Shown here one piece after another: positions 1-64,000 of a stretch of DNA of 64,000 nucleotides (position 1 is its first letter; each line of letters begins with the position of its first letter). This DNA is from Acinetobacter suaedae (GTDB taxonomy: Bacteria > Pseudomonadota > Gammaproteobacteria > Pseudomonadales > Moraxellaceae). The stretch is taken from contig NZ_CP043909.1 of assembly GCF_008630915.1 (NCBI RefSeq), positions 1,550,001-1,614,000 on the forward strand. The letters run 5' to 3'. The notes beneath the pieces are model-generated. The model worked only from the letters and a program-made list of their open reading frames with translations. It was not told the DNA's origin and did no database searches. The translations under genes and the position numbers were made by a program.

Positions 1-198
1 GACATCCATACCAATATCTGTAACTGCAAAATGTCGAGAACTACGCTGAATTAGACGTACACCGAGTTGCTCTTCGAGGTTGTAAACGCGCCGACTGAGT
101 TTTGATTTTGGAATATCAGTTGCGCGTTCAGCCGCACTAAACCCACCATGTTCAACGACTAGCGCAAAACAGTAAAAATCATCTAAATCGGTTAGCAT
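1..198 (-). CDS. LysR-family transcriptional regulator, N-terminal part (cut by window edge)
   Basis: The minus strand is open from an ATG at 198 to the window edge, giving 66 residues that start MLTDLDDFYCFALVVEHGGF. The pattern FSAAERATDIPKSKLSRRVYNLEEQLGVRL is the winged helix-turn-helix of LysR regulators (residues about 20-50), with the usual SxLSRRVxxLEExLG recognition-helix signature. The effector domain lies outside the window, so the ligand cannot be judged. It is divergent from the small gene at 327, and a repeated motif sits in the gap, so it may control that gene or itself. Confidence 0.88.
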   Translation of the reverse strand, partial: MLTDLDDFYCFALVVEHGGFSAAERATDIPKSKLSRRVYNLEEQLGVRLIQRSSRHFAVTDIGMDV

Positions 199-220
199 TA
201 TTCAATTCCATTTCTGCAAC

Positions 221-274
221 ATTCGATATTTTATAGATTTGTCGTTGCAAAAATAAGAGCGTATTCGATATTTT
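221..274. promoter_or_regulatory. Two 12-bp direct repeats in the LysR divergent gap
   Basis: ATTCGATATTTT occurs at 221-232 and again at 263-274, exactly 42 bp apart (about four helical turns), between the divergent LysR gene and the gene at 327. Position and spacing suit a binding site for the neighbouring regulator. This is inferred from position only; the LysR T-N11-A core was not clearly seen. Confidence 0.4.
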
Positions 275-326
275 TTGTGAAGTAAAAAGTCCTTTATAAT
301 TCAGAAAATTTTTATGATCGATAAAT

Positions 327-650
327 ATGACTTATCAACTCTTTGAAGTATCTGATGCTAGTGCGAATATTAGCTGTCCTTATTGTGACCAAGCAGTTTT
401 AGATTGGACGCAAGAGCAATATATACAACCATGTGAACATACTTTGTTTATGGCAATGGATTTAGGGTTTGAGTTCATTGCTGATCGTTTTGAAGCAGCT
501 TTGTCTCAATCAGTGGATGAAATTCACGATGATCCCAATATGAACATCTATGCAACAGTGACTCAGGCAAAATACTTAAATATACAGATTTTTAAAGCAG
601 ATTTGGGCGTGGAAGGGATGTTTCGTTATATCGGGTTTAGTAAAGAGTAA
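327..650 (+). CDS. Small acidic Cys-containing protein of unknown function
   Basis: The protein has 107 residues. Near the N-terminus it has CPYC (about residues 17-20) and then CEHT (about 36-39), a CxxC...CxxH arrangement that could bind a metal such as zinc. The rest is acidic and mixed helix and strand, with no signal peptide or membrane segment. I do not recognise the family. It is transcribed divergently from the LysR gene and ends at a strong hairpin shared with the convergent glutaredoxin gene. It may be a small zinc-ribbon protein; no function is assigned. Confidence 0.65.
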   Translation: MTYQLFEVSDASANISCPYCDQAVLDWTQEQYIQPCEHTLFMAMDLGFEFIADRFEAALSQSVDEIHDDPNMNIYATVTQAKYLNIQIFKADLGVEGMFRYIGFSKE

Positions 651-675
651 GACTTTCTATTCTCAATTTCCAATA

Positions 676-704
676 AAAAAGCCAATCATATGATTGGCTT
701 TTTG
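676..704. terminator. Bidirectional intrinsic terminator
   Basis: The perfect inverted repeat AAAGCCAATCAT / ATGATTGGCTTT has a run of A on its left and T on its right. It lies between the convergent genes ending at 650 and 714 and can serve both strands. Confidence 0.9.
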
Positions 705-713
705 CTTGATAGC

Positions 714-1055
714 TTATGCTTCAGGCGCTGGGCTATACTGTTCAACTAATGGCTTTAATTCGCCATTTTGGAACATTTCAAGCATGATATCGCTACCACC
801 AATTAACTCGCCATTGATCCATAATTGTGGGAAAGTTGGCCAGTTCGCAATTTGTGGTAAAGTTGCACGAATATCTTGATTTTCCAAAATATTTACATAG
901 GCAAATGGACGACCAATTTGGCTAAGTGCTTCTACTGCGCGAGCAGAAAAACCACATTGCGGGAATTGTGGAGTGCCTTTCATGTAAAGTAAAACAGGGT
1001 GTTTCGCAATTTGATCACGAATTAACGCTACTGTATCACGCGCTTGTTCCGTCAT
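714..1055 (-). CDS. grxD: Monothiol glutaredoxin, Grx4 type
   Basis: The protein has 113 residues and carries the CGFS active site of monothiol glutaredoxins (in PQCGFSARAVEAL, about residue 34), preceded by the KGTPQFP stretch and followed by NWPTFPQLWINGELIGGSDI, the glutathione-binding TVP-like and GG regions. Such proteins carry and deliver [2Fe-2S] clusters in the cytosol, usually with BolA partners. I chose the ATG at 1055 (MTEQARD), with GAGGAT about 10 nt upstream, rather than the in-frame TTG at 1070. It is monocistronic, with its own terminator at 676-704. Confidence 0.95.
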   Translation of the reverse strand: MTEQARDTVALIRDQIAKHPVLLYMKGTPQFPQCGFSARAVEALSQIGRPFAYVNILENQDIRATLPQIANWPTFPQLWINGELIGGSDIMLEMFQNGELKPLVEQYSPAPEA

Positions 1056-1222
1056 TAGATAGATCCTCAACTAAACTTCGGACATTATATACCTAAAAAA
1101 ATCGCTTCGCCGAGCATTGCCCAAGATTTTTCTTGTATAAATGTGAGTTTATGCTTTCAATCTAGGCAAGTTTTTGCTTATATAACTTTTTTCAACACAA
1201 CTACTGATAGATTGAGTTTGTT

Positions 1223-2437
1223 ATGACAAATATTACTCTTGCTCCTGTGCAACCTGATCAACCGTCTCATCTTATGGCAACCTATGGTCGCCAAGCGATC
1301 AGTTTTGTGCGAGGACGAGGGGCGTATTTATATACAGCAGATGGTACCGAATATCTCGATGCTTTGACAGGAATCGCAGTATGTGGTTTGGGGCATGCAC
1401 ATCCAGTCATTGCATCTGCTATAGCAGAACAAGCTGCAACATTAGTGCACACTAGTAATTTATTTGAAATCCCTTGGCAAACTGCAGCAGCGCAGAAACT
1501 TGCTGAAGTCTCTGGAATGGAAGAAATTTTCTTTTCGAACAGTGGTGCCGAGTCAAATGAGGGTGCAATTAAAATTGCACGTAAGTTTGGGGCACAACAA
1601 GGTATTTCAAATCCTAAAATTATCGTAGCTGAGCAGTCTTTCCATGGACGTACATTGGCAACTTTGTCTGCGACAGGTAATAAGAAAGTTCAGGAAGGTT
1701 TTGCTCCATTAGTCGATGGTTTTGTTCGTGTGCCTTTTGGGGATATTGAAGCGATTCAAGAAGCAGCGATTCATCATCCAGATATTGTTGCAATCTTGAT
1801 TGAGCCAATTCAAGGTGAGGGTGGTGTCAATACTGCACCACAAGGCTTTAGTTATCTCGAAGAAGTACGTGCGTTGTGTAATCAACATAATTGGCTCATG
1901 ATGCTTGATGAGATTCAAACTGGGAATGGTCGTACTGGTAAGTATTTTGCTTATCAACACACCAATATTATTCCTGATGTGATGACAACTGCCAAAGGTT
2001 TAGGTAATGGATTTCCAGTCGGTGCAGTGATGACACAAGGGAAAGCAGTTGGATTGCTGGGTGCGGGCAGTCACGGTTCTACTTATGGTGGAACTGTATT
2101 GGGTTCACGTGTGGTTTATACTGTAATTGATACGATTCAACAAGAAAATGCGGTAGAGAATGCAGCTACGGTTGGGGCGTATATCGTTGATCAATTAAGA
2201 GCTCAACTCGCTGAAAATAATGTCCAAGTACGTGGTTTTGGTATGATGATTGGCATTCAATTACCGAAAGATTGTGCTGAGCTAGTCGCAATTGCACGTG
2301 ACGAGTATAAATTGATTATTAATGTAACTGCGGGATCTGTGGTGCGTTTATTACCACCATTGAATATGACTCAAGTACAAGCAGATGAATTATTACAACG
2401 TTTGGTTCCTGCTATTCGTAATTTCCTGACAGCATAA
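1223..2437 (+). CDS. argD: Acetylornithine aminotransferase (class III PLP aminotransferase)
   Basis: The protein has 404 residues and moves the amino group between N-acetylornithine and 2-oxoglutarate in arginine synthesis (ArgD proteins may also use succinyl-diaminopimelate). Class III features are plain: NSGAESNEGAIKIARKFG (PLP phosphate cup), EPIQGEGGVN, LDEIQTGNGRTGK (cofactor Asp), and the Schiff-base lysine in TTAKGLGNGFPVGAV (about residue 257). Length is normal for the family. It stands alone with a clear terminator after it; argC lies 26 kb away, so the arginine genes are scattered. AstC of arginine catabolism is the main alternative, but no ast genes are nearby. Confidence 0.9.
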   Translation: MTNITLAPVQPDQPSHLMATYGRQAISFVRGRGAYLYTADGTEYLDALTGIAVCGLGHAHPVIASAIAEQAATLVHTSNLFEIPWQTAAAQKLAEVSGMEEIFFSNSGAESNEGAIKIARKFGAQQGISNPKIIVAEQSFHGRTLATLSATGNKKVQEGFAPLVDGFVRVPFGDIEAIQEAAIHHPDIVAILIEPIQGEGGVNTAPQGFSYLEEVRALCNQHNWLMMLDEIQTGNGRTGKYFAYQHTNIIPDVMTTAKGLGNGFPVGAVMTQGKAVGLLGAGSHGSTYGGTVLGSRVVYTVIDTIQQENAVENAATVGAYIVDQLRAQLAENNVQVRGFGMMIGIQLPKDCAELVAIARDEYKLIINVTAGSVVRLLPPLNMTQVQADELLQRLVPAIRNFLTA

Positions 2438-2450
2438 GTTTTATTTCTAT

Positions 2451-2482
2451 AAAAAAGGGCAATATAAAATTGCCCTTTTTTC
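2451..2482. terminator. Intrinsic terminator between argD and the CBS gene
   Basis: AAAAAAGGGCAAT-ataaa-ATTGCCCTTTTTT forms a strong stem with A and T tails on both sides. It serves argD and the convergent CBS-domain gene. Confidence 0.9.
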
Positions 2483-2494
2483 TGATTTAGGGAT

Positions 2495-2926
2495 TTAACC
2501 TGAAATATATTGTTGTAGCTGTTCAATCAAAATACGTTGATCTTCCATTGCGGCTTTAACTAAATCGCCAATTGAAATAAAACCAACCAGCTTGTCATTT
2601 TCTAATACTGGTAAATGACGTAAATGGCGATCAGTCATCAGCTGTAAACACTCTTCAACTGTGTTGTTTAAACTTACGGTGATGACTTTAGAGGTCATAA
2701 TATCCGCAACCAACGTACTATTTGATGAACGCTCCATCAAAGCAATCTTACGGGTATAGTCACGTTCAGAAAAAATTCCAATGACTTTTTCATCTTCTGC
2801 AACGACTAAAGCACCAACGCCTTTGTCGGCCATAATTTTAATTGCTTCAAGTACAGTCGAATTTGGTGAGATTGTAAAAATAGATTGTTCAGCTTTATTT
2901 TTGATGACTTGAGCAACGATTGTCAT
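2495..2926 (-). CDS. Tandem CBS-domain protein
   Basis: The protein has 143 residues and consists of two CBS domains, about residues 10-65 (IMADKGVGALVVAEDEKVIGIFSERD) and 75-130 (LMTDRHLRHLPVLENDKLVGFISIGD). The repeated V-G-I/F-S/E-x-D ends are typical. CBS pairs bind adenosyl ligands such as AMP, ATP, NAD or SAM and usually regulate a partner; no catalytic domain is attached here. There is no partner gene in an operon with it, so the controlled process is unknown. Confidence 0.88.
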   Translation of the reverse strand: MTIVAQVIKNKAEQSIFTISPNSTVLEAIKIMADKGVGALVVAEDEKVIGIFSERDYTRKIALMERSSNSTLVADIMTSKVITVSLNNTVEECLQLMTDRHLRHLPVLENDKLVGFISIGDLVKAAMEDQRILIEQLQQYISG

Positions 2927-3066
2927 TGTTTATCCACCTATGTTGTATTGTCGTTTTCATTTAACTTAACGGTATTTTTTTTAATTGCAAAGCCCTTATT
3001 GCAGTTCAGTGGTGACTTTTTGAGCATATTTGGAATAAAAGTACACCTTAGTATCCTTAATTTGAT

Positions 3067-3444
3067 CTAAACAGCAATAGCTGTTTGATGATGCATAAAG
3101 AAAAAGTGCTGCATCTGCTGTGTAGAGAGTTTAAATTTGCAATGTGATGAATTAAATAGAGCAGGCTCTACTTGCAAACGTGTAAGTAATGGAAGTAAGG
3201 ACTCATGGAAGTCCTTCGATGTGATCTTACGAGGTTTATAATGTTTCCAATTTGATTGGGCATAACGATGTGCCTGCACACCATTGAGCCAGAAAGGAAA
3301 TACATGTCCATTTTGATCAGACTTAATTGCCCAACCATCGTGATAAAGACCCCAAAGTGCTCCGCAATACATCATTGTTTTTAGAATTGATATCTTAATC
3401 ATCAACTCTCGCGATACTGGTTTGAAATGATTGAACCGATACAT
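3067..3444 (-). CDS. DUF2750-like protein of unknown function
   Basis: The protein has 125 residues. The stretch GALWGLYHDGWAIKSDQNGHVFPFWLNGVQAHRYAQSNW, followed by ITSKDFHESLLPLL, matches my memory of the DUF2750 pattern (WGLYDDGWAL..D..G....PLW, then I-x-L-x-x-F). No catalytic residues or membrane segments are evident. The first methionine gives a longer N-terminus than usual, and the ATG at residue 15 (MIKISILKTM) is a plausible alternative start. It is a single gene, with repeat-rich DNA upstream. Confidence 0.6.
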   Translation of the reverse strand: MYRFNHFKPVSRELMIKISILKTMMYCGALWGLYHDGWAIKSDQNGHVFPFWLNGVQAHRYAQSNWKHYKPRKITSKDFHESLLPLLTRLQVEPALFNSSHCKFKLSTQQMQHFFFMHHQTAIAV

Positions 3445-3591
3445 GTTGTTAAACTGAGCTTATTTAAACTTATGTTTTATTATAAGAAATCTAGATGGCA
3501 TTTATGTTTAAACTGTTCATCAAAATCGTAAGCAAATATTCTAGGTGATGCAAACCTTATGGAGGGGAAGTAACTAGAACTTTGATAACAT

Positions 3592-3771
3592 AAGACAAAC
3601 GAAGTGCGTAGTCTCTATTTGAAAAATGTATTATAAATAATCAGGCATAAAAAAACGCCACCTGAGCGAAGCAAAGCGATTGTAGCTTTGGTGTAGCGCA
3701 AGACAAACGAAGTGCGTAGTCTCTATTTGAAAAATGTATTATAAATAATCAGGCATAAAAAAACGCCACCT
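3592..3771. repeat. Two identical 72-bp direct repeats separated by 36 bp
   Basis: Positions 3592-3663 and 3700-3771 read identically over 72 bp, starting AAGACAAACGAAGTGCGTAG and ending ACGCCACCT. The period is 108 bp. The spacer carries a small palindromic stretch (AAAGC-gattgta-GCTTT). The right copy runs into the terminator of the downstream minus-strand gene; in the left copy the matching half of that hairpin is missing. This looks like a recent local duplication of a gene tail. The 340-bp gap 3445-3784 holds nothing else I can name. Confidence 0.9.
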
Positions 3772-3784
3772 AAGTGACGTTTCT
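3755..3784 (-). terminator. Intrinsic terminator of the Sel1-like gene
   Basis: Read on the minus strand, AACGTCACTTAGGTGGCGTT forms an imperfect stem and is followed by seven T residues (plus-strand A run at 3757-3763). It starts directly after the stop codon of the gene ending at 3785. Confidence 0.7.
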
Positions 3785-4018
3785 TTATGCTTGTAGGGTT
3801 GCCATCTTTTGCCAGTATTGGGCTTTCAAAGAGTCTCGCTCTACTCGAAAACCTTGATAGTACAATTCTGCTAGAAATAAAGCTGCTTTACCGTGACCTG
3901 CTTGTGCAACTTGTTCAAGATCTTTTACAGCGTCTTGAAAGTTTTTTTGCGATTGAATTGTATTTACCGCATTTGCATACACATGCTCTAGTTCATGTTG
4001 TGTAAAATGTTGAATCAT
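3785..4018 (-). CDS. Small Sel1/TPR-like repeat protein
   Basis: The protein has 77 residues. The C-terminal half, AGHGKAALFLAELYYQGFRVERDSLKAQYWQKMA, fits one Sel1-like repeat (A-x2-LG/A-x2-Y-x2-G at the first helix pair, then KA..W..KAA). The N-terminal half is a predicted helix with no known motif. Such short repeats act as protein-protein contact surfaces. It is a single gene preceded by AAGGAG and ended by a hairpin embedded in the 72-bp repeat. Confidence 0.6.
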   Translation of the reverse strand: MIQHFTQHELEHVYANAVNTIQSQKNFQDAVKDLEQVAQAGHGKAALFLAELYYQGFRVERDSLKAQYWQKMATLQA

Positions 4019-4259
4019 ATATAACTCCTTATTTTAATTATGATTACCGCATATTCTATTCAAAGCTACATTGCTCTGAATTTAAGCTAATTTATCACTT
4101 GTTTGTGAAGTTATTATGACAAAATTAATTGAATTGTCAAATAACTATCGTGACTGAACAGATCTTTATTTACTTTTAAAAGAAGCTTACACGATGAAAC
4201 ATTCTCTACAAATAATTTTAAGTAAAATCAAAGTGAGAAGAATAGAAAAGGAGAAAAAT

Positions 4260-4619
4260 ATGTCACATACAATTGATGGTTTAAGTTTTGATATGCCACC
4301 AACTGAGAACCAAATTATTGCCTTAGCACATCATCATCGTAAGTTACTTGACGAGGCCGTTTTTCATCAAGAGATTCATCTTGGCGATTATTGTTTAGCA
4401 CAACGTAAGCGTGTTTATGATTTTGCGATAAATCTTAGTCCAGAAGAAAAAGATCGCTTTTATGAAATTTATAATGGTGAGTTACTTCGAATTGCAGATG
4501 AAGATGATTTGCACCCCGCAGACGCTGAAAGTGGTGTTGGAATGTTTGCGATATTTATAACTTTGCTGATTATCGCATTTATTTTGTACTTTGCTTTTGT
4601 GCGTACGTTGACGAGTTAA
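4260..4619 (+). CDS. Unknown protein with C-terminal membrane anchor
   Basis: The protein has 119 residues from the ATG at 4260, chosen because AAAGGAG lies just upstream; an in-frame ATG at 4194 has no such site. It has a soluble acidic body with His-rich patches (ALAHHHRKLLDEAVFHQEIHLGDY), then one hydrophobic segment near the C-terminus (GMFAIFITLLIIAFILYFAFV, about residues 93-113). It is therefore probably a tail-anchored inner-membrane protein facing the cytosol. I do not recognise the family. Confidence 0.6.
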   Translation: MSHTIDGLSFDMPPTENQIIALAHHHRKLLDEAVFHQEIHLGDYCLAQRKRVYDFAINLSPEEKDRFYEIYNGELLRIADEDDLHPADAESGVGMFAIFITLLIIAFILYFAFVRTLTS

Positions 4620-4759
4620 TCTCTTAAATATCTGAGTATATGTTGCGTTATTGATTGAAAAACAGTCTTTAACGCACGCTTTGCTTATTGTTGATTGACG
4701 TTGATACTTGCTCTAAGTGAGGTAGATACATACACTGCTTCATAACACTGAGGTTGGTT

Positions 4760-5089
4760 ATGTTGTCTATCATTTCTAAACATAAAATTTTGCAGTCCAA
4801 GTATGGACCAAGACTTGACCGATTTTTTAATATTCTGGTCATTGTTATGATTTTGTCCTTTTTTATCGTTGGCTATAAAGCCTTATTGCGCCCAGTGAAC
4901 AATCTACAAGTTGATCATGTAGTTCAGTTGTCTCTACAAGCAAGCCACCCTAAAACCCAGTTGATGGCAAAAGAAATCTTAAGTCATCCTCAGATTCAAA
5001 AAATTAGTTATTTACGGCTTATGCATGCATATCAATTTGAATCAAATCGGATCAAACAATACCCAGCGATGGCACAAGAAGATGAGTAG
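4760..5089 (+). CDS. Unknown small protein with one membrane segment
   Basis: The protein has 109 residues from the ATG at 4760; an in-frame TTG at 4754 is less likely. Residues about 24-42 (FFNILVIVMILSFFIVGYKA) form one transmembrane helix, followed by a mostly helical polar domain that would lie in the periplasm if the N-terminus is inside. There is no recognised motif. It sits about 115 bp upstream of ftsY in the same direction, which may be accidental. Confidence 0.55.
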   Translation: MLSIISKHKILQSKYGPRLDRFFNILVIVMILSFFIVGYKALLRPVNNLQVDHVVQLSLQASHPKTQLMAKEILSHPQIQKISYLRLMHAYQFESNRIKQYPAMAQEDE

Positions 5090-5204
5090 TTTTAAACCAC
5101 CATTTCTAATGATAAATGAATGGTTTATGCCAATCGGGAAAATGAAATCAATTTGTGCTAGACTGACGATCTTTTAAAAGCTGCTTTATTCTCAAGGAAT
5201 CGAC

Positions 5205-6314
5205 ATGCAACAGCAATCGAATATGCAAAATAAATTCTTGATAGATGCTGACATCGGTGATGATGATGTTACATTGCCGAGTTTACCTGCTGTCGATGTT
5301 CCCATTATCGAACCTGTTGCAAAAACTGTTGAAAATACGCCACCAGTCATAGCTGAAGAAGTTGTACCTGCAGCTGAAGGAGAGAAATCAACAGGTTTCT
5401 TTGGTCGTATGAAAGATGGTTTAACCAAAACACGTCGTAGTTTTACTGACGGTATGGTAAACATTTTGATTGGCGGTAAAGAAATTGATGATGAATTATT
5501 AGAAGAAGTTGAAGAGCAATTATTGGTTGCTGATATTGGTGTTGATGCAACTAAAACGATTATTGCAAACTTGACAGAACGAACAGCGCGTGGTGATTTG
5601 ATTTATTCACACGCATTGTATAAAGCTTTGCAAGAAGAATTAGTTGCATTGCTTGCTCCGCGAGTTAAACCCTTACATATTGACCCAAATAAATCCCCTT
5701 ATGTAATTCTTATGGTCGGTGTAAATGGTGTGGGTAAAACGACAACCATTGGTAAACTTGCAAAACGCTTACAGGGTGAAGGTAAGAAAGTGATGTTGGC
5801 TGCGGGTGATACTTTCCGTGCGGCTGCCACAGAGCAATTACAAATTTGGGGAGAGCGTAATGACATCCCTGTTGTTGCTCAAGGTCATGGGGCTGATAGT
5901 GCCTCAGTGATTTTTGATGCTTTTGAAAGTGCTCGTGCTAAAGGGATTGATGTCTTGATTGCAGATACGGCTGGCCGTTTGCAAAATAAAGCAAATCTTA
6001 TGGAAGAGCTTAAAAAAGTAAAACGCGTAATGCAGAAGATTGATGCAACTGCACCACATGAGATTATGTTGATTGTTGATGCGGGTACAGGTCAAAATGC
6101 GATTAACCAAGTGCAATTGTTCGATGAAGCAGTTGGATTAACGGGCATTACAATTACCAAATTAGATGGTACAGCAAAAGGTGGCGTGCTTTTCAATATT
6201 GCAAGCCGTACTCATGTCCCGATCCGTTATATTGGTGTGGGCGAGAAGATTGACGACTTACGTCCATTTTCAGCTAAGTCATTTGTAGCAGCTTTGTTTG
6301 AAACAGATAAGTAA
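5205..6314 (+). CDS. ftsY: Signal recognition particle receptor FtsY
   Basis: The protein has 369 residues. It is the SRP GTPase that receives ribosome-nascent chain complexes at the inner membrane. An acidic N-terminal A domain (about residues 1-65, DADIGDDDVTLPSL and VVPAAEGE) is followed by the NG domain: P-loop GVNGVGKTTT (about 171-180), DTFRAAATEQL, DTAGRLQNKANLMEEL (about 253) and TKLDGTAKGG (about 317). AAGGA precedes the ATG. The A domain is short compared with E. coli, as is common outside the enterics. A strong terminator follows directly, so it is the last gene of its unit. Confidence 0.97.
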   Translation: MQQQSNMQNKFLIDADIGDDDVTLPSLPAVDVPIIEPVAKTVENTPPVIAEEVVPAAEGEKSTGFFGRMKDGLTKTRRSFTDGMVNILIGGKEIDDELLEEVEEQLLVADIGVDATKTIIANLTERTARGDLIYSHALYKALQEELVALLAPRVKPLHIDPNKSPYVILMVGVNGVGKTTTIGKLAKRLQGEGKKVMLAAGDTFRAAATEQLQIWGERNDIPVVAQGHGADSASVIFDAFESARAKGIDVLIADTAGRLQNKANLMEELKKVKRVMQKIDATAPHEIMLIVDAGTGQNAINQVQLFDEAVGLTGITITKLDGTAKGGVLFNIASRTHVPIRYIGVGEKIDDLRPFSAKSFVAALFETDK

Positions 6315-6328
6315 TCACAATGAATGCT

Positions 6329-6361
6329 AAAAAAGGCCCCATATAAATGGGGCCTTTTTTA
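6329..6361 (+). terminator. ftsY terminator
   Basis: AAAAAAGGCCCCAT-ataa-ATGGGGCCTTTTTT: GC-rich stem with a T tail, 15 bp after the ftsY stop. Confidence 0.93.
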
Positions 6362-6496
6362 TAGACTAAAAATCATAGTATTGTTTCAAAAACGAAACGA
6401 TCTGTTATGTTTTTTGGACTATTACAGGAAAATGAGTCGTTATACACTACATTCAATCCAAGATAACTCCCATCGGGTACAGGTAGGAATAACAAC

Positions 6497-7093
6497 ATGA
6501 GTAACTTTTTAAATAGCATCAAAGCACGCCGTACAATCTATGCCATTGGTAAAAATGTTTCTGTTGATCAAGCAACAATTGAAGAAACCATTCGTGAGGC
6601 TGTAAAGCAAAGCCCATCATCTTTTAACTCACAAACCTCGCGTGTTGTGACTTTATATGGTGCGTCACATACAAATTTCTGGAATATTGTGCGTGAAACA
6701 TTACGTAAAATCGTACCAGCTGAAGCATTTGAAAGCACCAATGCAAAAATTGATAGTTTTGCTGCTGGCTTTGGTACAGCACTATTTTATGAAGATCAAG
6801 ATGTTGTAAAAGGTTTACAAGAACAATTTGCATTGTATGCAGATAACTTCCCAGTATGGTCAGAGCATTCAAGTGCCATTGCACAATTTGCGACCTGGAC
6901 TGCGTTAGCTGAAATGGGTATCGGTGCTTCATTGCAGCATTACAACCCAATCATTGACGAAGAAGTTGCAGAAACTTTTGCTATTCCAGCAAACTGGAAA
7001 TTGCGTGCTCAGCTTGTATTTGGTTCAATTGAAGCACCAGCAGGTGAAAAGACCTATATGGATGATGCAGCACGCTTTAAAACTTTTAACTAA
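6497..7093 (+). CDS. Nitroreductase-family oxidoreductase
   Basis: The protein has 198 residues. The N-terminal RRTIYAIGKNVSVDQATIEETIREAVKQSPSSFNSQTSRVVTLYG is the FMN-binding opening of the nitroreductase fold, and GIGASLQHYNPIIDEEVAETFAIPANWKLRAQLVFGS (about 145-180) is its C-terminal part. The family reduces nitro compounds, quinones or aldehydes with NAD(P)H as FMN-dependent dimers; the version with RRTIY and SSFN is the short form often described as similar to yeast HBN1/FRM2. The physiological substrate is unknown. It is monocistronic. Confidence 0.85.
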   Translation: MSNFLNSIKARRTIYAIGKNVSVDQATIEETIREAVKQSPSSFNSQTSRVVTLYGASHTNFWNIVRETLRKIVPAEAFESTNAKIDSFAAGFGTALFYEDQDVVKGLQEQFALYADNFPVWSEHSSAIAQFATWTALAEMGIGASLQHYNPIIDEEVAETFAIPANWKLRAQLVFGSIEAPAGEKTYMDDAARFKTFN

Positions 7094-7114
7094 GTATTAA
7101 GTGGTTGTTAAATA

Positions 7115-7146
7115 AGAAGGGCGCTTGATGCGCTCTTTTTTTTGCA
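7115..7146 (+). terminator. Terminator after the nitroreductase gene
   Basis: GGGCGC-ttgat-GCGCTC (one G-T pair) followed by nine T residues. Confidence 0.8.
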
Positions 7147-7325
7147 ATAAGAAAAATAGTAAGATTGGACACAAGTGGTATGGTCTTTGACGGCAAATAT
7201 GAGGTATATATTACTTGATGGTAAAAGGCTTAAGACAGGTCATTCGCCTTGTTGTCATAAAATAGTCATAATCTCGTAGCATAGTGCATACGGTTTCATA
7301 AATAGTTTATATCGAGAAAAGTCTA

Positions 7326-8003
7326 ATGTCTTTAAGAGTTGGTATTGCTGCTTTAGGGTTGTTATTTAGTGGTTCCGTTTTTTCAGCGGTTACAATCACC
7401 GCGCCTGAAGAAATTGTTATTGTTGCGGTAAATGGTCAAGAAGTAAATTCTGGTTTATTACCTTCAAGTAAAAATAACTATCAAGTTGATGCCGGTGACT
7501 TAACTCTTAATGTTCGATATCGCGAGTATTTTGAGCATTTAAGTGGTGAGCATGACATCGTGAGATCGGGTGTTGTAACTATTCAAGCTCCAAATTTAAA
7601 AGATAACCAAAGCTATCGCTTGGGTTTGGTCAATGCTCCAAAAGACTTTGAAGCTGCAAAAAAATATGCCGAACAGCCTACAGTTGCACTTTATGATCAA
7701 AATAAGAAATTGATCGTACAACAAACTGGTGCTAATAATGAGGCAAAACCTTGGTTCACTGGTAATGGCTTGTTAAGCCGTACACTTGATCTAACTCAAA
7801 AGAATAAAAATAATACCGCTAATCAGCCAGCAGCTGTATACGCAGGTGCAAAGCCAACAATAGAGCCTGTCGCACCAATTTTAACAACATCCAGTACGGC
7901 TAATAGAACAACCACTGATCAGCAATTGATTGAGTTGTGGCAAAAAGCTTCTAAAGCAGAGCGTCAAAAATTTATGACATGGTTAGCTGGTCAAAGTAAC
8001 TAA
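7326..8003 (+). CDS. DUF2057 (YccT-type) exported protein
   Basis: The protein has 225 residues. A signal peptide (MSLRVGIAALGLLFSGSVFSA, cleavage near residue 21) leads to a mature part opening VTITAPEEIVIVAVNGQEVNSGLL, close to the YccT/DUF2057 pattern in which a beta-rich domain carries a VNG motif. The C-terminal third is Ala/Thr-rich and ends in a short helix (LIELWQKASKAERQKFMTWLAGQ). The protein should be periplasmic or secreted. Family function is poorly known; in E. coli YccT has been linked to curli control. A terminator follows. Confidence 0.75.
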   Translation: MSLRVGIAALGLLFSGSVFSAVTITAPEEIVIVAVNGQEVNSGLLPSSKNNYQVDAGDLTLNVRYREYFEHLSGEHDIVRSGVVTIQAPNLKDNQSYRLGLVNAPKDFEAAKKYAEQPTVALYDQNKKLIVQQTGANNEAKPWFTGNGLLSRTLDLTQKNKNNTANQPAAVYAGAKPTIEPVAPILTTSSTANRTTTDQQLIELWQKASKAERQKFMTWLAGQSN

Positions 8004-8026
8004 CCTATTTATTTATAGTTTTGTGA

Positions 8027-8052
8027 GGCCGATGTTATCATCGGCTTTTTTA
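8027..8052 (+). terminator. Terminator after the DUF2057 gene
   Basis: GCCGATG-ttat-CATCGGC followed by six T residues. Confidence 0.92.
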
Positions 8053-8227
8053 TTGAAAAGATATAATGAAGAAATGATGAGCTTAAAAGTTAGAAGGTGA
8101 TAAACACATCTTTCTATATTTTGATGCGGAAGTTGGCTTACCTCTGACACTTATTCAACTTGTTGAATTAAGAAATTAAGATATACATTGTAATTACATA
8201 TAAATTTCATTGTATGTAGCTAGTATT

Positions 8228-8268
8228 AAAAAGAGGCATTTCGAATTTAATCCAAAATGCCTCTTTAC
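8228..8268 (-). terminator. Terminator of the cytochrome bd operon
   Basis: Read on the minus strand, AAAGAGGCATTT and AAATGCCTCTTT pair across a 13-nt loop and run into a T-rich tail (plus-strand A run at 8228-8232). It lies just after the last cyd-operon gene. Confidence 0.85.
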
Positions 8269-8286
8269 TTGATCGTTGTATAAGCT

Positions 8287-8583
8287 TTAATTACCGACCC
8301 AAATATAATAGCCTAAAATCATGAGTGGCCATGCAACATATGGACTGAATAACCATTTCCATAACCAAAACTTGGGAATAAATCCTACACCATGAATAAA
8401 GCCACCAGAAATTCCAATCATCACTAACATCAGTAGACTATGATTGTAATGCCCGTTAGCATCTAACATTAATGCAGGATGTACTAATAAAATAGCTGCG
8501 AGTGGCAATGCCAACAGAAACGAAATGGTCATTGCAAATATATGCGCTTTACTATTTTTCGGTGTTGCCATTGCTTTTGCCAT
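8287..8583 (-). CDS. ybgE: Cyd-operon protein YbgE
   Basis: The protein has 98 residues, close to the 97 of E. coli YbgE. It has three hydrophobic segments, and the block GISGGFIHGVGFIPKFWLWKWLFSPYVAWP matches the E. coli YbgE core (GVIHGVGFRPQ..LW...F.P). I chose the ATG at 8583 (MAKAMATP), 1 bp after the cydX stop, with GAGGA 8 nt upstream; the ATG at 8598 would overlap cydX. It is the last gene of the cyd operon. Its role in bd oxidase assembly or function is not settled; the name rests on similarity and on position. Confidence 0.85.
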   Translation of the reverse strand: MAKAMATPKNSKAHIFAMTISFLLALPLAAILLVHPALMLDANGHYNHSLLMLVMIGISGGFIHGVGFIPKFWLWKWLFSPYVAWPLMILGYYIWVGN

Positions 8584-8584
8584 T

Positions 8585-8689
8585 TTAGGATTCCTCATCT
8601 AGATTTTGATGATGTTCGATATATAGTGCACTGAGTACACCCGCAAAACATGCCATCAAAATGCCTAGGATCCATGCAAAGTACCACAT
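8585..8689 (-). CDS. cydX: Cytochrome bd oxidase small subunit CydX
   Basis: This 34-residue open frame lies between cydB and ybgE and is too short for most ORF finders. It reads MWYFAWILGILMACFAGVLS and continues ALYIEHHQNLDEES. The MWYFAWILG start, a single transmembrane helix and a charged tail beginning around Glu-25 are the hallmarks of CydX, which binds CydA and stabilises the haems. A ribosome site (GAGGAGCA region on the minus strand) precedes it, and it lies 15 bp after the cydB stop. Confidence 0.95.
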   Translation of the reverse strand: MWYFAWILGILMACFAGVLSALYIEHHQNLDEES

Positions 8690-8704
8690 CTCATTGCTCC
8701 TCAA

Positions 8705-9850
8705 TCAGTACAAACTATGTGAATTTTCTTCAATGTGTTTGTTGGTAATAACGCCCCACATTTTGTAATAAGACCAAGAGGTGTAGATCAAAATGAGTGG
8801 AACAAAAATACAAGCAGCAACCGTCATCACTCCGAGCGTTTTATGGCTAGATACAGCATCCCACATTGTTAAACTAGAGGTTGGATCAATATTGGATGGT
8901 AACAGGAATGGGAATAGTGCAAATCCAGCTGTAAGAATCGCACCTACGATCATTAAGCTTGTGCCTGTAAAGGTAATAGCGGCTTTTTGTTTGCCTGCAC
9001 TGATCAGTGCAAGTATTGCACCTAAAATGGCTGCAACAGGTGCGGCAATCGTGATTGGGTAGGTTGAGTAATTATTCATCCAGCCATGGTTTGCATTCGT
9101 CACAACTTCTTTTGCAAGAGGGTTGAGTGCGGCATTGGTGTCGATAGCAGTGGCATAGCTATAACCCTCAATACTGCCGAAGTATAACCATGCACCTGCT
9201 ACAAGGAAGCAGGCAAGAAAAATAGCGGCCATCAGTTGTGTTGCTTTGGCAGAACGATGAAATAAATCTCCATCTGTACGTAACATCAACCATGAACCAC
9301 CATGAGCGCAAAGCATGGATAAGCTCACAATACCGCAAACTAATGCAAACGGATTTAAGAGAGCAAAGAAGCTACCCGTATATTGGGAACGTAGAGTTTC
9401 GTCTAAACCAAATGGAACACCTAAGAACAAATTACCAAAAGCCACACCGAAGACTAAAGCAGGAACAGCACCACCTAAACATAACCCCCAATCCCATGAC
9501 GTACGCCATTGTGTGTTTTCTAATTTAGACCGATAGTCAAAGCCAACGGGTCGTAGAAATAGTGCAAACAGGACCAGTAGTAATGCCCAATACATACCTG
9601 AAAAGGCAACTGCATAAACCATTGGCCATGCTGCAAATAACGCACCACCGGCGGTAATAAACCAAACTTGGTTACCATCCCAGTGAGGTGCAATAGTATT
9701 GATTGCAGCACGTCGTTCATTGTCTGTTTTACCGACAAATGGCATCAGGGCCATTGCCCCCATGTCGAAGCCATCGGTGAGTGCAAAGCCGATAAGCAAT
9801 ACACCAACCAATACCCACCAAATAATTTTGAGTAATTCATATTCGATCAT
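8705..9850 (-). CDS. cydB: Cytochrome bd ubiquinol oxidase subunit II
   Basis: The protein has 381 residues. It opens [48 protein letters not shown], which is the conserved CydB start with the GFDMG motif, and has about eight membrane segments. [21 protein letters not shown] is also characteristic. CydB is the structural partner of CydA in the high-affinity quinol:O2 oxidoreductase. Its ATG overlaps the cydA stop by 4 nt (ATGA), so translation is coupled. Confidence 0.97.
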
Positions 9851-11424
9851 GGTTGAGCCTCCACTGATTTTGCTTCAAGTTTTTCAAAGTGATACTTACC
9901 AGTGTGTAAAGAACTTGGACCTAGACGTGCAAACTTGATCATCAAATACATTTCGATGATGAGAAGAACTGTATAGAAAGCAGCGAGAGCGATAATCGAC
10001 CCCCATACATCACCTGCGCTGATACTAGATGCAGACAAGTGTGTTGGCAAAATTTCACCAATTGACCACGGTTGACGACCACCTTCAGCAACATACCAAC
10101 CTGTTTGAGCCGCAATCCATGGTAGTGGGAGAGAGAATAATGCAAATTTGAGTAACCATGGTTTATCTTCAGCATTGCGTTTAGCCACTGCCCAAGTTGC
10201 CAAGATGAAGAGTAGAAGCATCAAAAAGCCAGAAGCAACCATAGCACGGAATGAAAAGAACAAAGCTGCAACATTTGGAATGGTATCTTTGGTCGCTGCC
10301 TGAATGTGAGCTTCAGTTGCATCAACAACATTTGGCGTATATTTCTTTAATAAAAGGCCATAACCAAGGTCTTTCTGATTTTGCTCAAATGATGCAAGTA
10401 ACTCTGGTGAGCGATCACCCGCACGTAGTTTTTCTAATTCGCTATATGCCACCATACCGTTACGAATACGTACCTCATGTTGTTTCATGAGATCATGAAT
10501 ACCCGTTACTTCTTTGTCAGTGGAACGTGTAGCAATAATGCCCATGACATAAGGGATTTTAATGGCATAGTCAGTCCGCATTTTTTCTTGGTTTGGAATA
10601 CCAAATAAGGTGAATGCAGCAGGTGCTGGTTCTGTATGCCATTCAGCTTCAATAGCCGCAAGTTTAGTTTTCTGAACATCACCGAGTTCATAACCTGATT
10701 CATCACCGAGTAAAATGACAGATAAAGTAGATGCTAAACCAAAGATAGCTGCAATAGCGAAAGAACGACGTGCAAAAGGTAAATCCTGTTTTTTCAATAA
10801 GTAATAGCTAGAGATCGCTAAAACAAAGATGGCGCCAGTCACATAACCAGCAGATACAGTATGTACAAATTTAACCTGAGCGACTGGGTTGAAAATCAAG
10901 GCTGCAAAGTCTACGAGCTCCATACGCATAGTTTCATAATTAAATGCAGCGCCGACTGGGTTTTGCATCCAACCATTTGCGATCAGGATCCATAATGCAG
11001 ACATATTAGAACCGATTGCGACTAACCAAGTTACTCCTAAATGCTGAAATTTTGAGAGGCGATCCCAGCCAAAAAAGAATAATCCAATAAAGGTAGATTC
11101 TAAGAAGAAAGCCATTAAGCCTTCAATTGCCAGCGGTGCTCCGAAAATATCCCCGACATAGTGAGAGTAATATGCCCAGTTCGTTCCAAACTGGAATTCC
11201 ATCGTTAGTCCAGTGGTGACACCTAAAGCAAAATTAATCCCAAAAAGTTTTCCCCAAAACTTGGTCATATCTTTATAAATTTCCTTTCCGGAAATCACAT
11301 AGGTGGTTTCCATAATGGCAAGGATAAAAGCAAGACCTAAAGTTAAAGGGACAAAAATGAAGTGATACATCGCAGTCATTGCAAATTGGAACCGCGAAAG
11401 ATCGACCACGCTTTCAGAAATCAT
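9847..11424 (-). CDS. cydA: Cytochrome bd ubiquinol oxidase subunit I
   Basis: The protein has 525 residues from the ATG at 11424 (a TTG sits at 11427). It holds the quinol site and the three haems. His in [23 protein letters not shown] (about residue 19) is the expected haem b595 ligand. Further conserved blocks are [29 protein letters not shown], and the periplasmic Q-loop around [19 protein letters not shown] lies 7 nt before the ATG. The start overlaps the cydP stop (TGATG). With cydP, cydB, cydX and ybgE it forms one operon for respiration at low oxygen and under stress. Confidence 0.97.
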
Positions 11425-11615
11425 CAACGTGTCTCCTGAGTGTTGGATAAGTTACCAGCAATACGCTCGGCAACTTGATTGTTAAAATCTTTTGGAATTG
11501 TTGGTGCATCAAACCAGACGTGTTTAATTACCATGAGAAGGATTACTTTAATAATAAGGATAACCGTGATTTCTCGAATTAATCGCCGATTTGAGTTTTG
11601 AGAACTTGTGTTCAT
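11424..11615 (-). CDS. cydP: Putative small cytochrome oxidase subunit CydP
   Basis: The protein has 63 residues: a polar N-terminus ([20 protein letters not shown]), one membrane helix (about residues 15-32, [18 protein letters not shown]), then [20 protein letters not shown]. The RRLxREI...IKVxLLxxIxxxWF..P layout and the place directly before cydA match the CydP family as I know it. Its stop overlaps the cydA start by 1 nt. It would be an accessory membrane subunit of the bd oxidase. Confidence 0.85.
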
Positions 11616-12137
11616 AAAACTGGATTCATATTAAAGTGAAGATATTTGTATTATTTACTAAATAAAAATAAAAATAAAATTTAAATGTATTTTAAATGAG
11701 TGTTTTGAAAAATACATATGATAATCAAGGTGATATATTTATTATGTTTTATTGTATAGTGATTCCTTATTAAAATAGTTGGTTATTTATTTTAAATCTG
11801 ACTAAAATGCTTATATTTAAATAATTAATCCAAACTTAAATGGTTGGGTATCTGTTTTTAATGAAATTAATAAGTTGATTAAAATGGTGGGTATTTAATA
11901 AATTTTAATTTTTACATAGAGTTGTGTATCTGTACTTGAAAATGTACAGATTAGAGATTTAAAATGTTTTAAACCGAGTGAAATACTATGTTTTCTAGGA
12001 GAGAATAAATGAGAAAATTGTTTTGGCTATTTTTATAAGTTTGATCAGAGCTAAAAAAGCAACAAGAGAAGATGTTTTAGGATGTTTTATTGTTGTTTTT
12101 TGTAACATCAGGGTGGGTGAAATACGCTTTGGTCTCT
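11616..12137. other. 522-bp AT-rich gap upstream of the cyd operon
   Basis: No open frame of note is present. Four imperfect copies of G(T/G)TGGGTAT(T/C)T lie at 11778-11788, 11843-11853, 11886-11896 and 11921-11931, embedded in T/A-rich DNA; spacings are 65, 43 and 35 bp. They could be regulator sites for the cyd promoter (minus strand), but the match is loose. I did not find a convincing FNR/ANR box (TTGAT-N4-ATCAA). Confidence 0.4.
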
Positions 12138-12749
12138 TTAATCCGCTGTAAAGAGCTTATTTGAAGTGGATATTTTTTTTGCAAGATAGTGTGCATTTGA
12201 TCTTTGACTTATTAATAACACTTGGGATTGTAGCTCTAACTCACCATACTCTGGTTCAACTTGTACATAATACAGCTGCCCAAATTCATCACGAACACGA
12301 GCTTGAGCGGAAAAACCCGGGCGTGCATTGCCTGTGGAGACTGTTGCTAAGCGACCGATAAGATTGGCATGGGTGTGAGTGACTTTAGGTTTAATGACTT
12401 GATCTAGGCAGTGAATCATAAAAACCGTAAAAAATATGTCGATAATTAATGCTGGAATAAATAAATAATAAGGGGAGATAAAATAATGTTGAATTGCAAA
12501 AAAAGAGAGTTCTAAAAAATAGCCTGCAAAACTAAAGTTAATCAGTAAGAAAACAACGATGAGATATTTTGAAAATTTAACGTCTAAGAGAGGTGAGTTT
12601 AGAATCCATTCAGGAGTCAGTTTTTTCACTAAATAGCTTGGACGTAATCCAATCAAAATACCAATAGTTTCTGCTATGCTGAGCGCAATCAGAGCAACTA
12701 CACTCATGTGAAAGGGCATCAAATAATAGTTTAGAAAAAACTCAGTCAT
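12138..12749 (-). CDS. YqiJ-like inner-membrane protein with OB-fold tail
   Basis: The protein has 203 residues with about three hydrophobic segments in the first 120 (MSVVALIALSIAETIGILIGL; YLIVVFLLINFSFAGYFLEL; YLFIPALIIDIFFTVFMIHCL), then a soluble part LIGRLATVSTGNARPGFSAQARVRDEFGQLYYVQVEPE that reads as the beta-rich OB-like tail of DUF1449/YqiJ proteins. In other bacteria YqiJ is found with the flotillin YqiK, but no flotillin gene is nearby. Assignment is from pattern memory and is moderate. Confidence 0.6.
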   Translation of the reverse strand: MTEFFLNYYLMPFHMSVVALIALSIAETIGILIGLRPSYLVKKLTPEWILNSPLLDVKFSKYLIVVFLLINFSFAGYFLELSFFAIQHYFISPYYLFIPALIIDIFFTVFMIHCLDQVIKPKVTHTHANLIGRLATVSTGNARPGFSAQARVRDEFGQLYYVQVEPEYGELELQSQVLLISQRSNAHYLAKKISTSNKLFTAD

Positions 12750-12770
12750 AGCAGAATACTAATTTAAGAA

Positions 12771-13094
12771 TTAATCAACAATATAAATACCACCATCAGA
12801 GTGGACTTCCAAATTAACTTTTTCAAGGAAGTCACCAAGACATGGTCCAGAAATACATTCACCAGTTTCAACTGAGAATAGTGCACCATGAGTAGAACAT
12901 TGTATGTATTCACGATCTTGATCTAAGAACTGATTTTCTAAATACTCTAGTTCGGTTTGCAAATGTGGGCATACGTTTTGATAAGCGTAAAAACCACCAT
13001 CCTTTTGAGTAATAAAAATAGTTGTCCCTTTCATTGTGTCAAACGCACGCGATTCACGTTCAGGGACTTCTTCAGTCATGCAAATCTTTTCCAT
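12771..13094 (-). CDS. Rieske [2Fe-2S] ferredoxin-like protein
   Basis: The protein has 107 residues. Both cluster-binding boxes are present: CPHLQTELEY (CxH) and CSTHGALFSVETGECISGP (CxxH), with 20 residues between. These bind a Rieske cluster; as a stand-alone domain it is likely an electron carrier or an oxygenase ferredoxin. I chose the ATG at 13094, 1 bp after the kinase stop, over a longer in-frame start inside the kinase gene. It is the second gene of a two-gene unit with the PfkB kinase; no oxygenase component is nearby. Confidence 0.88.
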   Translation of the reverse strand: MEKICMTEEVPERESRAFDTMKGTTIFITQKDGGFYAYQNVCPHLQTELEYLENQFLDQDREYIQCSTHGALFSVETGECISGPCLGDFLEKVNLEVHSDGGIYIVD

Positions 13095-13095
13095 G

Positions 13096-14109
13096 TTAAG
13101 CACATTCCTGTTGTGTGGTTTTAAACTGCTCAAAAAGTTTAGCGTAATGATCGACTGATAAACGTGGGCCAAATTGGGCAACAACTTCGCTTGATATCAA
13201 AATTGAAAGTTGTGCAGCCGCTTCTAGGCTCAGCCCTGCATTGATTGCATACAAGAACGCCCCAGAAAAAGCATCACCAGCGCCGTTAGCATCTACTGCT
13301 TCAACATGTCGACCAGCAACATGGAATTGTTGTGCTGGATCAATGATCATTGCACCATTTGCACCTTGAGTAATCACAATATGTTGATTTTTGATTTTTA
13401 AAACTTCAATAGCATCGTTGAGATTATCAGTCTCGCTAAACATCAACGCTTCTTGTTCGTTGCAAAACAATAAATCAACGCCATCACCCAATAGTTCTTC
13501 AAGCCCAGTACGAGCATATTGCACCATTGCTGGATCTGAAAGAGAAAGAGCGATCTTAACACCATGTTCTCTAGCGATTTGGCGCGCTTGTTTTACGGCT
13601 TCTCGTGCTGTTTCACTGGTTGATAGATAACCTTCAATATAAAGCCATTTAGCAGTTTTCAATGGTTCAAAATCAATTTGTTCATCTGATAGTTCAGCTG
13701 TGATACCTAAATAGGTTTGCATGGTACGCTCAGAATCTGGACTGATGAGTACCATGCATGTACCAGTGATACCTTCACTAATTGATTTTGCAGTGGTTTT
13801 AATGCCAGCTTCGTTTAAGCCATTTAAGTAAATTGAGCCAAGCTCATCGTTCCCAACGCGACAACCATAAAATGCACTGCCACCTAATGCGCTAAAGGCA
13901 ACGGTTGTATTTGCAGCTGAACCACCACTTGCTTGTCCTTTATAAGTTTGCGTATCTTGTAGTTTTTGATATAAGGCAGATTGAGTCTCACCATCAGCTA
14001 ACTGCATTGTGCCTTTTTGCAAAGTATGTTCTGTCAAGAACTCATTTGAGACTTTAAATTCTTGGTCTATGAGTGCATTCCCAATTGCAAAAAGATCAAC
14101 AGTTACCAT
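13096..14109 (-). CDS. PfkB-family kinase, adenosine-kinase-like
   Basis: The protein has 337 residues from the ATG at 14109 (MVTVDLFAIGNALIDQEF). The family signature GASGG-like GQASGGSAANTTVAFSALGG (about 45-65) and the ATP site with catalytic Asp, DANGAGDAFSGAFLYA (about 273-288), are clear. In related genomes this protein is commonly labelled adenosine kinase; a nucleoside or sugar substrate cannot be decided by reading. Alternative starts lie at 14118 and 14133. It is joined head-to-tail to the Rieske gene. Confidence 0.82.
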   Translation of the reverse strand: MVTVDLFAIGNALIDQEFKVSNEFLTEHTLQKGTMQLADGETQSALYQKLQDTQTYKGQASGGSAANTTVAFSALGGSAFYGCRVGNDELGSIYLNGLNEAGIKTTAKSISEGITGTCMVLISPDSERTMQTYLGITAELSDEQIDFEPLKTAKWLYIEGYLSTSETAREAVKQARQIAREHGVKIALSLSDPAMVQYARTGLEELLGDGVDLLFCNEQEALMFSETDNLNDAIEVLKIKNQHIVITQGANGAMIIDPAQQFHVAGRHVEAVDANGAGDAFSGAFLYAINAGLSLEAAAQLSILISSEVVAQFGPRLSVDHYAKLFEQFKTTQQECA

Positions 14110-14335
14110 GTTTTTCATCACACTAAAAATCAAAACATAAAGTTTACACTAATGCTCAAGATTACTGTAGGTTGTTGAAAAAAAATCAGGTGTTGAGTGA
14201 ATGGCTTTATTCATCGAAAATATCGCTTAGTCGATGAATTTTTCTACAAAAATAGACTAATTTACATGGATATCGATTACGATTCTTCGGTAGACTCTGA
14301 ATAGTAATTGTTTAAATAGATAAATTGGAGATCAT

Positions 14336-17275
14336 ATGACTGTCGATGTTTCTGAAAGTATTGCTAAAACGACTCATCCAGCGTTTCAGCTATTACGTCA
14401 ACACCATGTAGAAGCACTCGATATTCAAGTTTCAGAATATAAGCACAAGGTCACAGGTGCGGTTCACTATCACTTAGCAACCAGCCATGATGAAAATGTA
14501 TTTTTGGTTGCGTTTAGAACACAACCCATGGATTCAAAAGGAACAGCACATATTTTAGAGCATACAGCTCTATGCGGCTCTGAAAAATTTCCTGTCCGTG
14601 ATCCATTCTTTTTAATGATTCGCCGTTCTCTTAATACTTTCATGAATGCTTTTACGGCAGCTGATTGGACAGCTTATCCATTTGCAACACAAAATAAGAA
14701 GGATTTTCAAAATTTATTATCCGTCTATTTAGATGCAGCTTTCTCAGCAAACCTAAACCCATTGGATTTTGCTCAAGAAGGGATTCGAATTGAACTTGAG
14801 AATGATCAAGCGGTTTATAAAGGTGTTGTTTTTAATGAAATGAAAGGGGCAATGAGTGCTCCTACAGATCAGCTTTATCATCAGCTTGCACATCATTTAT
14901 TCCCAGAAACGACATATCATTATAATTCTGGTGGTGATCCTAAAGACATACCAGATCTAAGTTATGAGCAATTAGTTGATTTTTATAAAACTCATTATCA
15001 TCCAAGTAATGCCGTATTTATGACCTTTGGAAACCAAAGTGCATATGATCTACAAGAACAATTTGAAAATTTAGCTTTGCATAAATTTTCTCAAGGCACC
15101 ACTTTATATTCAAAACCAGAGAAGCGTTTAACAGCACCCGTTACAGTTACTGAGTCTTATGCGGTTGATAGTGAAGATCTAAAAGACAAAACCTATCATG
15201 TATTGGCTTGGTTGTTACCAGAAACGAGTGATATTAAGTTACGTTTAGGTATGCGCTTAGTTGAAGGAATTTTATTAGAAAACTCTGCCTCGCCATTGCG
15301 CCATTATTTAGAAACCTGTGGTTATGCTCAATCAACAGGACCAATCATGGGGGTTGATGATAGTAATTTTGAAATGACCTTCTACTGTGGCGTGCAGGGT
15401 TCAAATGCTGAACATGCCGAAACATTTAAAAATGGTGTTTTAAATGTTTTAAGTGAGGTTGCATCAAAACCTGTTGATCAAGATTTGGTAGATGCAATTC
15501 TTCACCAAATTGAATTGCATCAGCGTGAAATCAATGGTGATGGTACACCATATGGTTTAAGTTTGATTCTGAATGGTTTAAGCAGTGCAATTCACCACAA
15601 TGATCCAATTCATGTTTGGGATGTGGACTCAGCAATTGAGCAAGTCAAAGAAGAGCTAAAAGATCCGATGTGGCTGTCAAATTTAATACAGACACATTTG
15701 CTAGATAATTCTCATCGTGTACAAATGACCTTGGTGCCTGATGCAACTAAGTCAGCAAAAGAACAAGAAGCTGAACAAGCTCGTTTGGCTGAAATCACTG
15801 CGAACTTAACTGAAGAACAAAAAATCGAAATTCAGCAAAAAACGGATGCCTTAAAAAAGCGTCAAGATACGCCTGATGATCTTGAGTTATTGCCAAAAGT
15901 TGGCTTGGAGGATATTCCTGCTGATTTACAGATCGTGCAAGGTCAACTGCGCGAAATTATTTGTAATCGTCAAGATACTCCATTAAATCTTTATCATGCA
16001 GGAACCAATGGTATTTATTATCAACAAGTTTTGATTCAAATTCCGGATGAAATTGTTCAATCTCCATACTTCAATTTACTATCTATTTTGATGGGTGAAG
16101 TTGGTGCTGGTGAGTATAATTATCTTGAATTACAACAGATTCAAACTGCTGTGAGCGGTGGTTTGGGGATGGGGGCTTCTTTACGAAGTAAAGTTGATGA
16201 TAAAGATCGTATTAGTGCTTGGCTGACACTCACAACTAAATCACTTACACAAAAACTTGATGCGATTCAGTTGTTAAAACTCGCGTTTGAGAAGCTTCGA
16301 TTTGATGAGAAAGATCGGATTATTGAGTTATTACAGCAACGCAAAACACGTTGGCAGTCACGTTTATCTGGTTCTGGGCACAGTTATGCAATGCAAACGG
16401 CTTCACGTCAGATGAGTGCATTGGCGCGCCGTGACTACCACAATACGGGATTGGGCGCATTGAACTGGCTGAGTGACCTTGTGGGTAAGGTTGAAAAAGA
16501 CGAAGCGGCTTATGATGCATTAATTGCTGAATTACAAGCAATACATCGCAGATTATTACAAGCACCAAAACAGTTCTTATTAGTATGTGAAGAACATCAG
16601 TCCGATCGGTTAGTCGAAGAAATCCAAAATGTATGGGATAAGTTAGAGGTTGATCTTACGCCTGTAACTTTAAGCCAGATTGAGCGGGTAGATACCAATA
16701 CTGATGAAGCATGGTTAATTCAAGCGAATGTTCAATTTTGTGCATCTGCCTATCAAGCTGTAGATGTTTCACATGCTGATGCAGCGCCATTGATGGTATT
16801 GGCGGCCTATTTACGTAATGGTTTCTTACATAGTGCGATTCGTGAAAAAGGCGGTGCATATGGTGGGGGGGCAAGCTATGATGGAAACGCATGCTCATTC
16901 CGTTTTTTCAGCTACCGTGATCCTCGCTTAGAAGAAACATTCAATGATTTTGAAGCGAGTGTCCAATGGTTATTGAATAGTGAACAGTATCCATATCAGT
17001 TAGAAGAAGCGATTTTAGGTCTTGTTGCAAGTATGGATAAACCTGGTTCTCCTGCTGGTGAAGCAATTACTGCTTGTTATGCGTATCTACATGCACGCAC
17101 ACCAAAATTCCGCAAATTACTACGTGAACGTTTGTTAAGCGTAACTTTGGCTGATTTGCAGCGTGTTGCTAGACAATATTTACTTGAGCAAAAACCAGTT
17201 AAAGCCGTTGTTGCTCCATTTGCAAAGCGTGAAGCTCTACAAAAGCTTGGTTTTGAGATTCAACAAGTTAATTAA
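14336..17275 (+). CDS. Insulinase-family (M16C, PreP-like) zinc metalloprotease
   Basis: The protein has 979 residues. The inverted zinc motif HxxEH is seen as HILEHTALCGSEKFPVRDPF (about residue 72), with the distal Glu ligand in ELENDQAVYKGVVFNEMKGAMSAPTD. The length and the LCGS-KFPVRDPFF block place it with presequence-protease-type M16C enzymes, which degrade free peptides inside a closed two-half chamber. The C-terminal half carries the inactive homologous domains, ending with REKGGAYGGGASYD, the R/Y pair that helps substrate binding. There is no signal peptide. TTGGAG lies 6 nt upstream of the ATG. Confidence 0.92.
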   Translation: MTVDVSESIAKTTHPAFQLLRQHHVEALDIQVSEYKHKVTGAVHYHLATSHDENVFLVAFRTQPMDSKGTAHILEHTALCGSEKFPVRDPFFLMIRRSLNTFMNAFTAADWTAYPFATQNKKDFQNLLSVYLDAAFSANLNPLDFAQEGIRIELENDQAVYKGVVFNEMKGAMSAPTDQLYHQLAHHLFPETTYHYNSGGDPKDIPDLSYEQLVDFYKTHYHPSNAVFMTFGNQSAYDLQEQFENLALHKFSQGTTLYSKPEKRLTAPVTVTESYAVDSEDLKDKTYHVLAWLLPETSDIKLRLGMRLVEGILLENSASPLRHYLETCGYAQSTGPIMGVDDSNFEMTFYCGVQGSNAEHAETFKNGVLNVLSEVASKPVDQDLVDAILHQIELHQREINGDGTPYGLSLILNGLSSAIHHNDPIHVWDVDSAIEQVKEELKDPMWLSNLIQTHLLDNSHRVQMTLVPDATKSAKEQEAEQARLAEITANLTEEQKIEIQQKTDALKKRQDTPDDLELLPKVGLEDIPADLQIVQGQLREIICNRQDTPLNLYHAGTNGIYYQQVLIQIPDEIVQSPYFNLLSILMGEVGAGEYNYLELQQIQTAVSGGLGMGASLRSKVDDKDRISAWLTLTTKSLTQKLDAIQLLKLAFEKLRFDEKDRIIELLQQRKTRWQSRLSGSGHSYAMQTASRQMSALARRDYHNTGLGALNWLSDLVGKVEKDEAAYDALIAELQAIHRRLLQAPKQFLLVCEEHQSDRLVEEIQNVWDKLEVDLTPVTLSQIERVDTNTDEAWLIQANVQFCASAYQAVDVSHADAAPLMVLAAYLRNGFLHSAIREKGGAYGGGASYDGNACSFRFFSYRDPRLEETFNDFEASVQWLLNSEQYPYQLEEAILGLVASMDKPGSPAGEAITACYAYLHARTPKFRKLLRERLLSVTLADLQRVARQYLLEQKPVKAVVAPFAKREALQKLGFEIQQVN

Positions 17276-17295
17276 AAGAAAAGTTGGAGACATCT

Positions 17296-18462
17296 ATGGC
17301 GTTCAAATCATTTGAACGTAGTCATCTTGGGCTGAGTGTTGTTACGATACTCAGTTCACTTACTACGTCATTGGCATATGCACAAACGGCACCAGCAAAT
17401 CCTGCAACAGCAGAAGCGTGCGTGGCTTTGGTATCCAATGCAGATCGTTTAGCATGTTATGACCATCTTTTTAAAGCACCTACCATTATTGAGTCGGTAG
17501 AGCAACAGACACCTGAACCGGTTTTGGCTGCATCTGTTCCTGTTGTTGAAAAAAAAGAAAATCCTCAACCTGAATCATTGAAAGACAAAGTTGTGCAGAA
17601 AGTCAGTGATTTTCACATATTAGGGCCAGCTCCAAAGTTTGATCCAAACGTGTCATTATTAGACCGCCGTTGGGAGCTTTCAGAGGAAAGTAAACTAGGT
17701 GCTTGGAATATCCGTGCCTATCAACCAGTCTATTTGTTGCCTGTATTTTGGACCAGTAATAAAAATGAATTTCCAAGCAGTCCAAATCCAGTCAATACCG
17801 TAGATGAAAAGCAGAATCTGACGTCTTCTGAAGCCAAGTTTCAGCTTTCTCTAAAGACTAAGGCGTGGGAGAATATTTTTGGTAATAATGGTGATTTATG
17901 GTTAGGTTATACTCAATCTTCACGTTGGCAAGTTTTTAACGCAGATGAATCTCGACCATTCAGGGAAACTAATTATGAACCTGAAGCGAGTTTAATGTTC
18001 CGAACCAATTACGAGATTTTGGGGCTGAATGCACGCTTGCTTGGCGTAACTTTAAATCATCAGTCTAATGGTCGATCAGATCCATTATCACGTAGTTGGA
18101 ATCGAGTTATCTTTAATCTTGGGTTTGAAAAGGATAATTTCGCACTTATGCTACGTCCTTGGTATCGTATAGCAGAGGATGCAAAGGATGATAATAATCC
18201 TGATATTAAGGACTATATTGGTCGAGGTGATCTCACTGCATTTTATCGAAAAGGTGAAAATGATTTTTCCCTAATGTTGAGGCATTCGTTAAAAGGTGGT
18301 GATCGTTCTAATGGCGCTGTTCAGTTTGACTGGGCATTTCCTATTACAGGTAAGTTGCGTGGGCACTTCCAACTATTTGATGGTTATGGAGAAAGCTTGA
18401 TTGACTATAATCACAAAGCAACTTATGTCGGCTTAGGTGTGTCGCTAATGAATTGGTATTAA
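17296..18462 (+). CDS. pldA: Outer-membrane phospholipase A
   Basis: The protein has 388 residues from the ATG at 17296. It has a signal peptide (ending near LAYAQT), a proline/glutamate-rich linker with one CVAL...LACYDHLF segment, then the beta-barrel. The barrel carries YQPVYLLPVFWTSNKN and the catalytic LNHQSNGRSDPLSRSWNRV (about residues 252-270) with His, Ser and the later Asn expected for the PldA triad. It hydrolyses phospholipids in the outer leaflet when membrane asymmetry fails. The N-terminal extension is longer than in E. coli. The next gene begins directly at its stop codon. Confidence 0.93.
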   Translation: MAFKSFERSHLGLSVVTILSSLTTSLAYAQTAPANPATAEACVALVSNADRLACYDHLFKAPTIIESVEQQTPEPVLAASVPVVEKKENPQPESLKDKVVQKVSDFHILGPAPKFDPNVSLLDRRWELSEESKLGAWNIRAYQPVYLLPVFWTSNKNEFPSSPNPVNTVDEKQNLTSSEAKFQLSLKTKAWENIFGNNGDLWLGYTQSSRWQVFNADESRPFRETNYEPEASLMFRTNYEILGLNARLLGVTLNHQSNGRSDPLSRSWNRVIFNLGFEKDNFALMLRPWYRIAEDAKDDNNPDIKDYIGRGDLTAFYRKGENDFSLMLRHSLKGGDRSNGAVQFDWAFPITGKLRGHFQLFDGYGESLIDYNHKATYVGLGVSLMNWY

Positions 18463-18972
18463 ATGGGCCTAAATATTCCTAAACCTTTATTACAGCTTGA
18501 AGCAAACTGTGGTGTATTTGCAGTTTGGCTGATTGTAAAGCAATATGATACCCATGTAGATATTGCTGATCTAATTCGATTGTGTCGCCATGATCAGCAA
18601 GAAGGTACATTTACTATTGCTCTGGCTGTAGCATTGAAAAAACTAGGCTTTGAAGTATCATTTTATACAGATCCTGATCCAAATATTGATGAAAATGAAA
18701 AGCAGAGTTATCTTGATGCCGAGCGTTTAAACATTCCAATTAAAGCTGCTTTGTCTTATTTGGACATTCAACAAGCCTTTGATCTCGGGAAATTTATCAT
18801 CGTGTTCTACGATACTTTACAAGGTATTGGAAATCAGTCTTTAATTTATTCTATTGATGAACAGGAAATTAGTTTCTGTGATCATTTTGATGTAATGACC
18901 AAAATTGAATTTGAACAACAACGTCAAGCCGATGGGGTTTGTCGGCAAGTTGTTGTTGTTGAACAAATTTAA
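18463..18972 (+). CDS. C39-like peptidase-fold protein
   Basis: The protein has 169 residues. The start LLQLEANCGVFAVWLIVKQYDTHVDIADLIRLCRHDQQEGTFTIALAVALKKLGFEVSFY matches the C39 double-glycine peptidase pattern (Q-x4-CG-x-A-x3-I, then G-x-T-x2-A-x3-LG). A Cys at about residue 16 is present, and a possible catalytic His-Asp pair lies in FCDHFDVM. It lacks an ABC transporter and a signal peptide, so it is a cytosolic stand-alone form. Its ATG abuts the pldA stop, which suggests co-translation, though a functional link is unproved. Confidence 0.65.
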   Translation: MGLNIPKPLLQLEANCGVFAVWLIVKQYDTHVDIADLIRLCRHDQQEGTFTIALAVALKKLGFEVSFYTDPDPNIDENEKQSYLDAERLNIPIKAALSYLDIQQAFDLGKFIIVFYDTLQGIGNQSLIYSIDEQEISFCDHFDVMTKIEFEQQRQADGVCRQVVVVEQI

Positions 18973-18984
18973 TGACTATCTAGA

Positions 18985-20322
18985 TTACCCAATTTGAATA
19001 TTTGCAGTTGGGTGTTTTAAGCGGCTCTTTTTCGGGGTGGCAATCAAATAAGCAAGAGTGAGTGGTCCTAGGCGTCCTGTAAACATTAATAGACATAACA
19101 TTAATAAGCTGCCATCGTGCAATTCACCTGTAACGCCTCTAGATAGCCCAACAGTGCAGGCAGCAGATAGCACCTCAAACATCAGATCTAAGACATCAAG
19201 TTCAGGTTCAAGTAATAATAAAGTAAAACAACCGATAAATACGAGCATACCTGTGATTGCTGCTACAGCGAGGGCTTTATAAGTTGTTTCTTGTGCAATG
19301 GCATGATTGAAGATGCGAATTTCATCATTTCGTCGCAGAAAAGAAATCACACATAAGACTAAAATTACAAAGGTACCAATTTTAATCCCACCTGCAGTAC
19401 TTAGCGAGCCTCCACCAATAAACATCAGTAACATGGTAAAGAGTGTGGTGCTGTTGTTCATTGACCCTGTATCAAAGGTATTAAATCCAGATGAGCGTGG
19501 TACAGTCGCTTGAAACCATGAGTTAACTGCTTGTTCTCCTAGACTCATCTGTCCTAAAGTCATTGGATTACGCGCTTCTAACGCCCAAATCATGATGAAT
19601 GCGAATATATTAATAATCACAATGGTACTAAGAACAAGTTTGCTATTTGGGCTTAACTTTCTCCATTTTTTATTTTGTTTTATATCCATTAAAACTAAAA
19701 AGCCTATACCGCCAAGTATATAGAGCAGACTGACAACAAGACTAATCGAAAAGTTGCTGTAAAAGTTCATTAAGCTGTTGTCAAATAAAGAAAATCCTGC
19801 ATTATTGAAGGCAGAGATACTATAAAATACGGAGTAATACAGTCCTTTGGGTATGCCATACAGGGGAATAAAGGACATTGCTAATAAAATGGCACCAATC
19901 AGCTCAAAAAAAAGCGTATAGATGACGACACCTTTTGCAATAAAAGTCACTTTGGATAAGCTGGTTTGACCTAAGCTTTCTTGCGCCATCATTTGTTGTT
20001 TTAATCCAACTTTGGGAGATAAACTGAGTGCGGCTAGTATCGCAAAGGTCATAAAACCCAATCCGCCAGACTGGATCATCAACAGAATAATAAATTGTCC
20101 AAAATGTGTATATGACTCACCTACATTAACAACTGATAAGCCTGTGATTGTTACAGCTGAGGTTGAGGTAAAGAAAGCATCCATCCAAGAGATTTGCCCA
20201 GTATGCGAAATTGGAAGCTTGAGTAGGATTGTTCCAATTAAGATAAAGCTAAGAAAACCAATCGCAAGAAGTGAGGGTGGACTTAGATTAAAAATCTTTT
20301 GTGTTTGTGCTTTAGCTGTCAT
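18985..20322 (-). CDS. TrkH/KtrB-family potassium channel subunit
   Basis: The protein has 445 residues, the KtrB size rather than that of enteric TrkH (about 480). Four MPM repeats are recognisable by their selectivity loops: TSTSAVTITGLSVV, YSISAFNNAGFSLF, TVPRSSGFNTFD and EVLSAACTVGLSRGVTG. The protein forms the K+ (or K+/Na+) pore in the inner membrane and is gated by the cytosolic RCK ring of its partner. It starts directly after the KtrA stop (TAA-ATG), so the two are co-expressed. Confidence 0.92.
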   Translation of the reverse strand: MTAKAQTQKIFNLSPPSLLAIGFLSFILIGTILLKLPISHTGQISWMDAFFTSTSAVTITGLSVVNVGESYTHFGQFIILLMIQSGGLGFMTFAILAALSLSPKVGLKQQMMAQESLGQTSLSKVTFIAKGVVIYTLFFELIGAILLAMSFIPLYGIPKGLYYSVFYSISAFNNAGFSLFDNSLMNFYSNFSISLVVSLLYILGGIGFLVLMDIKQNKKWRKLSPNSKLVLSTIVIINIFAFIMIWALEARNPMTLGQMSLGEQAVNSWFQATVPRSSGFNTFDTGSMNNSTTLFTMLLMFIGGGSLSTAGGIKIGTFVILVLCVISFLRRNDEIRIFNHAIAQETTYKALAVAAITGMLVFIGCFTLLLLEPELDVLDLMFEVLSAACTVGLSRGVTGELHDGSLLMLCLLMFTGRLGPLTLAYLIATPKKSRLKHPTANIQIG

Positions 20323-20973
20323 TTATTGAAAACACTCGGAGAGTTTTTTTAGATTGGCTAGTAAGCCTTCAAGAATGAGTACATCACCCTTATTTAAAGT
20401 GAATGTGCTATCGGTTTCGTAAAAAATTTCTTTATTGCGTTTAACCAGTAAAAGTTTTACTTGAGGTGCTAACTGCATTAAACCAGATAAATTAATCCCA
20501 TGTAGTTTTTCTTTGATTGGAACTTTAATAATAAAGTGATCATCATCCAAAGCCATATAGCGACTTACCATCGGATAGTTGAGTGCCTGTGCAACACGAA
20601 CACCCATGTCTTCTTCTGGGTGAATAATTTTATTAATATTCAGGTGGGATAAAATTGTATGGTGTGCTTTGGTTTTTGCTTTGACCCAGATTTTATCAAT
20701 GCCTAAATTTTTTAAACTAAGCACACATAAGATGCTGGCTTCGATGTCTTCACCAATAGCGACAACAACTGCGTCACAGTTTTGTACATTCAACTCATCT
20801 AGTACATGTTCATCAGTGGCATCAGCAATGACTGCATGTGTAATTTTGTCTGCAAGGTTTTCGACATTACGTTTTTGGGTATCTATACCGATAACATCAT
20901 GATTTAATTTAGTAAGTTCAAGCGCGACAGTTGCCCCGAAACTTCCCAAACCAATGACTGCAAATTGTGCCAT
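20323..20973 (-). CDS. KtrA/TrkA-type potassium uptake regulatory subunit
   Basis: The protein has 216 residues with one RCK unit: RCK_N with the Rossmann start FAVIGLGSFGATVALEL (about 4-20) and IADATDEHVLDEL, and RCK_C at the end (IPIKEKLHGINLSGLMQLAPQVKLLLVKRN...GDVLILEG). A single unit and octamer-type length mark it as KtrA rather than the doubled TrkA. It binds ATP/ADP (and often cyclic di-AMP in Gram-positives) to gate the pore protein encoded next. AGGACCG precedes the ATG. Confidence 0.92.
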   Translation of the reverse strand: MAQFAVIGLGSFGATVALELTKLNHDVIGIDTQKRNVENLADKITHAVIADATDEHVLDELNVQNCDAVVVAIGEDIEASILCVLSLKNLGIDKIWVKAKTKAHHTILSHLNINKIIHPEEDMGVRVAQALNYPMVSRYMALDDDHFIIKVPIKEKLHGINLSGLMQLAPQVKLLLVKRNKEIFYETDSTFTLNKGDVLILEGLLANLKKLSECFQ

Positions 20974-21082
20974 AACGGTCCTTAACTAAATGATTAGAAT
21001 GTCTTTTTATCTATTTTAAAATGGATAAAAATTCTATTTGTAATGATTTTGTGTTGTGTGGAGGCATTTGTCTAGTACAGAT

Positions 21083-21110
21083 AAAAAGAAAACCGACAAC
21101 TGTCGGCTTT
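21083..21110 (-). terminator. ilvA terminator
   Basis: On the minus strand AAAGCCGACAGTTGTCGGTTTTCTTTTTAT: a CCGACA/TGTCGG stem with a T-rich tail, 15 bp after the ilvA stop. Confidence 0.88.
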
Positions 21111-21124
21111 CTCTATGATGATTT

Positions 21125-22663
21125 TTACTTTAAGAAGCGTTTATAACCAATATTGTCACTAATCTCTGCATATGGATAAGTGATTTGTTCGAGGGTTTCA
21201 ATCAATCCATCAGGGTTTTGTTTAGCATCGGTTGATTGTAAACCAACAAGTACCCGGCCTTCAGCAGCACCGTGATTACGATAGTGGAATAACGTAATGT
21301 TGTGTGTTGGACCTAATCGCTCAAGGAAAGTTAACAGTGCACCAGGGCGTTCAGGGAACTCAACGCGGAATAAACGTTCATTCTCAATATTGGCATGGCC
21401 GCCTATGAGGTATCGGATATGCAGTTTAGCAACCTCATCATCTGAAAGATCGTCTACTTCATACTGTTGTTTTAACATTTCATGGATTTCATGTCTTTCA
21501 GGTTCGCCACCTTTTAAGCTGATTCCGACAAAGACTTGTGCTAAATTGCTATCACTGGCACGGTAGTTAAACTCAGTAATATTACGCCCTTGCAATGCTC
21601 GACAGAAGTGTAGAAAGGCACCTTTTTCTTCTGGGATGGTTACAGCATAAATAGCTTCTCGGCGCTCACCAAGCTCGGTACGTTCCGCAATATAGCGTAA
21701 ACGATCAAAGTTCATATTTGCGCCACAGACAATTGACACCATGTTTTTATCACTGATTTGATGTTCGGCAACGTATTTTTTTATACCTGCTAATGCCATC
21801 GCGCCAGATGGTTCGACAATGCTGCGATTTTCATCAAAAGTATCTTTGATTGCTGCACAGATTTCATCTGTATTTACAGTAATAATGTCTGGTTCAACAA
21901 TAGGACCTGAATTGTCTGATTTACGTAGCTGCACCATTTCAAAAGGAAGTTCGCCAATTTGTGCAACGGCAGTGCCATCTGCAAACAATCCAACATGCGG
22001 TAAAATTACACGTTCATTTGCTTCTAGTGCTGCTTTTAAACATGCAGACTCCTCATATTCCACACCAATCACTTTGACGTGTGGTGCGACTTCACCTAGA
22101 TAAGCAGCTACACCTGCGATTAGGCCACCGCCTCCTACAGCTACAAAGACATATTCTACATCACGCCATTGACGTAAGATTTCATTGGCAATTGTGCCTT
22201 GGCCTGCAATGACGAGTTCATCATCATAAGGTGGAATAAAAACTAGGCCTTCGGCTTCTGCACGTTGTTTAGCATATTTATTAGCAACATCAAAGCTGTC
22301 ACCATATAGTACAACTTGACCGCCTAAATTTTTAACAGCTTGTACCTTAATGTCGGGTGTTGTGCTTGGCATTACAATAATGGCAGGAATACCTAGCTTC
22401 TTCCCTGATAAAGCAACGCCTTGAGCATGGTTGCCCGCTGAAGCACAGATTACACCACGGTCAAGTTGATCTTTTGGAAGTTGGCTAATTCGATTATAGG
22501 CACCGCGTAGCTTGAAAGAGAAGACGGGCTGCAAATCTTCACGCTTAAATCGGATGTTATTATTAATTTTTTGACTAATTCGTGGAGCTGCTTCTAGCGG
22601 TGTTTCAATCGCGACATCGTAAACCGTTGCTTGTAAAATTTGTCGTACCACACGAGACAGCAT
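21125..22663 (-). CDS. ilvA: Threonine ammonia-lyase, biosynthetic
   Basis: The protein has 512 residues. The fold-type II PLP domain shows the Schiff-base lysine in VFSFKLRGAYNRI (about residue 53), the GAGNHAQG-like SAGNHAQGVA and the glycine loop VAVGGGGLIAG. Two C-terminal ACT-like regulatory domains (about 325-400 and 420-510, FRVEFPERPGALLTFLERLG) make it the isoleucine-inhibited form. It converts threonine to 2-oxobutanoate, the first step to isoleucine. I chose the ATG at 22663 because GGGAAG lies 6 nt upstream; it is too close to the ATG at 22669. It is monocistronic and divergent from rpiA. Confidence 0.95.
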   Translation of the reverse strand: MLSRVVRQILQATVYDVAIETPLEAAPRISQKINNNIRFKREDLQPVFSFKLRGAYNRISQLPKDQLDRGVICASAGNHAQGVALSGKKLGIPAIIVMPSTTPDIKVQAVKNLGGQVVLYGDSFDVANKYAKQRAEAEGLVFIPPYDDELVIAGQGTIANEILRQWRDVEYVFVAVGGGGLIAGVAAYLGEVAPHVKVIGVEYEESACLKAALEANERVILPHVGLFADGTAVAQIGELPFEMVQLRKSDNSGPIVEPDIITVNTDEICAAIKDTFDENRSIVEPSGAMALAGIKKYVAEHQISDKNMVSIVCGANMNFDRLRYIAERTELGERREAIYAVTIPEEKGAFLHFCRALQGRNITEFNYRASDSNLAQVFVGISLKGGEPERHEIHEMLKQQYEVDDLSDDEVAKLHIRYLIGGHANIENERLFRVEFPERPGALLTFLERLGPTHNITLFHYRNHGAAEGRVLVGLQSTDAKQNPDGLIETLEQITYPYAEISDNIGYKRFLK

Positions 22664-22767
22664 GTTCATCTTCCCTATAACAGTTTAAAATAGGGGATCA
22701 TTGTAGCAAACCCCTGTGCATTTGCGCTGTTTTCTTGCAGCAAATGTCAAAATAGTTGAGTGAAGTC

Positions 22768-23439
22768 ATGAGTCTATATGCAACCCAAGATGAAAAAAAA
22801 CAAGCTGCTGCTAAAGCAGCCTTAAAACATTTGCCTAAAGGCGGCATTTTGGGCGTTGGAACTGGAAGTACGGTTAATTTTTTAATTGATTTGTTGCCTG
22901 AGTTGCAATTGGAGGCAGCAGTTGCGAGTTCAAATGCGACAGCAGAACGCCTTAAAAAATTAGGTATTGAAGTTGTTGATATGAATTCTGTTGGTGGTTT
23001 AGATGCTTATGTGGATGGTGCTGATGAGATTGATCGTCATATGCATATGATCAAAGGTGGTGGCGCTGCACTGACACGTGAAAAAATAGTTGCCTCTATT
23101 GCCAAAAAATTTGTTTGTATAGTTGATGATTCAAAATGGGTTGAGCAATTAGGGCGTGAGTTTCCATTACCTGTTGAAGTGATCCCAATGGCACGCTCAG
23201 CTGTAGCCCGTAAAATTGTCGCTTTAGGCGGTGATCCTGTATATCGTGAAGGTGTTGTGACTGATAATGGAAATGTGATTTTGGATGTTTATAATTTAAA
23301 TATCCTCAATCCAATTGAGTTAGAGAAGACATTAAATAACATCCCGGGTGTTGTAACCAATGGTATTTTTGCGCTCAATGCAGCGACTATTGCAATTGTT
23401 GCAACCGATAATGGAATTGAAGAACGTGTAGCACAGTAA
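22768..23439 (+). CDS. rpiA: Ribose-5-phosphate isomerase A
   Basis: The protein has 223 residues from the ATG at 22768. It interconverts ribose-5-phosphate and ribulose-5-phosphate. Motifs: [15 protein letters not shown] (phosphate loop, about 28-42), [47 protein letters not shown] (active-site Asp and Glu, Lys) and CIVDDSKWV. The stop codon overlaps the next ATG (TAATG), so the YgjP-like gene is translated from the same message. Confidence 0.95.
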
Positions 23440-24131
23440 TGACATTTGTTTCTGTAGAAACGCCTTTACCAGAAGTCAAAGTAGTTCGACATGCAAGGGC
23501 AAGAAATTTGCGTTTGCGTGTTGAGCCAACTGGCGTCCGTTTGACGGTGCCGCTATTTTGTACTAAACGTCAGATTCAACAATTTTTAAATCAATCCGAA
23601 CCATGGTTGCTGGCTACATGGGCGAAGCAACAACAGCAACTTCTTCAAACCTCGACTGTTCCTGAGCAATTGGCTTTATTTGCTCACACTCAACCATTCT
23701 CCATTGTGAAACAAAAACAACGTCATATCTTTATATTTAATTGGGAGCTACAGACGTTATTTATCCGAGAGATAGAAGCTGAAAAAGCCCTACAAGCAGC
23801 GGTATTGGCTTATGCAAAACAATTTTTACCTGAATATTTAAATCAAATCAGTCGAGAAATCGGCTTGCCTTACCAAGCATGTACAGTCCGAAAGCCAAAG
23901 ACAAGGTGGGGAAGTTGTACCTCTAAACATGACATCATGTTAAATGCAGCTTTGGTTTTGATGCCTGAGTCGATTGTTCGCTCTGTTTGTGTGCATGAAC
24001 TGGTACATACCAAACATTTTGATCATAGTGAAGCTTTTTGGGCTGAAGTTGCGAAACATGATCAAAATTACATCGAACATCGTAAACAGTTGAAGCAGGT
24101 TCAATTACAAAGTTGGTATTATCAAAAGTAA
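23439..24131 (+). CDS. YgjP-like metal-dependent hydrolase (DUF45)
   Basis: The protein has 230 residues. The N-terminal part (VVRHARARNLRLRVEPTGVRLTVPLFCTKRQIQQFLNQSEPWL) and the C-terminal zinc motif CVHELVHTKHFDHSEAFWAEVAKH (HExxH with a downstream His, about residues 185-208) are the YgjP/DUF45 signature; RKPKTRWGSCTSK is also conserved. The fold resembles SprT and M48 peptidases. The substrate is unknown. It overlaps rpiA by one base, which suggests co-transcription. Confidence 0.88.
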   Translation: MTFVSVETPLPEVKVVRHARARNLRLRVEPTGVRLTVPLFCTKRQIQQFLNQSEPWLLATWAKQQQQLLQTSTVPEQLALFAHTQPFSIVKQKQRHIFIFNWELQTLFIREIEAEKALQAAVLAYAKQFLPEYLNQISREIGLPYQACTVRKPKTRWGSCTSKHDIMLNAALVLMPESIVRSVCVHELVHTKHFDHSEAFWAEVAKHDQNYIEHRKQLKQVQLQSWYYQK

Positions 24132-24150
24132 TAGTGCTTGATTGGTTTAT

Positions 24151-24804
24151 TTAACCATTAAAAAAACGATTGCGTTGAATTTCTAATCCTCGTCTTAAAC
24201 GAAGAGCTTGTTTCAGACTAGGTACATCATTCTGCCATTGCTTGAGTGTGAAAATGATTGCGATAATTTCAATGCGTGTCAGGATTCCTAGCCAAATAAC
24301 TGCGTTGAATAAAAGTTGTGATTGTCCTGTAAGTGTGATTTGAACCAGCAATGCAAATAAAAATAAAGTCCATATTTTTGCCCCTATCGTATGAGTTGCA
24401 ATTTCTTTCTTAAATTTGAAGTAGCTGATGATATAAGTGAATGCTTCAAAGATAATTAAAATAATGATTGGAAAAATATGTTGTTTAAAGAATTCTGGTT
24501 GCTGTAAGTAAATTGCACTGATCGCACAGATAAAGAAAATTTGGTCAATATTTGAGTCTAATCTACGTAGATTCTGATCCGAGACGCCCAAATGTCGAGC
24601 GATGATGCCATCAAAAATGTCACTGAGAAGTCCTAATGTCAGGAAGATTACAGTGTAAATGGGATAAAATTTGATTTGCATTAGGGTAATAATAACAATG
24701 AGTATGCCAAGGATGAGTCTTAAATAAATAAGAAGTTTAGGAATTTTCTTTGCGATTGGCATCAAATTTAAGCTTGAATCATCATGTTGGAAAGAGTATA
24801 GCAT
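24151..24804 (-). CDS. CDP-alcohol phosphatidyltransferase-family protein with altered motif
   Basis: The protein has 217 residues with about six membrane segments. The family motif is D-G-x2-A-R-x8-G-x3-D-x3-D. Here DGIIAR, eight residues, then L instead of G, RRL, D, SNI, D: all acidic metal and substrate ligands are kept, but the central Gly is Leu (about residue 69). Family members join a CDP-alcohol to a second alcohol in lipid synthesis. The change may alter substrate choice or mark a subfamily. The start could also be the ATG at 24762. It is a single gene convergent with the YgjP-like gene. Confidence 0.78.
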   Translation of the reverse strand: MLYSFQHDDSSLNLMPIAKKIPKLLIYLRLILGILIVIITLMQIKFYPIYTVIFLTLGLLSDIFDGIIARHLGVSDQNLRRLDSNIDQIFFICAISAIYLQQPEFFKQHIFPIIILIIFEAFTYIISYFKFKKEIATHTIGAKIWTLFLFALLVQITLTGQSQLLFNAVIWLGILTRIEIIAIIFTLKQWQNDVPSLKQALRLRRGLEIQRNRFFNG

Positions 24805-24842
24805 TCACATTAGTGGTTATGTGCATGACTCAATTTCCATAG

Positions 24843-24872
24843 ATAAAAACGACCACAAATATTGTGGTCGCC
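24843..24872 (-). terminator. Terminator of the alkaline phosphatase gene
   Basis: On the minus strand CGACCACAA-tat-TTGTGGTCG is followed by TTTTTAT. It lies 15 bp past the stop. Confidence 0.9.
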
Positions 24873-24886
24873 TTAATTGGTACTGT

Positions 24887-26377
24887 TTATCTTGAGGCGT
24901 TTTGTTGAATGCCTAACGCATCACGGATAATAAAGAATAAATCTGTTTGATCTAGTAAGCCAGATACGTTCGCAGCACGTGGTCCATAAGCCGCAATACG
25001 GACTTGTGCACCGGTATGGTGTTGACTTGAACCCTCTGGAGCGGTGCCGTAATTGATTGCCATTGCAACCCCATCTTTGGTTTTCAATGCTGCAGTTTGT
25101 CCAGGACTATCTCCATCTATTGGTATAATTTGGCTTGTATGTGCATGATCACCTGTTACAACAATTAATGTCTCGCCGTGTTCTTTTGCAAATTTAAGAG
25201 CAACTTGAATGGCTTCATCTAGTTGTACAGTTTCACCAATTTGTCCGCACGGGTCGGCTGCATGATTTCGTTTATCAATAGAACCACTTTCAACCTGTAA
25301 AAAGAAGCCTTTTTCATTGTTGTTTAATAGCTCGATTGCTTTTTCTGTCATTTGTGCCAGACGTGGTGTTTGAATAGAAAAGGCACTATTATCTCGACAG
25401 CTTTCGGCCCCTTTTTTATGTCCATTCAATTCTGTATTTGGTCCACTCCAAATAACTGGTAAGTTGCCATCAGCAAAAAGACCCAATAAAGGTGTGTTTT
25501 GATTTGCCATTTGGATTTTCTTCAGAGAATCAAGATCTTCAACGATTTGGTAGCCTTCTTGTTGGGCTCTCTCTAATAAGGTTTTTCCTTGATAGCTTCC
25601 AGCTTTTGCAATTTGATAAAATGATTTTTTACCGCCACCCAAACTGATATCTGCACGAGCAGTAAGCAATTGTTCTGTAATCGATCCTAACCCACCTTTT
25701 TCTAGTGCACTTTCAGGGCATCTTCCCGATGTCTCATCTGGCCCATAGCATTTCCGTGAGCTAATATGCGCAATTTGTGCCGCAGGTGTCGCATCTTGTA
25801 GTTCTGTAGTGGTAACATTTCCTGTTGCAAATCCAGCTTTTTTTGCTAATTCAAGGAGTGTTGCATGATGGTTTCCGCGAATATCTAGGCCTAAAGCATT
25901 GTTATAAGTTTTAATTCCAGAAGCCCATGCAGTTGCAGATGCTGCGGAGTCAGTTACATAGTCAACTTCGCCATCTTTATTTAATGAATAGGTGGTGTAG
26001 CTTCCAGTGAAAGGCAAGACGTCTAAGCCTTTAAAATAACCAGCTGCACCTTCTGCATAGTTTCGCGCTGCGGTAATTTCAGAATCGCTCGTACCATCAC
26101 CAATAAATAGAATTACATGCTTGACGGTTTTATCACTGAGAGACTCTTTCATTGCTTGAGTACGTTCTTTTTTTAAGCGAGTTGCACCGCCAAATTCGCT
26201 AATATCACCATTAGCGCCAACTTCAAGAAGTTCACCGTCAAATTGAGGTGTAGTTACAGGTGGCTTTGGTTTATCTGACGGTTGATTTGATGATGAATGA
26301 TTGTTGTCGTCTCCACCACATGCGGTGAATAATAGGGAGGTGATAAGTACAGGTAAAAGTAATGGTTTAAGTTTCAA
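24887..26377 (-). CDS. phoA: Alkaline phosphatase (PhoA family), lipoprotein
   Basis: The protein has 496 residues. A lipoprotein signal ([20 protein letters not shown], lipobox LFTAC, Cys about 20) is followed by a Ser/Asn/Pro linker. Metal site 1/2 residues are visible: [14 protein letters not shown] (Asp), the nucleophile Ser in [15 protein letters not shown] (about 143), [29 protein letters not shown] and [12 protein letters not shown]. It releases phosphate from monoesters at the cell surface or periplasm. A PhoB-type box lies 65 bp upstream, so it should be induced by phosphate starvation. It carries five to six Cys residues, compatible with disulfides. Confidence 0.93.
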
Positions 26378-26441
26378 TGTTTTTTCTCTAAAAATTAGTT
26401 GATAAGTAAACTAATTAATAGATGTGAAAGTTTGGTTAACA

Positions 26442-26463
26442 TTTGATGACGGTTTGATGACAA
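26442..26463 (-). promoter_or_regulatory. Pho box upstream of phoA
   Basis: On the minus strand two 11-bp units follow each other: TTGTCATCAAA and CCGTCATCAAA. This matches the PhoB layout of two 7-bp CTGTCAT-type half sites separated by a 4-bp A-rich spacer. A TATTAA -10-like element lies about 20 nt further toward phoA. The site was read directly; regulation by PhoB is inferred. Confidence 0.8.
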
Positions 26464-26509
26464 TGAAGTTTAATGTTTCTAATAATGAATAAAAATTGGG
26501 TTTCATGAT

Positions 26510-26546
26510 TGAAATCAAGCAATCAATTTTTAATTGCTTGATTTCA
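26510..26546. terminator. 14-bp perfect hairpin after the unknown lipoprotein gene
   Basis: TGAAATCAAGCAAT and ATTGCTTGATTTCA pair perfectly with a 9-nt loop, just beyond the stop at 26553. On the minus strand no clean T tail follows, so it may act as a weak terminator or RNA-stabilising end rather than a strong terminator. Confidence 0.6.
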
Positions 26547-26552
26547 TTTTTA

Positions 26553-28082
26553 TTAGCTGAAATTACACTGTAATTGTGTACTTTGTAATTGGTCTGGTGC
26601 TTTTCGACGATCCAAACCAGCACTAGCACTTAATACTTGATTTTCTTTAAGATGTAACTGAACAAATTGATATTGAAGTTCGCCTTGCTTAGGTTCTGGA
26701 GAGCTGCTGTTTAGTAGATACTCGTGATCCGCTTTATTCACTCGTAATAAATTATCTGTACTGTCACCATCTAATTTTGATCGAAACTTTTGATTATCTT
26801 TTATAAGTTCGATCCAGCCATCAGCTCGTACATTAAGCTGACAATTTTGAGTGCTGTCCTGGTAATGACCTATGAGGTATTCAATTGTTGGTAGGGAATG
26901 GTCAATCACATTAATACCGATTAGGCCTTGTTTACATGGGTATATTGAACCATTACATGTTGCACTGATATCAGCAAAACCGACAGCACGACGATAATCA
27001 CCAGCACCATTTAAACGAACACCTGAGGGCGTGGATGGATCAGTAATTGGCATAACACCAGCATAAGTTCGTTGTTGTAAGTTGCTATAGTTTTTTGGGT
27101 TGGAGCTGCTTTGGTTATATGTGTCTGCAAGCTCAAGCACCGCCTGTTTTAATGAGGCTGCATATTGCTCACGAGCATTTTTTTGAGTGGTACCAATACC
27201 GATAATTGTGTTTTTAGCAGGATCAATGTTGTCAGGTGTGGTCGCAACCAGTGAAGTTAAAGGCGCTGGATCACCACGAAGTGTTTTTCCATCCAGATGG
27301 CCATCTCTTAAATCAATAGCCAGATTTTTTGCAAACTCCACGAGAGAGTTGTCTGGATAAGTCTTAGCCCATTGATAAAAATATCCAAAGCTTAGATATG
27401 TGTTTGCATATAAAGCGGTTTTTAAATGAGCATCTTGAGGTGAAAATATGTTGAGGAGAGTGCTTCCTTCTACATTTACGATATCAAGATTTTTAAAAGC
27501 ACTTAATAAAGCAGAATCAACATCTTCTGTAGCACGTTCAAGTTGATTTGCTGTAATGGACATAAAATATTGGTTTTCATCAGTTGGTAATTGTCCTGAA
27601 CGAACTAACGCTCGTTGATAAATTGCTTCAGAGCTTGGGTTGATAAAAACAGTTTGGGTGGAATGGCTTACATCAACTTTGACTAAGGCGCGCCATGTGA
27701 GATCCAAGCGTTCATATTGGCTATTGAGAAAGTTATATATGAGAGAGTTTGGTGTTGTAGAGATTTCAACACGATATAGGCGATTTTTATCGAGGACATA
27801 TGGCAATGTGACTGTTAGATTTGTTGTAGTAATGACATTACGTTCAAGTACTAATTTACCATCTGAATTATCAAATACCTTAAGTACAACATTTCGCATT
27901 TCGATGGGTACTTTGATATTAAAGTCTTTTGGCTTAGGAACGATGACCTCTTTCGGTTGAGATTCTTTATTGGCTTTACTTTCACCGCTGCCACAACCAA
28001 CTAAAGTTGAACTAAGTAAGATGGCACTCAAGCCTAAACAGATGTGATGATGTAATCTTTGTTCTAACATCAAAGAAGGCAT
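26553..28082 (-). CDS. Unknown exported lipoprotein
   Basis: The protein has 509 residues. The N-terminus (HHHICLGLSAILLSSTLVGCGSGES) is a lipoprotein signal with lipobox LVGC, followed by a Lys/Glu/Pro linker. The body begins with a beta-sandwich-like stretch (VPIEMRNVVLKVFDNSDGKLVLERNVITTTNLTVTLPYV), then a helical middle and a C-terminal part with paired Cys residues (CNGSIYPC; CQLNV). I do not recognise the family. GGAG lies 7 nt before the chosen ATG. It is 175 bp upstream of phoA on the same strand, but the Pho box lies between them, so co-regulation is uncertain. Confidence 0.7.
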   Translation of the reverse strand: MPSLMLEQRLHHHICLGLSAILLSSTLVGCGSGESKANKESQPKEVIVPKPKDFNIKVPIEMRNVVLKVFDNSDGKLVLERNVITTTNLTVTLPYVLDKNRLYRVEISTTPNSLIYNFLNSQYERLDLTWRALVKVDVSHSTQTVFINPSSEAIYQRALVRSGQLPTDENQYFMSITANQLERATEDVDSALLSAFKNLDIVNVEGSTLLNIFSPQDAHLKTALYANTYLSFGYFYQWAKTYPDNSLVEFAKNLAIDLRDGHLDGKTLRGDPAPLTSLVATTPDNIDPAKNTIIGIGTTQKNAREQYAASLKQAVLELADTYNQSSSNPKNYSNLQQRTYAGVMPITDPSTPSGVRLNGAGDYRRAVGFADISATCNGSIYPCKQGLIGINVIDHSLPTIEYLIGHYQDSTQNCQLNVRADGWIELIKDNQKFRSKLDGDSTDNLLRVNKADHEYLLNSSSPEPKQGELQYQFVQLHLKENQVLSASAGLDRRKAPDQLQSTQLQCNFS

Positions 28083-28376
28083 TCCAGCTCTCCAAAAAAA
28101 TATGCATCCATGAAAAATTATTATTACTGCGCTGTTTTATTCTATGCGAATCTAGTCTTGATACAATAGTATTTCTTGACCAATGGTAAAATTCACTCGA
28201 ATAAAATAAAAAAGCTTTTAGTGCTTATAGGTGATTTTTTACTATAGACGTGAATTGAATGGTATTTATTCTAATTAATCATTAATTTCTTATAAGTTAG
28301 TGGCTTGTAGATTGTGAAAAACGGGGCAAACTGCCATACTATTTACTTACCTCAATTGAAGCTAAAGGTGTGGCAC

Positions 28377-29426
28377 GTGATTTCTGTTGGTATTGTTGGT
28401 GGGACTGGATACACTGGGGTTGAACTTTTACGTCTATTGTTAAGACATGCACATGTTCAAGTCAGTATTCTTACTTCACGTACAGAAGCCGGAAAACGTG
28501 TTGCAGATATGTTCCCAAGTCTACGTGGCCATACGGAGTTAGAGTTTTCTGACCTAAATGTAGAACAGCTTAAACAATGTGATGTGGTTTTCTTTGCAAC
28601 ACCGCATGGGGTAGCTATGCAACATGCTGAAGAGTTGGTCGCAGCTGGTACTAAAGTGATTGATCTTGCTGCTGACTTTCGATTGCAAAATCTTGAGCAG
28701 TTTGAGAATTGGTATGGTATGCAACATGTATGTCCAACAGTACTCAAATCTTCAGTTTATGGTTTAACTGAGCTGAATCGTGAGAAAATTAAACAAGCTG
28801 AAGTGATTGGTAATCCTGGTTGTTATCCGACAACTGTACAACTTGGTTTGGCGCCGCTTTTAAAAGGGCAATCTGGTTTGATAAATACGCAAAGTATTAT
28901 TGTTGATGCAAAATCAGGTGTCTCTGGTGCTGGGCGTAAAGCTAGTCTTGGTATGATTTATACTGAAAATGCTGATAATTTCAAAGCTTATGGTGTGGCT
29001 GGACATCGTCATCATCCAGAGATTGTAGAAGCATTAGAAAATATATCTGAACAACAAGGTCAGTTTGATCAATTGATATTTGTACCCCATTTGGTGCCTA
29101 TGATTCGTGGTATGTTAAGTACGATTTATGTCGATTTAACTGAGCAAGGTCAGCAAAAAGATTTACAAGCTCTATATGAGGACTTTTATAAAAATGAACG
29201 ATTTGTTGATGTTATGCCTGCAAATAGTTCGCCAGAAACTCGTAGTGTACGTGGTGCAAATGAGCTTAGAATCGCATTATACCGTCCACAGCCAAGTAAA
29301 TTAGTTATTTTGGTGGCACAAGATAATCTTGTGAAAGGCGCAGCAGGACAGGCTGTTCAAAATATGAACTTAATGTTCGGTATTGATGAAGCAACAGGTT
29401 TGGAAGGTATTGGTTTATTACCATAA
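28377..29426 (+). CDS. argC: N-acetyl-gamma-glutamyl-phosphate reductase
   Basis: The protein has 349 residues. It reduces N-acetylglutamyl phosphate to the semialdehyde in arginine synthesis. Motifs: [19 protein letters not shown] (NADP Rossmann loop), [19 protein letters not shown] with the catalytic Cys (about residue 152), [13 protein letters not shown] and HRHHPEI. I chose the GTG at 28377, with AAGGTG 6 nt upstream, because homologues begin right before this Rossmann strand; the longer ATG at 28314 adds 21 residues of no conserved character. It is alone and distant from argD. Confidence 0.95.
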
Positions 29427-29501
29427 GAAACGCTTTTTTACTTCACACACATTTAAATTTGGATTTAAATGTGTGCTTTGATGTAGATCATAACGATAGA
29501 G

Positions 29502-30257
29502 ATGAAGATGGAAAACGTTGAGCCGACGAATTCACCAGACAGTTCCGTTGAGAAAAACAAATTCTTAAAAACAAATTTACCTTTGTTTATTGCTGCTGCT
29601 ATTCTAATTGGTGGTAGTCTTATGGTTGGCTATACTGTTGGTCACCGTCAAGGATTGACTGTTGTTGGCTATGATGCGGATGCTGAACAACTTGTTGATG
29701 TTGTTCAGAAGCAAAAGACAGCATTAGACTCTGTGAATAGGAGTTTAAATGCAGCGATCCAAGAGCGTGATATGGCTGTAAGTAATGCTGATGAGCTATT
29801 TAAAGCAATCAATCAAGCGAATGCAGAGAAAACCCAGTTTCAAGGAATGAACGCGATTTATCGTGATATTTTGAAACAACGTGGGGGAGTTAGCTTGACG
29901 ATACAAAATCTTGCTATTAAATCATTGCCAGAAAATGCTTTCGAATATCAAATTGATTTAGTGCAGGTTAGCCCAAACAAGCGTCGAGCTAGTGGTTCGG
30001 TTGAGTTGCGTTTAATCCGAAATACTGAAATTTTAGACGTACCATTAGAAGATAAAAGTTTTAATTTTGAAGATTTTGAGCGTTTAACAGGGCGTTGGAC
30101 GATGCCAAAAGGATTTACACCTCAGTATATAGAGGTTCGTTTAACTGGTTCTGGAACACCAGTAATTAAGCGCTTTAGTTGGCAACGTGGTCAACCTGTA
30201 GAACTGAATTCTGCTTTTGTATCAGAAATTCCTCAAGCTGAAGCAAATGCTCAGTAA
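29502..30257 (+). CDS. DUF6776-like single-pass membrane protein
   Basis: The protein has 251 residues: polar N-terminus, one membrane helix (about 29-48, LPLFIAAAILIGGSLMVGYTVG), a coiled-coil stretch (about 60-115, rich in heptads with Lys/Glu/Gln), then a periplasmic beta-rich domain (SLTIQNLAIKSLPENAFEYQIDLVQVSPNKRRASGSVELRLI). This layout fits the DUF6776 family. Function is unknown; the shape resembles envelope scaffold proteins. It is followed closely by clpS. Confidence 0.68.
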   Translation: MKMENVEPTNSPDSSVEKNKFLKTNLPLFIAAAILIGGSLMVGYTVGHRQGLTVVGYDADAEQLVDVVQKQKTALDSVNRSLNAAIQERDMAVSNADELFKAINQANAEKTQFQGMNAIYRDILKQRGGVSLTIQNLAIKSLPENAFEYQIDLVQVSPNKRRASGSVELRLIRNTEILDVPLEDKSFNFEDFERLTGRWTMPKGFTPQYIEVRLTGSGTPVIKRFSWQRGQPVELNSAFVSEIPQAEANAQ

Positions 30258-30279
30258 ATTTAAAGATTAAGTACTCAAT

Positions 30280-30693
30280 ATGCGAAGATATAAGCGTCAA
30301 ATGAATTTAAGTGAAGTAAAAAACTCGTTTCAACAATCGGGTTATGTTGATTGGCACTTAAATCCTCGTTTAAGTGATTCGCACGAGGAGCATGATGGTG
30401 AGGTGGTTGTGCAAACAGCCCCACCAGAATTAAAACGACCGCCATTATATGCTGTCGTTTTGATGAATGATGATTACACGCCAATGGACTTTGTGATCGA
30501 GGTGCTTCAAAGTTATTTTTCCATGGATTTTGAACAAGCAAGTCAAGTCATGTTAACGGTACATTACGAAGGTAAGGGTACTGCTGGAATTTATCCACGT
30601 GATATCGCTGAAACTAAAGCGAATCAAGTAAATAATTACGCTCGATCACAAGGTCATCCATTACTGTGCCAAATCGAACCTGAGCAGCGTTAA
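30280..30693 (+). CDS. clpS: ClpS N-end rule adaptor
   Basis: The protein has 137 residues. It binds proteins with bulky hydrophobic N-terminal residues and hands them to ClpA. The core [44 protein letters not shown] holds the Asn-Asp pair (about residues 63-65) that grips the N-degron amino group, and the conserved MLTVHxEGKG loop. The N-terminal extension is longer than in E. coli (106 aa); an internal ATG at 30301 would remove 7 residues. clpA lies 550 bp downstream, the gap being expanded by duplications and a decayed clpS-like fragment. Confidence 0.94.
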
Positions 30694-30711
30694 GAAAAGC
30701 AACGCTTTTTA
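30686..30711 (+). terminator. clpS terminator, first copy
   Basis: AGCGTT-aagaaaagc-AACGCT followed by TTTT; a shorter stem AAAAGC-aac-GCTTTT is an alternative. It begins within the last clpS codons. A second copy in the 60-bp repeat unit (about 30746-30771) has one G-T pair in the same stem. Confidence 0.65.
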
Positions 30712-30810
30712 GCTGCGCAAGGCGAATAGCTATGCTGTGAGTGAAAGTGTTAAGAAAAGCAACGCTTTTTAGCTGCGCAAGGCGAACAGCTATGCTATGA
30801 GTGAAAGCAT
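30689..30810. repeat. 60-bp tandem duplication after clpS
   Basis: Unit 1 (30689-30748) and unit 2 (30749-30808) differ at only 3 of 60 positions; the first bases of a third unit (TTAAGAAAA) follow at 30810 before similarity fades. Each unit carries the terminator-like hairpin ending in TTTTT. The result is two near-identical terminators in a row between clpS and clpA. Confidence 0.92.
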
Positions 30811-30959
30811 TAAGAAAATAACGCGCTTATAGAATTTATTCCTCATGTATCAGGCTTGTGTCATATGAGAGATCTACATGCTCAAGTAGCAAGTAGATTG
30901 AAGAGAAAATAAAGTGATAATTTATTCTGAGAAGTTTTTTATGCTTCGTGATAGGGTGA

Positions 30960-31205
30960 GACAGGTCTGAGGTATCTTTTCTGATATACGATGGATGTTT
31001 TGTTTTCTTTTTGAACAAATGGATGGTTTATTTCCTCTTTGTAATTGAATTTTTACAACAATACTTTGTTTTGAATCTTGACCGATATGCTCAACTAATG
31101 CTAACAGTAGATTATGAAGCAAAGAGAATCATAAATGTGTACGAGATAACAGTTATTGATACTCCTGTGGATCAGTCTATAACCGTCTTTTCAGTTAAAG
31201 ATTAG
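30960..31205 (+). pseudogene. Decayed clpS-like fragment
   Basis: An open stretch from 30960 to the TAG at 31203-31205 encodes FVIEFLQQYF, LNLDRYAQLM and LTVDYEAKRI, which align without gaps to clpS residues [20 protein letters not shown] and [10 protein letters not shown]. Outside this block identity is low, the Asn-Asp-Asp of the N-degron pocket has become N-K-W, and no start codon has a ribosome site (a TTG at 31011 is the only candidate). DNA identity is interrupted by many third-base changes, so the copy is old. It is probably a remnant of a second clpS; a divergent functional peptide cannot be excluded. Confidence 0.75.
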
Positions 31206-31242
31206 TCTTTTTTTGATAGGGCACAAAATATAAGGGGGTTAC

Positions 31243-33528
31243 ATGCTCAGTCGTCAATTAGAAGTATCGTTACGTTTGGCTGTTAGCATGGCTCGTCAAA
31301 AGAGACATGAGTTTCTGACAGTAGAACATTTGTTGCTTGCTTTACTTGATAATGATTCAGCCGTGAATGCATTAAAAGCATGTGGTGCCGACATCGTTAC
31401 TCTTCGTAAGGAATTAGAGGAATATGTAGAGCAACATACCCCAAAACTTGGTGATAATAGTGAGCAAGCGCCTCATCCTACTGAGAGTTTTGATCGAATC
31501 TTGCAGAGGGCAATTTTCCATGTCCAATCTAGCGGCGGCGATCGTACAGTAGAAGGTGCTGATGTTCTTGTGGCAATGTATTCAGAAAGAGATTCTTTTG
31601 CTGTTTATTTGCTTAAACGTCATCAAATTAACCGTTTGACGCTGACTCAATATTTATCTCATGGTACACGTAAAGATGAGATTCAAGTTGAGGAAGAAGT
31701 AGAAGACATTGAAGGTGAGAACGGAGTTTCAGCAAGTGCTGGACCATTAGAGCAATACACGCTTAACTTAAATGTCGAGGCGCAAAAAGGGAAAACTGAT
31801 CCTTTAATCGGACGTGAGAAAGAAATTGAGCGTGCAGCACAGATTTTATGCCGTCGCCGTAAAAATAATCCACTTTTAGTCGGGGATCCTGGTGTTGGTA
31901 AAACATCGATTGCTGAAGGTCTGGCTTGGTTGATCGTCAATGGTAAGGCGCCTAAACCACTTGCCAATGCAGAAGTTTATAGCTTAGATATTGGTGCATT
32001 GGTTGCTGGTACAAAATATCGTGGTGATTTTGAAAAGCGGTTAAAACAATTGCTTAATGCTTTGAAAAAGAATCCAAATGCAATTTTATTTATTGATGAA
32101 ATTCACATGATCATCGGTGCTGGTTCTAGTATGGGCAGTACAATGGATGCATCGAATTTGATCAAACCAGCTTTGGCAAATGGAAGTCTACGTTGCATTG
32201 GTTCAACGACTTTCCAAGAGTATCGTCAAGTTTTTGAAAAAGATCATGCTCTATCTCGTCGTTTTCAGAAGGTTGATGTCAACGAGCCGAGTATCAGTGA
32301 AACGATTGAAATTTTACGAGGCTTAAAAGGAAAATTTGAAGACTTCCATCATGTTGAATACGAAGATAAGGCACTTGTTGCAGCGGTAGAGCTTTCTGCT
32401 AAATTCATAAATGATCGCTTTTTGCCAGACAAGGCGATAGATGTGATTGATGAAGCGGGCGCCCAACGTCGTTTAAAGGCTGAAGTCGATGGTTCAATGA
32501 TTTCTGTTGAAAATATTGAAGATATTGTGTCTAAAATTGCACGTATTCCACCAAAAACGGTTTCCAAAGACGATAAAACAGTACTTGAAAACTTAGAGCG
32601 TGATTTGAAGCGTGTTGTTTTTGGTCAAGACGAAGCAATTACAGCACTTGCATCGGCAATTAAATTATCACGTGCAGGCTTAAAAGCACCAGACAAGCCA
32701 GTGGGTAGTTTTGTGTTTGCAGGTCCTACAGGTGTTGGTAAAACTGAAGTGACCAAACAGTTGGCTAAACTGTTAGGCGTTGAGTTTGTACGCTTTGATA
32801 TGTCTGAATATATGGAGCGTCATGCTGTTTCACGGTTGATCGGTGCGCCTCCAGGTTATGTTGGTTATGACCAAGGTGGTTTGCTTACAGATGCAATTCA
32901 TAAGAATCCGCATTGTGTTTTACTACTGGATGAGATTGAGAAGGCACATCCTGATGTGTTCAACTTGTTATTACAAGTGATGGATCATGGTGCATTGACG
33001 GATAATAATGGTCGTAAATCTGATTTTAGAAATGTGATTATTGTTTTAACGACTAATATTGGAGCTGAGAGCATTTCTCGAGCAAGTATTGGTTTCACTG
33101 AACAAGATCATAGCGCTGATAATCAAGATGCGATGAAGCGTGCATTCTCACCTGAATTCCGTAATCGTTTGGATGGTGTAATTCAGTTTAAGGCTCTCCC
33201 TACAACTGTAATTGAATCTGTTGTTGATAAATTCCTGACAGAACTACAAGCGCAGTTAGATGAAAAACAAGTTGTGCTTGAGGTCGATCAAAGTGCACGC
33301 GATTGGTTGTCGGCTAATGGCTATGACCGTCTCATGGGAGCTCGTCCAATGCAGCGTTTGATTCAAGAACATTTGAAAAAACCGCTTGCTGAGATGATTT
33401 TATTCGGTGAGCTTGCTGAGCATGGTGGTAATGTTGCAGTTTCTGTGAAGACAGAAAATGGCAAAGAAGTCGGTTTAAAATTGGAAGTTTTTGAAGATCA
33501 TATTAATCCGAGTGCTGAACCTGCTTAA
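31243..33528 (+). CDS. clpA: ATP-dependent Clp protease ATP-binding subunit ClpA
   Basis: The protein has 761 residues. It is the AAA+ unfoldase that feeds ClpP. It has an N-domain (about 1-145, two Clp repeats beginning [19 protein letters not shown]), D1 with Walker [10 protein letters not shown] (about 215) and Walker [16 protein letters not shown]2 with Walker [10 protein letters not shown] (about 495), [17 protein letters not shown], and sensor 2 [10 protein letters not shown]. No middle domain is present, which separates it from ClpB. GGGGG lies 6-7 nt before the ATG. The ynfA-like gene overlaps its stop (TAATG). Confidence 0.97.
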
Positions 33529-33890
33529 TGTTTGATATTTCTTACTCAATAACCCAAATACTCAAAGTATTTGGGTTATTTTTCGTTACAGCAATTGCCG
33601 AAATCCTTGGTTGTTATTTTCCTTATTTAATTTTGAATCAAGGGAAGTCACATTGGTTTTGGATTCCAACCGCTTTAAGTTTAGCAATGTTTGTTTGGTT
33701 ATTAACTTTGCATCCTGCTGCTTCGGGGCGTATATATGCTGCTTATGGTGGTATTTATATATTCACAGCGTTGTTGTGGCTACGCTATGTAGATCAAGTG
33801 ATGTTTTCGCGTTGGGATATTCTAGGTGGTTTGGTCGTATTGAGTGGTGCTGCGATAATTATATTACAACCACAGGGTTTAATACGTTAA
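33528..33890 (+). CDS. UPF0060 (YnfA-type) small membrane protein
   Basis: The protein has 120 residues and four membrane segments. The motifs [43 protein letters not shown] and [14 protein letters not shown] are diagnostic of the UPF0060/YnfA family, an SMR-like fold sometimes reported to export cationic compounds. The N-terminus is about 10 residues longer than in E. coli YnfA. Its ATG overlaps the clpA stop, so it is translated from the clpA message. Confidence 0.92.
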
Positions 33891-33927
33891 GCTAAGCATG
33901 GTGAAAATTTATTACCATGCCGTTAGC
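33891..33927. terminator. Hairpin between convergent ynfA-like and ABC-F genes
   Basis: GCTAAGCATGGT and ACCATGC(cg)TTAGC pair across an 11-nt loop with a 2-nt bulge. It lies exactly between the two stop codons and can end both transcripts. Confidence 0.75.
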
Positions 33928-33935
33928 ATACAAAA

Positions 33936-35510
33936 TTAAGTCATCAAATAATGATTAGAAACTCCACATTCTTCTACAAATGCCTCATCGTGTGATACTA
34001 GAATTACCGTACCATTAAAAGTGCGAATCGCTTGGGCTAATATCCTTCTTGATTCGATATCGAGATGGTTTTCGGGTTCATCTAAAAATAACAGTTCAAC
34101 AGCTTGCTGTTTTAGGGTAAGCAAAGCCACTTTTAATCGTTCACCGCCGCTTAAAGTTGAAATTGTTGCAAATACTTTATCTCTTCGAATTTGTAGATTG
34201 CCTAATAAGGTTCGGCCTTGTTGTTCTGTTAGTTCTGGATTAATACGTTGTAAATACTCAAGAGCAGAAATACCATCATCAAGTAGTGAGAGATTCTGAT
34301 CAAGATAAACAGAGTTTGCCTTACAATAGATCTCTCCACTTATTGGAGGAATGACCCTTTGTAGTGTTTTGAGTAAAGTAGATTTACCGATACCATTCAC
34401 ACCGATCAAATGCAATTTTTCTCCAGCATGGATAGCAAGATCAATAGGTTTTATCTTTGTATATGCTAGCTGTAAATGACAGCAACGTAAGATTTCTCCT
34501 GTTTTTTCTACAACATGATTAAATTCAAATGATTGTGATTTTAGATACGCCATTTGAGTTTGCTTTAGCTGCAATTCTTCTTTTGCATCTTTAAGTTGCT
34601 TACTCTGTTGTTTGCGTAGGTGAGAAAGTGATTGCTCAGATTGTTCTTTTTTAGCATCTAACAGAATCGGGGCTTGAGAGCCTGATGCTCTTAGTTTCTC
34701 ACCTGTTTTTTTACGTTTTTGTGTTTTCATGAGGTTTAGATGTTGCTGTTCTTTGAGTTGTTTTAATTCACGCTTTTCCTGTTGTATTGCTTGTGATAAT
34801 GATTTCACTTGCAACTGATGCTGTTGTAAATAAAGTGCGTAGTTTCCTCCATAATAGTGCAGACCCAACTGGCTCAATGAAAAAATACCTTGTACATGAG
34901 TTAGAAGTTGTCTGTCATGGCTAATGATGAGTCCACCTGTTGGGTGTTGAGACATTTGTTGGATCAGCCATCTACGTCCACGGCTATCTAAATGATTGCT
35001 CGGCTCATCTAGAAGTAAGTAGTGATCTTTAAGTAAAAATAAACGACAAAGTGCAAGTTTAGTCTTTTGACCTTCACTCAAATTTTGAGTTGGGGTTTTA
35101 AGATCTGTCGGTAATTCTGCACTTTCTAGAAGTTGATACCACTCTGTTGGTAAATGCCAAAGGTGTTCAACCTGATCATAATCAGCAAATGATGCTGTAC
35201 CGTATTTGATGCGCTCAAAGCATAAATATAAATCTTCGATATCCAAAGCTTGAGCAATTGTGTGAGCTTGTAAACGTTGGATTTGAGCAAGATATTGATG
35301 AGGGCATTGCCAGTAAATTTGACCAGTATAGGGTAGCTCCGCCGTTATTTGTTTTTGCAAAAGAGACATGAGTAGAGACTTACCTTGGCCGTTGCGTCCA
35401 ATGAGTCCGCAAAACTGATGTAGAGGTAGCTGAAATGAAAGATGATCAAAGAGTTTTTGTTGGGGGAATTCAAGTGATAGATTTGAAATAATACATGCCT
35501 GTTGAGTCAT
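33936..35510 (-). CDS. ABC-F family ATPase
   Basis: The protein has 524 residues from the ATG at 35510. There are two ABC domains without membrane segments: first Walker A GLIGRNGQGKSLL and signature LSEGQKTKLALCRLFLL with LLLDEPSNHLD; second GVNGIGKSTLL, LSGGERLKVALLTL and LFLDEPENHLD. A charged, Lys/Gln-rich linker (about 245-320) separates them. ABC-F proteins bind the ribosomal E site and relieve stalls or protect from antibiotics. The exact subfamily is not clear. The start could also be 35522. It is divergent from the aroG leader. Confidence 0.88.
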   Translation of the reverse strand: MTQQACIISNLSLEFPQQKLFDHLSFQLPLHQFCGLIGRNGQGKSLLMSLLQKQITAELPYTGQIYWQCPHQYLAQIQRLQAHTIAQALDIEDLYLCFERIKYGTASFADYDQVEHLWHLPTEWYQLLESAELPTDLKTPTQNLSEGQKTKLALCRLFLLKDHYLLLDEPSNHLDSRGRRWLIQQMSQHPTGGLIISHDRQLLTHVQGIFSLSQLGLHYYGGNYALYLQQHQLQVKSLSQAIQQEKRELKQLKEQQHLNLMKTQKRKKTGEKLRASGSQAPILLDAKKEQSEQSLSHLRKQQSKQLKDAKEELQLKQTQMAYLKSQSFEFNHVVEKTGEILRCCHLQLAYTKIKPIDLAIHAGEKLHLIGVNGIGKSTLLKTLQRVIPPISGEIYCKANSVYLDQNLSLLDDGISALEYLQRINPELTEQQGRTLLGNLQIRRDKVFATISTLSGGERLKVALLTLKQQAVELLFLDEPENHLDIESRRILAQAIRTFNGTVILVSHDEAFVEECGVSNHYLMT

Positions 35511-35749
35511 AAGAAATCTCATAAACAGGATATGCAAAATAGAGATAAATTTTAGAATAGAAAACGCTAACAGATAGTTAAGTCTATTTTGCACATCAAA
35601 AAAGAAAGAATGATTTTGATGATAAAAATAGGACTTACTTCATTGGCGTGGACTCAACTTGATGTATTTTTATACTATTCTATGAGGGATGAGAAGAAAG
35701 GTCAAATCTTGAGATTTTGAAGATCTGGTTAAAAAAATATAAAAAATAC

Positions 35750-35778
35750 TTGTCAAATGCTGAAATAGTGCGTAATTT
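35750..35778 (+). promoter_or_regulatory. Sigma-70 promoter of the aroG leader
   Basis: TTGTCA (35750-35755), a 17-bp spacer, then TAATTT (35773-35778). Transcription would begin near 35785, about 30 nt before the first leader peptide. Element quality and spacing are good. Confidence 0.7.
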
Positions 35779-35815
35779 AGGTTTTAGAGATATTTTTTAG
35801 ATATTTGAAAAAATT

Positions 35816-35869
35816 ATGTTAAAGCATACTGTGAACACAAACGCATATTTTTACTTTTGGCACTATTGA
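35816..35869 (+). CDS. Aromatic leader peptide 1 of the aroG attenuator
   Basis: The 17-codon frame reads MLKHTVNTNAYFYFWHY then TGA. Six of the last seven codons are Tyr, Phe or Trp, which is far beyond chance and is the pattern of attenuator leader peptides. An in-frame GTG at 35831 would give the 12-residue form. The ribosome site is weak (GAAAAAA). The stop lies inside a hairpin (35859-35877), and a terminator follows about 50 nt later. Its translation should sense charged tRNA for all three aromatic amino acids. Confidence 0.8.
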   Translation: MLKHTVNTNAYFYFWHY

Positions 35870-35951
35870 TAGTTGCCTGATGCGTTTCGGGCAGCAAAAA
35901 GGGTTGCCCAACCAGTTAATACCTGATCGGCAACCCCGGTCAGGTTTTTTT
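35859..35951 (+). promoter_or_regulatory. Transcription attenuator with alternative RNA pairings
   Basis: Pairings read directly: (1:2) GGCACTAT/ATAGTTGCC at 35859-35877 across the leader stop, flanked by AAACGCAT (35839-35846)/ATGCGTTT (35880-35887); (2:3) GTTGCC (35872-35877) with GGCAAC (35929-35934), or GGGTTGCC (35901-35908) with GGCAACCC (35929-35936); (3:4) the terminator at 35921-35945. Pairings 1:2 and 2:3 exclude each other, as do 2:3 and 3:4. A ribosome halted on Tyr/Phe/Trp codons would mask arm 1, free GTTGCC and block the terminator, so aroG is read through when aromatic amino acids are scarce. Confidence 0.78.
35921..35951 (+). terminator. Intrinsic terminator of the aroG attenuator
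   Basis: ACCTGATCGG pairs with CCGGTCAGGT (one G-T pair) across the loop CAACC, followed by seven T residues. It lies more than 160 bp before aroG and after leader peptide 1, as expected for attenuation. Confidence 0.92.
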
Positions 35952-35985
35952 ATGCTTTAACAATCATCACTTTAGGAGAATTACC

Positions 35986-36078
35986 ATGTATACATTCAAC
36001 ATTTCATATTTTAGCAAGACTTCTTGGTTCTACTTTGCAAAGAAATCAACATCGCTTAGATCCCACTTGCTCAAATAA
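35986..36078 (+). CDS. Second aromatic-rich leader peptide before aroG
   Basis: A 30-codon frame begins MYTFNISYFSKTSWFYFAKK and ends in a basic/Ser/Leu tail. Eight residues are aromatic (Y2, F4, Y8, F9, W14, F15, Y16, F17), with a WFYF run. AGGAGA lies 8 nt before the ATG, a better ribosome site than that of leader 1. It lies beyond the terminator and ends 36 nt before the aroG ATG, so it is translated only on read-through RNA (or from an internal promoter). I infer a second, translational sensing step; no such two-peptide layout is known to me for DAHP synthase genes. Confidence 0.7.
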   Translation: MYTFNISYFSKTSWFYFAKKSTSLRSHLLK

Positions 36079-36084
36079 ATATTC

Positions 36085-36101
36085 GGACTGTATAACAGTC
36101 C
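36085..36101 (+). promoter_or_regulatory. Hairpin against the aroG ribosome-binding site
   Basis: GGACTGT-ata-ACAGTCC is a perfect 7-bp stem. It starts 6 nt after the stop of leader peptide 2 and ends 1 nt before the aroG AAAGGA. It has no T tail, so it is not a terminator. A ribosome ending leader 2 would open it, which suggests translational coupling. Confidence 0.65.
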
Positions 36102-36114
36102 AAAGGAAATGAAA

Positions 36115-37158
36115 ATGAATGCTTTAAATACTGCTTTGACACAACCACAAACGCATACAAAAGAAACAATGCTCAGCTTGCCAACACAACTCAAAGCGCA
36201 GTATCCCTTGTCTGCTAATTTAGTAGAGCAAATTTCAAGACATCGTCAAACGATTCAAAATATTTTATCAGGTCATGATCATCGTCTAATGGTTATTACA
36301 GGGCCTTGCTCGATTCATGATCCGATTGCTGTATTAGAGTACGCTGATCGTTTACAGCAATTACAAGAACAAGTAAAAGACCAGATCTTTCTCGTAATGC
36401 GAGCATATATTGAAAAACCACGTACAACTGTGGGCTGGAAAGGTTTCTTATACGATCCAAATTTAGATGGATCATCAGATTTACAATTGGGTTTAGAGAA
36501 ATCTCGTGAGCTTTACTTGCAACTCATTGAGAAAGGTTTGCCAATTGCAAGTGAAATATTAAGTCCAATGGCTACGGGTTATTTTGATGATCTGTTGGCT
36601 TGGGGCGCAATTGGCGCACGTACGAGTGAATCACAAATTCATCGTGAAATTGCAAGTCATATGCCGTATAGCATTGGTTTCAAAAATGGAACTGATGGTT
36701 CAATTCAAATTGCTTTAGATGCAATTCAATCTGCTTTGAATGGGCATCAATTTTTAGGAATGACTCAGCAAGGTTTACCAGCAATTCTTCATAGTAATGG
36801 TAATCCGTTACCACATTTAATTTTACGTGGCTCTAACCAAGGCACAAACTATGATTTGGCATCAATTCAAGCGATGCATTTTAAGCATAAGCATTTACCT
36901 GCTTTAGTGATTGATTGTAGTCATGGAAATAGTGGTAAAGATCCATTGCAACAGCCGAATGTTTTAAAACAAATTATTGCAGAGCGTGCTGAGTCGAAAG
37001 TTCGTGGTGTGATGATTGAAAGTCATTTGGTTGATGGAAATCAAAAGATTTCTTGTGATATGACGTATGGACAATCAGTAACTGATGGCTGTTTAGGTTG
37101 GGATAAAACTGAACAAGCTTTATTAGATGTTGCAGAACAAATGAGATCAAAAAAGTGA
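36115..37158 (+). CDS. aroG: 3-deoxy-7-phosphoheptulonate (DAHP) synthase, class I
   Basis: The protein has 347 residues. It condenses phosphoenolpyruvate and erythrose-4-phosphate, the entry step to the shikimate pathway. Family motifs: VITGPCSIHDP (metal Cys, about residue 60), RAYIEKPRTTVGWKGFLYDP, LAWGAIGARTSESQIHRE, GFKNGTDGS and VIDCSHGNSGKDP (His). I chose the ATG at 36115, 7 nt after AAAGGA, rather than the one at 36109. It belongs to the AroF/G/H group; which amino acid inhibits it is not readable. The long leader with two aromatic-rich peptides points to attenuation control. Confidence 0.95.
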   Translation: MNALNTALTQPQTHTKETMLSLPTQLKAQYPLSANLVEQISRHRQTIQNILSGHDHRLMVITGPCSIHDPIAVLEYADRLQQLQEQVKDQIFLVMRAYIEKPRTTVGWKGFLYDPNLDGSSDLQLGLEKSRELYLQLIEKGLPIASEILSPMATGYFDDLLAWGAIGARTSESQIHREIASHMPYSIGFKNGTDGSIQIALDAIQSALNGHQFLGMTQQGLPAILHSNGNPLPHLILRGSNQGTNYDLASIQAMHFKHKHLPALVIDCSHGNSGKDPLQQPNVLKQIIAERAESKVRGVMIESHLVDGNQKISCDMTYGQSVTDGCLGWDKTEQALLDVAEQMRSKK

Positions 37159-37164
37159 TGTTCA

Positions 37165-37204
37165 AATATTACTAGCTAATTCAGAGAGATTGGCTAGTAA
37201 TATT
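37165..37204. terminator. Hairpin between aroG and the convergent hydrolase gene
   Basis: AATATTACTAGC and GCTAGTAATATT form a perfect 12-bp stem across a 16-nt loop. T content after it is modest, but it lies exactly between two stop codons. Confidence 0.7.
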
Positions 37205-37216
37205 ATTTGTTACTCA

Positions 37217-38137
37217 TTATGCTGCATGGCTTGAATGTGCTGAAAGAAAAAGCCCAATTTCTTGAGTAAATTTTCTCGGCTCTGTAATCAAAGGGGTATG
37301 TCCTGAACGGTCAAAATAGATAGTTTTAGCATTTGTTAAGCTTTCAGCAATTAAAGTTTGTCCTGTTTCAGGGTAAAGGGTTGAATCTCGACCGATAAAA
37401 AAGGTTGTTGGACATTCTAGTTGACTAATTGCTTCACGATAATCTTCATCATGGTTGAGATAATTTTCAACATACCAGAGTAAGTAGTCAAGACGTTGAA
37501 TAGGTAGTAAGTATTTTTGTAGAAATGGGCGATGTAATGCGAGTTTAAATACTTTAGGGCTATATTTATTATTACTTTGTAGTTCAATAAATGCACCCCA
37601 TAAACTAACCAGTTTGAAACGAATGTCGTTAGGGAGGTCTTCAAGCCTTAATGCATGTTTATACTCTAATAGTAACATCTGAATCTGTTTAAGAAGGTCC
37701 TTAAATTGAGGCTGTTTTTGCCCAAATAAACCATATTGCCAAGATTCATCTACAGGAATTTTAGGTGTTTGATCAATATGAAGATAGGCTTTAAGTTTTT
37801 GTGATAATTGGCCATGTTTCATTCCGTGCATTGCAGTTGTTGCACCCATAGAATAGCCCATCAAAATAAACTGATCTAATTTCAATAGTTTGATCAGCGT
37901 ATCAACATCATTCCAATGACTTGAAATTGCATCTAAATGTGGAATTGCACAATCTTTAGAGCCACCAAAACCACGCCAGTCGGGAATAATAAATTCATAT
38001 TGTTTACGGCTAGCAAATAAAAAAGGAAGCCACTGCCAACTTTGCATACCGAGTCCCGATAAGACGAGTACGGGTTCACCTTCACCTACACGTCGAACAA
38101 ATAATTTTTCTTGATCAGGCATGGTATAAAACGGCAT
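37217..38137 (-). CDS. Alpha/beta-fold hydrolase
   Basis: The protein has 306 residues. Oxyanion region LVLSGLGMQSWQW, nucleophile elbow GYSMGATTAM (Ser about residue 105), late Asp (FFIGRDSTLYPETG) and His (DRSGHTPLITEP, about residue 286) are in the right order for the fold. No signal peptide is present, so it is cytosolic. The substrate is unknown; the family includes esterases and C-C hydrolases. It overlaps the PadR stop by one base (TAATG) and so shares its control. The neighbouring divergent fadH hints at fatty or unsaturated compounds. Confidence 0.85.
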   Translation of the reverse strand: MPFYTMPDQEKLFVRRVGEGEPVLVLSGLGMQSWQWLPFLFASRKQYEFIIPDWRGFGGSKDCAIPHLDAISSHWNDVDTLIKLLKLDQFILMGYSMGATTAMHGMKHGQLSQKLKAYLHIDQTPKIPVDESWQYGLFGQKQPQFKDLLKQIQMLLLEYKHALRLEDLPNDIRFKLVSLWGAFIELQSNNKYSPKVFKLALHRPFLQKYLLPIQRLDYLLWYVENYLNHDEDYREAISQLECPTTFFIGRDSTLYPETGQTLIAESLTNAKTIYFDRSGHTPLITEPRKFTQEIGLFLSAHSSHAA

Positions 38138-38697
38138 TATTTTTCTCCAATTTCGTTTTGTTCTTCAAACTTTTTCAGTTGAGGAATCATTTGTTCTAAC
38201 CATTTTATCCATTCATTTTCTTTAATGATACCAAGTTCAAGGATCATTTTATGAATAAACAAAACACGATTGGTGGGTTCATTATTTTTAAAATCTTTAT
38301 CATGAATCGCCTGATAAAGGTTTAATTTCTCCTTGTGAAGTAGAAGGTGTCGTTCTAATTCAGGCAAAATTTTATTACCTCCAAGTTGTGCTTCTGCTCT
38401 TAATCTAACCATTAAGTCATCTCTAAGTTGAGCAGGTTCACTTTGTTCTTCTATCCAAGAAGCGAGTTGTATTCTTCCAGACTGTTCGATTTGATAAGTT
38501 TTTTTTCGACTATTTGCTGATTGTTCTTCTATTGTAGAAATCCATCCTTTTTTCAGCATACCATTGAGTTCTCTGTAGATTTGCTGATGTGTCGCATTCC
38601 AAAAGAAGCCCATTGAGCGATCAAAACGACGAGCAAGTTCAAAACCAGTGCTTGGTTTTTCTAATAAGCTCGTCAATAAAACGTGGGCGAGTGACAT
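38137..38697 (-). CDS. PadR-family transcriptional regulator
   Basis: The protein has 186 residues from the ATG at 38697. The start MSLAHVLLTSLLEKPSTGFELARRFDRSMGFFWNATHQQIYRELNGMLKKGWI is the PadR winged helix, and the C-terminal half is the dimer domain of the VirR-like branch (ASWIEEQSEPAQLRDDLMVRLRAE). PadR proteins usually repress a divergent gene and are released by an aromatic or fatty effector. Two 16-bp palindromes lie in the 123-bp gap to fadH. A longer in-frame start at 38736 lies within the first palindrome and is less likely. Confidence 0.93.
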   Translation of the reverse strand: MSLAHVLLTSLLEKPSTGFELARRFDRSMGFFWNATHQQIYRELNGMLKKGWISTIEEQSANSRKKTYQIEQSGRIQLASWIEEQSEPAQLRDDLMVRLRAEAQLGGNKILPELERHLLLHKEKLNLYQAIHDKDFKNNEPTNRVLFIHKMILELGIIKENEWIKWLEQMIPQLKKFEEQNEIGEK

Positions 38698-38730
38698 ACT
38701 GATCCAATATAAAAATGACTCATCAGAATT

Positions 38731-38740
38731 ATGCAATATG

Positions 38741-38746
<6 letters not shown>
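38731..38746. promoter_or_regulatory. PadR operator 1
   Basis: ATGCAATATGTTGCAT: inverted repeat ATGCAA-N4-TTGCAT. Its right half is also the -35 element of the fadH promoter. PadR boxes of the form ATG(N)AA...TT(N)CAT are known for the family. Confidence 0.78.
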
Positions 38747-40845
<2,099 letters not shown>

Positions 40846-40920
40846 CGTAAAGATGAGCATTTTCTCATCAAGAGAAGTGCTCATTCACTTTTAATGTGTA
40901 GGGATTAAAGGAAAAATAAA

Positions 40921-41328
40921 ATGACACTTGAGATAATAAAACAGTCGCTAGAAAAATGGCATCAAATGATACAAACAGGCGATATGTCTCATTTAAATGA
41001 GCTGTTGGCTGATGACGTAGTTTTTCGATCACCAGTAGCTTATAAACCTTATGAGGGCAAACACGTGGTGTTTTTTATCCTGACCAATGTGATACAGGTT
41101 TTTGAAAACTTTACTTACCATCGAGAGTTCTATACCGAAGATGGTAAAAATGTGGTGCTTGAATTTAGTGCCAATGTCAGTAATAAAGCATTAAAGGGGA
41201 TCGATATGATTCGTTTTAATGAGCATGGGAAAATTATTGATTTTGAAGTAATGATTCGTCCTATGAGTGGGCTGGCTGCCTTGGCTGAGCAAATGGGTGC
41301 ACGATTTGCCCAGTATCAGTCGAATTAA
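40921..41328 (+). CDS. SnoaL/NTF2-like fold protein
   Basis: The protein has 135 residues. IIKQSLEKWHQMIQTGDMSHLNELLADDVVFRSPVAYKPYEGKHVVFFIL opens like the cone-shaped alpha/beta barrel of SnoaL-like proteins, with a Trp and the DDVVFRSP strand. Such proteins bind small hydrophobic ligands and may be isomerases or hydrolases. The substrate is unknown. It is 75 bp after fadH on the same strand, with two hydrolase genes following closely, so the four may act on related lipids. Confidence 0.75.
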   Translation: MTLEIIKQSLEKWHQMIQTGDMSHLNELLADDVVFRSPVAYKPYEGKHVVFFILTNVIQVFENFTYHREFYTEDGKNVVLEFSANVSNKALKGIDMIRFNEHGKIIDFEVMIRPMSGLAALAEQMGARFAQYQSN

Positions 41329-41335
41329 CCCCTTT

Positions 41336-41350
41336 AAATAGCCTAAGTAA
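41336..41350. repeat. 15-bp motif AAATAGCCTAAGTAA, copy 1
   Basis: This motif also occurs at 49224-49238 and 52968-52982, always between genes. Copy 3 forms half of a terminator; copy 1 does not. Confidence 0.7.
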
Positions 41351-41366
41351 TATTGAGATTATTAAA

Positions 41367-42083
41367 ATGTGGTTGAAGTTATCAACTATTGTCTTATTAC
41401 CTGTTTTGGTTATTCAAGGCATCATCGTACGTAAACGAACGCCACTATTACCTGAACCGCAAGGTGATAGAGAAGGGTTTGTAGGTGAAGGAAAATCTCT
41501 TTCTTTACTGATATTGGGCGATTCAGCGGCGGCTGGTGTTGGTGTGGAGACGCAGAAAGAAGCGTTATCTGGTGCGATTATTTCTGAACTAAAAAGTGAC
41601 TATATGTTGAAGTGGAGATTGCATGCTAGAACTGGGCATACAACTCAACAAGTATGTAAGGCTATAAGTGAAATTTCTCAGTGTGATTATGATGTAATTG
41701 TAACATCAATGGGTGTTAATGATATCACTAAATTGACCTCTATAGAATCATGGATAAAACAACAAAAACAATTATTTACTCAAATACAAAACCGTTTTCA
41801 ACCAAAATTGGTTATTGTATCAGGAGTACCACCTATGCAGTATTTTCCAGCATTACCCCAACCATTAGCATGGTTATTTGGAAAATACGTAAATCACATG
41901 AATAAGACTTTACAACAGTGGTTAGCTTCACAAGAAAAATTTAGATTTATTCCATACGATATCGAGGTTTTTAAGGCATTAGATTTACCCATGGCAGAAG
42001 ATGGTTTTCATCCAAGTCGTGAAATATATGCAATTTGGGGAAAACAGGTCGCGGACTTAGTGCGGCAGAAGTTTAACCCTTAA
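41367..42083 (+). CDS. SGNH/GDSL-family hydrolase
   Basis: The protein has 238 residues. SGNH blocks are visible: block I LLILGDSAAAGVGV (Ser about residue 53), block III VTSMGVNDITKL with the GxND motif, and block V DGFHPSREIY with Asp and His. The N-terminal hydrophobic stretch (LSTIVLLPVLVIQGIIV) is a likely membrane anchor or signal. It is probably an esterase or acylhydrolase. The next gene, also a hydrolase, starts 21 bp later. Confidence 0.88.
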   Translation: MWLKLSTIVLLPVLVIQGIIVRKRTPLLPEPQGDREGFVGEGKSLSLLILGDSAAAGVGVETQKEALSGAIISELKSDYMLKWRLHARTGHTTQQVCKAISEISQCDYDVIVTSMGVNDITKLTSIESWIKQQKQLFTQIQNRFQPKLVIVSGVPPMQYFPALPQPLAWLFGKYVNHMNKTLQQWLASQEKFRFIPYDIEVFKALDLPMAEDGFHPSREIYAIWGKQVADLVRQKFNP

Positions 42084-42104
42084 TATAAAGGGAGGAATGA
42101 AATT

Positions 42105-43193
42105 ATGGGCATATCCACTCTAAATAAACTCAAAGTTTTGGGTTCAGAATTATATGATTTAGCATTAGGCGCTGAACTTCCTAAAATGTATTATCATCCA
42201 CAGGGAAAACTCAAAGACGTTTTAGACAAGTTACCACAATTAAAACAAAAATATCGTCCAACACCGTGGTTGAGTAATACTCATGTTCATCTTCTATATT
42301 TTGATGTCATTAGAAAGAAAACCGTTAAGCTTGAATATGATCGAATTGATCAACTTACTATGAAGGATGGTGGTATCACAGCAGTTGCATGGTACGGTTT
42401 TGATCTACCCAAAGATATACCAACAGTTGTGATGATGCATACTATTACTGGTACACCTGAAAGTATGCGTGAACTGGTTAAAGATTTACACGAATATACA
42501 GGGTGGCGAATTGCATTATGTTTACGCCGTGGTCATGCCGGGCTACCTATGCCAGTCCCTCAGATTTCGTTATTCGGTTCAACGAGTGACCTTAAAGAAC
42601 AATTGGATCATATCCAAAAGTTATTTCCTAAATCTGATCTATATGCAGTAGGTTCATCTGCTGGAACTGGTCTGTTGGTTAGGTATCTAGGTGAGCAGGC
42701 AGAAAATACGCCTTTTAAGGCTGCATTTGCCATGTGTCCAGGATATAACACTGAGATTGGCTTTAAAAACGTGCATCCTTTTTATAGTAAGGTAATGACG
42801 AAAAAGTTATTCAAGCATTTTATTGAGCCATATAAAAATATTTGGAGCCGAGTTGCTTCATTGGAAAAGGTGTTAGCGACAACAAGTTTGGAAGAGTTTG
42901 AAAAAGCTTATTTTGAAATGGCTGGTTTTCAGGATTATCAAAGTTATTGCAAAGCGATTAATCCTATTTATGTTTTTCAAAATATCAAAATTCCACTCAT
43001 GATTTTAAATGCTGAAGATGATCCAGTGTGTTCAATTAAAAACTTGGAGCCGTATAAAGATACGATAAAGCAGATGGAAAATATTGTAGTTATTACAACT
43101 AAAAAAGGCAGCCACTGTGGTTTTTATGAAAGTTTAAGTGTTAAATCATGGGCTTCACGTTTAATGGCTGATTTTTTTAAGAACTATTCATAA
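42105..43193 (+). CDS. YheT-like alpha/beta hydrolase
   Basis: The protein has 362 residues. PTPWLSNTHVHLLYFDV near the N-terminus, VVMMHTITGTPESMRELV, CLRRGHAGLP and the nucleophile elbow AVGSSAGTGLLVRYLGE (Ser about residue 184) follow the YheT layout; NAEDDPVCSIKN holds the Asp and KKGSHCGF the His. YheT enzymes are esterases of medium-chain lipids. It shares a unit with the SGNH gene and ends at a strong terminator. Confidence 0.82.
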   Translation: MGISTLNKLKVLGSELYDLALGAELPKMYYHPQGKLKDVLDKLPQLKQKYRPTPWLSNTHVHLLYFDVIRKKTVKLEYDRIDQLTMKDGGITAVAWYGFDLPKDIPTVVMMHTITGTPESMRELVKDLHEYTGWRIALCLRRGHAGLPMPVPQISLFGSTSDLKEQLDHIQKLFPKSDLYAVGSSAGTGLLVRYLGEQAENTPFKAAFAMCPGYNTEIGFKNVHPFYSKVMTKKLFKHFIEPYKNIWSRVASLEKVLATTSLEEFEKAYFEMAGFQDYQSYCKAINPIYVFQNIKIPLMILNAEDDPVCSIKNLEPYKDTIKQMENIVVITTKKGSHCGFYESLSVKSWASRLMADFFKNYS

Positions 43194-43204
43194 CCGTGAG
43201 AAAT

Positions 43205-43235
43205 AAAAAAAGCCATTCAATACGAATGGCTTTTG
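43205..43235. terminator. Bidirectional terminator
   Basis: AAAAAGCCATTC-aatac-GAATGGCTTTT lies between convergent stop codons at 43193 and 43249. Confidence 0.9.
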
Positions 43236-43248
43236 ATCTGAACTTGGT

Positions 43249-43740
43249 TTAGTTGTTGAGTGCTGGTGTTGCTGCGGCAATCGCTGCGGCAACTGCATCT
43301 TCTTCAGATTGGCTTGGGCCACTAGGCTTTGGTGCTTTTGGCTGTTCAGCTTTTTGTGTACTTGTTTCTGTTTGAGCCGGTTTCGGTGTTGGTGTACGAG
43401 GCGTTTCAGACGCTTGTGTATTGTTTGAAGTATTACTACTTTGTGTTTGTTGAGCTGGACGAGTTTCACGACGAATCTCTGTTGTCGTGTTTTCAGTTTC
43501 CTCTCTAGTTGTCTCAACTGTAGGAGCTGGAGTCTCTTCTGTTTCCACAGTTTCTAGCGTTTCAAACTGTTGAATGGTTTCCACAGGCTCAGGTTGTTGT
43601 TCTGTGACTTGTGCTTCAGTCATTTCAGTCGGTTGTTCAGACTGCTGCTCTTCATTCTTAGGTTCTTCTTTTTTCACACAGGCTGTTAATAAAAGGCCAG
43701 TGGCGATTGCTGCACAAATTAAAAGTTTTTTATTTGCCAT
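43249..43740 (-). CDS. Low-complexity lipoprotein
   Basis: The protein has 163 residues. The signal MANKKLLICAAIATGLLLTAC carries a lipobox LTAC. The mature part is almost entirely Glu, Gln, Thr, Pro, Ser and Ala with no structured core (EEQQSEQPTEMTEAQVTEQQ and similar), ending in an Ala-rich helix. It is probably a disordered, surface- or periplasm-facing lipoprotein. No family is recognised. It is divergent from pyrG. Confidence 0.8.
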   Translation of the reverse strand: MANKKLLICAAIATGLLLTACVKKEEPKNEEQQSEQPTEMTEAQVTEQQPEPVETIQQFETLETVETEETPAPTVETTREETENTTTEIRRETRPAQQTQSSNTSNNTQASETPRTPTPKPAQTETSTQKAEQPKAPKPSGPSQSEEDAVAAAIAAATPALNN

Positions 43741-45747
<2,007 letters not shown>

Positions 45748-45778
45748 TGTAGGCTTTAAATAAACTGGGAAAGTTTAA

Positions 45779-46636
<858 letters not shown>

Positions 46637-46696
46637 GCCGATTTTCCCCTTTGAGTTCCTCTAACAAGGGGAATCTCAATACAAATCAAGGTTTAA

Positions 46697-48016
<1,320 letters not shown>

Positions 48017-48145
48017 GGTAAGTTGTCTCTATGTTGAATTCTCCTGATGAACTTTCTTTACAAAAGAGAGAAACTTCACGAATTAATAATCCTATAAAAT
48101 TCGTGACAGATCTTCCTTTAAAAAGAAGGATGTAGGGAGTTTTCA

Positions 48146-48511
48146 ATGTTAGAAGTTTTTCAATCTACTTCAAGTAAAGTGATTTTATTACTTGCGGTTG
48201 TTTTAATCGCAAGCTTACAGTATCGCTTTTGGCTAGGTGAGGGAGGCTATATCCCTCATCAAGCGTTAACTCAACAGATTCAACAACAAGCGGAAATCAA
48301 TACCGAGTTAAAAGAACGCAATCGTATTTTGGCAGCTGAAGTTTTTGATTTAAAAAATGGAAGTGAAGCGATTGAAGAACATGCTCGTTTAGATTTAGGT
48401 TTGATCAAACCTAACGAAACATTTGTGCAAATGAGTACGATTAGTACCCAATATAAACCAATTTATATTGATCCAAATGCGAAAGTAGATACTGCGACCA
48501 ATGAGAACTAA
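48146..48511 (+). CDS. ftsB: Cell division protein FtsB
   Basis: The protein has 121 residues: short cytosolic tail, one membrane helix (about 10-28, VILLLAVVLIASLQYRFWLGEGG), a periplasmic coiled coil (about 38-75) with NTELKERNRILAAEVFDLKNGSEAIEEHARLDLGLIKPNETF, and a tail. It joins FtsL and FtsQ in the divisome. The EExAR-x-DLGLIKPxE block is characteristic. Its end overlaps ispD by 11 bp, the conserved gene pair in this group. Confidence 0.95.
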   Translation: MLEVFQSTSSKVILLLAVVLIASLQYRFWLGEGGYIPHQALTQQIQQQAEINTELKERNRILAAEVFDLKNGSEAIEEHARLDLGLIKPNETFVQMSTISTQYKPIYIDPNAKVDTATNEN

Positions 48512-49199
48512 GCTATGGGCGGTTGTACCAGCAGCAGGTTCTGGCAGTCGTTTTTCAAAAACTGAATTAAAACAATATCAATATATCCAAAATCAGACTG
48601 TGCTTGAGCACACGGTTAATCGTCTTCATACATTAGATTTAGAGGGTTGTGTCCTTGCCATAGGTGAGCAAGATAATTTTGCTCAGACACTATCTTTCCA
48701 GCACCAAGACAAAATGCATTTTTGTTTGGGTGGTTCAGAACGTGTTCATTCTGTATTGAATGCTCTCATATATTTATCGAATATTGCTGATGAAAATGAT
48801 TGGGTGCTTGTACATGATGCTGCACGACCATGCGTTACATCAACTTGTTTACAAGACTTAGTATGTTCAGCAATTGAAGCTGATAAAAACTCAATTCTGG
48901 CGATCCCAGTTCGAGATACTTTGAAGCGAGTTGAAGCTGAAAATCAGATAGAAAAAACTGTAAGCCGTAATTTTTTGTGGCAAGCACAAACACCACAAAT
49001 GGCAAAGCTTAAAGATTTAAAACATGCGATAGAAGTGGCTCTAGCAAATCAGGTTGTCATTACTGACGAAGCCAGTGCTTTGGAGCATATTGGTCAGCCA
49101 GTACAAGTTGTACAAGGACGATCTGATAACATCAAAATTACATATAAAGATGATTTAGAACTTGCACGTCTTATTTTGCAATCTCAAATAGCCAACTAG
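48501..49199 (+). CDS. ispD: 2-C-methyl-D-erythritol 4-phosphate cytidylyltransferase
   Basis: The protein has 232 residues. It adds CMP to methylerythritol phosphate in the non-mevalonate isoprenoid pathway. Motifs: VVPAAGSGSRFSKTELKQYQ (CTP site with the early Lys), GGSERVHSVLNAL, VLVHDAARPCV, PVRDTLKR and QAQTPQMAKLKDLKHA, TDEASALE, QGRSDNIKITYKDDLELA. The start overlaps ftsB by 11 bp. ispF is not adjacent. Confidence 0.96.
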   Translation: MRTKLWAVVPAAGSGSRFSKTELKQYQYIQNQTVLEHTVNRLHTLDLEGCVLAIGEQDNFAQTLSFQHQDKMHFCLGGSERVHSVLNALIYLSNIADENDWVLVHDAARPCVTSTCLQDLVCSAIEADKNSILAIPVRDTLKRVEAENQIEKTVSRNFLWQAQTPQMAKLKDLKHAIEVALANQVVITDEASALEHIGQPVQVVQGRSDNIKITYKDDLELARLILQSQIAN

Positions 49200-49223
49200 A
49201 ATTTAAAAAACTGCTTGGCGAAG

Positions 49224-49238
49224 AAATAGCCTAAGTAA
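49224..49238. repeat. 15-bp motif AAATAGCCTAAGTAA, copy 2
   Basis: The shared sequence with copy 3 extends to 21 bp (49223-49243 versus 52967-52987), but here no inverted partner follows. Confidence 0.75.
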
Positions 49239-49332
49239 ATTATGTGAATTTTATTATTTATATTTACAGACAAATGACAATTAATTCACAATTTGTTAAA
49301 TTTAAACAACATTCTTGATAATGGGTCAATAA

Positions 49333-49809
49333 ATGAAAAAATTACTAATTGCTGGGCTTTTTACCTTCTCATTGGTTGGTTGTGCATCTACTCCTCAACA
49401 ACCTCAGAATACAACACAAGAAACAATTCGCTATTCATCTAGCCCATGTTTCGGTACTTGTCCTATTTATTCTGTTGAAGTTTCTCCTAATGGTTCAGTC
49501 CACTTTGATGGTAAACAATATACTAAAGTAACAGGAACTCAAGATCTTTCAGTTGATCCTTCTGTTTATAGAAAACTACAAGAAGAATTGAAAACTTATC
49601 GCCCTGAAACAGGTGCGAATGTTAAAACTACGGGGTGTGAAGAGACTGCATCTGACCAACCGAATGCTTATTTTTCGTGGAAAAGTCCAGATGGTACGGT
49701 TACGAACTTAAGTCATTATATGGGATGTATTTCACCAGCAAATGCTGAGTTAAATAAACTTATTGAGAAGTTACCTAAATTGATTGGAATTGAAGATTTT
49801 GTAAGTTAA
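49333..49809 (+). CDS. DUF6438-like lipoprotein
   Basis: The protein has 158 residues. Signal with lipobox (MKKLLIAGLFTFSLVGCAST). The core IRYSSSPCFGTCPIYSVEVSPNGSVHFDGKQYTKVTG carries the CFGTCPxYxVxVxxDGxVxYxG pattern that I associate with DUF6438. Four Cys in the mature part could form disulfides. Function is unknown; location is the periplasmic face of a membrane. A terminator follows. Confidence 0.72.
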   Translation: MKKLLIAGLFTFSLVGCASTPQQPQNTTQETIRYSSSPCFGTCPIYSVEVSPNGSVHFDGKQYTKVTGTQDLSVDPSVYRKLQEELKTYRPETGANVKTTGCEETASDQPNAYFSWKSPDGTVTNLSHYMGCISPANAELNKLIEKLPKLIGIEDFVS

Positions 49810-49824
49810 TCTCAATTCTATATG

Positions 49825-49850
49825 CGCCCCGTATTTCGGGGCCTTTTTTA
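49825..49850 (+). terminator. Terminator after the DUF6438-like gene
   Basis: GCCCCG-tatt-TCGGGGC followed by TTTTTT. Confidence 0.92.
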
Positions 49851-49860
49851 CTGTCTGCTT

Positions 49861-50625
49861 CTATGCTGGCATTGGAAAAATACCTTGTTGTAAAAACTGC
49901 GATAATTCAAAGCGAACAATACTAGATCCTTCCACTGCTTTAAATATAACTTCATCAGCACCTATGTCACAGAACCATTGTTCTCGATTTAAAGGGCTAT
50001 GCTGGCTAAAATGCTCTGCAGTGAACAATCCGACACAGATAGCATGATCACTTGCTCGAGCTGATGGATATTCAAAGATCTCAATTCCTTCATTCCGCAT
50101 TGCTGTGCCTAATTGTTGTGCATAACTATAATTTGTAGGATGAGCAATTAGATCTAGATATTGATCAAAAGGAGGGGATTGTAAACGAAGACCCTTATTG
50201 CAATGATAGCCTACTGAAAATAAAGTATGCTCACTGCGTATCGTTTTTTTCTTTGGTGTACCATCCATTGAGTGCCAGAATACAAAGCGATAATAAGCTG
50301 ATTCAGCCAAGGTCACATTTACACTACATCCACCATAAAAAATACTTGGTTCAAAAGTACGGCCAAAACGCGATCCCCATTTTAATGGTGGATAACGAAA
50401 CGGTGTTTTGAGTAAATAATGTAAATGTTCTGACTTTGGAGGATATGGCGGTTTGACTAACTCTAACATATCCTCTAACAATGCTTGTTCTTCTAAAGTA
50501 TCCACCAATTGTCTTGTTGCAATTTGTTCTTGGCTTTCAACTAAACGATATAAAGTACCGGATAAAGGTGAGACGTGTTTGTTTCCTTCACAACTTTGCC
50601 ATAAATTTTGCTCAATGGCAGTCAT
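49861..50625 (-). CDS. RES-domain toxin (NAD+-degrading type)
   Basis: The protein has 254 residues. The RES domain is seen around GSRFGRTFEPSIFYGGCSVNVTLAESAYYRFVF (Arg, Tyr and Glu/Ser positions expected for the active pocket), with SARASDHAICVGLFTAEHF further on. Characterised RES toxins are NAD+ phosphorylases that drain cellular NAD. Its ATG overlaps the stop of the upstream Xre-type gene by 4 nt, the standard antitoxin-first order. No signal peptide. Confidence 0.88.
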   Translation of the reverse strand: MTAIEQNLWQSCEGNKHVSPLSGTLYRLVESQEQIATRQLVDTLEEQALLEDMLELVKPPYPPKSEHLHYLLKTPFRYPPLKWGSRFGRTFEPSIFYGGCSVNVTLAESAYYRFVFWHSMDGTPKKKTIRSEHTLFSVGYHCNKGLRLQSPPFDQYLDLIAHPTNYSYAQQLGTAMRNEGIEIFEYPSARASDHAICVGLFTAEHFSQHSPLNREQWFCDIGADEVIFKAVEGSSIVRFELSQFLQQGIFPMPA

Positions 50626-50993
50626 ACTTTACCTCGAATTGCATCGACAAATTGAAGAACTGAAACCAATCCACTTATACTTTCAATTTGTTCAACAGGA
50701 ATACCGCCTGTCACACGATTTGGTGTGTTCATAAAATGACGCATCCAATCCGTGTCTCCGCCAGTTAGTGCATACAATGCACGTGACAAACGAATAAGCA
50801 ACAATGCTAACTCACCTTGTTTAGATGCTGGATCTAATTCAGGATTATTTTTTAGTCGACTAATCGCTGTGCGATGTACACCTAAAATGGCGGCAAGTTG
50901 TATTTGTTTTAAATCAAGTTGCTCAGCGGCATTGAGTACTGCTTTTGCAAGAACTACTTTTTTGTCTGCGGGTTGTTTTAATAATGCACTCAT
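50622..50993 (-). CDS. Xre/MbcA/ParS-type antitoxin
   Basis: The protein has 123 residues from the ATG at 50993 (GAGGG upstream). The N-terminal half is a helix-turn-helix (LDLKQIQLAAILGVHRTAISRLKNN), and the C-terminal part ALTGGDTDWMRHFMNTPNRVTGGIPVEQIESISGLVSVLQFVDAI matches the toxin-binding domain with the W..N....GG.P...... G pattern. It should neutralise the RES toxin and repress the operon at the palindrome just upstream. Confidence 0.9.
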   Translation of the reverse strand: MSALLKQPADKKVVLAKAVLNAAEQLDLKQIQLAAILGVHRTAISRLKNNPELDPASKQGELALLLIRLSRALYALTGGDTDWMRHFMNTPNRVTGGIPVEQIESISGLVSVLQFVDAIRGKV

Positions 50994-51033
50994 GATCAAA
51001 CCCTCATGTTGTATATGCACTTATTGTAATGTA

Positions 51034-51052
51034 ATTGTGCAAAATGCACAAT
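51034..51052. promoter_or_regulatory. Palindromic operator of the toxin-antitoxin pair
   Basis: ATTGTGCA-aaa-TGCACAAT is a perfect 8-bp inverted repeat, 40 bp before the antitoxin start; a further half site (TATGCAC) lies at 51014-51020. It is the likely binding site of the Xre antitoxin. Confidence 0.65.
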
Positions 51053-51149
51053 GTTCTACATGACGTAATTTTTGACATTATCCAATCAATCATTCTATTA
51101 AATTGATGTAATCTGTAATAAGAATTACATGAAATATAGAAAAACACCT

Positions 51150-51173
51150 TATATTATTATTGATAATAATATA
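51150..51173. promoter_or_regulatory. AT-only palindrome before the sulfur module
   Basis: TATATTATTAT-tg-ATAATAATATA, 11-bp arms, 31 bp before the start of the YeeE gene. It overlaps where the promoter must lie. AT-rich palindromes of this kind are bound by ArsR-type persulfide sensors (BigR/SqrR) in related modules, but no such gene is in this window. Confidence 0.55.
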
Positions 51174-51204
51174 TTATAAAAACATATATTGTTTAGGATG
51201 GAAT

Positions 51205-51615
51205 ATGCATAGCATCTGGATGGCTTTGATCGGTGGCGTAATACTTGGAATCGCCGTTGTTGGCTATTTATATGTCAATGGACGGATTGCGGGAGTTAGT
51301 GGCTTACTAGCACAGTTACTGCAACCTAAAACTTTTCTACATAGTCCAGCATTATGGTTTCTATTGGGATTGTTTGTCACACCATTTATTTATCAGCTAT
51401 TTATTGAGCCTGAAATTATCATTAAATCATCACCATTGGGGTTAATTGTAGCTGGGCTTTTGGTTGGCTTTGGTACACGTTTAGGTTCAGGCTGTACGAG
51501 TGGTCATGGTATTTGTGGGATCAGTCGATTATCAATAAGGTCAATTGTTGCAACAGTTACTTTTATGTCCGCAGGTATAGCAACCGTATATATCATTCGC
51601 CATTTAATAAGGTAA
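51205..51615 (+). CDS. YeeE/YedE-family transporter, first half
   Basis: The protein has 136 residues from the ATG at 51205 (AGGATGG upstream). It has about four membrane segments. [43 protein letters not shown] is the YeeE/YedE signature with the conserved Cys that contacts thiosulfate or related sulfur species. With the next gene it forms a split two-part transporter. The unit continues with a persulfide-type dioxygenase gene. Confidence 0.9.
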
Positions 51616-51627
51616 TGGGGCTGTAAT

Positions 51628-52038
51628 ATGAAAAATTTGTTTGCTTTTATATTTGGCAGCTTATTTGCTATTGGCTTAATGGTTTCTGGAATGTCTAACC
51701 CTGAAAAAGTATTGGGATTTCTGGACATTTTTGGTGATTGGGATATTAGCTTAATGTTTGTGATGGTTGGAGCTATTTTGGTTGCCATCATTCCATTTCA
51801 AAGAGCAATTCGAAATCCTAGAACATTATTTGGTGAAAAAATTAATTTGCCAGCAAATACTCAAATTGATAAGAATTTAATTATTGGTGCATTGCTGTTT
51901 GGTGTTGGATGGGGCATTGCTGGAGTATGTCCAGCACCAGCTCTTACATTAATTGGTTTAGGTCACCCAGAAGCTTGGTATTTTATCGGAGCAATGCTGT
52001 TAGGCATATATTTTCATTATGTTTGGGCTAAACGATAA
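51628..52038 (+). CDS. YeeE/YedE-like (DUF6691) transporter, second half
   Basis: The protein has 136 residues and four membrane segments. GLMVSGMSNPEKVLGFLDIFGDWDISLMFVMVGA and LLFGVGWGIAGVCPAPALTLIGLG are the second-half markers, again with a Cys in the pore loop. It starts 12 bp after the first half. Confidence 0.88.
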   Translation: MKNLFAFIFGSLFAIGLMVSGMSNPEKVLGFLDIFGDWDISLMFVMVGAILVAIIPFQRAIRNPRTLFGEKINLPANTQIDKNLIIGALLFGVGWGIAGVCPAPALTLIGLGHPEAWYFIGAMLLGIYFHYVWAKR

Positions 52039-52055
52039 TAAATAGGAATGATCAA

Positions 52056-52928
52056 ATGCAACATCCTCAAGTTAAAGCTTTTTTTGATGAAAACACAAAT
52101 ACGTTTAGCTACGTGGTTAGTGATGTAGAGACTAATGTCTGTGCTGTAATTGATAGTGTATTGGATTACGATCCAGCTTCTGCTTCAACAAAAACGACAC
52201 ATGCTGATGAAATTATTGAGTATATTCAAGAAAATCATTTACGCGTAGAGTGGATACTAGAAACACATGTTCATGCAGATCATTTGACCGCATCTCAGTA
52301 TCTCAAAGAGCGTTTAGGCGGCAAGATTGCGATGAGTGAAAAAATTAGTATTGTGCAAGAGACCTTTAGCTCTATATACAATCTTGATGTAAAGACATTT
52401 AATTCACACCAAACTTTTGATTATCTTTTTAAAGATCATGAACATTTTATGATTGGCAAATTGGATGCTTACAATATCCCTACACCAGGACATACCCCAG
52501 CTTGTTTGAGTTACGTGATTGGTGATTCTGTCTTTGTTGGTGATACATTGTTCATGCCAGATTATGGATCGGCTCGTTGTGATTTTCCGAAAGGTAGTGC
52601 AGATATTTTGTTTGATTCGGTCCAAAAGCTATATGAATTGCCAGATAAAACGAGAGTTTTTCTGTGTCATGATTATAAACCTAAAGGAAGAAATGACTAT
52701 ATTTGTGAAACAAGTATTCATGCGCAGAGAGAGACAAATATTCATATAAACAAACTCACAGCGAAGCAGGATTTTGTCCAAATGAGGCAGGCGCGTGATG
52801 CAACTTTGTCTATGCCAAAACTTATATTACCTTCTATACAAATCAATATGGATGCTGGTCGATTTCCTGCACCAGAAGCAAATGGTGTCCGTTACTTAAA
52901 ATTACCATTTAATTATTTTAGTCATTAA
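52056..52928 (+). CDS. Metallo-beta-lactamase-fold persulfide dioxygenase-like enzyme
   Basis: The protein has 290 residues. The metal motif HVHADH (in ETHVHADHLTASQYLKERLGG, about residues 69-74), a later His in PTPGHTPACLSYVIGD (about 148), Asp in VGDTLFMPDYGSARCDFP and His in FLCHDYKP give the full set for a single iron or zinc centre. The sequence resembles ETHE1/Blh enzymes, which oxidise glutathione persulfide to sulfite. It sits 17 bp after the split transporter, so the unit probably imports and oxidises reduced sulfur. Confidence 0.85.
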   Translation: MQHPQVKAFFDENTNTFSYVVSDVETNVCAVIDSVLDYDPASASTKTTHADEIIEYIQENHLRVEWILETHVHADHLTASQYLKERLGGKIAMSEKISIVQETFSSIYNLDVKTFNSHQTFDYLFKDHEHFMIGKLDAYNIPTPGHTPACLSYVIGDSVFVGDTLFMPDYGSARCDFPKGSADILFDSVQKLYELPDKTRVFLCHDYKPKGRNDYICETSIHAQRETNIHINKLTAKQDFVQMRQARDATLSMPKLILPSIQINMDAGRFPAPEANGVRYLKLPFNYFSH

Positions 52929-52967
52929 TTTCGATGCTTCAGTCGATTTAGTTATTTTTTTGATTTG

Positions 52968-52982
52968 AAATAGCCTAAGTAA
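52968..52982. repeat. 15-bp motif AAATAGCCTAAGTAA, copy 3
   Basis: In this copy the motif forms the left arm of the following terminator. Confidence 0.75.
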
Positions 52983-53006
52983 ATTATAAAATTTACTTAG
53001 GTTTTA
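52974..53006 (+). terminator. Terminator of the sulfur module
   Basis: CCTAAGTAAATT-ataa-AATTTACTTAGG is a perfect 12-bp stem followed by TTTT. Confidence 0.85.
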
Positions 53007-53096
53007 CCAATTTAAAAAGATTTAATTTTGAAATTAATTCAATGACTATGATAAAAATACATTTCTTTTAATCTGTATAGAAACTAGGGTAGTTTG

Positions 53097-53795
53097 ATGA
53101 CCACCATCTATTTAGTCAGACATGGTCAAGCTTCATTTGGTAAAAGTAATTACGATGAGCTTTCAAAGAATGGAGAAGCTCAGGCCCAACTTTTAGGTCA
53201 ATATTTCAAAAATATTTTTACTGAACAACCCTATATTATTTCGGGCAGTATGAAGCGTCATCAACAAACAACACAAATTTCTTTAAAAGAATGTTTTCCT
53301 CAGGCCAGTTATGAAGTTGATGGCTTGTGGAACGAGTTCAATCATCAACAAGTATTTTCTTTATATGAACCAAGATTTGCAAAACCAGAATTGTTAAAGC
53401 AAGACGTTTTTAAAGAAGTAGATCCAAGGGCATACTTAGCACAGATCTTTGATGAGGCAATTGCTCGATGGACAAATGAAGCATTTCATCATGAATATGA
53501 TGAATCTTGGCCAACATTTAAAACTCGAGTGGAAGCAGCACTTAAAAATCTGTGTATAGAACTCACAAATAATCCAGCTCAAGAGGCTGTTGTATTCACT
53601 TCTGGAGGGGTTATTTCTGTCATTATTGGTAAATTACTTGAGTTAAGCGTACAGCGAACTTTCGCTTTGAGTTGGTCTATTGCAAATACAAGTGTGACTA
53701 CATTAAAACTCGTAAATGGTGAACCTCTACTATTAAGTGTAAATGAGCACCAATTTATCAAATCCAAGAACCCAGCTTTGTTAACATGGTTATAG
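53097..53795 (+). CDS. Histidine phosphatase-family protein
   Basis: The protein has 232 residues. IYLVRHGQASFGKSNYDELSKNGEAQAQLLGQYF carries the RHG phosphohistidine motif, and SGSMKRHQQTTQIS and VVFTSGGVISVIIGKLL the second half, in which the usual His of the catalytic core is replaced by the SGG form seen in some branch members. The substrate is unknown. A TTG at 53094 precedes the chosen ATG. It is monocistronic. Confidence 0.85.
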   Translation: MTTIYLVRHGQASFGKSNYDELSKNGEAQAQLLGQYFKNIFTEQPYIISGSMKRHQQTTQISLKECFPQASYEVDGLWNEFNHQQVFSLYEPRFAKPELLKQDVFKEVDPRAYLAQIFDEAIARWTNEAFHHEYDESWPTFKTRVEAALKNLCIELTNNPAQEAVVFTSGGVISVIIGKLLELSVQRTFALSWSIANTSVTTLKLVNGEPLLLSVNEHQFIKSKNPALLTWL

Positions 53796-53936
53796 GGATG
53801 TTTTATATGAAGGGCAAAAAATTGTGTGTCCTTCATTTATATGACAAAAAATATACAGATGAGAAGTTTTTCGGCTAGGAATTTGTTTTTTTTATGGTAT
53901 AAAAATATCTCAACTATTTAAACTTGAGAATAAGAA

Positions 53937-54197
53937 ATGTCTGAACAAAAATATCATTGGTATTTAATTGGCTATACATTTAATGATAAAAGCAGTGGTA
54001 GCAACACACGGAATTTTAGTATCCAATTACCTTTAGAGAAGCTTCTGCCACCAGTTTCTAAGTCAAAATTAAATGAGTTGGGTGTTATTGGTCTTGAATG
54101 GTTAAAGAAAAATGATCCTTCTTCTGAGCCGGAAAACTTATTTGCTATATCAATTGGTTATTTGGGTGAAATGACGATGCAAGAGTTCAATACTTAA
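53937..54197 (+). CDS. Small protein of unknown function
   Basis: The protein has 86 residues, soluble: YHWYLIGYTFNDKSSGSNTRNFSIQLPLEKLLPPVSKSKLNELG. A beta-strand pair then a helix is likely. No known motif was seen. A terminator follows. Confidence 0.6.
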   Translation: MSEQKYHWYLIGYTFNDKSSGSNTRNFSIQLPLEKLLPPVSKSKLNELGVIGLEWLKKNDPSSEPENLFAISIGYLGEMTMQEFNT

Positions 54198-54212
54198 GCT
54201 CAAATAACAGAT

Positions 54213-54244
54213 GAGAAAGCCCTATAAGTGGGCTTTCTTTTTTA
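54213..54244 (+). terminator. Terminator after the small unknown gene
   Basis: GAAAGCCC-tataagt-GGGCTTTC followed by TTTTTT. Confidence 0.9.
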
Positions 54245-54323
54245 GCTGAACGCTAATAATTAGATCAAATCAAAGCCATCAGCGAAGACAACGTAACATA
54301 TCTTAAATTTTGGTTTTGTATAA

Positions 54324-54908
54324 ATGATTGATATCGAGACACATCCTTTAGTTCCATTTTTGCCATCAAAGGCAAAGCTTTTGATGCTTGGAAGTTTTCC
54401 ACCGCCACAAAGCCGCTGGAAAATGGATTTTTATTATCCAAATTATCAAAATGATATGTGGCGTATCTTTGGTTTGATTTTCTTTGAGGATAAAGATTAC
54501 TTTTTAGATTTGCCCAATAAAAACTTTAAAGAACAACTCATTCGAGACTTTTTAACTCAAATTGGGGTAGGAATATTTGACACTGCTTATCAAGTGAAAC
54601 GCTTGCAAGGTAATGCATCAGATAAATTTTTAGAAATCGTCACGCCCACAGATTTATCAAAATTGCTAGAGCAAATTCCACTGTGTCACACCATCATGAC
54701 GACAGGTGATAAGGCAACTGACACGCTAATGCAACATTTCCCTGAGCAAGTAGCTAAACCGATGATTGGGCAATCTGTACAAGTCAATTATGTGGATCGG
54801 GAGTTAAGTTTATATCGTTTGCCTTCATCATCACGGGCATATCCGCTAGCACTAGAGAAAAAAGCAAATGCTTATCGTCAGTTCTTCACGGAAATAGGGT
54901 TAGTTTAA
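54324..54908 (+). CDS. Uracil-DNA glycosylase-superfamily protein
   Basis: The protein has 194 residues. LLMLGSFPPPQSRWKMDFYYPNYQNDMWRIFGLIF holds the GxFPPxxS and FYYPNxxNxxW motifs of a MUG-like branch of the UDG fold, and IGVGIFDTAYQVKRLQGNASDKF with LYRLPSSSRAYP the C-terminal loop. The enzyme is expected to remove damaged or mismatched bases in DNA; the precise lesion is not known to me. Its end overlaps the convergent PNPOx-like gene by 4 bp. Confidence 0.82.
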   Translation: MIDIETHPLVPFLPSKAKLLMLGSFPPPQSRWKMDFYYPNYQNDMWRIFGLIFFEDKDYFLDLPNKNFKEQLIRDFLTQIGVGIFDTAYQVKRLQGNASDKFLEIVTPTDLSKLLEQIPLCHTIMTTGDKATDTLMQHFPEQVAKPMIGQSVQVNYVDRELSLYRLPSSSRAYPLALEKKANAYRQFFTEIGLV

Positions 54909-55393
54909 AAAAGATTTTCCATCATTCGAGGGTATTTAATCCACCTAAACTCATTGATTTTTATATCCCTAACATGAGTAAAATCAGACCAAATCAACTG
55001 ACTCCCTTTAGTCCATTGTAAAGGTTTAGTTCTCCGATCAACTGCATGTATTTCTTGTTCAGTAGCGAGGCGTAAGTTACCTATTTCTACATATAGGCGA
55101 ACACCAAAATATTTATCAAATTGACCTTTGATAAAGGAGCGTAACCAAAACCACTTACTTGTATTAATTGCTTGGATGCAGGCTTTGGGATTCTGAATAA
55201 CATTTTCACTTAGCTTTTCTGTGTAAGTGTCAAAGAAATAAGCTGTTTGATTATCGTTTAAAAAGATTGTGCCAATAGGCGTAATAGTCGGTTGTCCAAA
55301 AGAATCTATTGTAGCGATAGACGCATGTAATGATGATCTTTGTGCCTCACTAAATACATGTTGAATATTTTTCCAATCTTTTTCCAAAATCAT
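54905..55393 (-). CDS. Pyridoxamine 5'-phosphate oxidase-fold protein
   Basis: The protein has 162 residues. ASIATIDSFGQPTITPIGTIFLNDNQTAYFFDTYTEKLSENVIQNPKACIQAI is the split-barrel flavin fold: early V/T strand, G-P-x-x-x-P-I, and the N-P-x-A/C motif. The family includes FMN or haem/F420 binders acting in redox detoxification. The ligand here is unknown. It is convergent with the glycosylase gene. Confidence 0.75.
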   Translation of the reverse strand: MILEKDWKNIQHVFSEAQRSSLHASIATIDSFGQPTITPIGTIFLNDNQTAYFFDTYTEKLSENVIQNPKACIQAINTSKWFWLRSFIKGQFDKYFGVRLYVEIGNLRLATEQEIHAVDRRTKPLQWTKGSQLIWSDFTHVRDIKINEFRWIKYPRMMENLF

Positions 55394-55511
55394 AATATTA
55401 TCCTTGTTATTGTTTATTAATATAAAATTAGCATATTCAAGTACAAAACAAATAGTCTTTAGTCAAAATTAATCTGTCAATTTAGTCAATTGGAATAGAC
55501 TGATCAATATT

Positions 55512-57068
55512 CTACATCATCCATTCCACTGGAAAATATGACACAAAGTTCATAGTAAAACGCTGAAATTTAGTGCTTTCAGGATCATGGTGATGCTTTA
55601 TTATCTCGCCATTTTCTTTATGTTCATACCAGATAATATTGCCATCCGTATCAAGTTTGAGTTGATAGGCAACTTGTAGCATATGTTCATCAAGAAGTGT
55701 GGTGATTTGATTTTGTAAATGATCAGATTCAACAACCAATCCAACTTCAGTATTTAAGTGAGCCGATCGCGGATCAAAGTTAAAGGAGCCAATAAAAACT
55801 TTACCATCTACATCAAAAAATTTTGCATGTAAGCTTGAACGGTTTTTGCCTTTGACTGGAATGACACTACCTGTAGCAACTTCATACCAAGTCCTTTTCT
55901 TGCGTTCAATATTTGGTTTGAACTCATAAAGTTGCACACCATTTTGCAACAGTGATTTTCGGTATTGACTATAAAAGGAATGAACCACGGCGACATCATT
56001 AGCAACTAAACTATTGGTTAATACACGAACCTTGATGCCATTATTTGAGAGTTGATTTAAGTATTCTGTCCCACGTTTGGTAGGTACAAAATACGCAGAG
56101 ACTAACTCCATATGTTGTTCTGGTTTCCCCATAATTTTTATGACTTGAGAATACAAAAGATCTTGTTCCTTTGCTTGTCCTGATGCTTTATTTGGGTGAT
56201 CCGCAACGAAATGTGCTTTGACCCATTGAATAGGATAATTTTGAAGTCGAATTTTCAAATAATCTTGAGCAGACTCTAATTTACTCTCTGTTAATGTATT
56301 TTTTTCATCCAGTGCCTGATAGTGCTGTTTGATTTGTTCGAGTTGTTGGTTTGTTCCTTTACCAATCAGTTGTTCGGTCGAATAACTCAAATCACTATTC
56401 CAAAATTCATTAAATATTTCCACGGCATGATCTACAGAAGATCCATAGAACAAGATATCCATATCACTAAACTGAAATTGATCACTTGCTTCAAAATACT
56501 CACTACTAATGTTTCGACCGCCAGTAACAGCAATCGATGAATCCGCAATAGTAAGTTTATTGTGCATACGATGGTTGATCTGATTGAGCCTAAAGATATA
56601 GTCAATAAAACGAAGATGTCTGAATTTATATGGGTTAAAAATACGAATTTCTAAATTCGGATGTTGAGAAAGTGCTTCAAGTGTTTTATCAAGTTTTGTT
56701 CCATTTTGATCGTCGATTAATAAGCGGATTTTCACCCCTCGGTCTGCTGCTTTGAGTAACTCATACAACATCAAGTTGCCGATAATATCGTCATTCCAAA
56801 TATAATATTGGAGGTCCAGTTGATGTTTTGCATTTCGAATTAAGTGCATACGAGAGGCAATGCTTAGAAATGCGTCATCTAAAGCCAAAACCGCTGTTAG
56901 ACCTTGTTCAATGTTAAGCTCAGATTGTGGGTCATTTACCCACTTTGTTTTAGTCTGCAAGGGATGATTACTCCACTCATTATTTTGATTGGTTGGTAAA
57001 GTACAACCACTCAGTCCTAAGACAATGGCAAGTGTTATGACTTTAAAATGGTATGAATTTTCTATCAT
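55512..57068 (-). CDS. Phospholipase D-family lipoprotein
   Basis: The protein has 518 residues from the ATG at 57068. It has a lipoprotein signal (FKVITLAIVLGLSGC, lipobox) and two HKD motifs: HNKLTIADSSIAVTGGRN (about residue 175) and HAKFFDVDGKVFIGSFNFDPRS (about residue 424). Each HKD contributes half the active site. Enzymes of this type hydrolyse or transfer phosphatidyl groups (the cardiolipin synthase-like branch). An envelope location is expected. It is divergent from frmR. Confidence 0.88.
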   Translation of the reverse strand: MIENSYHFKVITLAIVLGLSGCTLPTNQNNEWSNHPLQTKTKWVNDPQSELNIEQGLTAVLALDDAFLSIASRMHLIRNAKHQLDLQYYIWNDDIIGNLMLYELLKAADRGVKIRLLIDDQNGTKLDKTLEALSQHPNLEIRIFNPYKFRHLRFIDYIFRLNQINHRMHNKLTIADSSIAVTGGRNISSEYFEASDQFQFSDMDILFYGSSVDHAVEIFNEFWNSDLSYSTEQLIGKGTNQQLEQIKQHYQALDEKNTLTESKLESAQDYLKIRLQNYPIQWVKAHFVADHPNKASGQAKEQDLLYSQVIKIMGKPEQHMELVSAYFVPTKRGTEYLNQLSNNGIKVRVLTNSLVANDVAVVHSFYSQYRKSLLQNGVQLYEFKPNIERKKRTWYEVATGSVIPVKGKNRSSLHAKFFDVDGKVFIGSFNFDPRSAHLNTEVGLVVESDHLQNQITTLLDEHMLQVAYQLKLDTDGNIIWYEHKENGEIIKHHHDPESTKFQRFTMNFVSYFPVEWMM

Positions 57069-57193
57069 TTTATTTGTCAAGATTGAATCCATCTGTAATT
57101 TATATGTTGTTGATTTTATATATCTCTAAAACCTTTTTATTTCTAAGGTTTTAATGTAACCATTCATTCTTATTCTATATAAAAGTATCAATA

Positions 57194-57223
57194 TTGAACA
57201 AAAGTACTATACTGGTGTATAGT
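57194..57223 (+). promoter_or_regulatory. frmRA promoter
   Basis: TTGAAC (57194-57199), 18-bp spacer, TATAGT (57218-57223). The -10 lies inside the palindrome at 57205-57224. Confidence 0.55.
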
Positions 57224-57224
57224 A
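57205..57224. promoter_or_regulatory. FrmR operator
   Basis: TACTATAC-tggt-GTATAGTA is a perfect 8-bp inverted repeat around a G-containing centre, 30 bp before the frmR start. E. coli FrmR binds a similar ATAGTATA...TATAGTAT site with a G/C centre. Confidence 0.8.
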
Positions 57225-57253
57225 TATTTTTTAGATTTAATGTGGTCGACATT

Positions 57254-57529
57254 ATGCCTAAACAATTAGAGGATAAAAAAAAGATCCTCACTCGTGTAAA
57301 ACGAATTCAAGGTCAAGTTCAGAGTGTGGAACGTGCTTTGGAGAATGACACAGAATGCGCTGATATTTTGCAGCAAATCTGTGCAGTTCGTGGTGCATTA
57401 AACGGTTTGATGACTGAACTTCTCGAAATCCATTTAAAAGATACATTGGTTGTCGGTGAGTCTTCAGAGTTGCAACGCAGCCAAGAATTAAATCAAGTCA
57501 GTAAAATTCTTAAATCATATTTAAAGTAA
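57254..57529 (+). CDS. frmR: Formaldehyde-sensing repressor FrmR
   Basis: The protein has 91 residues from the ATG at 57254; the longer TTG start lies in the promoter. It begins MPKQLEDKKKILTRVKRIQGQVQSVERALENDTECADILQQICAVRGALNGLMTELLEIH, the DUF156/CsoR-RcnR fold. Pro2 and Cys36 (in NDTECADI) are the residues that formaldehyde cross-links in FrmR, releasing it from DNA. It is 12 bp upstream of frmA, and the operator overlaps the promoter. Confidence 0.92.
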   Translation: MPKQLEDKKKILTRVKRIQGQVQSVERALENDTECADILQQICAVRGALNGLMTELLEIHLKDTLVVGESSELQRSQELNQVSKILKSYLK

Positions 57530-57538
57530 AGGAGCTAG

Positions 57539-58654
<1,116 letters not shown>

Positions 58655-58666
58655 GTTCTAAGTTTA

Positions 58667-58699
58667 GATTTGATGGTGTATAAGCTGCATCATCAAATC
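58667..58699. terminator. Hairpin after frmA
   Basis: GATTTGATG and CATCAAATC pair perfectly across a 15-nt loop; no T tail is evident, so it is a weak terminator candidate. Confidence 0.5.
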
Positions 58700-58856
58700 A
58701 TTCAATGTGAATTGATTTATATCATTACTATCAGACTGTGCTGAATTATGGAGCATCTGCATTAAAACAAAGCTTTTTTAGCACCATTAGCTTATCTCTA
58801 AATTTAAATAATACTCATATGTAAGACAATATACTGAATTTTATATAGAAAATTAA

Positions 58857-58872
58857 TTGGCACGCTTTCTGC
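58857..58872 (+). promoter_or_regulatory. Sigma-54 promoter of the urea degradation genes
   Basis: TTGGCACGCTTTCTGC: the -24 GG and -12 GC are separated by exactly 10 bp, and TTGGCACG matches the conserved -24 box. Start would be near 58883, 32 bp before the ATG. An NtrC-type activator under nitrogen limitation is inferred; no upstream activator site was identified by eye. Confidence 0.78.
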
Positions 58873-58914
58873 ATTTAATTTATCCAAACTTGTATACAAG
58901 ATGGGATTCATAAA

Positions 58915-60741
58915 ATGCATGAGATAAAAACTTTAGGTTGGACAATTTCAGAGTGGCAAACGGCTTATTCGAAAAATGAGATCCAACTCGATACTTTAAA
59001 AGATTTAGTTGCATCAATTGATCCTCAAGACAATGCGTGGATTTCAATTGCGACGGTAGAGCAAGTGGAACAGCAAATTCAGGTTCTCAATGAACTATGT
59101 AAAGAAGCTGAAAATTTGCATAAGCAGTTTCCACTTTACGGTATACCATTCGCTGTGAAAGACAATATTGATGTCACAGGGTTTGCTTCAACAGCAGCAT
59201 GTAAATCTCTAACATCGATTGCAACACACGATGCCGAAACAGTGCGTTTGTTGAAACAAGCTGGTGCTATCGTAATCGGTAAAACGAATCTTGATCAATT
59301 TGCAACAGGCTTGGTGGGAACGCGTTCACCTTTTGGTGCTGTTGCAAATACATTTAATTCTAAATATGTCAGTGGCGGATCAAGTTCTGGTTCAGCAAGT
59401 GTCGTTGCTCGTGGTTTAGTTCCATTTGCATTAGGTACAGATACCGCAGGTTCTGGTCGAGTGCCAGCGGCATTTAACAATATTGTTGGGCTGAAACCAA
59501 CCAAAGGGCGTTTTTCAAATCGTGGTTTATTGCCTGCATGCAAAAGTCTAGATTGTATATCGATTTTTGCTTTAACTGTTGTTGATGCAGACTTGGTTGC
59601 AAATATTTTAGAAGCCTATGATCCATTAGATAGTTATTCACGTAAGCATCCCAAAAATGTGCCAGCACGTTTCTCTAACAAATTAAAATTTGCAATTCCA
59701 GAAAAGCTTAACTTCTTTGGTGATGATCAAGCCGAAACTATTTTTAATCAAACGATTCAGTTACTTGAATCTTTGAATGCAGAAATCATTAAAATTGATT
59801 TCTCAGACTTTGAAAAACTGGCTGCGCAACTTTATCAAGGATCTTGGGTCGCAGAACGAACTGCTGCAGTTGAAGATTTACTCAAAACCAATCCCGATGC
59901 TTTTGATCCAACGGTATTAGAAATTATTCAAAATGGTGAAAAATATTCAGCGGTAGATGCCTACAATGCTGAATATTTAAAACAAGATCTCGCTCGAAAA
60001 ATTCAACAACGATTGGCCGATTTTGATGCCTTAATTGTTCCCACAACCCCAACGATTTATACCATTGAGCAAGTTCAACAGCATCCAATTGAATACAATG
60101 CACATTTTGGAACATATACCAACTTTACGAATTTAGCAGATCTTAGCGCTCTAGCTTTACCAGCAGGATTTAGAGCTGACCATTTACCTTTCGGTATCAC
60201 TTTAATTGCACCAGCTTGGCACGATGCGGCATTGGTTCATTTTGGCAAAGCTTGGCAAAACTATCTTGCACTGAAATTAGGGGCATTGGATAAAACTTTG
60301 CCGTTAAGTTCGACAACGCTTGTTTCTCCACATCATATTCGTGTTGCTGTCGTCGGTGCTCATTTGACAGGTATGCCGCTGAATTTTCAGCTCACTACCC
60401 GTGATGCTGTGCATATCGAAACCACCAAAACTTCTAAAAACTATGCGCTTTATGCCTTGAATGGCACTGTTCCACCAAAACCAGGATTAGCACGTCAACA
60501 AGATGGTCAAAACATCATTGTTGAGCTTTGGGATGTGCCAATTGCACGATTTGGCGAGTTTGTAGCAGAAATCCCAACGCCTCTAGGTATGGGGAATGTC
60601 GAGCTGGAAGATGGTCGCTGGGTGAAAGGTTTTATTTGTGAGCCTTATGGCATAGATGATGCAGAGAATATTAGTCATTTTGGTGGATGGAGAGCCTATA
60701 TCCAACATCGTAACAGTCAAGCGGCAAACACAGCGAATTAA
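58915..60741 (+). CDS. atzF: Allophanate hydrolase
   Basis: The protein has 608 residues. It splits allophanate to ammonia and CO2, the second step of ATP-dependent urea breakdown. The amidase domain shows the catalytic Lys in IPFAVKDNIDV, cis-Ser in GGSSSGSASVV and nucleophile Ser in GTDTAGSGRVPA (about residue 188). The C-terminal domain (about 470-605, RVAVVGAHLTGMPLNFQLTTRDAV... YGLNGTVPPKPGL-like) is the allophanate hydrolase-specific part. No frameshift was seen. Urea carboxylase starts 15 bp later. A sigma-54 promoter precedes it. Confidence 0.93.
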   Translation: MHEIKTLGWTISEWQTAYSKNEIQLDTLKDLVASIDPQDNAWISIATVEQVEQQIQVLNELCKEAENLHKQFPLYGIPFAVKDNIDVTGFASTAACKSLTSIATHDAETVRLLKQAGAIVIGKTNLDQFATGLVGTRSPFGAVANTFNSKYVSGGSSSGSASVVARGLVPFALGTDTAGSGRVPAAFNNIVGLKPTKGRFSNRGLLPACKSLDCISIFALTVVDADLVANILEAYDPLDSYSRKHPKNVPARFSNKLKFAIPEKLNFFGDDQAETIFNQTIQLLESLNAEIIKIDFSDFEKLAAQLYQGSWVAERTAAVEDLLKTNPDAFDPTVLEIIQNGEKYSAVDAYNAEYLKQDLARKIQQRLADFDALIVPTTPTIYTIEQVQQHPIEYNAHFGTYTNFTNLADLSALALPAGFRADHLPFGITLIAPAWHDAALVHFGKAWQNYLALKLGALDKTLPLSSTTLVSPHHIRVAVVGAHLTGMPLNFQLTTRDAVHIETTKTSKNYALYALNGTVPPKPGLARQQDGQNIIVELWDVPIARFGEFVAEIPTPLGMGNVELEDGRWVKGFICEPYGIDDAENISHFGGWRAYIQHRNSQAANTAN

Positions 60742-60756
60742 TTGGGGGAAATCATC

Positions 60757-63700
60757 ATGTTTAAAACTGTACTTATTGCAAACCGTGGTGAAATTGCTGT
60801 ACGGGCGATTCGCACACTTAAAAAACTAGGTGTAACTAGTGTTGCTGTGTATTCGGATAGTGATCGTTATGCACAACATGTTGAAGATGCTGATATTGCA
60901 ATTGCATTAGACGGTTTAAAACCAGCAGATACTTATTTGAGTATCGAAAAATTAATTCAGGCTGCTAAAAAAACTGGCGCTGAGGCAATATTCCCAGGTT
61001 ATGGTTTCCTTTCTGAAAGTGCTGATTTTGCTCGCGCCTGTGAAGAAAATAATATTGCCTTTATGGGGCCTACAGCTGAGCAAATTCTAGAATTTGGTTT
61101 AAAGCATCGTGCTCGTGAGTTGGCTGCTGCTGCCAATGTTCCGATGACTCCGGGAACAGGATTGCTGAACAGCTTAGAAGAAGCTCTTACCGCGGCGGAT
61201 CGTATTGGCTATCCAATTATGCTGAAAAGTACTGCAGGCGGTGGTGGTATTGGTTTAACCCGTTGTGATACGCCACAAGCCTTGACCGATGCATACGAAA
61301 GTGTAAAACGTTTGGGCGAACAGTTCTTTAAGGATGCAGGCGTATTTATTGAATGCTTTATTGATAAAGCTCGTCATGTTGAAGTACAAATTTTTGGTGA
61401 TGGAAAAGGGCAAGTCGTTGCCTTTGGTGAGCGTGATTGTTCTTTGCAACGTCGTAATCAAAAAGTGGTAGAGGAAACACCTGCGGCAAATTTACCTGAA
61501 GCGACACGCAAAAAATTGCATCTAGCAGCAGTGGAATTAGGTAAATCCGTTAATTATCGTAGTGCAGGAACTGTGGAGTTTATCTACGATGCCAATCGAG
61601 ATGAGTTTTATTTTCTTGAAGTGAATACGCGTTTACAGGTTGAGCATCCAGTCACTGAAATGGTGACGGGTTTAGACTTGATTGAATGCATGCTTAAAGT
61701 GGCTGCGGGTGACGAACTCGATTGGGCATATCTCAGCAATATTCAGCCTAAAGGTGCTGCGATTGAAGTACGAGTTTACGCCGAAGATCCTGTGAAAAAT
61801 TTCCAACCAAGTCCGGGTGTACTGACAGAAGTTGCATTTCCAGAGGGGATTCGGGTTGATACTTGGGTCAAAACAGGCACAGAGATTTCTCAATACTTCG
61901 ACCCAATGATTGCCAAGATTATTGTGCATGCTGATGATCGTGCTAGTGCTATTGAAAAATTAAAGAATGTATTGGCTGAAACACGCTTGAACGGTATCAG
62001 TACAAACTTAGATTACGCACGTGCCATCGTTTCAGATCAGCGCTTTGAATCTATGCAAATTTGGACAAGAATGTTGGATGATTTCAACTACACACCAAAT
62101 GTAATTGAAGTAGTTCAAGCAGGGACGTTGAGTTCAATTCAAGATTATCCAGGTCGTACAGGTTACTGGGATATTGGTGTACCGCCATCTGGCCCAATGG
62201 ATGACTATGCATTTCAGCTTGCCAATCGTATTGTTGGAAATGATGCTAAAGCCGCAGGTTTTGAGTTTACCTTAGTTGGACCAACATTAAAGTTCCATGC
62301 AGATACAACCATTGCTCTTGCAGGTGCAAGCTGTGTAGCTTTATTGGACGATAAAAAAATTGATTTTTGGAAACCTGTTGAAGTTAAAGCAGGACAAATT
62401 TTAAAAATCGGTCAAGTTGAATCAGGGTGTCGCACATATTTAGCCGTACGAAATGGTTTGGATGTCCCTTTATATTTAGGCAGTCGTTCTACTTTTGCGC
62501 TTGGTAATTTTGGTGGTCATGCAGGTCGTACCTTACGTGTCGGTGACATGATAAAAATGGTTGAGCCAACATTTGCTAGCGCAGAGTTGCCACTTGCTCA
62601 TGATGAACCTCAAGCATTGTCGGCTGACTTGATTCCTGAATACAGTAATGAATGGGAAATTGCGGTGTTATATGGCCCTCATGGCGCACCAGATTTCTTT
62701 AAACCTGAATATGTAGAAGAATTTTTTGCTTCGGAATGGACAGTACACTTTAACTCGAATCGTTTAGGTGTGCGTTTGTCAGGACCAACACCAAGCTGGG
62801 CAAGAGAAAATGGTGGTGAAGCAGGCCTACATCCATCTAATGTCCATGACTGTGAATATGCGATTGGCGCAATTAACTTCACAGGTGATTTCCCTGTTAT
62901 TTTAGCGAAAGATGGCCCAAGTTTAGGTGGTTTCGTTTGTCCTGTGACCATCGCTAAAGCAGAACTTTGGAAAGTTGGGCAGCTCAAAGCTGATGATAAA
63001 ATCCGTTTTTATCCGATTAGCGTTGAACAAGCCAATGAATTAGAGCGTAAGCAAATTGAAAATATCCAAAACTTTGCGGAAGCAAGCAAAGTTGTAGAAA
63101 CGATTGAGCCAATTCAAGAGGTTGTTAGTACGATCTTGGCACAGCGTGAACCGACAGATTTATCTCCAAAAACAGTTTATCGTCAAGCAGGGGATAGTTA
63201 TATCCTATTAGAATACGGTGAAAATGTTTTAGATTTGGCTTTGCGTTTACGAGTGCACCAACTTATTCAAATGATCCGTAATGTAAAAATTGCGGGCGTA
63301 TTGGAGCTGTCACCGGGTGTTCGTTCACTACAGATTAAATACGATGGTTTAGTGATTCCACAATCACAGTTGATTGCTCACTTACTTCAACTTGAAGAAG
63401 AAATGGGAGATTTAAGTCAATTAAAAATCCCATCTCGTATCGTACATTTGCCAATGGCGTTTGAAGATAGTGCGACTTTGGGGGCAGTTGAACGCTATCA
63501 AGAAAGTGTTTGTTCTAAAGCACCGTGGTTACCAAACAACGTTGACTTTATCCAACGTATTAATGGTTTGGCACATCGCAATGAAGTCAAAGATATTATT
63601 TTTGATGCGAACTATTTAATTCTTGGCTTAGGTGATGTGTATTTGACGGCACCTTGTGCCGTGCCAATTGACCCACGCCATCGTTTACTGAGCTCAAAAT

Positions 63701-64000
63701 ATAATCCAGCTCGTACTTTTACTGCAGAAGGAACAGTTGGGATTGGCGGTATGTACATGTGTATCTATGGCATGGATTCACCAGGTGGCTATCAGTTGAT
63801 TGGGCGGACTTTACCAATTTGGAACAAGTTTAAGAAAAACAAACAATTTGGCGATAAACAATGGTTCTTACAATTCTTTGATCAAATTAAATATTTTGAG
63901 GTGACAGAAGAAGAACTGAATCAATGGCGTGCAGACTTTGAAAATGGTTGTGCTGAGATCAAGATTGAAGAAACAGAATTCGATTATGCGGATTATGTGA
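60757..64000 (+). CDS. uca: Urea carboxylase (cut by window edge)
   Basis: The frame is open from the ATG at 60757 (GGGGGAA upstream) to the window end, 1081 codons. It carboxylates urea to allophanate with biotin and ATP. A biotin carboxylase domain (about 1-450: TVLIANRGEIAVRAIRTLK, KSTAGGGGIGLTRCD, EVNTRLQVEHPVTEMV) is followed by carboxyltransferase-like AHS domains (KipA/KipI-type; IQDYPGRTGYWDIGVPPSGPMDD, GPTPSWARENGGEAGLHPSNVHD, VRSLQIKYDG). The biotinyl Lys domain must lie beyond the edge. It forms an operon with atzF. Confidence 0.95.
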   Translation, partial: MFKTVLIANRGEIAVRAIRTLKKLGVTSVAVYSDSDRYAQHVEDADIAIALDGLKPADTYLSIEKLIQAAKKTGAEAIFPGYGFLSESADFARACEENNIAFMGPTAEQILEFGLKHRARELAAAANVPMTPGTGLLNSLEEALTAADRIGYPIMLKSTAGGGGIGLTRCDTPQALTDAYESVKRLGEQFFKDAGVFIECFIDKARHVEVQIFGDGKGQVVAFGERDCSLQRRNQKVVEETPAANLPEATRKKLHLAAVELGKSVNYRSAGTVEFIYDANRDEFYFLEVNTRLQVEHPVTEMVTGLDLIECMLKVAAGDELDWAYLSNIQPKGAAIEVRVYAEDPVKNFQPSPGVLTEVAFPEGIRVDTWVKTGTEISQYFDPMIAKIIVHADDRASAIEKLKNVLAETRLNGISTNLDYARAIVSDQRFESMQIWTRMLDDFNYTPNVIEVVQAGTLSSIQDYPGRTGYWDIGVPPSGPMDDYAFQLANRIVGNDAKAAGFEFTLVGPTLKFHADTTIALAGASCVALLDDKKIDFWKPVEVKAGQILKIGQVESGCRTYLAVRNGLDVPLYLGSRSTFALGNFGGHAGRTLRVGDMIKMVEPTFASAELPLAHDEPQALSADLIPEYSNEWEIAVLYGPHGAPDFFKPEYVEEFFASEWTVHFNSNRLGVRLSGPTPSWARENGGEAGLHPSNVHDCEYAIGAINFTGDFPVILAKDGPSLGGFVCPVTIAKAELWKVGQLKADDKIRFYPISVEQANELERKQIENIQNFAEASKVVETIEPIQEVVSTILAQREPTDLSPKTVYRQAGDSYILLEYGENVLDLALRLRVHQLIQMIRNVKIAGVLELSPGVRSLQIKYDGLVIPQSQLIAHLLQLEEEMGDLSQLKIPSRIVHLPMAFEDSATLGAVERYQESVCSKAPWLPNNVDFIQRINGLAHRNEVKDIIFDANYLILGLGDVYLTAPCAVPIDPRHRLLSSKYNPARTFTAEGTVGIGGMYMCIYGMDSPGGYQLIGRTLPIWNKFKKNKQFGDKQWFLQFFDQIKYFEVTEEELNQWRADFENGCAEIKIEETEFDYADYV

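Follow-up and report, generated by a model that had tools for sequence, protein, structure and literature searches.

Two aromatic leader peptides in series upstream of the Acinetobacter DAHP synthase gene aroG suggest a two-tier attenuator

The window analyzed here is a stretch of 64,000 nucleotides corresponding to positions 1550001–1614000 of an Acinetobacter chromosome (contig C1). It carries aroG, whose nearest named relatives come from A. haemolyticus (98% identity), preceded by two short reading frames rich in aromatic codons, termed leader peptide 1 (LP1) and leader peptide 2 (LP2). The main elements of the locus are as follows.

35750–35778, plus strand: promoter, TTGTCA (35750–35755) and TAATTT (35773–35778) separated by 17 bases; direct reading
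35816–35869, plus strand: LP1, MLKHTVNTNAYFYFWHY, 17 codons with stop TGA; rule match in 142 of 142 stretches
35921–35951, plus strand: terminator, 10-bp stem (35921–35945), loop CAACC, then T7; terminator scan and covariation
35974–35978, plus strand: Shine-Dalgarno sequence of LP2, AGGAG; direct reading, similar motif in the alignment
35986–36078, plus strand: LP2, MYTFNISYFSKTSWFYFAKKSTSLRSHLLK, between terminator and aroG; rule match, absent from the earlier note on this DNA
36102–36120, plus strand: aroG start region, AAAGGA and start ATG; direct reading, ATGAA start aligned across the genus
36115–37158, plus strand: aroG, type I DAHP synthase; PF00793 match at 36256–37119 (1586256–1587119 on the contig)

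The start codon of aroG is most likely the ATG at 36115 rather than the one at 36109, as the latter lies too near the Shine-Dalgarno sequence. The source genome contains three PF00793 matches in total: aroG itself, a paralogous DAHP synthase gene of about 50% identity and a third one with a 285-aa frame, presumably kdsA. A rule-based search upstream of the paralog found no aromatic run; one short frame there contains three scattered aromatic residues (VVIGWLYSCHCCRYTD). Elsewhere in the same genome, a 497-aa PF00425 gene, which we take as trpE (L286), is preceded by a Trp-rich short frame (...NRWWIVWWNSLKK...) at −198 to −42 before the gene start, a candidate trp leader peptide.

The earlier note had described the promoter with its 17-bp spacing and the 17-codon frame with six aromatic codons among its last seven, and direct reading finds both. 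LP1 is the sole ATG-started frame of 8–60 codons on either strand of the window that has six aromatic residues within seven codons with all three kinds represented. A comparable frame appeared in 9 of 100 first-order Markov windows, so that a single sighting is only mildly unusual, and conservation has to decide.

Upstream regions of 66 named Acinetobacter loci and 79 loci of further genomes were therefore compared with the window, giving 146 loci and 142 distinct 521-base stretches, two of which (L046, L135) come from the same contig, offset by a few bases; distinct stretches from LP1 to the terminator number 135. The 79 further loci were picked from the 173 of 175 genomes having a match, leaving out 23 genomes and those already among the named loci. 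An exact LP1 pattern proved too strict across the family, matching 1 of 119 genomes and missing nearly all Acinetobacter in that set. Five other Moraxellaceae genomes gave best matches with E values of 1e-89 to 1e-102, and the rule found no aromatic leader in the two loci inspected (L217 and L223).

Conservation of the aromatic run across the genus, which the note had proposed as a check, is complete in this sample: the rule finds LP1 in all 142 Acinetobacter stretches, each with a [YF]-F-W motif. Tyrosine is encoded by TAT in 108 and TAC in 34 cases, phenylalanine by TTT in 104 and TTC in 38, and this interchange is the pattern of a kept peptide. Mean pairwise differences in the LP1 core are 0.014, 0.103 and 0.263 for the three codon positions, a clear coding signature. 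By eye, no clear Shine-Dalgarno sequence precedes LP1. The promoter pattern TTGTCA-17-TAnnnT is found 5′ of LP1 in 126 of the 142 stretches, and a much looser pattern in all of them; a generic promoter scan did not include the LP1 promoter among its calls.

Between LP1 and the terminator, the RNA can be divided into five segments connected by a chain of alternative pairings (1:2, 2:3, 3:4, 4:5) that ends in the terminator.

35859–35877, plus strand: hairpin 1:2, GGCACTAT (35859–35866) with ATAGTTGCC (35869–35877), one bulge, spanning the end of LP1 and its TGA stop; direct reading and alignment pair counts
35872–35895, plus strand: hairpin 2:3, GTTGCCTGA with TCGGGCAGC, excluding both 1:2 and 3:4
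35889–35909, plus strand: hairpin 3:4, GGGCAGC with GTTGCCC; direct reading and alignment pair counts
35901–35936, plus strand: antiterminator pairing 4:5, GGGTTGCC (35901–35908) with GGCAACCC (35929–35936); direct reading, mostly invariant pairs

The hairpin over the LP1 stop, a GTTGCC–GGCAAC pairing and the 10-bp terminator with seven T had all been recognized in the note and are present; two GTTGCC stretches exist here, and the one facing the terminator's GGCAACCC lies inside GGGTTGCC. The note had also claimed that these pairings exclude one another in the order expected for attenuation. This description is incomplete, the chain being of the his type, with the further pairings 2:3 and 3:4, and not the simple one given there. 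Pairing 4:5 has only two or three bases in common with the terminator stem; the two should nevertheless be mutually exclusive on grounds of RNA geometry, because both could form only if a linker of no more than one base bridged a helix of 7–8 bp. In the region 35650–36150, two terminator-like sites were found versus 0.2 expected in shuffled sequences, the second one being on the minus strand.

Two alternative states can be assembled from this chain. State A (1:2, 3:4 and the terminator) pairs in 97.9% of alignment cells compared to at most 49.5% in slid controls, and state B (2:3 and 4:5) in 94.3% compared to at most 54.9%; in each of them three pairs have changed on both sides, a count that for state B was matched by 82 of 500 shuffles. 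Two of eight counted terminator pairs have changed on both sides, and at one G-C pair of 2:3, of 55 rows, 7 have A-U instead and 9 are unpaired. Of the seven counted pairs of 4:5, four are invariant, and the outermost is broken in 16 of 52 rows. Covarying stems, the other check proposed in the note, were thus obtained for the terminator and, less firmly, for 2:3, while the antiterminator pairing rests on invariance.

Switching was modeled by equilibrium folding of RNA cut just past segment 5, with a ribosome placed on it, for the 48 of 50 loci that could be located (all except L183 and L184). The mean probability of 4:5 was 0.89–0.90 with a ribosome stalled on the aromatic codons, 0.52 with a ribosome at the stop codon and 0.64 with no ribosome; the corresponding values for the window were 1.0, 0.72 and 0.97. 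The change exceeded 0.3 in 24 of the 48 loci, and in two of them (L124 and L161) the pairing hardly forms in any state. The modeled switch thus runs in the expected direction, and its predicted size at equilibrium is modest.

We propose that RNA polymerase would start near 35785 and that a ribosome would translate LP1 behind it. When Phe, Tyr or Trp is scarce, the ribosome would stall on the YFYFW codons and cover segment 1, allowing 2:3 to form; segment 4 would then be free to pair with segment 5, the terminator would be blocked and aroG transcribed. When aromatic amino acids are plentiful, the ribosome would reach the LP1 stop and cover segments 1 and 2, so that 3:4 and then the terminator would form, yielding a leader RNA of approximately 165 nt. 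We are highly confident that LP1 belongs to a genuine transcription attenuator. In this respect the central claim of the note, an attenuator at aroG, is supported: the leader is conserved, has the features of a coding frame, contains codons for three aromatic amino acids and precedes a type I DAHP synthase gene. A second aromatic leader lies beyond the terminator, however, which makes it probable that the control of transcription is followed by another one.

Both leaders are found by rule in 140 of the 142 Acinetobacter stretches. The two exceptions for LP2 are L065, where a divergent LP2-like frame is embedded in a longer one, and L079, where LP2 is frameshifted; the one-base deletion in L079 breaks the aromatic core and represents either a real loss or a sequencing error. 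LP2 is strongly diverged in A. apis, A. nectaris, A. rathckeae and A. baretiae (L061–L063 and L065). The typical core reads Y-F-S-N-x-Y-W-F-Y-F, with Trp in 133 of 136 located cores. Mean pairwise differences by codon position are 0.103, 0.149 and 0.203, a weaker coding signature than that of LP1, so translation of LP2 is a prediction from sequence. The frame's 3′ end, where GCTCAAATAA spans the stop, shows almost no nucleotide variation, and most Acinetobacter share a C-terminal R-P/S-x-x-L-K. Several pairings involve LP2 and the region following it.

35993–36013, plus strand: LP2 stretch, predicted partner of the aroG start region in the source species; duplex and mask effect
36007–36077, plus strand: possible pairing of TATTTTAGC (36007–36015, Tyr-Phe-Ser codons) with GCTCAAATA (36069–36077, end of LP2 and its stop)
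36082–36104, plus strand: hairpin past the LP2 stop, core GGACTG (36085–36090) with CAGTCC (36096–36101), abutting the aroG Shine-Dalgarno sequence

Four of five counted pairs in the hairpin past the LP2 stop have changed on both sides. Its reading as a plus-strand terminator was rejected, as no T run follows it; on the minus strand, 36082–36104 appears terminator-like, with 10 pairs and a T-rich tail. The possible pairing of TATTTTAGC with GCTCAAATA is kept in 95.0% of cells versus at most 51.2% when slid, with no covariation, and none was seen in either of two additional LP2 pairings tried in the alignment.

In many species other than the source one, the predicted partner of the aroG start is formed by the Tyr-Trp-Phe-Tyr-Phe codons of LP2. 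RNAalifold, applied to 78 thinned sequences out of 133 aligned, places the aromatic codons opposite the aroG Shine-Dalgarno sequence and start, and the post-stop hairpin forms in the same prediction. For the helix between LP2 and the start, 81.0% of cells pair, and few of its pairs have changed on both sides. A swap test comparing own and foreign LP2 against the aroG start gave −8.61 versus −8.40 (P = 0.20), and is uninformative because the LP2 core hardly varies.

The cost of opening the aroG start was then calculated for 50 thinned Acinetobacter loci with a 29-base ribosome footprint and 12 sets of codon-permuted LP2 as the null; two of 52 thinned loci were left out (L035, with an LP2 lacking Trp, and L116, with a misassigned LP2 start). 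As the loci are related, none of these comparisons represents a series of independent trials. With no ribosome, opening costs 6.12 kcal/mol, compared to 4.41 in the permuted sets (highest 4.67). A ribosome around the LP2 Trp codon lowers the cost to 4.54 kcal/mol (null 4.32), and a ribosome at the LP2 stop raises it to 7.16 kcal/mol (null 5.18). The difference between stop and core is 2.62 (null 0.87, highest 1.10), and 38 of the 50 loci exceed their own null median; among 20 loci with less than 72% identity it is 2.38 versus 0.92 (highest 1.41). Synonymous recoding gives a base cost of 5.16 (highest of 8 sets 5.59) and a stop-minus-core difference of 1.50 (highest 1.68), both below the native values. 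Since permuted and synonymous controls hide the start less, the model suggests that the choice of nucleotides in LP2, beyond the peptide it encodes, hides the aroG start, and that the place of the ribosome matters on average.

Individual loci are less uniform. Masking around the Trp codon saves at least 1 kcal/mol in only 23 of 50 loci, and the stop-minus-core difference is zero or negative in four of 50. Some mask near an aromatic codon saves at least 1 kcal/mol in 46 of 52, a lenient count given how rich LP2 is in such codons. Scanning the mask along LP2 at every second codon in 51 loci places the largest mean opening (−2.19) with the A-site 7–8 codons before Trp, compared to −1.43 at Trp itself; the opening is thus tied to the first half of LP2 and not to the Trp codon, and a ribosome anywhere in that half would open the start. 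In the source species, LP2 pairs with the aroG start through its codons 3–10. The start opens (−3.3 to −4.9) only when the A-site lies between the second and the twelfth codon; placing the ribosome on the Trp codon leaves it unchanged (−0.1), and at the stop the value is −0.6, with no tightening. The model would therefore work there for the early Phe and Tyr codons and not for Trp. In L043, L049, L050 and L129, masks near the LP2 start and not those at the aromatic core open the aroG start; in L043 and L049 the best duplex involves LP2's own start codons.

Opening of the start by ribosomes anywhere in the first half of LP2 would also be expected if LP2 and its hairpin merely coupled or insulated translation, with a ribosome at the LP2 stop melting the hairpin and no sensing involved, and the position of the hairpin between the LP2 stop and the Shine-Dalgarno sequence, seen both in Acinetobacter (aligned) and in the Pseudomonas-type genomes described below (by eye), fits this. 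However, plentiful amino acids would then raise aroG expression, opposite to LP1, the modeled ribosome at the stop leaves the start less open on average than no ribosome at all, and there would be no reason for the aromatic run. We regard coupling without sensing as quite improbable.

LP2 might instead act against Rho over the approximately 165 nt between terminator and aroG, with LP1 being the attenuator of transcription: ribosomes on LP2 would exclude Rho, or stalling would expose or hide a Rho site. Leader peptides acting via Rho are known, as exemplified by tnaC, and LP2 does fill this gap in 140 of 142 stretches. Both the aromatic run of LP2 and the effect of its codon choice on the aroG start would be left unexplained, making this reading unlikely, though less so than plain coupling.

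The reading we prefer, in which LP2 controls translation, adds a second step to the scheme. Once the whole transcript is made, the coding region of LP2 would pair with the ribosome-binding region of aroG. Stalling of a ribosome on the aromatic portion of LP2 would uncover that region, whereas a ribosome at the LP2 stop would leave the pairing free to form and may even favor it.

A link to leaders outside Acinetobacter came from an Rfam scan. RF00627 (P15), a family catalogued as an sRNA, matched the window from LP1 to the terminator over its full length but weakly (18.7 bits, E 0.13), which is not significant alone, as an unrelated family reached E 0.024 in the same scan. This lies far below the P15 gathering score of 70 bits, and no family matched the window at its gathering score. 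Among 145 order-level genomes there were 11 P15 matches, six of them over the gathering score, and all 11 are located 77–342 nt upstream of a DAHP synthase match in the same genome and on the same strand; the P15-like region of the window is likewise upstream of DAHP synthase. According to PMC2375449, P15 belongs to a set of 17 P. aeruginosa sRNAs from Livny et al. (2006). The consistent position of all 11 matches just upstream of DAHP synthase leads us to infer that P15 looks like the terminated leader of this gene and not a free sRNA.

The main group of these genomes (f21) was taken as Pseudomonas from the name of the P15 family and the match scores. Of 62 loci collected, 57 belong to two genera of this group, one to a third genus and four to two other families. 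Among their 61 distinct upstream regions, the rule identifies LP1 (...YFFYGYWFSQRRA type) in 60 and LP2 (...YYRYYRNSDWRFS... type) in 56. In L254, LP2 is present though the rule failed, L210 has a possible LP2, and neither leader was found by rule in L236. A GC-rich hairpin adjoins the Shine-Dalgarno sequence after LP2 in Pseudomonas-type sequences (by eye). In 25 thinned loci taken as Pseudomonas (L209 was left out as its start was not located), opening the DAHP synthase start costs 6.43, compared to a mean of 6.83 with permuted LP2, and falls below all the permuted sets (lowest 6.51), meaning that the start is less hidden than in these controls. The stop-core contrast in the same loci is 0.19 versus −0.69 (highest null −0.38; 17 of 25 loci), in the expected direction. 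The two-leader layout is thus common to Acinetobacter and to the genomes taken as Pseudomonas, while the folding model argues for a translational mechanism in Acinetobacter only.

Four loci from other families of the order (L211, L212, L214 and L228) show an LP1-type peptide (FFFGYWF, FYGYWF, FFWWFGYGFYF) and no LP2 by rule. Together with the frameshifted LP2 of L079, they would suit a reading in which only LP1 and the terminator matter, LP2 having been left as a relic by a leader duplication. Its retention in nearly all Acinetobacter stretches, accompanied by a covarying hairpin, makes a relic highly improbable. LP2 could also encode a small functional protein, the RNA pairings being incidental, and its amino-acid conservation in Acinetobacter, including the C-terminal motif, would be consistent with this. 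However, in the genomes taken as Pseudomonas its sequence is strongly different except for the aromatic content, and both the near-invariant 3′ nucleotides and the synonymous control speak for a role of the RNA, so we give a small protein just as little credence as a relic.

Taken together, we consider it probable that LP2 is a second aromatic sensor, and somewhat favor a translational mechanism for it, as suggested by the folding model. On the same modeled basis, a two-tier attenuator with LP1 acting on transcription and LP2 on translation is our moderately favored reading of the locus; stalls in vivo, tRNA charging as the signal and the serial action of both leaders are what we infer. The cell thus seems to check its supply of Phe, Tyr and Trp twice. 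More tentatively, and with a chance we put below even, the serial LP1–LP2 attenuator may be a standing control of DAHP synthase that Acinetobacter and Pseudomonas received from a shared ancestor, LP2 having three states (open with a ribosome in the aromatic part, closed with one at the stop, intermediate with none) and P15 being the terminated LP1 product. If true, entry into the shikimate pathway in two well-studied genera would be controlled independently of the repressors used by enterics, proteobacteria would stack a translational leader-peptide switch on a transcriptional one for a single signal, and an explanation would be offered for the catalogued sRNA P15.

In the his, trp and pheA attenuators of enterics, a stalled ribosome picks between terminator and antiterminator, and the enteric his leader has an alternating pairing chain as LP1 does. 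The locus described here differs from all three in its target gene, in the three amino acids encoded and in the second tier. In the at (rtpA) operon of B. subtilis, uncharged tRNA-Trp is reportedly sensed in tandem at the levels of transcription and translation (Chen and Yanofsky 2003, 2004). It resembles the present case in placing control of termination before a leader peptide that controls translation via stall versus stop; however, its first tier is a T-box and its second senses Trp only, whereas the present locus has a leader peptide in each tier and a proteobacterial biosynthetic enzyme as its target.

For C. glutamicum, an aromatic leader peptide has already been reported to attenuate a DAHP synthase gene through the ribosome: aroF is controlled by the aroR leader, which contains Phe-Tyr-Phe (Neshat et al. 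2014, as relayed in PMC11802643 and PMC4046766). By the descriptions given there, aroR is a single leader; the locus described here differs in having codons for Tyr, Phe and Trp, a chain of the his type and a second leader. Salmonella mgtCBR carries the tandem attenuators mgtM and mgtP, two leader frames in one leader mRNA as in our case; unlike here, both act on transcription and respond to different signals (ATP and proline). In B. subtilis yxjB, ribosome stalling on a tylosin-induced leader sets both termination and translation, with one leader peptide instead of two. A literature search by title and abstract, mostly without subscription papers, returned nothing on this Acinetobacter leader or on tandem aromatic leaders in Pseudomonas. 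DAHP synthase attenuation, tandem leaders and tandem transcription/translation sensing are each known, and two aromatic leader peptides in series before a DAHP synthase gene appear to be a new combination of them.
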